Shown one piece after another: positions 1-40,504 of a DNA stretch of 40,504 nt; within the stretch, counting starts at the first letter, position 1; each line of letters begins with the position of its first letter. A program made the position numbers and the translations under genes. Below the pieces are notes generated by a model that saw only the letters and a program-made list of their open reading frames with translations, was not told where the DNA came from and made no database searches. Origin of the DNA: an uncultured Geobacteraceae bacterium (GTDB taxonomy: Bacteria; Desulfobacterota; Desulfuromonadia; Geobacterales; Pseudopelobacteraceae); contig CAIRND010000619.1 of NCBI GenBank assembly GCA_903879825.1, positions 1-40,504 on the forward strand. Reading direction: 5' to 3'.

Positions 1-230
1 ATTGAAGAGACACGAACGTATCCAACTTTTTCACCTGTCATTTTATCCCCCGCGAACCTACAGTCATCTAAAAGAGCCGCACAGGATACGGTATGCGACA
101 CTAACGCCTAAAAATCATTGAAACCGATCCCAATGTGGCAGTGGAAGTGTATAAAGTCAAGTAATACTTTAAGGTGTACCCTAAAAATGGCACCTTAACC
201 GCTTTCCCCAGGATAAGACCAATTTTCCGA

Positions 231-259
231 TTGACCCACTCTAATTCCGTATATATGGT
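231..259 (+). promoter_or_regulatory. Putative sigma70-type promoter of the ArsR gene: TTGACC-N17-TATGGT, with a near-palindrome CCGTATATATGG (247-258) overlapping the -10
   Basis: Boxes read directly, 17-nt spacer, followed by AGGAG and the ATG at 283. Confidence 0.45.
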
Positions 260-282
260 AAACAAAAAGTAGGAGTCGATCT

Positions 283-555
283 ATGTTATTTGATAAAGAG
301 AAGAAGTTTAATGTTGAAGCAGATGTTTTGAAAGTACTTGGTCACCCGATCCGCCTGAAGATTGTTGCAGGTCTCTGTACACGCGAGTGCAATGTAAAGC
401 ATATCTGGGAATGCCTCGGACTGCCTCAGGCAACGGTCTCTCAGCATTTGGCACTACTTAAAAACAAGGGAATAATTGAAGGCAAGCGTGATGGGGTGGA
501 AGTTCACTACAGTGTTATCAATGAATTCGCGAAAAGAATTATAAACTCGTTATGA
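283..555 (+). CDS. ArsR/SmtB-family winged-helix transcriptional regulator
   Basis: VLGHPIRLKIVAGL...CLGLPQATVSQHLALLKNKGIIEGKRDGVEVHYSV is a typical ArsR HTH; upstream AGGAG Shine-Dalgarno. Confidence 0.9.
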   Translation: MLFDKEKKFNVEADVLKVLGHPIRLKIVAGLCTRECNVKHIWECLGLPQATVSQHLALLKNKGIIEGKRDGVEVHYSVINEFAKRIINSL

Positions 556-1078
556 CCGATGACAGCAGATCGACGAGTCTGGAACTCTTACTTTTTTGCA
601 TGTCAGGCGATAGTCTGCTAAGTGGTTTGGAAAAGTGGACTCATGTTTAAAGTCATTCGAGAAGACACCGACCAGCACGGTGGCGTCTGTACATAGAAGC
701 CGACACCGGTACCCCCCTTGGCCTTCAAGGGATTACGGCGTTTTATCTAATATCAACTTTTAGGCAATAGCTTAGTTTTAAAAAACCTTTGACGTGGGGT
801 ATAAGCCAAGCAAAACATAGCCTTACTGAGTTTTTGTTGGGTCGGCTCGACGACGTTTAAAAAATAACCGCAGTTGCTCTTGCCGTAACGTTTTACATCG
901 TACATCCAAAAGAATCAGACTTTGTCTTACCATCCCCCCCCCAGATCTCCTACAGCAAAACCATCGTCAGGCTGACTATAATTAAAATATATACCTTGAT
1001 ATATTGGCACTGTGCTAATCGCAATCAGAGAGGCAGCATAAGCACTGGGTATTTTGACAAACGATAAGGAGGGACAAG

Positions 1079-1246
1079 ATGATCGACGATAGAATTGCTC
1101 AAACGAAGCATCATCAGCATTGCGAAGTTAGGAAAAAGGTAAATCGTGGTGATATGGCCGGTGCGTACCAAGCTGATGTTGGGTATCTCCGGCTTATTGC
1201 AGACCTGAGACGCAAATTGAATACACCAATACGGGTTGGGTTTTGA
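1079..1246 (+). CDS. Small hypothetical protein, 55 aa (MIDDRIAQTKHHQHCEVRKKVNRGDMAGAYQADVGYLRLIADLRRKLNTPIRVGF)
   Basis: Open frame with AAGGAGGG just upstream of the ATG; shorter than the ORF-track cutoff; no family recognised. Confidence 0.4.
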   Translation: MIDDRIAQTKHHQHCEVRKKVNRGDMAGAYQADVGYLRLIADLRRKLNTPIRVGF

Positions 1247-1318
1247 GGTACAAGCGGGACGGAAACCATACATAGCTTTTCTGGTCTGTCAAAAGTTTAG
1301 ATTGGAGCAGCATGGCTA

Positions 1319-2089
1319 TTATTGCCCAACCGTCCAAAATGTAAAATCTGCCATTTCCTTCTTGCACTCAGATGGCATACACGGAATTTCATCAGCTGAA
1401 ATAGCCCCTATGGAACACTCAGTCAGATAAGCATCATGATCAGATTGAATCAACATATTCTCAATTATTTTATTTTGTTCTTCCGTGCAGGCAGGACACA
1501 TACCATGACTCAACAGAGCCTCAAAATGCTCACTGATAAAGGCATCGAAATGATGCCAGTTATTATGATCAACTCAGTTATTTTAGCTATACATCCCGAT
1601 GGGAATGATCCCCTCCAGTTGTTTTACTCGAGCAAGGGCCGCTTCCAGCATTTCTTTTTGGTGCACCATCTGGTTACGCTGTCTCTTTACAGTAGCATCA
1701 CGTTCTTTAAATTCGAGATGGTTGCGTACACGCTGTTTGAGAAGGGCTAAATCCACCGGCTTTGTTATATAGTCATTTCCGCCAATATTAAGCCCTTGCC
1801 GTGTGCCTTCATAGGTATCCAGAGCACTGATAAAAATAACGGGGATATCATCGAATTGGGCACAACCCCTGATGATCTTACAGACTTCGAAGCCATTGAG
1901 ATCCGGCATCATCACGTCAAGAAGTATCAGGTCGGGTGTATGTTTCTTAAGCATGCTGATGGCCTCGTACCCATCCTGCGCGGTAAGAATGTCATACACG
2001 TCCTTGAGTGCTGATGATAAAAGTTGAATATTGACAGGTTCGTCATCCACAACCAGTATGCTTAAACGTTTGTCCATAAGGCTTTTCAT
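1319..2089 (-). pseudogene. Response regulator (REC + coiled coil + Cys tail), interrupted near the C-terminus by two in-frame stops; intact REC part is 1583..2089 (likely start ATG at 2077)
   Basis: REC motifs [27 protein letters not shown]. After the stop at 1583 the same frame continues NN*VDHNNWHHFDAFISEHFEALLSHGMCPACTEEQNK, matching the tail usually read as IPICMYCKKIR...HGxCPxC. Confidence 0.75.
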
Positions 2090-2242
2090 CCTCCTTATTT
2101 AGCGATTGCGCAAACGCCACGGTGACTGCCAGGCTCACTGCACAACGGGTGAACGCCGTGCGAAAAAGCTGTGACAACTCACTCAGCTCGCTAATTCTAC
2201 GTCGGTTTTTTGGGACTCGCTCTTATCGGCCTCTTTTAAACC

Positions 2243-2290
2243 ACAGTAGAGCCAATTTTGGCCGCTGTCTATTAGGGTAAACTCTTAGAA
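2243..2290 (-). promoter_or_regulatory. Putative promoter module copy 1: TTCTAAGAGTTTACCCTAAT + TAGACA-N17-TACTGT
   Basis: Shares the 20-nt upstream element with copies at 21675-21722 and 25502-25549; upstream of the receiver gene at 1583-2089. Confidence 0.5.
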
Positions 2291-2374
2291 GTTAATAGTA
2301 TCGATTTTGTCGAGAAGAATTTAGTGAGGGGGGAAGTGTGAATGTGGTCGGAAATATCGATAATCGCACGCGAA

Positions 2375-3013
2375 TCATTCTTCTGAATCATGTTCCATCA
2401 GTTCCGCGACGACCGCCCATCTGGCAAGAATTGCCACGTTTGAGGCACCCAGTTTATTCATTAAATTGTACCGGTGTGCCTCAATGGTCTTCACGGAGAC
2501 CACCATCTGTTCGGCAATTTCTCTGGATGTAGCACCTTTTCCAATCATCAGCAGAACACCCAGTTCTTTCCTGGTAATGTTCCTCGTGCGGAAGATAGCC
2601 TCTTCCTTCTGAAAAGCTGATGTGTCGTGCCGTTGTACAATTAACTCATGGCGTCGAATCCGGCCGATAACAGCAGCAAGCAGTTCATCGGCAGAAAATG
2701 GTTTGGGCAGATAGTCATCGGCTCCTTCTGTCATGCCACGGCGGATTTCGATGCGCTCCCCCAGAGCGGTCACGAAAATAAATGGAATACCAGCAAGTGC
2801 GTTATCACTCTTCAACGATTCCAAAACATAATAGCCATCGGTATCCGGCATCAAAACATCGCACAAAATCAGGTCCGGACGTTGTTTGCGAAGCAGGGCA
2901 AGACCAGATTGCCCATTCGAGGCGGATGAAACCGTAAATCCCTCCATCTGGAGAATTGTTTCCATCATCTCCATGTAAGTGGGATCGTCTTCTATAATCA
3001 ATATGGAGTACAT
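2375..3013 (-). CDS. NarL/FixJ-type response regulator (REC + LuxR HTH)
   Basis: REC motifs (IIEDDPT, LILCDVLMPDTDG, KPF) and C-terminal ITRKELGVLLMIGKGATSREIAEQMVVSVKTIEAHRYNLMNKLGASN. Confidence 0.93.
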   Translation of the reverse strand: MYSILIIEDDPTYMEMMETILQMEGFTVSSASNGQSGLALLRKQRPDLILCDVLMPDTDGYYVLESLKSDNALAGIPFIFVTALGERIEIRRGMTEGADDYLPKPFSADELLAAVIGRIRRHELIVQRHDTSAFQKEEAIFRTRNITRKELGVLLMIGKGATSREIAEQMVVSVKTIEAHRYNLMNKLGASNVAILARWAVVAELMEHDSEE

Positions 3014-5028
3014 GAAGTGATCTCCTTATTACCGCTCAGATTGTTATCAATCGGAATTTCAACCCGTATTGTGGTCCCTTCGCCAATTTTGCTGTTCAAC
3101 GATATGGTTCCGCCTATCAGTACCAATGATTCCTGAACAATAGAGAGGCCCAGGCCCAATCCTCGTCGATCTCCAATATTCTGGCAGCGATAGAACGCAT
3201 CAAATAACATCGTCAGGTCCTCTTCCGGAATGCCGATACCCTTGTCGCTGATCTTCAGATGCAACCGGTTATTTTCCCGATGGAGGTACAACGAAACGTA
3301 CCCTCCTGGCGGGGTATAGCGGAAGGAATTGGTCAACAAATTTTCAAGTATCCGCCTGAATAGCGTCTTGTCCAAAAGGATAATTCCGCAGTTTGGATCA
3401 ATCGTAACGTCAAAAACGTGTTTGGCGCCCCAAACCTGTACTATTTCTGCGGCTATAGACTGGCAGAACTCTTCAATGTTTAGAAGGTCAAGAGACTTGG
3501 ACGGTATGCTGGTTCCCGCCTGGATAAACATGATAATCGAGTTGAGCATAGTGCTTAATTGTCGCGCAGCACTCTGGATATGCTCATTCTGCTGGCTCCG
3601 CTTTTCCGGGGTCATACGATCCCAGTAGCGATCAATAATATCGGTGCAGCCGATCAGCAGGCCGAGAGGAGTCCGAAATTCGTGGGCTAACGTGCGCAGT
3701 AAGCGACTCATCGTGCTGTTGGCACTCTTGGTCTCTTCGAGAGCGTTCTGTAATTCATCCAGAATCCTTTTGCGCCAGGTTGTTTCCCGAATCGTGGCGA
3801 TAACCCCGATTATTTTACCATCAGCATCCCGTAAAGGGACACTCAGATCGGAGTTCCATCCCGTTTTTCCCGTTTCTGGAACCGAATAGGGGAAGTCCAT
3901 GGTGGTCGGCAGATCTCCGGCCAGAACCTTTTCCAGACGTTCTATCATGCCAGATGCCTCGACAAACGGGAATAATTCCGACGGATGTTTACCCAAAACT
4001 TTGTCGGCTGCCATTCCGCTCATTTGTTCCATAAAGGGGTTCCAGACCCGATAACGTAAGTTCAGGTCATAGACAATCACACCCTCCTGGGCGCTGTTTA
4101 TGATCTGTTCACTGAATTGGTTTGCTTCTCGCAGTTCCATTTCGGCCTGTTTAAGCTCTGTAATGTCGCGAATGCTTTCAATTACACCTGCAATATTGCC
4201 AGAGTCATCGTGCAGTGGCGAGGCCTTGGCAAAGACCCAGGCTCCCTTGTTTTTGTAGAGTGATTTGCAAAATACTTCTCCCATAAGGGCGTCGCCTGTA
4301 CGAGTAACCTTAGGATAGCAGACCCCTGCCTGCTCACTATTGCCCAAAACCAGATCCATCAAATTTGGCCGCACCTCTCCGTGAAATGGAATGGTGTAGG
4401 CGTTATCCTTTTTACCGAGCATCTCGGCGGCCGGAACACCGGTCATTTTCTCTATGGCGCGGTTCCAGATAATGACACGGCCTTCTTTATTAATAGCCAA
4501 CGTAGCGTCCGGTAAAAAATCAATAACATCTGATAACTGGTTCCGGCTTCTCCGTAATTCGGTCCTTGTCGACCGCAACTGCTCATTTATAAACTCCAGC
4601 TCTTTTTTTTGGAGTACAAGCAGATCTCGCTGTTCCTTTATCAGTGCATTACGCTCTTTCAAGTCAAGATGGTTGCGCACTCGCAGCTTGAGCAGGTCTA
4701 AATCGACTGGTTTTACCAGATAGTCAATACCGCCGGCATTAAGCCCGTGCCGTATAGCGTCATGGGTATCCAACGCACTGAGAAATATAACGGGGATATC
4801 TGAATAGACGGTATTGGCCTTGATTATTTTACAAACCTCGAAGCCATTAATATCCGGCATCATAGCATCAAGGAGAATCAAGTCAGGTGTATGCTCCTTA
4901 AGCTGACTGATGGCATCGTGCCCATTCAGCGCAGTAACTATGTCGTACGAATCTTTAAGCGCAGAGGAAATAAGTCGGATATTGACACGTTCATCATCCA
5001 CAACCAGTATTTTATGTCGTTTATTCAT
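2998..5028 (-). CDS. REC-PAS-PAS sensor histidine kinase
   Basis: N-terminal REC (ILVVDDERVN...LILLDAMMPD), two PAS domains, HisKA LAHEFRTPLG, HATPase GLGLGLSIVQE; overlaps both neighbours by a few nt. Confidence 0.93.
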   Translation of the reverse strand: MNKRHKILVVDDERVNIRLISSALKDSYDIVTALNGHDAISQLKEHTPDLILLDAMMPDINGFEVCKIIKANTVYSDIPVIFLSALDTHDAIRHGLNAGGIDYLVKPVDLDLLKLRVRNHLDLKERNALIKEQRDLLVLQKKELEFINEQLRSTRTELRRSRNQLSDVIDFLPDATLAINKEGRVIIWNRAIEKMTGVPAAEMLGKKDNAYTIPFHGEVRPNLMDLVLGNSEQAGVCYPKVTRTGDALMGEVFCKSLYKNKGAWVFAKASPLHDDSGNIAGVIESIRDITELKQAEMELREANQFSEQIINSAQEGVIVYDLNLRYRVWNPFMEQMSGMAADKVLGKHPSELFPFVEASGMIERLEKVLAGDLPTTMDFPYSVPETGKTGWNSDLSVPLRDADGKIIGVIATIRETTWRKRILDELQNALEETKSANSTMSRLLRTLAHEFRTPLGLLIGCTDIIDRYWDRMTPEKRSQQNEHIQSAARQLSTMLNSIIMFIQAGTSIPSKSLDLLNIEEFCQSIAAEIVQVWGAKHVFDVTIDPNCGIILLDKTLFRRILENLLTNSFRYTPPGGYVSLYLHRENNRLHLKISDKGIGIPEEDLTMLFDAFYRCQNIGDRRGLGLGLSIVQESLVLIGGTISLNSKIGEGTTIRVEIPIDNNLSGNKEITSCTPY

Positions 5029-8000
5029 TAATTCCCTCGTTCACCATTGCCCCTATAACCCGCTTCATCTCACAAATGAGTTCCCTGCTTTCAAGAGGTT
5101 TGGAAAGATACCCGTCAAAGCCATTTTCCAGGAACCGTTCTTGATCTCCTCGTAACGAGTGGGCTGTCAGAACAATAACCGACTGGTGCAGTGAAGTTTT
5201 TATTTCTTTTCTGCGGATTTCCTTCAGGGCTTCTTCGCCGTCCATTACCGGCATCTGGATGTCCATCAACACAAGATCAAATGTGGCCTTCTCCAGAGCA
5301 GCAAGACATTCTCGACCATCGTAGACAGCATGCGCTTCGTGCCCAAGCTTTTTGAGAAGTGATAGACCAAAATTGACGCTGGTCTGATCGTCTTCGACAA
5401 GCAGTATCCGCAACGGAGGTCCATCCCAGAGCGCGGTAATTATCTGGGGGGAGTCAACAATCACATTCAAACTGTTGGATACTGTAAATGTAAGATTTAT
5501 CCTGAAACAGCTTCCAACTCCGACGGTGCTTTCAACGGAGAGGCTGCCGCCCATGAGTTCTGCCAGACGGTGACTGATGGCGAGACCGAGTCCGGTTCCC
5601 CCGTACTTACGACTTATGGAGCCATCTTCCTGGGTGAATGGTGTGAAAATGCGCTCCAAAAAGTCTCGAGAAATACCGATGCCGGTATCACGCACTGCTA
5701 TCTGTACAAACACTGAATTGTCATTTTGTTCAAGGAGTTGTGTCGAGACCGTAATCTCTCCCATGGGCGTGAACTTGATTGCATTACCCAGGATGTTAAG
5801 GAGAATTTGCTTGACCCGCATCTGGTCTCCCACAAGTATGTTGGGGATATCATCGTCAAGCTCAACATTCAGGCGTAGCCCTTTCCCCTGGGCTACCTGT
5901 CTTTGCATAATGGCAATTTCCTTGATGATTTGCTGTAGGCTGAAATCTGCTAATTCCGCTGTTAACTTTTCTGCCTCGATTTTGGAAAGATCAAGAATGT
6001 CGTTGATGAGGGAGAGCAGATTTTTACCGGACGATCTAAGGGAAGCAACATACTCGTGTTGCTCCTCGGTCAGGTCGGTCATTTCCAGAAGTTGAGTCAT
6101 ACCGTACAGGCCGTTCATGGGAGTGCGGATTTCATGGCTCATGTTGGCTAAAAACTCACTCTTTACGCGGCTGGCGGATTCGGCAGCCAGCTTTGCCTGT
6201 CTCAGCTCACCTTCAAGTTGTTTTAACGCACTGATATCCATGTGCTGTATTACGGCGTTCGTTATCTGTCCTTCAGAACCAAAAACCGGTGATATGGTTG
6301 TCTCAAGAATTGTCTGTGATCTGTTTTTTAGATGCATATTTGTGAGCAGAGAGGTGTCATAGGCAAGGGTAAAGCGTTCTGTCGTGCCTTTATCAAAGAC
6401 ATTCCGGACCTGACCCATAAACCCCTGTTTTTCAACCAGAGGGTCTTTGAAAATGTTATATATGCCAACAATTTCTCCGTCTGTAACATTGAGTTGATTT
6501 CTTAATGCTTGATTAGCCTTGAGGAGAGTGCCTTTGTCATCTGAAACCCACATGCTTACAGGGCTTTGTTCGATGATGCTTTCCTGAAATGCACTTGATT
6601 TCTGTAAGGCGTCCTCTATTCTTTTGCGGGTGGTGATGTCCGTAGCAATGCCCCCTATTATGAAGGTTTCACTCCCCTGTTCATGCAGGTTGGTTGAACG
6701 GTCGTTAAGCCATACCCAGCCCCCGTCAGCATGAAGGAAGCGGTATTCAAGATTGAACGGCATACCCGCTTTGAAGTATTCTATGGCCAATTTCACCTGT
6801 GGCAGATGGTCTGGATGTATCGATTCTTGCCAGCACATCGGATGTTCTAAAAGGTACTCTGGCGAATAACCAAGTACTGTTAGCGTTGCCGGTGAGAAGT
6901 AGATTCCACCATGTGCAGGGTCGAATGAATAGACAATGTCGGGCAGGACATTGATAAGATGGCGATACTTTTCTTCGCTTTCACGCAACTTGCGTTCTAT
7001 CCGCTGGCCCTCGGTGATATCCTGAATGAAACCCAATATTTTGACCGGATTTCCCTTCAGATCTCTTATCAGCCTGGCGATCGAATGTATTATCTTTTGA
7101 GGAGAGCCGTCTGCGGGGTTAACTGCAAATTCAAGATCGTATTGGCTCTCCTCACGTATCAGGTCTTCAAGCGCTTGATGAACACGCTCACGTTCTGGTA
7201 TGCAGGATTCGATGTTTGCTATGGGAAAAAAACCGGCAACTGAAGGAAAACCAAACAAGCGGAGTCCCTCGGCTGACCCCCAAATTTGGTCTGTTTCAAG
7301 GTTGTATATCCAGGAGCCGGTTTTGCCAACCTCCTGCGACAGAGACATCTGCTCTTCGCCTTCCCGAAGAGTTTCTTCCAACTGCTTGCGTTCGGTGATG
7401 TCAGTACATGAACCAATGTAGCCACTAAAAAGGCCTTGTTCGTACGTCGGAGTACCATTATCCAGTAACCAACGATATGTGCCGTCAAATCTTCGCAGGC
7501 GATATTCCATCGAGAACGGCTGACGGTTATCAAAGTTGGTTACATAGGTGTCAAGGCAACTATCAAAATCTTCCGGATGAACGCCTGCCGCCCAGCCGTT
7601 GCCGATTTCTTGCTCCAGTGTACGGCCGGTAAAATCAATCCACACCTTATTGAACCAGGTACAGAGTTTGTCCGTTCCTGAAATCCAGATCAGAACCGGG
7701 GCCGAATTGGCCATGCCTCTGAAGCGCTCCTCACTTTCTCTGAGCTTCCCTTCGATCATTTTGCGTTCGGAAATATCGCGGATTATATGCACCGCCCCTT
7801 CAAAAGTCCCGTCTTCTGCAAACAGTGGCGTAACGCTTATATGTAGGAACTTGTCCTGTTGCGGTTCATACATTTCTACAGAACATTCTTTCCGCTCCTT
7901 CAGACATTTGACGAGCATACACCCGTCACTCGGCTCGTTCAAGCCATGCATCAGGGAGAAGCACTTCATTCCGACCAACTCTTCATTGCTCATTCCAACG

Positions 8001-10123
8001 GATACTTCAAAAGCCCTGTTGACTTTCGCTATCGAGTAGTCTGGGGCGATAATCGCTACTTGATCAGACATTACATCAAACGTCCTGCGCCATTCATCTT
8101 CAGCCGTTTTCAGCATTAATTCAGCCAGCCTTAACGCGGTTACGTCCTCAAGCAGCCAGATGATGCCCTTTGACATGTCCGGGGGGGCGACGGCTTTACC
8201 AACATATCTGACTTGAAGATGAGTGCCATCTTTTCGGACCAAATCCTGGACTGTTTCAAATATTTTCCCCTGAGCCAACTGCGGGTATGCCTCAACGCCA
8301 AACTTTTCGAACGCTTCATCGGACGGGTACATTGTTCTGGTGCTTTGAACCTTCAGCTCTTCCTTTGAATACTGGAAAAGTTCAACGGTCTTGCGGTTAA
8401 CCAATACCTGCTTTCTGTCGATAGTTTTTGAAATTCCGATCGGGGCATTTTCCAAAATGATATTCAGCTCATTGGTTCGTTCCTCAACCTGCTGCTCCAG
8501 CGTTTCATTGATCTGCCTGATCTGGATGAACTGCTCTGCCAGCCAAGCCGCCATCTCCCTGAAATTAAAGACCAGATCGTTTGCCTCTTGAATGCTGCTT
8601 TCTGGCCAGGCAATATCTTGGCTGCCAGTTGCAAGCCTGGCAGGTAGAACAGTCGTTAGTGAACGGAGCTGTTCCAAGGTAGTTGAGAGTCTGCGGCTTA
8701 TTAATTCTGCCAAGCCCAGCGCTCCAAGCAAAATCAGGAACAATAAAATCAGTTTACCGGTGTATTCGTCGTAGAGGGCTTTTTGAAAGGGCGCCACTGG
8801 TTGTTCCATAATCAGCCGCCACTCAGCCAGATCACCAATAACCACATCCGTAATATAGAAAGATTTCTTCCACCGCTCCGAGGTTGGGGTATTAGGGGGC
8901 ACCGCCGGCACCCACTGATGCACCCCGTTTTCAAGATAATTAAGAGTTCCCTTGCTGCGCGCAAAGGGTGTCATAACCGTTTGGTCAGTGCGGTTCGTCA
9001 TAATAACGTTACCGTTCTTATCGACCACTGTGTAGAGCGTGGCATACTGGTTGGTACTTTCATCAAGGAGTTCCCGTATCTGATCCAGATTCAGCACGCC
9101 AATGACGTAGCCGCCGTATGTTCCCCCGATGATTACCGGCGCAAGCACGCTGACTCTCGGTTTGGGAATGCCGACTCTGCCCATAACCACTTCCGAGAGC
9201 ATCGGCGTGAGCCGTTGCCTGAGCTGCGCAATAAACGGGCGATCGGCGTAGTTTTTACCAATGCTGTTTTGTCCCAGTTCATCAAGCAACGGAAAGTACG
9301 CGGTAGTCATCGAATCTTTGTCGTGCAGCCCGACCCGCACAAAATTGGCATCCGCCTTCTTTGTCTGTTCAAGGAAGGGCTGCATCTGCTTCGGAGATCG
9401 TGAGGTCGCCATCGCTGCCAGATTGATAATGGCGGTTTTTCTGTTCAAAGCCCAGGTTGCCAGGCTATGGGCAGTATGCCGGCTTTCCTGCAGCAGCATG
9501 GTGCTAATAGTGGTATCGTTTTTTTTGAAATCAGTTCTACTGCCAACCGCCAGCAAGATCAGCGACGGGCACAACACGAAAAAGGTCAGCAGGTTATAGA
9601 TAATCTCGCGGTAAGATACCTGCAATGAGCGGTTTCTACTGGCGTATCCAGAAAAGATCAGGCGGGCGATAAGTACATTTGAAATGCCATTCACCGCTTG
9701 TTTGACCATGACGATGAGGGTATTACTGGGAGGAACATGCATGATGATGTTGTAGAAAAAATAAACCAGCGGCATACCGATAACAAGCCAAAAGAGCACA
9801 TCAGCAAGAACCATACTATTCTTGCGCCGACTTGTCAGCACACCAACAACGGCAACTTCCGCCGTCTGGATAATTATGCCATAGGGGTGATTCCAGAGAA
9901 AGAAAGTGTAACTGGCGATGAAGGCCGCCGCCAGAACCCCTCTGCCAAGACCAAAGAACTGAAGTGCCAACATGGCGAAGATACTGCCAAAGAGGAAATT
10001 AATATTGAGGAAGATCTCGAAGTTGAAATAATTAGCAACCAGACCGGAGGCGATGAGCCCCAGTAAGAGAAGGGTTCGGTATTTGTCATTATTGCAAGAA
10101 TTAGCCGGTGGCACGGGGGTCAT
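5021..10123 (-). CDS. Giant (1700 aa) membrane hybrid histidine kinase: polytopic N-terminus, Cache-like periplasmic region, multiple PAS, HisKA-HATPase, C-terminal REC
   Basis: Hydrophobic N-terminal ~190 aa; extracytoplasmic region; repeated PAS/PAC motifs; [46 protein letters not shown] 5 nt before the ATG. Confidence 0.93.
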   Translation of the reverse strand: MTPVPPANSCNNDKYRTLLLLGLIASGLVANYFNFEIFLNINFLFGSIFAMLALQFFGLGRGVLAAAFIASYTFFLWNHPYGIIIQTAEVAVVGVLTSRRKNSMVLADVLFWLVIGMPLVYFFYNIIMHVPPSNTLIVMVKQAVNGISNVLIARLIFSGYASRNRSLQVSYREIIYNLLTFFVLCPSLILLAVGSRTDFKKNDTTISTMLLQESRHTAHSLATWALNRKTAIINLAAMATSRSPKQMQPFLEQTKKADANFVRVGLHDKDSMTTAYFPLLDELGQNSIGKNYADRPFIAQLRQRLTPMLSEVVMGRVGIPKPRVSVLAPVIIGGTYGGYVIGVLNLDQIRELLDESTNQYATLYTVVDKNGNVIMTNRTDQTVMTPFARSKGTLNYLENGVHQWVPAVPPNTPTSERWKKSFYITDVVIGDLAEWRLIMEQPVAPFQKALYDEYTGKLILLFLILLGALGLAELISRRLSTTLEQLRSLTTVLPARLATGSQDIAWPESSIQEANDLVFNFREMAAWLAEQFIQIRQINETLEQQVEERTNELNIILENAPIGISKTIDRKQVLVNRKTVELFQYSKEELKVQSTRTMYPSDEAFEKFGVEAYPQLAQGKIFETVQDLVRKDGTHLQVRYVGKAVAPPDMSKGIIWLLEDVTALRLAELMLKTAEDEWRRTFDVMSDQVAIIAPDYSIAKVNRAFEVSVGMSNEELVGMKCFSLMHGLNEPSDGCMLVKCLKERKECSVEMYEPQQDKFLHISVTPLFAEDGTFEGAVHIIRDISERKMIEGKLRESEERFRGMANSAPVLIWISGTDKLCTWFNKVWIDFTGRTLEQEIGNGWAAGVHPEDFDSCLDTYVTNFDNRQPFSMEYRLRRFDGTYRWLLDNGTPTYEQGLFSGYIGSCTDITERKQLEETLREGEEQMSLSQEVGKTGSWIYNLETDQIWGSAEGLRLFGFPSVAGFFPIANIESCIPERERVHQALEDLIREESQYDLEFAVNPADGSPQKIIHSIARLIRDLKGNPVKILGFIQDITEGQRIERKLRESEEKYRHLINVLPDIVYSFDPAHGGIYFSPATLTVLGYSPEYLLEHPMCWQESIHPDHLPQVKLAIEYFKAGMPFNLEYRFLHADGGWVWLNDRSTNLHEQGSETFIIGGIATDITTRKRIEDALQKSSAFQESIIEQSPVSMWVSDDKGTLLKANQALRNQLNVTDGEIVGIYNIFKDPLVEKQGFMGQVRNVFDKGTTERFTLAYDTSLLTNMHLKNRSQTILETTISPVFGSEGQITNAVIQHMDISALKQLEGELRQAKLAAESASRVKSEFLANMSHEIRTPMNGLYGMTQLLEMTDLTEEQHEYVASLRSSGKNLLSLINDILDLSKIEAEKLTAELADFSLQQIIKEIAIMQRQVAQGKGLRLNVELDDDIPNILVGDQMRVKQILLNILGNAIKFTPMGEITVSTQLLEQNDNSVFVQIAVRDTGIGISRDFLERIFTPFTQEDGSISRKYGGTGLGLAISHRLAELMGGSLSVESTVGVGSCFRINLTFTVSNSLNVIVDSPQIITALWDGPPLRILLVEDDQTSVNFGLSLLKKLGHEAHAVYDGRECLAALEKATFDLVLMDIQMPVMDGEEALKEIRRKEIKTSLHQSVIVLTAHSLRGDQERFLENGFDGYLSKPLESRELICEMKRVIGAMVNEGINE

Positions 10124-10448
10124 ATATCTCCTGAGGTGGCTATGTTTATTGTTTGTATTATTTTAATGTTGCTAAGGGAGAAAATTGTATTTAGGGCGTA
10201 CTTTTAATTGTGTCCGAGAGAAGGCGAAATACTTGAGTCTCTTCGCCCGGGCAGAATTCTAACATATTCGTAACTTCTATTGGTATTTCTGTTCTTCCAT
10301 GTGTACACCCATAAAAAAAACAGGAGGATTTACCATGGTGAATATTCAGATACAAAAATGACCTGGTTTCAGCACGTTTCTGGGTACCCGCAGATCCGGG
10401 AAACAATGGGAACTACCGCTAAAAAAACAAATCCCGGTTGCCCCGAGG

Positions 10449-13184
10449 TCAACTTTCAGGCCCTCTCATAGCATCTGCCACTACACGGCTCAATTCACCC
10501 CGGTTATATGGTTTTTGAATAAACCTGCACTCTTCCAACCCTGCCAATTCATCTCCGGTGCCTTCTTGACTGAATCCGGAGCAGAACAATACCGCCACCT
10601 CGGGGTCTTGTTCCCTCAGCAGCAAGAAAGTCTCAACTCCCCCTTTCTTCGGCATGATCATGTCCAGAATAATCAGCACAATATCGCTTCGGTGAGCATC
10701 AAAAACCTCCAGAGCGTGGTCGCCGTTTTCAGCAAGGTATACCGTATAGCCAAGACCTTCCAGTAAATCGCAGCCGACGGTGCGCAATATTTCTTCATCG
10801 TCGACCAGCAAAATAGCACCGCTGCCAAAAACGACATCTTCACTGTGCGCCTGTGTACTTGTTTCATCAGCAACCAGCGGGAGATATATTTTAAAAACTG
10901 AACCAAGGCCGGGACGGCTCAAAACGGTGATCTCTCCCCCATGATTTTTTACCGTCCCATACACAGCAGACAACCCGAGGCCGGTGCCTTTGCCGACCCC
11001 CTTTGTCGTGAAAAACGGTTCAAATATGTGTTCAATGACCTCTGCACTCATCCCCTCGCCGGTGTCTGATACCGCGATTTCAAGATAATGTCCCGGTTCG
11101 AGAGAGATGTTCAGTGACCGGCAGGAGGCATCATCCAGCCTTTTTTCAGCAGTTTCATAGGTTAGCGTGCCACCCTGCGGCATTGCATCACGGGCATTAA
11201 CCCCCAAATTAAGAAGCATATTCTGCAGTTGGGCCTGATCACCCATTACAATTGAATCGTCACTTCCTATGCAAGCGATGCGCTGTATCTGCTTGTCAAT
11301 TGTATGCTCCAGCAGGTTCATAACGGAGGCAATGGTGTCACTAATACGAACCGGGCTTAAAGCCGATGTTTCTTTGCGAGAAAAAGTCAGCAGTTCACGG
11401 GCCAGATCTGCTGAGCGGGTCGTTGCTTCGATGATGATATTAATCATTTTATGGTTGGTTTTATCGCTCGGTAGCCGTATTTTTAGCAATTCTGCAGCGG
11501 CAAGGATTCCGGTCAGCATATTGTTGAAATCATGGGCGATGCCGCCAGCCAACTGGCCGACGACATCCATCTTCTGCGATTGCTGCAACTGGCTTTGGAG
11601 CCGTTTTTGCTCCGTTATCTCCATGACGGTACTCAAAACACACTGCCTGCCGGCGATGTTAAGCAGCGCGCCAGAGAAAAGTACCGCTATTTCTTCACCG
11701 TCTTTACGCCGCATTCTTGCCTCAAAGCTGTGGACATAACCGTTTTTACGCAACAATTGCAAATATCTGACCCGTTCCTCCTCCTTCACCCAGAGAACAA
11801 GATCAAAAGATGTTTTCCCGATTACCTCCTCCAGGCTATAGCCGAACATATCTACGAAGGCCTGATTAACCTCGCTGAATTTGCTTTCGGGAATGGTCGT
11901 AAGTGCCACGGTGATGGGGGAATGGTCAAAAACCGCCTTAAATTTAATGGACGTCTCTTCGGTTTCTTCCAGCTGAACTCGTAACTGCTCCTCACTTGCA
12001 AGTAGTTGGTCGTGGGTAATCATATGCTCATCAACCTGATCCCGCAGCATCTCCTCAGTTACCTGCAACTCTTCCTGAGACTCCTGATACTGTTCGATTC
12101 GAAATTGAAGTTCACTGGTGAATCTGTTTTTCATCCGCAGCATGGTTCTAAAAAGCAGTACGAGGACAAGGGTGACCAACGCAGTCGCCCCAACCATTGC
12201 GTTTCGAAGCGTTATCGCTTCCCGGTTCAATTCATCTAACCACGACCCGGCGCAAACAACCCAATTCCACTCCTTCAGAGTGCGGTAGGCGACCAGCTTC
12301 TCCCTCTCTCCCGTTTCACCAAGCTCACTGTTGAACCAGGGATAGCGGATGGTCCCGTTTTTTTTATCCAGGATCTCCCGGATGAAGGCACGACCGCCAG
12401 AGTCTGATGAATTAATAATGTTGGTACCTTCTTTGGCAGGGTGAATCTGAAGTTTTCCATAGTCGCGCCCCTCCTTGGCATCAAGGACGTAGATATACCC
12501 GCTCCGTCCGATTTTGGTGCTGCGGATTTTCTCCTTGAGCCCTTCAAGGTTGTCGGTAAAATCCAGACCGATAAAAAGCACGGCAATAACGTTACCGGCG
12601 CCATCCTTGACCGGCTGATATGAGCCCATGTAATCTTTGCCGAACAGCTCGACCTTGCCCACATATCCGACTCCACTCAATAGGTTTTGATATGCGGGAT
12701 GACGTACATCAAGGGATGAACCGACGGCTCGACTACCATCCTCCTTTTTTAAAGAGGTCGCTACCCGGATAAAATCGTTTCCGGAATGAACAAACACAGA
12801 GCACACCGCCTTGGTTTCGGTGGTGAAACGATCAACTACCGAATTATTCAGGTTAATGACGAACGGTCCGTTTTTAAGGAGTGGGGTCTTTATATTACCA
12901 ATAGTAACGCTTCTGGTGAGGTCACGTGAGAATGCTCCGGAGAAATTGGCTTTGAAGACGTTACCGAGAGTTACGGCATTTTCCGATAATGTTGAATGGT
13001 AGGACGACATGGTGCTGACAAGGAGATCCACCTGTTGCGATAATTCTTCTTCGGTACGTTTTTCAAGGCTTCGCGACGTATATGTCGTCAGCGCCACAGC
13101 AAACACGACCAGGACGGCGATGATCAGCAGGGTGAAAACCAGCGCTGTATGGGATCTTATTGGACGTTCGGATGAGGAATTCAT
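10449..13184 (-). CDS. Cache (Cache_3/Cache_2-type) - PAS - hybrid histidine kinase - REC
   Basis: TM-flanked Cache region (GRSGYIYVLDAKEGRDYGKLQIHP...WNWVVCAGSW), AHDFNNMLTGI H-box, GTGLGLSAVYGTVKNHGG, REC ILLVDDEEI...LDMIMPKKGG. ATG at 13184 overlaps the upstream stop as ATGA. Confidence 0.93.
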   Translation of the reverse strand: MNSSSERPIRSHTALVFTLLIIAVLVVFAVALTTYTSRSLEKRTEEELSQQVDLLVSTMSSYHSTLSENAVTLGNVFKANFSGAFSRDLTRSVTIGNIKTPLLKNGPFVINLNNSVVDRFTTETKAVCSVFVHSGNDFIRVATSLKKEDGSRAVGSSLDVRHPAYQNLLSGVGYVGKVELFGKDYMGSYQPVKDGAGNVIAVLFIGLDFTDNLEGLKEKIRSTKIGRSGYIYVLDAKEGRDYGKLQIHPAKEGTNIINSSDSGGRAFIREILDKKNGTIRYPWFNSELGETGEREKLVAYRTLKEWNWVVCAGSWLDELNREAITLRNAMVGATALVTLVLVLLFRTMLRMKNRFTSELQFRIEQYQESQEELQVTEEMLRDQVDEHMITHDQLLASEEQLRVQLEETEETSIKFKAVFDHSPITVALTTIPESKFSEVNQAFVDMFGYSLEEVIGKTSFDLVLWVKEEERVRYLQLLRKNGYVHSFEARMRRKDGEEIAVLFSGALLNIAGRQCVLSTVMEITEQKRLQSQLQQSQKMDVVGQLAGGIAHDFNNMLTGILAAAELLKIRLPSDKTNHKMINIIIEATTRSADLARELLTFSRKETSALSPVRISDTIASVMNLLEHTIDKQIQRIACIGSDDSIVMGDQAQLQNMLLNLGVNARDAMPQGGTLTYETAEKRLDDASCRSLNISLEPGHYLEIAVSDTGEGMSAEVIEHIFEPFFTTKGVGKGTGLGLSAVYGTVKNHGGEITVLSRPGLGSVFKIYLPLVADETSTQAHSEDVVFGSGAILLVDDEEILRTVGCDLLEGLGYTVYLAENGDHALEVFDAHRSDIVLIILDMIMPKKGGVETFLLLREQDPEVAVLFCSGFSQEGTGDELAGLEECRFIQKPYNRGELSRVVADAMRGPES

Positions 13185-16100
13185 TTTCGTAGATCCTTTC
13201 TTGACGAACACCGTTCAAATATTCCACGAGGCCACTGCTCACCGCTGAGCCACATATCCAATTTAACCAGCAAGTCGGCCAAAATCAGCGGTTTAGATAG
13301 ATGATCATCCATTCCGGCGGCGATGCATCTGTCACGGTCCTGCTTAGAGGCGTTTCCGGTGAGCGCTATGACCGGAATATCGTGACGAAGTACTGGTGAA
13401 GCGGGGTCACGGATAGCAGCGGTTACGTCGTAGCCATTCATTTCCGGCATCATGCAATCCATCAGCACAAGTGCATATTCATGCATCTTAAGTGCCTGCA
13501 ACGCCTCTGTGCCATCACCCGCCACATCGACCAGGTAGCCGTAACTCTTCAGTAATCTTGGTATTATTTTCTGTGCCACCGGGTCGTCCTCTGTCAGCAG
13601 GATGCGGATGGGGATTGAGCTTTTATTCCATTTCAGTTCACACTGGAGGTCACGGCGGACGGGGAGGATCTCAATGCCCCTACTCTGTTTCGTCATTACA
13701 ACGGTAAACCAGAAGGTGGAACCTATGCCTTCGCTACTTTCGGCACCGATACGTCCCCCCATTAATTCCGCCAACTGTTTGCATATTGTCAGCCCCAGTC
13801 CAGTGCCGCCATATCTGCGTGTGGTAGAGCTGTCTGCCTGGGTGAATGGCTTGAAAATCTGCTCCAGTTGGTCAGCCGCGATACCGATGCCGCTGTCCTG
13901 CACGAGAAAACGGAGAGTCACGGCATTTTCATCTTCGCTATCTTTTCGTATCAGAAGCTTTACCGAGCCTTGGGGGGTGAACTTGAGGGAGTTGCAGACA
14001 AGGTTGTTCACGATTTGGCGCAGCCGTCCCGCATCACCATGTAAAGCGGTTGGAACTTCGGCATCTATCTCCCAGGTTAGACTCAGTACCCTTTTGCGGG
14101 CGGAAAGTGAGAGGAGCTTGATGACCTCCGAAATTTCCGTCCGTAAGTCAAAACTGGTTGTTTCCAGTTCTATTTTGTCGGACTCAATTTTTGAGAGGTC
14201 GAGAATGTCGTTAAGCAGACGGACCAAATCGAAACCTGAATTTATGGCGCTTTCTGCACATTCGTTCTGTTCCGGCGTCAGCTCGGTATGCAGCAGCAGT
14301 TGGATCATGCCAATGACACCGTTCATCGGGGTGCGGATCTCATGACTCATAACGGCCAGAAAGTCACTCTTAGCCCTATTGGCGCTTTCGGCTGCTGTTG
14401 TGGCCAGATGCAGCTCTTGCACGGTTTTACAGCGCTGTGTGATGTCGTTCGCTGTACCGGTCGCTCCAATGATGGCACCATTATCATCCATTTTATAAAT
14501 GGCTTTTATTACCAGGATTATTTCGTTAGTAGACTTTCCAATAAAGGTACTTTCAAATTCACCAATACATTCGCCACGCATCAGTCGGAGCAACTCTTTC
14601 ATGCATTGAGCCGCATTATCAATAGACTGAAACTCGGTGAATTTCTTTCCGAGCATCTCACCCAATTCGTAACCAAAAACCTGCTCTACAGCCTGATTCA
14701 GGTAGGTGAATCTTCCCTCAGTGTCACATTTCCAGATTACATCCTGCGATGTTTCGACCAGTGACTGGTAGTGCCTCTCTGACTTTCTGAGCTGTTGTTC
14801 CACCCGTTTACGATCTGAAATATCGCGATGAACCGCTAAAATCAATTGCTCGCCTCGTGACGTGAGCAGGTTCGCCGATACTTCAAGTGATAAAGTATGG
14901 CCATCCCTGTGATACTGTTCCACTTCAAATGTGAGGGGTTCACCGGAGAGAACCTTTTGCATCCTCTCCGGAGTCAAACAGGTGGTTTCAGGCGTATCAA
15001 GTTCTTGTATCTTCATCCGATACATTTCCTGAGTGCTGTATCCGTGTGTCTGTGCAAAGGCTGGGTTGACCGACTCTATGGTGCCTTGGCACGTCATCAA
15101 AAATATGCCGTCTTTTGCACATTCAAATAACGCCCTAAACTTTTCTTCGCTATCGAATAACGCCTCTTCCGACCTCTTACGGTCGGTTATGTTCTGAATC
15201 ATCCAGATGGAACCCGCCTCCGGTATTTCACTGTCGATTGCCTGCCCGAATATACTGCAGTATACCGGAGAGCCGTCCTTCTTTTTCATCATCAATTCAA
15301 TGGGATGGGTTTTACCCTCGGCAATCACCCGATACGCTTCTTCTCCTGTGGACTCAAACGTTTTGCTGTCCGGGTAAAAAACAGAGGTATTCATGCCTAT
15401 TGTTGTTCCAATTTCGTACCCTAAAATTACGTCCAGTGCAGGGTTGGCAAAATGTATTTTTCTATCCTTTAGAACGCATGCGCCTATCGGAAGCGTATGT
15501 AAAATTATTCGCAGCTCGTGTGCCAACGCGGAAACCTCTACCGTCCGCTCCTCCACCTGCCGTTCAAGTTCAGCGTGTGCCAGCAGCAACTCCTGCTCCA
15601 TCCGCGTGCGGTTGGTAATGTCGCGTGAAACACCAAGCACTGAAATCACCATGCCATTCTCGGCACATTCCGGAGTTAATCGCCAATCAAGCACAACAAT
15701 CCCGGCGCTGCGTTCCCACTCAAACTCAAACTGGTGTGGTTCTGCTGTATCAAACACGTTCCGTATCTTTTTTTCCCAAGAGAGACTTAGCTCTTCCGGA
15801 TACCCGCTTTCCCGGTGTGTTTTGCCGAACACGTTTGACTCTGTCATTCCAGAGGCTTTTAAACCTGCTGAGTTCATATAGGTATGCCGGCACTCTCGGT
15901 CATAGCGCATAATGTAATCTTGGCTGCTCTCGGCAAGGGAGCGGAACTTTGCCTCACTCTCCCGCAGCTCCTTCTCCGACGTGCTCCGTTCAATCATTCT
16001 CTTGCGAAAAAAATAGCCACCACATATCAGAAATAAAGTGGTAACGGGGACAATGTATTTAAGCACGTCGCGTAATGTGGTCTTTTTTACTTCATAGACG

Positions 16101-16837
16101 CCGAACCATTTATTGTATATGGCATCATAAGCACCACTCGCCTTGACCAAGGCGAGTCCTTCATTAACCCTGGCAAGCAGTTCCGAATCCCCTGTATGTA
16201 CTCCAATAGAGAACTTCTGTGCATACCCCGCTTTTCCATCAAGAACCTTGATGTTTTTAATGTTTAATTCTCTAAGAATCTGTATCCCCGCAAGCCTGCT
16301 TAGAAGCATAGCGTCGTGCTTTCCAGATGCAAGTAGTTTAAGACCCTCTTTTGCTGTGTCAACGATGACAAGCTGCTTGTGCCATCCTTTTGAAACAGCA
16401 TATTCATGTGCCAGATCTGATTTGAATACGATGATGGTTTTACCGACAAAATCGGCTTCTGAACTGATAACTGACTCATTCACGCGCGTAAAGATTGCTC
16501 CATGTGCTGTAACGAGAGGGACGCTGAAATCCGTGTATTCGTGTCGTTCATCCGATTGGGCTATATTTATCAGAATATCGACTGTACCATCTTTGAACTC
16601 CTGCAGGATCTGCCCCCATGGTCTTACACGGATCACATATTTCAGCCCCGCTTCTTTGGCTACCTCTTTCCAAAGATCAACGGTAAAACCGTCAGCGGTT
16701 TCATCAGTCCGGCCAATGGCAAACGGATGGAAATCCTCCTCGCTGCCAACAATTAATGTTTTGGCGGTGGAGTCAGCGGCCCCGGCTATTAAAGCATTAG
16801 TCAGAAAGCACACCATAAGAAGCAGCCGAATAATCAT
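13181..16837 (-). CDS. BvgS-like hybrid kinase: signal peptide - SBP_bac_3 - TM - multiple PAS - HisKA/HATPase - REC
   Basis: Signal peptide and SBP_bac_3 style (GFTVDLWKEVAKEAGLKY...WGQILQEFKDGTVDILINIAQSDERHEYTDFS), [51 protein letters not shown]. Confidence 0.94.
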   Translation of the reverse strand: MIIRLLLMVCFLTNALIAGAADSTAKTLIVGSEEDFHPFAIGRTDETADGFTVDLWKEVAKEAGLKYVIRVRPWGQILQEFKDGTVDILINIAQSDERHEYTDFSVPLVTAHGAIFTRVNESVISSEADFVGKTIIVFKSDLAHEYAVSKGWHKQLVIVDTAKEGLKLLASGKHDAMLLSRLAGIQILRELNIKNIKVLDGKAGYAQKFSIGVHTGDSELLARVNEGLALVKASGAYDAIYNKWFGVYEVKKTTLRDVLKYIVPVTTLFLICGGYFFRKRMIERSTSEKELRESEAKFRSLAESSQDYIMRYDRECRHTYMNSAGLKASGMTESNVFGKTHRESGYPEELSLSWEKKIRNVFDTAEPHQFEFEWERSAGIVVLDWRLTPECAENGMVISVLGVSRDITNRTRMEQELLLAHAELERQVEERTVEVSALAHELRIILHTLPIGACVLKDRKIHFANPALDVILGYEIGTTIGMNTSVFYPDSKTFESTGEEAYRVIAEGKTHPIELMMKKKDGSPVYCSIFGQAIDSEIPEAGSIWMIQNITDRKRSEEALFDSEEKFRALFECAKDGIFLMTCQGTIESVNPAFAQTHGYSTQEMYRMKIQELDTPETTCLTPERMQKVLSGEPLTFEVEQYHRDGHTLSLEVSANLLTSRGEQLILAVHRDISDRKRVEQQLRKSERHYQSLVETSQDVIWKCDTEGRFTYLNQAVEQVFGYELGEMLGKKFTEFQSIDNAAQCMKELLRLMRGECIGEFESTFIGKSTNEIILVIKAIYKMDDNGAIIGATGTANDITQRCKTVQELHLATTAAESANRAKSDFLAVMSHEIRTPMNGVIGMIQLLLHTELTPEQNECAESAINSGFDLVRLLNDILDLSKIESDKIELETTSFDLRTEISEVIKLLSLSARKRVLSLTWEIDAEVPTALHGDAGRLRQIVNNLVCNSLKFTPQGSVKLLIRKDSEDENAVTLRFLVQDSGIGIAADQLEQIFKPFTQADSSTTRRYGGTGLGLTICKQLAELMGGRIGAESSEGIGSTFWFTVVMTKQSRGIEILPVRRDLQCELKWNKSSIPIRILLTEDDPVAQKIIPRLLKSYGYLVDVAGDGTEALQALKMHEYALVLMDCMMPEMNGYDVTAAIRDPASPVLRHDIPVIALTGNASKQDRDRCIAAGMDDHLSKPLILADLLVKLDMWLSGEQWPRGIFERCSSRKDLRK

Positions 16838-16968
16838 TGCATCACCTCAATCAAAAAAATGTGCACGGAAAGATACATAACGCCGGGTTAAACGGGTACT
16901 TTTGCCATTGTAACTACAGGGCAAAACTGAGTAGTATCGCTTGGTTCAAATTATCTGAGGATGCTAAT

Positions 16969-19269
16969 TTAGCTGCATTGTAAAATATTCCTTAGCATCT
17001 CCCGCATTTGGTCAAATTTGTATGGTTTGCTGACTAATCCGGCAATATCATTGCGCGCTATCCGTGAGGTCACAACCGTTTCAGCAAAACCACTGGAGAT
17101 AATGATTGGTAGTTTCTGGTTGATTCTTTTCAGCTCACTGAATAACTCATAGCCGTCCATGACCGGCATACCAATGTCTGTCACTACAATAGAAATCCCA
17201 GCGGAATTATCCCTGTACAGCGCCAATGCTTCCTTACCATTAGCCGCCTCAATAACGGTGAACCCCAGTTTAGTTAACATCTTTTGCGTGATCATTCTGA
17301 CATCTTCCTCGTCATCAACCAGCAGGATGGTGCCGTTTCCCTGCCATTTAACCGGTGAAGTTATGTGCCGTTGCGAAACAGCTCCAGCCGAATTACCCAA
17401 TTGAAACGGCAAATAAATAGTGAAGGTTGAACCGGCACCCAATTGGCTTGAGAGCTGCAACGCACCATTGTGAGCAGTGATGATCCCAAGGACAGCAGAC
17501 ATCCCCAGACCTCTCCCGGTAAATTTAGTGGTATAAAATGGTTCAAAAATCCGCTGTTTTGTCTCATCATCCATGCCGCAACCGTTATCAGTGACATTCA
17601 GGCACACATACGTGCCCGCAGGAATGGCTGCACCGAGATGGTCCTTTTCTGTTTGCCCCGTCAGTATTGTTTTATTTGTAAGTGACAAAGCAACTTCACC
17701 CTGTGTGCTGCCTATTGCCTCTGCGGCATTGATGACCAAATTCATGACGATCTGCCGGAGTTGGCTCGCGTCGCCTTCAATGAACACTATATAAGGTGAT
17801 GGATCAAGCGTAACAACCGCATTCTGTTTGATGGTCGCCCGCAGCATTTTTACCATTTCATCCACCAGCAACCACATGTTGACCTGGGTTGGAGCATAGT
17901 GTGCTCTCCCCGCATATGTCAGCATTTGTCTGCAAAGATCCGCCGCACGTTCAGCAGCTTTTTCTATCACGGGGATATAGGCCACTGCGTCATTATAATT
18001 CGTCTTTATCAGAGCGCAGTAACCCACAATTATTGCCAAAATGTTGTTGAAATCATGTGCAATGCCACCGGATAAAACGCCAAGACTCTCCAGCTTTTGA
18101 GAATGTTGAAACTGTTGTTCCAGTTGACGCCGCTCTTCTTCTTTCCGTTTTTGTTCATTAATATCGCGGATGCACTCGATCGCCCCAATAATGTTTCCGG
18201 ATTGATCATGGAGGGGGGAGGCTTTGGCAAATACCCATGCTCCCATGTTGTCATAGAGTGATTTACAATATGCTTCTCCGACGATGGTATCACCTTCTCG
18301 GGTGATATTAGGGTAAAGTGCCGCTATTTCCTTTTGATCGGTAAAAACCAGATCCATCAATAGCGGACGGGCCTCTCCATAAAATGGAATGGTGTAGGCA
18401 TAATCGCTTTTACCGAGCATATCGACAGCGGAAATACCGGTCATTTCCTCGATGGCCCGATTCCAGATAATGACGCGTTTTTCCTTGTCAATGGCGAGAG
18501 TCGCGTCCGGCAAAAACTCTATGATATCAGTCAGTTGGTCCCGGCTCTCCGCCAAAGCTTTTTCGGCCAGCTTACGTTCGGTTATATCAAAAACAATCAC
18601 ATGCACTATCTGTTGCTTGCCAAACTGGATTCTGCTGGAGGATTCATTCACATCTCGAATTGATCCGTCAGCCAAGCGGTGTTGAAATTCAAATTGCGCA
18701 CCCTGTTTTTGGGCGTCTGAATCTGTGGATCGAGTCATGTCGGGGAAGGCAAGGGCATGCAGCTCACTACTGTGCATCCTCAGCAGTTGTTCGCGGGGAT
18801 AACCATAGAATCTGAGAGCGGCAGAATTGGCATCAATAACACGCTCATCAGAGGGGTCAATAAGTAACATTATGGCAGTATTATCAGCAAACTGGCGTCG
18901 ATAGGATTCTTCGCTCTCGTGGAGCGCATTACGCTCATTCTGTAACTGTAATACGGTATTTACGATCTTTCGACTTTCAATCAGGATAAATCCCATTCCG
19001 AGAATCCAGAGCAGGGAATGAATGAATGCGCCCTGGTATAATTGGCTGTTCATGGTTTTTGTGATCGGGGCGAAAATCGTTTCACGCCCAGCAGAAACCT
19101 GCGACATACTGCGATGTATTTCCTGGTTCGCCTGGCGGTTCACAACTAAATAAGAGGTAAACAAGCCCGCAAGCATTGCGGTCCACAACAGAGCACAGAT
19201 GATAGAGTGACGATGAATATTTCTTATTTCATCTGGCTTTTTCTGTGGAGTTTTATTGTGTAACTGCAT
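16969..19269 (-). CDS. Membrane PAS-PAS hybrid histidine kinase with C-terminal REC
   Basis: TM segments, PAS (YRRQFADNTAIMLLIDPSDE; FLPDATLAIDKEKRVIIWN), [41 protein letters not shown]. Confidence 0.93.
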   Translation of the reverse strand: MQLHNKTPQKKPDEIRNIHRHSIICALLWTAMLAGLFTSYLVVNRQANQEIHRSMSQVSAGRETIFAPITKTMNSQLYQGAFIHSLLWILGMGFILIESRKIVNTVLQLQNERNALHESEESYRRQFADNTAIMLLIDPSDERVIDANSAALRFYGYPREQLLRMHSSELHALAFPDMTRSTDSDAQKQGAQFEFQHRLADGSIRDVNESSSRIQFGKQQIVHVIVFDITERKLAEKALAESRDQLTDIIEFLPDATLAIDKEKRVIIWNRAIEEMTGISAVDMLGKSDYAYTIPFYGEARPLLMDLVFTDQKEIAALYPNITREGDTIVGEAYCKSLYDNMGAWVFAKASPLHDQSGNIIGAIECIRDINEQKRKEEERRQLEQQFQHSQKLESLGVLSGGIAHDFNNILAIIVGYCALIKTNYNDAVAYIPVIEKAAERAADLCRQMLTYAGRAHYAPTQVNMWLLVDEMVKMLRATIKQNAVVTLDPSPYIVFIEGDASQLRQIVMNLVINAAEAIGSTQGEVALSLTNKTILTGQTEKDHLGAAIPAGTYVCLNVTDNGCGMDDETKQRIFEPFYTTKFTGRGLGMSAVLGIITAHNGALQLSSQLGAGSTFTIYLPFQLGNSAGAVSQRHITSPVKWQGNGTILLVDDEEDVRMITQKMLTKLGFTVIEAANGKEALALYRDNSAGISIVVTDIGMPVMDGYELFSELKRINQKLPIIISSGFAETVVTSRIARNDIAGLVSKPYKFDQMREMLRNILQCS

Positions 19270-19446
19270 AGCATTCCTTACTTATTTCTGTATTTGATTC
19301 ATGTGAATCTGCCAGACCGGCTACGATTAGGCGAATAAGAGTGGCGTTTCGTATTAGTTTTGATAGACGCCGCTGGTAGATGGCGGGATTGTCAAGGTTT
19401 CTCCTGCGCGGAAAAAAACATACACAGAGTACGGGAATAACTGCAT

Positions 19447-19477
19447 GTAGGGGCGGTATCTGTGACACCGTCCCTAC
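19447..19477. repeat. Extragenic inverted repeat GTAGGGGCGGT-N9-ACCGTCCCTAC
   Basis: 11-bp arms pairing at 10/11 positions (plus one possible G-U), between two minus-strand genes. Confidence 0.6.
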
Positions 19478-19509
19478 CGTTAAAAATGAAAAATTCCGTT
19501 AATTTTAAA

Positions 19510-21135
19510 TTACAATTTGAACTGGCGCACGATCAACCTCAAGTTGTCCGCCATTCCGGAAAGCTGTTCAGCAGCGACGGCAGATTGTTGGGCGCCGCTG
19601 GCTGTCTGGGCGACTGCGTCGGTAATCTGCTGCATATTGCTGCTGATCTCCGAGGTGGTCGCTGTCTGCTCTTCTGCGGCGGTGGCTACCTGGGCAATCT
19701 GGGAAGTTACGGCATTGATTTGCTCAAGGATCTGTTCAAGCGCCCGCCCGGAGTTGGCAGCGGTATCACTCCCCTTGGCAACTTCATTAACCCCTTCCTC
19801 CATAGCGACCACTGCGCTCTTGGTCTCAAGCTGGATTGTCTTGATCATCTCGCCGATTTCACGGGTTGCCCGGGTTGTTCGCTCGGCCAGCGCCCGTACC
19901 TCGTCGGCAACAACGGCGAAGCCGCGACCCTGGTCGCCGGCTCGGGCCGCCTCTATGGCAGCATTTAATGCCAATAGGTTGGTCTGGTCGGCGATATCCT
20001 CAATGGTGCCGACAATCGTACCGATCTGTTCGGAACGGAGGCCGAGATTTTCAACCGCTTTGGCGGAACTTCTGACCAGTCCGGCAATTTTGTTCATAAC
20101 AATAATTGTCTCATCCACGACCTTGGCACCGGAGACCGCTGCGGCACTGGCCTGCTGTGAACCTTCGGCGGCATACTGACAGTTCTGGGCAATATCGCCG
20201 GAGGTGGCCGACATCTCTTCCCCTGCGGTGGCAACGGTCCCCGCCTGGGCAGAGACCTCTTCCGATCCGGTCGCCATCATCTGCGCAGATGCATTAAGCT
20301 GGCACGAGGCAGAAGCGACCTGATGAGTGGTGTCGGAAATTTTGTTCATAATGCCGTGGAGTTTATCGACGAAGACGTTGAACCAGCGGCTAACCTCACC
20401 AAGCTCATCTTTGGAGTCACCGTCAAGACGTTTGGTCAGATCGCCTTCCCCTTGGGCGATATCCTTTACCATGTCACGCATTTTGCCAAGTGGGGCCGTT
20501 ATACTTCTGGTGATTAACAGAGCGGCGGCACTGGCAAGCAATATGGCGATGAGAGTCGTAACAAGCAGTCCGGTCATCGCTGCTTGGAAGACGGCGGCAG
20601 CTTCTGTCCCGGCTTTTTCTATCTGTTCATTCTGATAGGCGATTAACTCGCCAAATGAGTTTTCAAGCGATGTAAGAGCCGGTGTCCATTCACTTCTGAG
20701 AATTGTATCGGCTTCGGCCTGATTTCCGGCAAGAGCGAGTGTTATGATTTTATTGCTTATGGGTGACAATTGCGCCGTGGCCTGTTTTATCCTCTCGATC
20801 AGCGCCTTACCTTTGTCACTTTTTTCCAGCTCGCCAAGCTTTTTGAATGCCTCACCGTAATGGGTTCGATTCTCCCCAATATGTTTTTGTTCCACGGCCC
20901 TGAAGGCCGGATCTTCGACGGCTATTATCAGCACAACCGACTTGGCAACTTTCTGAATACTTTCCAGTGAGCCTGTTGCTGCAATAACCTTAGGCATCTC
21001 AATTCTTGCAATCTCGCTCACTTTAGCCTGCATTTTGTGCAACTGCACATAGGCGAACAGAGCCATAGTGGCAATCAAAACGACCATACCTCCGAAACCG
21101 AGGCTTAAGCGTGTACCAATTTTTAGATTCTTCAT
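19510..21135 (-). CDS. Methyl-accepting chemotaxis protein (4HB-like sensor, HAMP, signalling domain)
   Basis: TM-helical sensor, [46 protein letters not shown]. Confidence 0.95.
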
Positions 21136-21187
21136 AGACTGGTATTCTCCTTTTTATCTGTGCCGAATGCAGTGCCGGATTCCCGTT

Positions 21188-21598
21188 TTAGCACGCAGCT
21201 TCGCCGCCCCTCACTGGGGAAAGGTCATTGTTTAGTTGCTCCCTCATACTGCTCATGCAAAAAGGTTTGGGGACAAAGCGGCTGATATGCCCTTGTCTGA
21301 TCGCCTGGCCCACATCAGCAGGACACGCACCTGAGGTCAAGATTCGTACCGTCTGTGGATACAGTTCACTGACGCGGCGCAGAAATTCAAGCCCGTCCAT
21401 CCATAACAAACTGAAGCTGGATATGACGATATGGAAGGGCGTTTCTGATTCCAATAATTGCAGTCCAGCCTCTGCGGAGTTGGTAGTGACAACCTGAAAC
21501 CGGTCTTTCAACACGATTTTCATCACCTCCCGCATCTGCATGTCTTTATCAACGAAGAGGATTCTACCGTGTGCAGATGGCTGTAGAGAATTGTTCAT
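21188..21598 (-). CDS. Stand-alone receiver-like protein lacking the canonical phospho-acceptor Asp; start set to MNNSLQPSAHG rather than the TTG at 21703
   Basis: GRILFVDKDMQMREVM...HIVISSFSLLWMDGLEFLRR...ILTSG...VPKPF; the TTG of the ORF-track start is the -35 box of the promoter below. Confidence 0.75.
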   Translation of the reverse strand: MNNSLQPSAHGRILFVDKDMQMREVMKIVLKDRFQVVTTNSAEAGLQLLESETPFHIVISSFSLLWMDGLEFLRRVSELYPQTVRILTSGACPADVGQAIRQGHISRFVPKPFCMSSMREQLNNDLSPVRGGEAAC

Positions 21599-21674
21599 AC
21601 AGAGGTCAATCTTGTTGTGTGAAATGGCAATCAGACCTCCTCGATCAAAAGTAGTTTTTATGCTCACGGCTTTT

Positions 21675-21722
21675 TTTATACGGGTGATATTTTTCTCTGT
21701 CAATTAGGGTAAACACTTAGAA
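21675..21722 (-). promoter_or_regulatory. Putative promoter module copy 2: TTCTAAGTGTTTACCCTAAT + TTGACA-N17-TATAAA
   Basis: Perfect -35, 5/6 -10, 17-nt spacer, shared 20-nt upstream element. Confidence 0.7.
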
Positions 21723-21974
21723 AAACGGTTTGAATAGATGAGGGTGAGTGTCGCAGGAGAGCTGCTGTGGAGGCTTTGTACGTCGAGACTTTTGAATCCG
21801 AACAAACGGTAAAAAGTTTAAATTCATAGAAGTCGACAAAGATCTTGTAGACGTCAAAAAGGTTTTTGACTCAATCTGTTTATTGTCATCGTGGGGTTAT
21901 AAACCCTAACCGGAGAAATCTCATACTGTTTGCAATTCACAGTCAATATCTGACTGACGTGGTCAGTACCCCAA

Positions 21975-22715
21975 AGGACCAAGGGCGCGATGATCAGTAT
22001 GGTGGAAACAAGCGCTGTATGGACTCTTATTGGACGTTCGGATGCAGAACCCATTTTCTTAACGAACGCTGTTCAATTATTCAAAGAGGTCATTTCTCAT
22101 TGATGAGCCACATACCCAACTTCACCAGCAAGTCAGCTAAAATGAGCGGTTTAGATAGATGGTCGTCCATTCCGGCGGCGATGCATCTGTCACGATCCTG
22201 CTTCGAAGCGTTTCCGGTGAGCGCAATTACCGGAATGTCGTGCCGACGCACGGCAGAAGCCTGATCGCGAATGGCGGCGGTGACTTCGTAACCATTCATT
22301 TCCGGCATCATGCAGTCCATCAATACCAGCGCATAGTCGTTATTCTCAAGCGCCTCCACCGCTTCTTTGCCATCACCGGCAACATCTACCTGATAGCCAT
22401 AGTTTTTTAGCAGCTTGGGTATTATTTTCTGTGCCCTTGGATCGTCCTCAGTCAGCAGGATGCGGATTCCGGTGGCGTTTTCCTTCTTTGGAAGCGGCGA
22501 AACCGTAAGCTCTTCGGAAGCAGGGCAGATACGTTGGTCTGTTCCGACCTCCTCTTGCTTCTCCATTACCACGGTGAACCAGAAGGTGGAGCCCACACCC
22601 TCGGTACTTTCCACGCCGGTACTTCCCCCCATCAAGTCTGCCAACCGTTTGCAAATTGCCAGTCCAAGTCCAGTGCCACCATATAAACGTGTAAGACCCT
22701 CGGCGATTAAATGTT
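21975..22715 (-). pseudogene. Truncated remnant of a BvgS-like hybrid kinase C-terminus (HATPase end + REC) followed by the first ~25 codons of a Cache-kinase N-terminus
   Basis: [21 protein letters not shown]...[22 protein letters not shown]...LVKLGMWL parallels the C-terminus of 13181..16837; GSASERPIRVHTALVSTILIIA parallels the N-terminus MNSSSERPIRSHTALVFTLLIIA of 10449..13184. Confidence 0.8.
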
Positions 22716-22733
22716 ATCTGGTATGGATGAAGC

Positions 22734-24422
22734 TTAGATTGAATATTTCATAAATTCATCGTCCAGATGGTCGGAACCAGCAGAACCCATATTGAGGGCA
22801 ATTCCTCTGCTTTTCGTTGCAACAGGTTTATGGACAATATGCCCTGAGTGAGCAAGTTGCACACGTTTTTGGATTGGACGGCGTGTGCCGGCATTGGATA
22901 TTTTTCTTACCGAACTGCTGTCGATACGGAAGAAGGATATTGCATCCTTGAGCTGTTCCGCTTGGCTGGAAAGTTCTTCCGAGGTGGAGGCCATCTCTTC
23001 CGAAGCGCTGGCATTCTGCTGAATGACCGTATCAAGCTGCTGGATCGCTTTGCTGATCTGATCTGCGCCGGTGTCCTGTTCTCTGCTCGATGCTGAGATC
23101 TCCTGGACCAGTTCGGCGGTCTTCTGGATGTCAGGCACCATCTTGTTCAGCATCTCGCCAGCTGTCTCGGCTACCTGTACACTGCGTGTGGAAAGAGTAC
23201 TAATCTCTCCGGCTGCGGTTTGACTTCGTTCAGCCAGTTTCCGGACTTCAGAAGCGACAACGGCAAAACCCTTGCCGTGTTCACCGGCCCGAGCGGCCTC
23301 AATAGCAGCGTTTAGCGCCAAGAGGTTGGTCTGGCGGGCGATTTCTTCAATGATACTGATCTTGGTGGCGATCTGTTTCATGGCGTTTACTGTTTCAGTT
23401 ACCGCTTTGCCACCTTCGCTGGCATCGGCCGCACTCTTGACGGCGATCTTCTCGGTCTGGGAGGAGTTGTCGGAGTTCTGCTTGATACTGGAACTCATCT
23501 CTTCCATTGAAGAGGATATCTCTTCAGCTGATGCCGCCTGCTCAGTTGCGCCCTGGGACATCTGCTGGGCTGTGGCTGAGAGTTGCTGGCTGCCGGCGGC
23601 GACGTTGTCAGAGGCGCTCATGACATCACCGACAACTTGCTTGAGTTTTTCGACCATATTTTTGATGGACTCGAGCAATTGGCCGGTTTCGTCCTTGCTC
23701 TTTACCTCGACATTCACGGTCAGGTCGCCGGCAGCCAGTGAATTGGCAATGGCAACAGCCTCAGACAAAGGGCGCACAATGCCACGGGTAAGGAAAAAAC
23801 CGGTAAGAACCGCTATCAGAAATGCAGCAGCACCTAAACCGAACATCAAGTTACGTGAAGTGACGTAGTCTGCAATCGCCTCTTCGTAGCGCATAACATT
23901 CCGTTCGGCGTTATGCTCAATCAGTCTTTCTATATGTCCGCTAACCAAACGCTCTGCAGGACCAGCCTCCTTGCTCAATAGCTGTCCAGCCTCCTTGTCA
24001 TTGTTAGCTATGGCTAACTCCATGACTCTGGCATTCAAGTTTCGGTAGTTCGTTAGACTTTCTTTGATATTGTTGATAATTTCCCATGATTTTGAGTCAC
24101 TCTTGGTGGTCATCTCTTCCACTTTTTTGAAGTTCTTTCCATATTCCTCGCGGAATTTGGAGATACGCTCACTGTATTCCTTCTTTTTTTCAGAGCTGTC
24201 GCTTACAATCATGTTCCGGACGTTGATACCGATGTTAGCAATGTCTTTGTCCATATCTGCAATCAGGGCAATCCTTACCGCGTTAACTTTCACAATCCTT
24301 TCCAGGTCTTTATTAATCGACGACATCCCCCTGACCCCAATCCAAATCATTACAGCCATTAGCACGAGTACCAGGCCAAACCCCAGTGTCATTCTCTTAC
24401 CGATCTTCATATCCGCGAACAT
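22734..24422 (-). CDS. Methyl-accepting chemotaxis protein (4HB sensor, HAMP, signalling domain)
   Basis: [64 protein letters not shown] at 24422 preceded by AAAGGAG. Confidence 0.95.
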
Positions 24423-24472
24423 AGAAACTCCTTTTGGACTCATTTCAATTAATTGTATTCACAATTTTTAGC

Positions 24473-24964
24473 TTATTTCGATGGTTCTTTTCCTGTAACA
24501 GGCACCAGCTCTTCACTGGAAAACAACTTGTCGATATCAAGAATCATGATGAACCGATGATCGTGCTTTCCCATCCCCTTGATGAAATTGGAATTCAGCC
24601 GGGTGCCAATATGCGGAGCCGCCTCAATCTGTGACGCTTCCATCTCGATCACCTCCTGCACACTGTCAGCCAAGGCACCCAGCACGATCAACTCGTTTTC
24701 CAGTTGTACCTCGACCACGATAATGCACGTATTGACCGTCCGCTCTGTTCTGCTCATGCCGAACTTCAGGCGCATATCTATTACCGGGACTACGCTCCCT
24801 CGCAGGTTAATGACCCCCCTCATAAAATCAGGAGTCTGCGGCACCTTGGTGATGCTGCTCTCCTCCAGGATCTCGCGTACCTTGGCCACATCCAGGGCAA
24901 AGGTCTCGTCACCCAGCTTGAAAGTCAGGTACTGCACCGATTCTGTAATATAGGTACCGCTCAT
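24473..24964 (-). CDS. cheW: CheW-like chemotaxis coupling protein
   Basis: YLTFKLGDETFALDVAKVREILEE...VPQTPDFMRGVINLRGSVVPVIDMRLKFGM. Confidence 0.95.
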   Translation of the reverse strand: MSGTYITESVQYLTFKLGDETFALDVAKVREILEESSITKVPQTPDFMRGVINLRGSVVPVIDMRLKFGMSRTERTVNTCIIVVEVQLENELIVLGALADSVQEVIEMEASQIEAAPHIGTRLNSNFIKGMGKHDHRFIMILDIDKLFSSEELVPVTGKEPSK

Positions 24965-25059
24965 ATGCTCTCCTGATTATAGGTTTTATTGATGCTCTGC
25001 AGGCTTAGACCGGAGGCATATTAATTTTGAATTCGTCGTCTCGGGATGAGGATTCGTCG

Positions 25060-25500
25060 ATCATTTGTTGCTTCCGCATGTGCTGCTAATGCAAAAGGCT
25101 TTTGAAATAAAGCGGCTGGTATGCCAATTGCTTGTTGCCTGTTCTAAATCAATTGGTCAAACGCCTGAGGTAAAAAGCTCGTACCGTCTGTGGATATTGT
25201 CTGCCCTCACGGCGCAGGCACGTAAACCAGTTCATTCATAAAAACAGTAACCGGAAATAATGTAAATATGGAGTGGGATTTCTGATTCCAGGCATTGCAG
25301 TGCAGCCTCTGTGGATATCGTGGAGACAATCTTAAGCCAGCCTTTCAATAGGATTTTCAACATCGGCAGAATCTGGATGCCTTTATTGACGTAAAAGTAT
25401 CGATGGTGGTGGGAAAGTGATCAGACATCGATCAATTTTGCAGTTAGAAATGGTAATCGTGGCCTTCACGATCCCGGAGCTATTTTTATGACTGCGGACT
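25060..25500 (-). pseudogene. Decayed paralogue of the receiver-like gene 21188..21598
   Basis: Collinear nucleotide similarity to 21230-21700 (e.g. caaagcggctg.tatgcc, cgtaccgtctgtggata, tttctgattcca...tgcagt.cagcctctg); translation YFYVNKGIQILPMLKILLKGWLKIVSTISTEAALQCLESEIPLHIYIISGYCFYE* hits a stop. Confidence 0.75.
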
Positions 25501-25501
25501 T

Positions 25502-25549
25502 TTTATAAGGGTGATATCTTTCTCTGTCAATTAGGGTAAACCCTTAGAA
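25502..25549 (-). promoter_or_regulatory. Putative promoter module copy 3: TTCTAAGGGTTTACCCTAAT + TTGACA-N17-TATAAA
   Basis: Perfect -35, 5/6 -10, 17-nt spacer; shared upstream element; upstream of the receiver pseudogene. Confidence 0.65.
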
Positions 25550-25842
25550 AACGAATATCTAATATGGGTGGGAATGATGTTCCTGCAAAATGCCTGTAGT
25601 CACACCAATTCGTCCAGATCGCACCTTTTTAAAGACTGATAATGTCATGTACAAACTTTTTGAAAATTTCACTTGGCACTATTTCGATTTCCATTGTTAC
25701 AATCCCCTCTTTGCTGTGTGAATAGAGTGGGGCTGCCCTGCGGCTTTATGACCCAAAATGGCATTATATGTCGCCGTCTATAAAATTCCGCTGGCATTGG
25801 ATGCCGTCCAAGGGGGCGCCGCGTGTTGACATGACTCAATAT

Positions 25843-26970
25843 CTATTTTGATATTGCATGGTTAAATCGAAATGTGGTTCCATCTTCCAGCGAAGAACTG
25901 AAGCTGACTTCTCCGAGTAAATATTTTTCTCCAAGCAATTTCATGGAATGAGTTCCCAACCCCCTGCCCATTGACCCCTTAGTGCTAAAATTTTTCTGAA
26001 AAATTCTGCGTTGAACTTCGGGCAAAATATAAGCATTATTCCACACTTCCCATGTGATATCACAATCACTTACAGTGGTAGAGAGGCGAACTGTTCCGCC
26101 ATCACACGTGGATTCCAACGCATTTAGCAGCATATTCACCAGAATACGTGAGACCAGATGAATATCGGAATTTATCGTTACATCTCCAACCGGCCATTTC
26201 TGTTCGAGCGTTCTATTCCGAGATGATGGGTGGTCATGTATCATTTGATCAATTTCTTCTCGGATATCACTGACTAAAACTACTTTCATCGAAATCAGGC
26301 TTGTTTCATCCTTCTGATTACTCAAGAATCTCTGTAAAGTGACCTCAGAACAGAGACGTTTTGATGCGTTAAGAATCCGCCCGGCTAAATTATTATCAGG
26401 GATCTGTTTGGCAAGCAATTCGCTACTGGCGGCAAGAACCATAAGAATGTTGCTAAAATCGTGGAAGAAAATATTTTCCAGCGTGGTCAAAGATTGTTGA
26501 TGTGTTATGTCCTGGGCAAAGATAAGAATCCATCTCATCCCATCGACTTCAAAAGGTCGTGCCTGAACTGTTAAATATTTATCGTGTATTTCACCGTTCT
26601 TTTCGACAGTAAGAGCACATGTCTTTTCTGATGGCTTGTCTTCACATATTGCAGACATCATGGCGATGGCTGCACCACATGTTACGCAATGCGGAGTTGT
26701 CCCACAGCCATGTGGCAATTCAGCGGCATGAATGCAGTCAAGGGTTTCGCCCAACCGAAATCCAAATATTCCTGTTGGGTCGGTAATGCCAAGGGAATCG
26801 AGAAAAGTTTCATTGAGTCCCACAATCTGGCGGTCCTGGTTGAGTACAATCAGTAAACCGCTTGTAGCTTCCAATAACTTGTTCATTATCGGACTATTGC
26901 TGACACTCTCAATTTGACTTGCAAAAGTATCTGAGTTTGTTCTTTCAGCAGGTGCAAAGTGAGTTTCCAT
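25843..26970 (-). CDS. PAS sensor histidine kinase with Cys-rich PAS insertion
   Basis: PAS (LLEATSGLLIVLNQDRQIVGLN), motif CIHAAELPHGCGTTPHCVTCGAAIAMMSA, H-box FFHDFSNILMV, HATPase N-box LVNMLLNALEST. Confidence 0.88.
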   Translation of the reverse strand: METHFAPAERTNSDTFASQIESVSNSPIMNKLLEATSGLLIVLNQDRQIVGLNETFLDSLGITDPTGIFGFRLGETLDCIHAAELPHGCGTTPHCVTCGAAIAMMSAICEDKPSEKTCALTVEKNGEIHDKYLTVQARPFEVDGMRWILIFAQDITHQQSLTTLENIFFHDFSNILMVLAASSELLAKQIPDNNLAGRILNASKRLCSEVTLQRFLSNQKDETSLISMKVVLVSDIREEIDQMIHDHPSSRNRTLEQKWPVGDVTINSDIHLVSRILVNMLLNALESTCDGGTVRLSTTVSDCDITWEVWNNAYILPEVQRRIFQKNFSTKGSMGRGLGTHSMKLLGEKYLLGEVSFSSSLEDGTTFRFNHAISK

Positions 26971-27089
26971 ATGACCTCATCATTGAATAATGTGGAGTTA
27001 GCTCTACGTCAACAAAGTGTACCTGATAGAGTTTTGCTGTGATATTAAGTGCTACTACGGCCTGGCATACAGGCAAATTTAACAGGAAT

Positions 27090-29249
27090 CTACGTTAAAA
27101 CATCAACTCCAGTCATCGGCACCACACCCACCAACGCCCTGCGGATTGATATATCAAGATCCGTTACTGAATACGGTTTTAGGACAAAATCACTGATTCC
27201 GGTCTCCCTGGCCTGCTTTTTATTGATCGATTCGCTGAATCCGGTACAGAGGATAATCGGAAAATCCGGTCTGACATCTATCAACTCCAAGGCCAGTTCC
27301 TTACCGGAGAGCCCCGGCATAGTCATATCTGTAATAACCAGATCGAAAGCATACGGATCAGAGCGGAAAAGATTCAGAGCTTCAACGCTGCTTGACGTTG
27401 CCGTTACAAAGTAACCAAGAGATTCGAGCAGTTCCTGCCCTAATTCTACCAGCACTGTTTCATCGTCAACAAAAAGAATACGTTCAGCGCCGCCCCTGAG
27501 TGGAACATCAGCTTTGTTGATATGCGTGATCTCATCCGCAATCTTCGGGAAATAAATCTTAAATGTTGTTCCCTTCCCCGGCACGCTATAAGCGCTGATT
27601 GCCCCGCCATGGCTCTTAACAATTCCCTGCACCACTGCCAGCCCCATACCGGTTCCTTCGCCTATTTTTTTGGTGGTGAAATAGGGATCAAATATTCGTT
27701 CCTTGACAGCTCTATGCATACCATGTCCAGTGTCACTGACCTCCAACAGCACATATGCCCCGGGAGTGAGATCGGAGTGAAGCGCAATAAGTGCTGCATC
27801 AGCAGTAATATCCGACACAGATACATTCAGAATACCTCCCTTAGTACGCATTGCATGAGCCGCGTTGGTTCCCATATTCATCAACACCTGGTGGAGTTGG
27901 GTTTCATCGGCCAGAACCGTGCATCCGTCAGGCAATGTGGTATTCTGCTGGTGAATCTCGACTGTAGTCGGCAGTGTAGAACGGAGTAATTTCAAGACCT
28001 CTTCGATTACTGGGCCCACCTGCACTGGCTTCCGTTCCAGTTCGCTCTGGCGGCTGAAAACCAGAATACCGTTCACCAAGTCCCTGGCACGTTCGCTCGC
28101 AACCAGTACTCTTTCCAGATCGCGTTGCGCGGCATCATTGGTCAGCTTGCACTTCGCCAGACCAGTATAACCAATTATTGCGGTCAGGATATTGTTGAAA
28201 TCGTGGGCGATACCTCCGGCAAGTGTCCCAATCGCCTCCATCTTCTGTGACTGACGTAACTCGCGCTCCAGTTTTTTGCTTGTTGTTATGTCGCGGCCTT
28301 CCGGAATAAGAATCAAAACATTGCCGTCTTTATCCAGTATCGGTTTCAGCGAAAAATCGATTGCAGAGTGTTTCCCATTGAGGCCCTGATGTTCTGTTTC
28401 GAAACGTACGAAGTTACCCGACGCCGCCTCTTTGACGGCATTCCGGATTTTATCCTGCAATGCTTTCGAATGAGACCACCACGGGGTTTCCCAGAAGTGA
28501 CGTCCCAGTACTGCTGACTCATTTATGCCGCAAAAATCCAAAGCGGTTTTATTTACCTCCAACAGGACACCTTCAGGGGTCAACAATCCGATCATCTGAA
28601 AGGTCTGGTTAAAAATAGCACGAAATTTCAGCTCACTTTGGCGCAATGCCTCCTGAACAATCTCACGGTCTTCGATCTCCTCTTCAAGACGTGCCGCCTG
28701 TTCCTGAAGCGACTCCTGCGTAGCCTGCCGTTCGGCAATTTCATCCTCCAATTGCCGGTTGGCAATCGAAAGGTCTGTTGTCCGTTCTTCTACTCGCCTT
28801 TCCAGATTATTATTTGCTTCTTGAAGTTTTCTGGTTAGTTCACGGTTGTGCAAGTGGACTCCAATACGAGCCAGCAACTCCTCCCGCTGAAAAGGCTTGG
28901 TGATATAATCAACAGCCCCGACGGTAAGGCCCTTTACTTTATGTCCGGTTTCGGCAAGAGCCGTCATAAATATTACGGGGATATCTTTTGTCCCTTCAAG
29001 GAGCTTTAACCTGCGGCAGGTCTCATAGCCGTCGATCCCCGGCATCATAACGTCGAGCAGAATGAGATCCGGCCGGGCATAATCAGCTCTCTGGATGGCA
29101 CTCTCACCATCTTCGGCTACGAGAATAGTGTAATTGCACTCCACCAGACAATCGCGCACGACGGAGAGATTGTTGACATCGTCATCGACCGTCAGAATGA
29201 CCGGTTTATGCCCGCCGTATGTGGTTGAAATTTGTGCATGTGCATTCAT
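27090..29249 (-). CDS. REC-PAS-hybrid histidine kinase-REC
   Basis: N-terminal REC ([10 protein letters not shown]...[13 protein letters not shown]), [36 protein letters not shown]-terminal [20 protein letters not shown] overlap with upstream kinase. Confidence 0.93.
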
Positions 29250-31684
29250 GGTCGGTTTCTCCTGTGCTGTACTGCCAAAGCAACAATGGCCTTGGTCTTA
29301 AATCCTCTCGCCAACTCACGCAGTGTGTCGGCAAAACGTGTGTAAATATTATCTTTTGCTGCCAATTCATCTGCCCAGGACTCAATTTTTAACATATCAC
29401 CCATCATGGCCAACTCGTACAATTGTTCGATCTCTGTGTCGCCAGGAGTTTCCAGCTGCACCATATTCGTATTTACATTCCGGTTATCCGGCACTATTAT
29501 ATTTTCTACTGGTGAAGTAATCCACTCGATTTCAAGCAGTCTCCCGATTTGCGCCAGTAGCAGATCTATCCGGATCGGTTTGGTCACGAAATCGTCGCAC
29601 ACGGCTATAAATGCCTCTTTATGGGCACTATCGGTGGCCGTAGCCGAGGCCCCGATAATTTTTGTTGCCATCAAGTCCCGGTTTTCACGCATTGCTGTTG
29701 CAGCCTCTACCCCATCCATCTCCGGCATTACCAGATCAAGCAGAACCATGTCGGGGCGATGCTCTTCCGCCCGCAGCAGCGCCTCCCGGCCGTCCAATGC
29801 CGTATTAAGCACAAAGCCCAGCGGCTCCAGCAACGAAACAAGCATCGAGGTATTGCCGATATTGTCGTCGACCACCAGAATCCTCTTACGTGCCCCCACA
29901 TACCCGATAACGAAGCTATCCGACTTCTCCAGAGCTACCTCATCATCCATCAGCATCGGCAGCGCCAGCTCAAACCAGAATGTACTTCCTGTGCCTGGTG
30001 CGCTTTCCACACCCATCCGGCCCTGCATAAGCGCCAGCAGGTGTTTCGTTATATTCAGCCCCAGCCCGGTACCTACTCGGATCTGTCGATCAGACACCAG
30101 TTGAGTAAATGGTTCAAAGATCGTCTCCAGCTTATCAGACGGAATGCCGACCCCGCTATCCACCACTTCAAAACGAAACAGATCAGTACCTGTATGATCA
30201 TAGCTCACCCGCATGACAACGCCGCCCCGGCGGGTATTTTTGACCGCATTGCTGAGCAGATTTAGCAGTATCTGGCGAACTTTGCGTTCATCACCCCGGA
30301 CATACGACGGCAGCGGGGTAACTTCTTCATTGGCAAATCCCAACTCTTTTTCTTTGGCCTGTAACCGGGTGAGATTAAATACCTGCTTCAAAAGAGCAGG
30401 TAGGTCAAAGACCACGTGTTCCACATCCATCTTGCAAGCTTCAATTTTGCCCACATCCAAAATGTCTGTGATCAAAGTAAGTAGATGCTCGCCGCTACCA
30501 CGCATGATGTCCAACTGCTGTCGCTGGGTTCCCGTCAAATTTTCCTGATGCTTCAGAATCTGGGCATAGCCGAGAATCGCGTTCAGCGGTGTGCGCAACT
30601 CATGGCTCATGCTGGCAAGAAAATCGCTCTTGGCCCGATTTGCCGCTTCAGCCTGCTCCTTGGCAACAGTTAGCTCTGTCGTGCGTTCATCGACCAGTTC
30701 TTCAAGATGGTCGCGATGCCTTATCAGTTCTGCTTCAACAGCCTCGCGTGCCTCCACCTGTATTTCCAGCTCCTGAACATTAACCTGCAGTTCATTCTGG
30801 ATCTGCTCTAACTCCATCACGTTTTCCTCAAGCGCTTCCTCCCGATCCCGAATGGCACCAGACATTCGGTTGAATTCAGCGGAAAGACGACCTATTTCGC
30901 TATTGGGAGAGATAACGTTAACCGTATTGTATTCTCCATTGCCAAGCTCTTTTGCCGCATTGATGAGTGCGTATAAGGGGCGGGTCAGAAAGGTAATGAA
31001 CATATAGAGCAGACCAATCCCAACGGTGGAAAACAGAACTGCCAATATTCCGCTTCGTACGATAATTTGCTGTTCGGACCTACTCATTACCTCCTTCGAG
31101 ATACCGATCCGCACCCAGCCAACCTGTTCACTGACCGGTGGCGCAGAGCCTCCGCCCCCGTCCAGGAGATACAGCCCTTCAGCTGCTTTGACAGTGACCA
31201 CTGGGACAATAAATTCAAAAACATTGTCATGCTCGAAAAAGCTGGTTGCTCTATCAGGATCTATGGCCAATAATTCTTTCAGGGGGAACTTTATGCCTTC
31301 GTGAAGCAAGACATTTGAATCTTTATTGAGGAAAGAAACAAAGGCGACGTCTTTAATCGCCATCAATGGTCGGGCAGAGATTTTCAACTGTTCAAGGTTT
31401 TCAGACAACAACGACAGCTCCGCATTTCTGGCGACGATGACGGCTATTGTCTCCCCTTTTTTGATAATTTCATTCTTGAGTATTTTTCTTTCGGTGGAGA
31501 TTGATTCGATTGTGTACCCGGCCGAAATGATGATTATCAACGGGAACAGGAACAGGACCGCCTGCCATCTGAAGGTTAGCGGAACCGCCGCCTTTAATCG
31601 GTCAATTAACCCGGATTTCCATAGTCTGAGCACCGGATTACCACCCGTCATGAGTTTATCTGCCGCTGGAGGTTTCACTATCAC
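29246..31684 (-). CDS. Membrane hybrid histidine kinase (periplasmic sensor, HAMP, HisKA, HATPase, REC)
   Basis: Two TM segments, [59 protein letters not shown] start overlapping the upstream TAG (TAGTG). Confidence 0.92.
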
Positions 31685-32598
31685 TAATAGACCTTTTTTG
31701 CTTTCCTGAACATTTCATCGGGTATCTCAATCCCCATTTTCTGCGCGGTATTGCCGTTTACATATAAATTGTATTTTTTGGGTGGTGACGCGGGAAGATC
31801 TCCCGCTTCACCGCCATTCAATATGGCCTGCACTTTTTCACCGATCTGTCGGCTGATCGCCTTATTATCAAAGACGAGCGCAAACAGGGAGCCCTGTTTG
31901 ACATGCGCTTCCGAGATGCCAAGCAGTGGGATATTTTTTTTGAAGGAGAACAGAAACACATTAGACATGATCGGAGCGGTCAGCAGATTGGCGTCCGGGA
32001 GTAGCAACAGCGCTCCGGTATCGGAGAGCCGGTTTACGGTATTAACCAGTTCGGATGAGCTGCCAACATTATAGATGGTCACCTGCGCAGAGTTCCCGCC
32101 GGACAGGCTCTTTACCATATTCTGGCTTCCTACGACAGAAATTTTGGAGAGTGCCGGTAAATAGCGCCGAAGGGTTGAGACATATTCACTCACTGGAGGA
32201 GCCATATACACTCCGGTGATGTTTTCCCTGTTGTTCCTGGGGGGGGCGACGACCAGGCCATAGACAACGGATATCTCAGGCGGCAGGCGCAGGGCTTCAG
32301 CGACCGCATCCACCCCCAGCGCCACGACGATCTGTGCATCCTCGCGTTCCACCACCGCATTGAGTCGGCCTTTAACATCGGATGTTGCATACTCCTTGCT
32401 CTGCATTCTCAGAGTACTCTGAATGTCAGATACAATATCTGCAACCATCGCATACTGGGTATCGCCGACTATAAGAATTTTTGCGGCACAGGCGGGGGAG
32501 GTGAACAGCAGTAAGACACAGATAAAAAACGCCGATGAGAGGAGATCTCGGCGCGCTGATACGGACAGGTAAATGTGAGGAGTAAAAACTTTCAGCAT
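31684..32598 (-). CDS. ABC_sub_bind-type periplasmic substrate-binding protein
   Basis: Signal peptide [20 protein letters not shown] then [14 protein letters not shown]...[12 protein letters not shown]...NITGVYM...[13 protein letters not shown]; start corrected to the ATG at 32598 because the 32760 start runs far into the TonB gene. Confidence 0.82.
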
Positions 32599-32629
32599 GT
32601 AAGCAGGTTCCTGTGTATCTATCAAGAAA

Positions 32630-34738
32630 TCAAAACCGGTACGACGCGGTGACAAATCCGGAAATCCCTTCACGCGGGAAATCACCAGGAACTTTGGGCC
32701 CTGTCGCGGTAAGGTTAGACAAACCACCTGAGGTATCCGGATCCTTATAGCGCTGATCAAAGAGATTACGAACAGTAGCCTGAATTTCCAAAGTCTCGAA
32801 GAAGTTTTTCAGCGTTAACGCCACATCTACGGTAGTATTAGCGGCCACATCTGGGCGGCTGTCTCCCAATGCGCGTGGACGAGGGCCGGTCCAGAGCACG
32901 TCGCTATGCAGGGTGGTATATTTATTAAGACTATAGTTGAGACTGCCGCCGGCGCGTTGCGACGGCACAGAGGGGAGTCGCCGACCGGAGCTGTCACGCG
33001 GGTCCTGCCAAGCATAGTTCGTCTTCCAGGAGAGATCAGAGCCAACAGCGCCGTTCAGCCCCAGTTCGACACCCTGGGTTGTAGAATTACCGATATTGGC
33101 AAAGCGGGGGACGGGGGCGACGGTTGTATCCCAGACGATCAGATCGCTGATAGAACTATAGAAGTAGTTAAGCCCAGTGCCAAGAAAACGGTTAAAACGG
33201 TAGGCAAGAGCAGCCTCGTAGGTCTTGATTCTTTCCGGTTTAAGGTTGACATTGCCGAGCACGACCGGATTGTTGGCATCGTAAAGTTCGACAAAGCTGG
33301 GAGCCCGGAAAGCCTGTCCATAGAGCAGTTTCAGATCGGCGTTGTCCAGAAAGCTCCACACCAGACCGACGCGTGGGTTAACGGTATCGCCAAAATCACT
33401 GTAATGATCATAGCGCACCCCGGCGGTGAGATTAACCTGCGCCGGCAATTGCCACTCGTCTTGCATGTAGGTCGCTAAAATATGGCGCGTTGCATTTTTG
33501 TTCCAATTGGCAACGTCTTGTACCGGGCCGATAGAGGAGAAGTTATTCGGATCAAAGTTGGCCCGCTGACTGACATCGTACTGTTCCATGAGTTCGAATG
33601 ATACACCAGCGACAAGATGATTGTTCTTGAACGGATCCCAATCAAACTGCTGTTCATAGCCTATGGTTCTGGTCTTCACCAGCGGTTCACCGATCATGCC
33701 GTTTGGAAAACTGCCGCCGAAACCGTTCGGAAGAATTTTGTCCTGACCGTTTTGATCCCAGTAATCAAAATGAACTTTCATATTTGTTGAAAGCCCGTCT
33801 CTAATGCGCAAGTCATAGGCCAGTTCTGTCCAGTAGTTGACATTTACCGGGCGGTCGCCATCGGTGAGAGCAGATGCAAGCCCAATGTACAACCCCTCTT
33901 TTTTTTCGAAGTAATGCCCACGGAATGAAAGATCACCGTAGCCGACTTTTATAAATGCATCGGTTCTCCTGACACCCTGATCGGGAGTCCCTGGGGCCTG
34001 AGAAAATGGTGTTCCAGACAGTGTATCAGCTCCTACTGTCAGCTTGTCGCCGTTGCTCTTGTATTGATCAAGACTGCCGGAAATCGTCAGCTTGTCGCCG
34101 AAACTTCTGCCCCCCACCAGACTTGCCTTATAGGTTTCGAAGCTCCCACCTCCCGCCTTCAACTCCAGGCCGTTGATCTCTTGGGCAGTACGGGTAATGA
34201 TGTTAATGGTGGCGACAAATGCGCTGTTGCCATAGAGGGCCGAGCCGGGTCCTCGCACCACCTCAACCTGTCGGATGTTTTCCACAGGAAGTGTGCCGGC
34301 CAGATTGTAAAGGATGGAGCTCCCGTTCATATTTCTATTCAGGGAGTGGCCGTCGATCATGACCAGAATTTTTTCGCTGAGCGAGGTTCTAATTCCGCGA
34401 ACCTCAATCATCATGGTGCCATATTCGTTGATTGATATCCCGAAGCCAGGCACCATTTTTAGCACATCCACGAGGGTACGTGCCCCCATGTCCTTGATCT
34501 GATCAGCGGTGATTATTGTAGCAATGGCGGGGGCTTTGCGCAGTGAGGTGGGTCGTTTGGTGGCAGTCACAAGGTCATATTCTTCGACAAACATCAGCAG
34601 GTCTTTATTGTCGGTCAGGCTATGGTGCGCCGCAGCCTGTTCCTTTTGTGAGACAGACTCATCAGCCCCCTGAACCGAGCCATAGATGCCCAGGCCAACT
34701 ACCAGTGACAGACAGGCGACAAAAGCTACCTTATTCAT
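32630..34738 (-). CDS. TonB-dependent outer-membrane receptor
   Basis: Signal peptide, plug (KAPAIATIITADQIKDMGARTLVDVLKMVPGFGISINEYG...IRQVEVVRGPGSALYGNSAFVATINIITR), beta-barrel ending GFVTASYRF. Confidence 0.95.
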   Translation of the reverse strand: MNKVAFVACLSLVVGLGIYGSVQGADESVSQKEQAAAHHSLTDNKDLLMFVEEYDLVTATKRPTSLRKAPAIATIITADQIKDMGARTLVDVLKMVPGFGISINEYGTMMIEVRGIRTSLSEKILVMIDGHSLNRNMNGSSILYNLAGTLPVENIRQVEVVRGPGSALYGNSAFVATINIITRTAQEINGLELKAGGGSFETYKASLVGGRSFGDKLTISGSLDQYKSNGDKLTVGADTLSGTPFSQAPGTPDQGVRRTDAFIKVGYGDLSFRGHYFEKKEGLYIGLASALTDGDRPVNVNYWTELAYDLRIRDGLSTNMKVHFDYWDQNGQDKILPNGFGGSFPNGMIGEPLVKTRTIGYEQQFDWDPFKNNHLVAGVSFELMEQYDVSQRANFDPNNFSSIGPVQDVANWNKNATRHILATYMQDEWQLPAQVNLTAGVRYDHYSDFGDTVNPRVGLVWSFLDNADLKLLYGQAFRAPSFVELYDANNPVVLGNVNLKPERIKTYEAALAYRFNRFLGTGLNYFYSSISDLIVWDTTVAPVPRFANIGNSTTQGVELGLNGAVGSDLSWKTNYAWQDPRDSSGRRLPSVPSQRAGGSLNYSLNKYTTLHSDVLWTGPRPRALGDSRPDVAANTTVDVALTLKNFFETLEIQATVRNLFDQRYKDPDTSGGLSNLTATGPKVPGDFPREGISGFVTASYRF

Positions 34739-34844
34739 GCGATGTCCCTCCTCGGTGGTAGCGGATACTCATCGCACCGTATATTCTTTTATTAATATTT
34801 CTGTAACTTGGTTTGACCCTTCATGTTTGATACGTTATCTTTTA

Positions 34845-36176
34845 TTAGAGAGTGACTGGTGCCTGCTGCTTGCGTAGGATCTTGTCAGCATACATTAGTT
34901 CGTCAGCTTTTTTGAGAGTCTCTGGTATTTTTTCACCAGTAGCAGCTGTAGCTCCACCCAACGATATTCTTACTGAAGGCTCACCATTATTAGCATTGTA
35001 AATTTCAACACAAGACCTAATTCGCTCAATTGCTATTACTGCTTCCTCATAGTCCATTTCTCGAAGAAGTACCACAAATTCGTCGCCACCCGTGCGAGCT
35101 ACGATATCATTCCCACGAAATACCATTTGTAAAATAGTGGCAGCACCTTTAATTACCTGGTCGCCAGCACCGTGCCCCAGCGTATCATTGACCTGTTTTA
35201 GTCCATCAAGATCGGCGACTATAATGCTAACGGGAAACTGCCTGCCACGAGCAGCAAGTTCAAGCTCAGCATCGAAAAAAGCCCTGTTGTAGAGTCCTGT
35301 TAATGAATCATGGGTGCTTTGGAATTTCAAGAGGCCTTCTGTTTTCTTACGGACTGTTATGTCACGAGATACTCCAACAAATTCCTTAATTTTTCCATCC
35401 GAATCAGTGATTGCAGAAATTACCACCTCAACATTGATGACCCTTCCATCCTGACAAACCTGCTCGATCTCGATAACTTCGGGTTGAGAATCTGCGACAT
35501 GGTGATTTTGAGCATTCACTATTTCATTAGATAAAGCTTTGCGCAATGTGGCAAGAGATTCTGGAGTCATAGCTTGTTCAATTGGTTCTTGTAGTGCTTC
35601 AGCGACACTCAGGCCGCGAAGCCCGGCAATTGAAGGGCTAATATAAGTAAAATGTTCCATAGAGCGGTCAAGAGTCCAAATAACATCACTTACATTCTCA
35701 GCAATGTGCCGTAAACGTTCTTCGCTCTCTCGTATTGCATCTGCCTGCTGCTGAAGCTTTATATTGTTTTCTAAAAGCTGCCGATTCATACCTTCAAGTT
35801 CGTTACGAGATTTTTCAAGCTGCTTAACCATCATGTTAAAGGATTCGGAAAAATCACCCATAAAATCTACTCGCTGGGTGAAATCTCCCGATGAAACCAT
35901 TTTGGTCTGCCAGGTCAGGTGGTTTAACGATGCTTGTAATGCCTTAATAGCTCCGGGCATATATCCTTTTGCAGTGACTTTATAATTCAAGTTACCAGAT
36001 GCAAAAGCCATGATAGCCGTTCTAACTTCCAATAAAGATGCGTATAGCTCTGAATAACCTCCTACTCCTATTAACTCAGGTGGTTCCGCAGAGACCCCCT
36101 GTGCTGTAAGGAGGTCATGCAGGTTCTTAACTGCTACATCAAAAAGATCTACGTTGTTTTCTGCTGCCTTAGTCAT
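34845..36176 (-). CDS. Cytoplasmic HAMP-like/PAS diguanylate cyclase (GGDEF)
   Basis: PAS, then FRGNDIVARTGGDEFVVLLRE: intact GGDEF with RxxD I-site five residues upstream; no clear TM. Confidence 0.95.
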   Translation of the reverse strand: MTKAAENNVDLFDVAVKNLHDLLTAQGVSAEPPELIGVGGYSELYASLLEVRTAIMAFASGNLNYKVTAKGYMPGAIKALQASLNHLTWQTKMVSSGDFTQRVDFMGDFSESFNMMVKQLEKSRNELEGMNRQLLENNIKLQQQADAIRESEERLRHIAENVSDVIWTLDRSMEHFTYISPSIAGLRGLSVAEALQEPIEQAMTPESLATLRKALSNEIVNAQNHHVADSQPEVIEIEQVCQDGRVINVEVVISAITDSDGKIKEFVGVSRDITVRKKTEGLLKFQSTHDSLTGLYNRAFFDAELELAARGRQFPVSIIVADLDGLKQVNDTLGHGAGDQVIKGAATILQMVFRGNDIVARTGGDEFVVLLREMDYEEAVIAIERIRSCVEIYNANNGEPSVRISLGGATAATGEKIPETLKKADELMYADKILRKQQAPVTL

Positions 36177-36179
36177 TTG

Positions 36180-36701
36180 CTATACTACCGCCTTTGCTTC
36201 AAATCGGCAGGTGCGGTCACCAGTACACCAACAATCAACTTCTTTTACAATAAACTTCATCCCTGAAAAACATTCCAATAAAGAGGATATAAAACCTTCA
36301 TCATAACTGCAGATTTCGTAGTCAAGTTCCGGCAGTCCGGAGCAGTCCAGATCTTCTGAGACTGTCACGGTTATTTCGCCCTTTTCTAAATCCGCTTTTT
36401 CAACGCGTAAAATTCCAATGCCAAGCTCTTTAAGAACTTCCTGCAACTCACGAACAAATTCGTTCAGATCCGTTGTCGGTGTAAGCATATGCTCATAAAA
36501 CTCTTTCCCGGCCAGAGCGCCAGATTCATAGAATATCTTGTCAGTTTCTTCCGTTCCAACATGCTGTTCAATCACATCTCGAAAAGCAAACTGCAGCAAA
36601 CGATAGACTTCAAGGCGTGTAGTATTACCCAGGTTAGGTCGTCCCGCTTCAATGTCTCCAAGAAGACTCCACGAAAATTTATATTTACGATCACTGTTCA
36701 T
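36180..36701 (-). CDS. V4R (4-vinyl reductase) domain protein, putative small-molecule sensor
   Basis: C-terminal EICSYDEGFISSLLECFSGMKFIVKEVDCWCTGDRTCRFEA typical of V4R; stop 3 nt before the GGDEF start. Confidence 0.87.
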   Translation of the reverse strand: MNSDRKYKFSWSLLGDIEAGRPNLGNTTRLEVYRLLQFAFRDVIEQHVGTEETDKIFYESGALAGKEFYEHMLTPTTDLNEFVRELQEVLKELGIGILRVEKADLEKGEITVTVSEDLDCSGLPELDYEICSYDEGFISSLLECFSGMKFIVKEVDCWCTGDRTCRFEAKAVV

Positions 36702-36742
36702 AAATCCACCTTCTCAATTTAATGGGCCATGTTAGTTAACGA

Positions 36743-37327
36743 TCAATCGTTTACATTCAATCGCTCTATTGCATGGCGGATTTTAGCCCTGGTTTCCCCG
36801 GAATCGCTCTGAATATGAAACGCTTCGATCTCCTCACGATGCAAATGTACGTTAATAGAATGTCCACCTGAAGCTAATCGCATAGTATGAATTTCTCTCT
36901 CTGGGTTCAGTTCACCATTGTCAAAGCAGAGAACCGACAAACCAACGCTATGTTGGTCCGCTACTTCTCTTCCCAGTCTGATTAGGTCTTTTACGCCGTT
37001 TAAAAAGTGCAGTTCTTTCTGCACGAGGTGATCAAGAAAATCACAGGGTTTTCTTTCGTCTTCCGTAAATTCGAGTGCCATCAGATCTGATTCAAAGCGT
37101 ACAATCTGTGCATCTACCTTTTGGTATGAGTGGGTATTATCGGCTTGATGTAACATTAGGCTGCATTTGTCGCCTGGTTCAGTCGTTTCATGGGGTGTTC
37201 TTTTTAAGCTCAATAGCACTCCATTTTTAGAGATATTCTGAATCCGGCAATTGATTTTAGAGTCATTGAGTTGCAACCACCCATTACTGAACAAATCAAC
37301 TCGTTGTGACTGTCTTTTTTCGCTCAT
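36743..37327 (-). CDS. PilZ-domain protein
   Basis: RQSQRVDLFSNGWLQLND...CRIQNISKNGVLLSL: RxxxR and NxSxxG PilZ motifs. Confidence 0.85.
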   Translation of the reverse strand: MSEKRQSQRVDLFSNGWLQLNDSKINCRIQNISKNGVLLSLKRTPHETTEPGDKCSLMLHQADNTHSYQKVDAQIVRFESDLMALEFTEDERKPCDFLDHLVQKELHFLNGVKDLIRLGREVADQHSVGLSVLCFDNGELNPEREIHTMRLASGGHSINVHLHREEIEAFHIQSDSGETRAKIRHAIERLNVND

Positions 37328-37457
37328 AAACTAATTGTCTCCATAGTTCTTGTCTGCTCTTCCTTGTGGGAAGGGAAGGTAATCATCACGAAATTTCCTG
37401 CCGTATTCAGATGGATACTCTTTGGTCTACAGACTCAATACTTGATACAAAGTGCAA

Positions 37458-39446
37458 TTACATGCTCCGCGTATACTCTGATTCCAACTGTTCAAGAAGT
37501 ACAACAATCTCCTCAGAATAGCCTTCCATCTCGATATACAGCGTATGTACCAGTTCTATCTTTCCACTTTTACACGCTTCCTGAGCCTTCATTGCTAATG
37601 AATGTACTTTTTCGTGTGGTGGCACTATGGCGTTAAAGCTCGGCAACGAACGCAAAGCCTGCCCTGCGGGAGAATCATACCATTTGCCAAAACGGCAGGT
37701 ATGATGATCAGGAAGTTTCATAGCATGAAGATCTTTTTGCCCGCCATGAATACACGTTGCAATCTTCTGTACAAAAAGCCGGTGATCCGATTTAGCGAGC
37801 TCTATCATGGTAAGCGCTTCCATCGGTACGGTCACTTTTGCGACTGCCTCACGGATACCTTCGTCTGCCTTCCCCAATCTGAAAACAGAGCTGGTAAGTT
37901 CAACGGCAAGGGCGGAAATGCCTTCCGATGCTTCACGGCCCCTATCAACATTTTTGGATATTTCAAGAGAGTTTGCTGATTGTTCTTCCGTTGCGATTGC
38001 AATTTCTACGATACTTTTGCTTACCTGATTATTGATGTTCGATATTTCGTTGAGACTGTTGGTTGATGCCTGAATAAGACCATACACATCTTCAATCTGT
38101 TTTTTTACTTCCTGCGCCGTTACTGATGTTTCGTTTGTTTCTTTCTGAACGGACTTAATCATTGAAGCAATTTCTTTTGTTGCCCGTGTTGTGCGCTCAG
38201 CCAAATTCCTGACCTCATCAGCGACAACGGCAAAGCCACGTCCCTGTTCACCTGCCCTGGCGGCCTCTATAGCAGCATTTAAAGCAAGCAGATTAGTCTG
38301 GTCGGCAATCTCAGCGATTGTGTCGGATATCGCACCAATTGACTCGGTCGTAGTATTGAGAATCAACAATTTGCTCTGTAACCCTTCCATCACATCTTTG
38401 GCCGCAACCATAGCTTCAATACTGCGGTTACTCTTTTCTGAACCACTCATTGCTTCTCGGGATGCTTGTTCTGACAGCTCCGCGGCGTGAGAAGCGGTTC
38501 GTGCCAGTGCACCGATTGTCTCACTCATATGTGCAACGGCAGAGGCATTTTCACAGGTTGCACCCGAAAGAGTTGTCGAGCTGTCGAGGATATGCGAGGC
38601 GTTTTTCTTAACTTCAAATGCCGAGCAAATAACCACTGATATTGAACGAATGATATCGTTGAGAATGTCTGACAATGATCCTTTCATCGAATTCAACTGG
38701 TTGCAAATGTCACTAATTTCATCTTTACCCGGAATGATACATTCAACGGTCATATCACCTGCGGCTACTATTTTTACCTGTTCCTGTATCAAAATGACTC
38801 TGTTGACTATTCCCTTTTTAATAAACCAACTGAGCACCAAAATTATAACGAACATTACCCCCGCAATAGTGAGGTGTTTGAGTGCACTTGATAAAAATAT
38901 CCGATTCACATCGTCTATATATATCCCACTTCCAACAATCCACCCCCAAGGTTCAAAGCCTTTTACAAACGACACTTTCTTAACTGGTTCCGTCGCACCT
39001 GGCTTTGGCCACATATAGTACACAAAACCGGATCCAGTCTTTTTTACCGTTTCAGCAAATTCTACAAAAAGTTTTTTCCCGTTTGGGTCTTTGGAGTCAG
39101 AAAGATCCTTACCGTTTAATTCCGGCTTGATTGGATGCATGACCATTGTGGGATGCATGTCATTGATCCAGAAGTATTCTTTGCCTTCATATCGCATTGA
39201 TCCGACTGTAGACATTGCAAGCGACTTTGCTTCCTGCTCGGTCATTTTGCCGTCTTTTGCGAGTTTATAGCAGCTTTCAATTACAGAATGGGCCGACTCA
39301 ACAAGATGCCTTGTTTTAAGCTCCTTTTCTGCCAACAGGTCATACTTGCTCGAAAAAAGTGAATAACATGAGATTCCAACCATACCGAGAAGAGAAATAA
39401 TGGTTATAAGCAACAGCTTCTTACTGAAATTCAGGTTTTGCAGCAT
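37458..39446 (-). CDS. Methyl-accepting chemotaxis protein with single-Cache sensor and C-terminal CZB (chemoreceptor zinc-binding) domain
   Basis: Cache ([36 protein letters not shown]...[13 protein letters not shown]), signalling tip, C-terminal [16 protein letters not shown]...[10 protein letters not shown]. Confidence 0.94.
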
Positions 39447-39481
39447 TCATTACTCCCTACGTCCATAAAGCTTATTTCAAT

Positions 39482-39706
39482 TTATTTTCCAAACAACACG
39501 CGAGTTATTACAGACGGATTGATAGCTCCTTTTCTACGTCCAAACATACATGCATTGCAACAATAGTGTAGGGCGTCCTGTAGTATGCCCCTTGAAATTT
39601 TGACCGAATACCCCTGGCTATCTGTTTTGATGGAATATACATTATAAATGTCTGCATTCAATATTTCTTTCCCGCAATGATCACAAAAAACCTGTTCCAA
39701 GAGCAC
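39482..39706 (-). CDS. Small zinc-ribbon-like protein (74 aa)
   Basis: FCDHCGKEI ... YCCNACMFGRR Cys pairs; located between the CZB MCP and cheW. Confidence 0.65.
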   Translation of the reverse strand: MLLEQVFCDHCGKEILNADIYNVYSIKTDSQGYSVKISRGILQDALHYCCNACMFGRRKGAINPSVITRVLFGK

Positions 39707-39763
39707 CTCGATTTGATTTGGAATAGCATAAGTATGGCATACCGAATAAAGGGTTAAATGAAA

Positions 39764-40261
39764 TCAAATTTCACCAAAACTTTCCCGCTCGTCATCAGAG
39801 AACATAAGATCGATATCCATAATTATCAGTAATCTTTCGGCGTGATTAAAGACACCAGTGATGAATTCCTGACCAATGCCACCCGACAGTACCATCGCTG
39901 GCGGTGGCTGGATTTCACTGCTTTGGATGCGAATAACTTCTGAAACAGAATCCACGATAAACCCGGTCAGGCTACCGCAGACATCCATGATAATAATCCG
40001 GGTTTGGTTACTGTTTTCGCTTTCCATCAAATTAAAACGCCTGCGCATGGATATAATCGGGATTACCTTGCCACGAAGATTGATGATGCCCTCGACGTGC
40101 TGCGGAACATTGGGCATTTTGGTGATGGTTGGCATGCGGATGATCTCTCGTACCTTGAGAACTTCAACACCATATTCTTCATCTGCCAGCATAAAACTTA
40201 CCAACTGCACCAGTTCATCGTTCTTTGAGTCATTTATTTTTACAAGTGCATGTGTGGACAT
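39764..40261 (-). CDS. cheW: CheW-like chemotaxis coupling protein
   Basis: LVSFMLADEEYGVEVLKVREIIRMPTITKMPNVPQHVEGIINLRGKVIPIISMRRRF; ATG at 40261 preceded by AAAGGAG. Confidence 0.95.
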   Translation of the reverse strand: MSTHALVKINDSKNDELVQLVSFMLADEEYGVEVLKVREIIRMPTITKMPNVPQHVEGIINLRGKVIPIISMRRRFNLMESENSNQTRIIIMDVCGSLTGFIVDSVSEVIRIQSSEIQPPPAMVLSGGIGQEFITGVFNHAERLLIIMDIDLMFSDDERESFGEI

Positions 40262-40385
40262 TTTGGGCTCCTTTTTCGGGCTATGTATCAAATCACCATA
40301 AATACGTGAATTGAAATAATCGCTTATTGTAAATAAAAGTCAGGCAATTGGTTTGCTGCGCTCTATCCTGTAACAACTATTTCCC

Positions 40386-40504
40386 TTACTTGATACCATT
40401 CTTGGTTAAGTGAGGGCCATAGCGTTTATCAACTCCTTTAATATGGTTTATGAGCCAATCCTGCAAAAAGTTAATTACGTCCTGGGTAATAAGCGGTTCG
40501 CCAG
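40386..40504 (-). CDS. Bacteriohemerythrin, C-terminal part (gene runs off the window edge)
   Basis: GEPLITQDVINFLQDWLINHIKGVDKRYGPHLTKNGIK*, typical hemerythrin-like end (FLxDWLxxHIxxxDxxYGPxL). Confidence 0.85.
   Translation of the reverse strand, partial: GEPLITQDVINFLQDWLINHIKGVDKRYGPHLTKNGIK

Follow-up and report, generated by a model that had tools for sequence, protein, structure and literature searches.

A stand-alone V4R gene and its soluble tandem-HAMP neighbour in a Geobacteraceae genome as one case of a candidate widespread two-gene module

The window analysed here is the whole stretch of 40,504 nucleotides from contig CAIRND010000619.1 of an uncultured Geobacteraceae bacterium. 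Open reading frame calls and Pfam matches place the genes of a PilZ protein, a V4R protein and a PAS-GGDEF protein in a row on its minus strand, as in the PilZ-V4R-diguanylate cyclase cluster of the original prediction. The PilZ gene (36743-37327, minus strand; 194 amino acids; Pfam PilZ, E = 2.1e-9) carries the RxxxR and NxSxxG motifs claimed for it, in the intact forms RQSQR and NISKNG, and lies 41 nt ahead of the co-directional V4R gene. In the 173-amino-acid product of the latter (36180-36701, minus strand), V4R (PF02830; E = 1.5e-12; 47.8 bits, above the gathering cut-off of 31) is the sole domain found by Pfam, without an AAA+ or HTH fusion, and the protein is thus stand-alone, as had been proposed. 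Its stop codon is separated from the ATG of the next gene by 3 nt, exactly the distance originally given.

This next gene (34845-36176, minus strand) encodes a protein of 443 amino acids, with an N-terminal helix, an 87-residue tandem-HAMP (diHAMP) transducer module (35805-36065, minus strand), a PAS domain (35358-35720, minus strand; Pfam, E = 2.1e-9) and a GGDEF catalytic domain (34881-35315, minus strand; Pfam, E = 1.6e-35). Both the A-site and the RxxD I-site are intact, as first reported, in the motif RGND-IVART-GGDEF (RGND-x5-GGDEF), in which GGDEF starts at residue 363 and RGND stands five residues earlier; by its A-site and I-site the protein is predicted to be an active diguanylate cyclase. 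Since the peak 19-residue hydropathy is only 0.94 in the cyclase and 1.06 in the V4R protein, both look soluble. The earlier description of a soluble HAMP-like/PAS-GGDEF enzyme stands as to solubility, PAS and GGDEF, but its HAMP part is a tandem of two, not one. Pfam detected neither an EAL nor an HD-GYP domain among the 20 main proteins of the window, in agreement with the claim that it lacks a phosphodiesterase.

Elsewhere the window has a sensory character, with hybrid kinases, chemoreceptors and CheW. A chemoreceptor upstream of the PilZ gene (37458-39446, minus strand) bears a C-terminal CZB zinc-binding domain, so that it and the V4R protein are two putative zinc-site sensors as neighbours. 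Genes for a TonB receptor, an ABC substrate-binding-like protein, a hybrid histidine kinase and a multi-receiver kinase follow one another head to tail at 27090-34738 (minus strand), possibly as a single nutrient-sensing operon, and the SBP_bac_3-PAS-kinase hybrid at 13181-16837 (minus strand) has a front end of the type seen in SBP-PAS-V4R fusions of other genomes.

The V4R protein contains the predicted C-x22-E-x2-C-x7-C pattern exactly, at C131, E154, C157 and C165, a putative Cys3-Glu zinc/thiol site (36207-36311, minus strand). When the same protein was shuffled, the pattern arose in 88 of 200,000 trials, and in 54 diverse homologues sharing <80% identity, a better test of the motif than shuffling, all four residues are invariant. 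With this rarity and this invariance taken together, the pattern is not a product of chance. C120, just ahead of the stretch, is likewise invariant in the family, and C159 is nearly so (51 of 54). Over the whole family, which spans many phyla and archaea, 31 alignment columns are invariant, and the mean pairwise identity is 60%. A viral collection gave 11 pattern matches, and a relative is encoded by none of them.

An AlphaFold model of the V4R protein (pLDDT 83.7) was compared with the PDB by Foldseek; MopR (5kbg, E = 4e-8) ranked first and PoxR second, with MJ1460, TRAPPC3 and DmpR next, and the values for MopR, PoxR, MJ1460 and TRAPPC3 (1e-6 to 4e-8) assign the model to the V4R/Bet3 fold. 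In the family profile alignment, C131, E154, C157 and C165 align one to one with C155, E178, C181 and C189 of MopR and so superimpose on its zinc site, as had been expected. The window protein is thus like MopR, DmpR and PoxR in its fold and in four zinc ligands at identical spacing. However, it is stand-alone, whereas theirs is fused to AAA+/B-linker segments, and the similarity is weak: the family profile finds MopR, DmpR and MJ1460 only at E values from 0.017 to 0.065. With the profile aligned to MopR, weakly supported in the H106 region, V89 and I111 stand at the places of MopR H106 and W134, which we take to be the equivalents of the phenol-positioning H100 and W128 of DmpR, and neither place carries a conserved His or Trp among the 54 homologues. 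In DmpR, phenol sits between His100 and Trp128 (PMC7264223).

The same C/E/C/C residues occur at the same spacing in MsvR, a V4R redox regulator of methanogens, whose hosts are also anaerobes. They are found in two MsvR proteins from methanogen bins, one above the MsvR cut-off (L152) and one slightly below it (L153), and the C120 position is also present in one MsvR. The redox cysteines of Methanosarcina acetivorans MsvR, C206, C232 and C240, on which redox control by this protein depends, have the spacing of the V4R motif (PMC3729527). MsvR is the best NCBIfam model for all 54 family members, each of them below its cut-off. Membership itself was rejected: MsvR is a one-component DNA-binding protein, and the window V4R scores 60.9 bits against an equivalog cut-off of 220, matches profile positions 104-235 only and is without the N-terminal HTH. 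The suggested comparison with the bacteriochlorophyll 4-vinyl reductase BchJ (TIGR02019) also came to nothing, at 14.9 bits against a cut-off of 74.3.

Because MsvR has the identical C/E/C/C, the spacing does not single out DmpR/PoxR. What the original prediction had taken for their signature holds as to residues and spacing, and as to the fold, which is nearest to MopR and PoxR; judged from the sequences compared, however, the motif appears to be V4R-wide and not specific to DmpR/PoxR or to phenol sensors. In the same way, the fold and the zinc ligands speak for the proposed aromatic or hydrophobic ligand sensor, but the phenol-positioning pair is replaced by V89 and I111 and the motif is general, and identity as a phenol sensor was set aside as unproven. 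A thiol/redox or metal reading of the site is at least as good as the phenol reading.

A scan of genome contigs gave 80 loci of this V4R family (55-91% identity), spread over many phyla and including two archaeal bins; among their hosts are Desulfuromonadota, other deltas, Clostridia, Sporomusa, Synergistetes, Nitrospirota, Verrucomicrobia, methanogens and others. In all 80, a co-directional diHAMP gene lies within 1.2 kb 3' of the V4R gene, mostly with an intergenic gap of -4 to +60 nt. The V4R-cyclase linkage is thus conserved, far more widely than the window could show. Since these loci had been found via V4R and had served to define the module, independent genome samples were used as a test. 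Among 148 genomes across the phylum of the window (thresholds: V4R >120 bits, module >90 bits), the V4R family is present in 11 and diHAMP in nine, all nine within the 11 (p = 7.5e-13). Of the 13 strong diHAMP genes in this sample, 11 directly follow a V4R gene on its 3' side and two are without an adjacent V4R, while seven of 18 V4R genes are without an adjacent diHAMP, three of them fused to PAS sensors and about four orphans. In 300 genomes from the phylum of a Sporomusa relative, both parts occur in the same eight (p = 7e-16; 2.5e-14 without the seed genome). Furthermore, eight genomes behind V4R loci contain nine V4R and nine diHAMP genes in a 1:1 ratio, adjacent in nine of nine cases. 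No single-chain V4R-diHAMP fusion was seen in these data.

The window pair has the arrangement that defines the proposed module, with the V4R gene first and, directly 3' of it, the gene of the soluble diHAMP-output protein. Its two genes can thus be read, from gene order and sequence, as one case of a widespread two-gene module, in which a free-standing V4R gene lies directly upstream of, or overlaps, a gene for a soluble diHAMP-output protein. No description of V4R paired with HAMP, GGDEF or SpoIIE partners was found in the open-licence literature, and, judged against those papers, the unit is apparently undescribed. V4R-V4R-partner genes stand in tandem at two loci (L067:5319-6519 and L100:689-2638). 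A second, shorter V4R subfamily (around 150 amino acids; L161:3154-4511, L162:3611-4990, L163:2466-3794 and L164:1239-2929) is located directly upstream of small kinase-like or GGDEF proteins without a diHAMP match, and given this subfamily V4R-enzyme pairing may extend beyond diHAMP partners.

The constant part of the partner is the 87-residue module, which is almost without length variation and has the consensus GDLS...KG..AG.LK.LQANLRHLTWQT..IA.GDF.QRVDFMGEFS.AFN.MV. In the AlphaFold model of the window cyclase it corresponds to helices at residues 41-59, 72-95 and 108-139 (pLDDT 94), a modelled three-helix layout that fits two HAMP domains in series. Pfam HAMP (PF00672) matches 46 of 54 partner proteins at E < 0.01, and the window cyclase at 5e-5 (23.9 bits, slightly below the Pfam cut-off of 25). 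Foldseek of the tandem HAMP against the PDB ranks the poly-HAMP of Aer2 first, nominally and not significantly (E = 0.35), and for this reason the HAMP assignment rests on Pfam and the helix layout. A PDB profile search with the diHAMP alignment retrieved mainly designed coiled coils, which were taken as compositional. The predicted concatenated cytosolic HAMP units resemble those of Aer2, a soluble receptor; in Aer2 the sensor is part of the same chain as the HAMPs, unlike V4R, which would act in trans. HAMP proteins without a membrane segment are unusual, and a membrane segment is absent from all 53 partners checked. Weaker diHAMP relatives (44-68 bits; L145:3388-5178, L146:3388-5553 and L142:4056-5570) have other N-terminal regions and no V4R neighbour, and are possible ancestors or cousins of the partner.

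The outputs behind the module vary. In 54 non-redundant partners they are GGDEF (35), HATPase (10), HisKA (eight), PucR-type HTH (HTH_30; three), Hpt (three), SpoIIE (two) and HD (two). Even V4R proteins 87-91% identical to that of the window precede PAS-GGDEF (L024), GGDEF (L026, L030 and L031), histidine kinase (L029) or SpoIIE-type phosphatase (L025, L027 and L097) outputs. A V4R tree with output labels requires at least 16 parsimony changes, a number that is only indicative, most inner branches being weakly supported. In a set of 34 GGDEF-bearing pairs, Mantel correlations are 0.60 for V4R with diHAMP, 0.27 for V4R with GGDEF and 0.26 for diHAMP with GGDEF; divergence of the module is closer to that of V4R, encoded by the adjacent gene, than to that of the GGDEF domain in its own chain. 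Pairing of V4R with GGDEF as such was ruled out, since the outputs differ between loci and V4R divergence is not mirrored by that of GGDEF. As V4R proteins of close relatives face a phosphatase or a histidine kinase, the conserved partner of V4R appears from these sequences to be the tandem-HAMP transducer rather than the diguanylate cyclase.

Three of these loci resemble the SiaABCD threonine-phosphorylation pathway of c-di-GMP control, in that the V4R partner is a SpoIIE/SiaA-type phosphatase. At L027:3283-7144, L097:6001-9907 and L025:6001-10277, V4R and a soluble SiaA-type phosphatase are followed by SiaB, SiaC and SiaD-like genes (in L027 the phosphatase is SiaA-like at 259 bits, with SiaB, SiaC and SiaD homologues behind it). 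In Pseudomonas, the Sia pathway controls the cyclase SiaD, and SiaA has two membrane-spanning regions ahead of its HAMP (PMC7647112). The V4R-linked phosphatase is soluble, unlike Pseudomonas SiaA, and has V4R in trans; we read these loci as a Sia pathway in which V4R replaces the membrane sensor region.

That the PilZ-V4R-cyclase trio is a functional unit with PilZ as its dedicated effector would fit the common strand, the 41-nt gap and the intact PilZ motifs. By phmmer, however, no relative of the window PilZ occurs near V4R in about 100 other loci, close relatives have different genes ahead of V4R, and the congeneric genomes each have PilZ genes elsewhere, among the matches listed. PilZ was thus ruled out as a conserved component of the module, and a dedicated trio is improbable; PilZ may be a local c-di-GMP effector accessory to this genome.

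The best overall explanation, to which we give a probability of about 0.7, is that V4R acts in trans, via the HAMP stack, on whichever enzyme follows, and that its cue is most likely redox/thiol. Control in trans is suggested by the linkage at all 80 loci, the co-occurrence, the swapped outputs, the Mantel values (0.60 against 0.26) and the lack of a membrane segment. Joint inheritance, instead of contact, can also account for adjacency and correlated divergence, and it might be argued that the two genes are mere co-transcribed neighbours, with a separate role of V4R such as metal or lipid binding; some V4R genes are orphans. But the adjacency is kept across phyla despite the changes of output, co-occurrence of V4R and diHAMP is near-exclusive and their divergence is correlated, all of which makes simple neighbourhood very unlikely.

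As for the cue, a redox/thiol or zinc-site signal is suggested by the invariant C/E/C/C and C120, by MsvR as best NCBIfam match and by the precedents of MsvR and H-NOX. Stand-alone H-NOX proteins with adjacent HnoK or HaCE are small sensors that regulate histidine kinase or diguanylate cyclase partners in trans from adjacent genes, as V4R would. Some H-NOX proteins bear a Cys3+1 zinc site, the oxidation of which can be the actual signal, controlling a kinase in trans (PMC12329717), and a resemblance of both HNOB and V4R to a third domain, MetOD1, has been noted in passing (PMC5847659). Unlike H-NOX, which binds heme, the V4R protein gives no evidence of heme, and its contact is probably the tandem HAMP. 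A MopR/DmpR-like sensor of aromatics or other hydrophobics, likewise acting via HAMP, would agree with the best fold matches (MopR and PoxR), with the aligned zinc ligands and with the hydrophobic-ligand binding proposed for V4R domains (PMC2253512), and deserves some weight. It is nevertheless rather doubtful, given V89 and I111 at the places of H106 and W134, the C/E/C/C of the redox regulator MsvR and a family constancy that is unusual for a host-tuned ligand sensor. V4R might also be a relay rather than the primary sensor, handing on in trans, to the tandem-HAMP protein, what other sensors perceive. One genus has V4R at the C-terminus of SBP_bac_3-TM-PAS-PAS-PAS proteins, in the usual position of a histidine kinase; PYP-V4R fusions without any output domain are known (PMC12826048), which may not be of the same V4R subfamily; and the very high conservation would suit a protein-protein surface that is obligate. 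Since the majority of members stand alone, without an attached sensor, and the conserved metal/thiol site suggests sensing of their own, a relay role is unlikely. The SBP_bac_3 fusions (L134:4837-7749, L135:2606-5701 and L136:3-2786) carry V4R of the same subfamily as the window protein, and that in L134 lies just 3' of a V4R and diHAMP-SpoIIE pair. Overall we rank a redox/thiol or metal cue before a hydrophobic ligand, and the latter before a relay; by analogy with MsvR and H-NOX, redox/thiol input at the Cys3-Glu zinc site appears the most likely, and such a cue (or a metal) seems more likely than a phenol-like aromatic.

In the preferred reading of control in trans, V4R and the diHAMP protein would form a complex, in which V4R would sense its cue and contact the HAMP stack. 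The stack would then move between helical states and switch the output, which in the window, a PAS-GGDEF enzyme, would mean a change in c-di-GMP that the nearby PilZ could read locally. The cue at the Cys3-Glu zinc site, redox/thiol state or metal, is proposed with less certainty than the complex. Signal hand-over from the V4R fold to a helical bundle has a precedent in DmpR, where a coiled-coil B-linker joins the V4R domain to the ATPase (PMC7264223).

Annotations call V4R proteins 'hydrocarbon binding' or '4-vinyl reductase', and little is known of their function. Their position beside a tandem-HAMP transducer, with c-di-GMP synthesis, phosphatase, kinase or DNA-binding outputs, gives them a testable role and a testable partner, and V4R with diHAMP looks like a general sensing system of anaerobes rather than a phenol sensor. 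In a still broader view, for which we see about even odds, anaerobic bacteria and archaea would share a general signalling system made of two proteins, V4R and the tandem-HAMP module, as a counterpart of two-component systems that works without a phosphorelay; V4R would act in trans as zinc/thiol sensor or as relay for PAS-type sensors, and any enzyme could stand behind the HAMP stack. The module resembles a natural plug-and-play sensor, in which sensor and transducer are fixed and the output is exchanged. If the zinc/thiol cue is correct, it would point to a route, parallel to H-NOX, by which redox stress is coupled to c-di-GMP and other outputs in many anaerobes.
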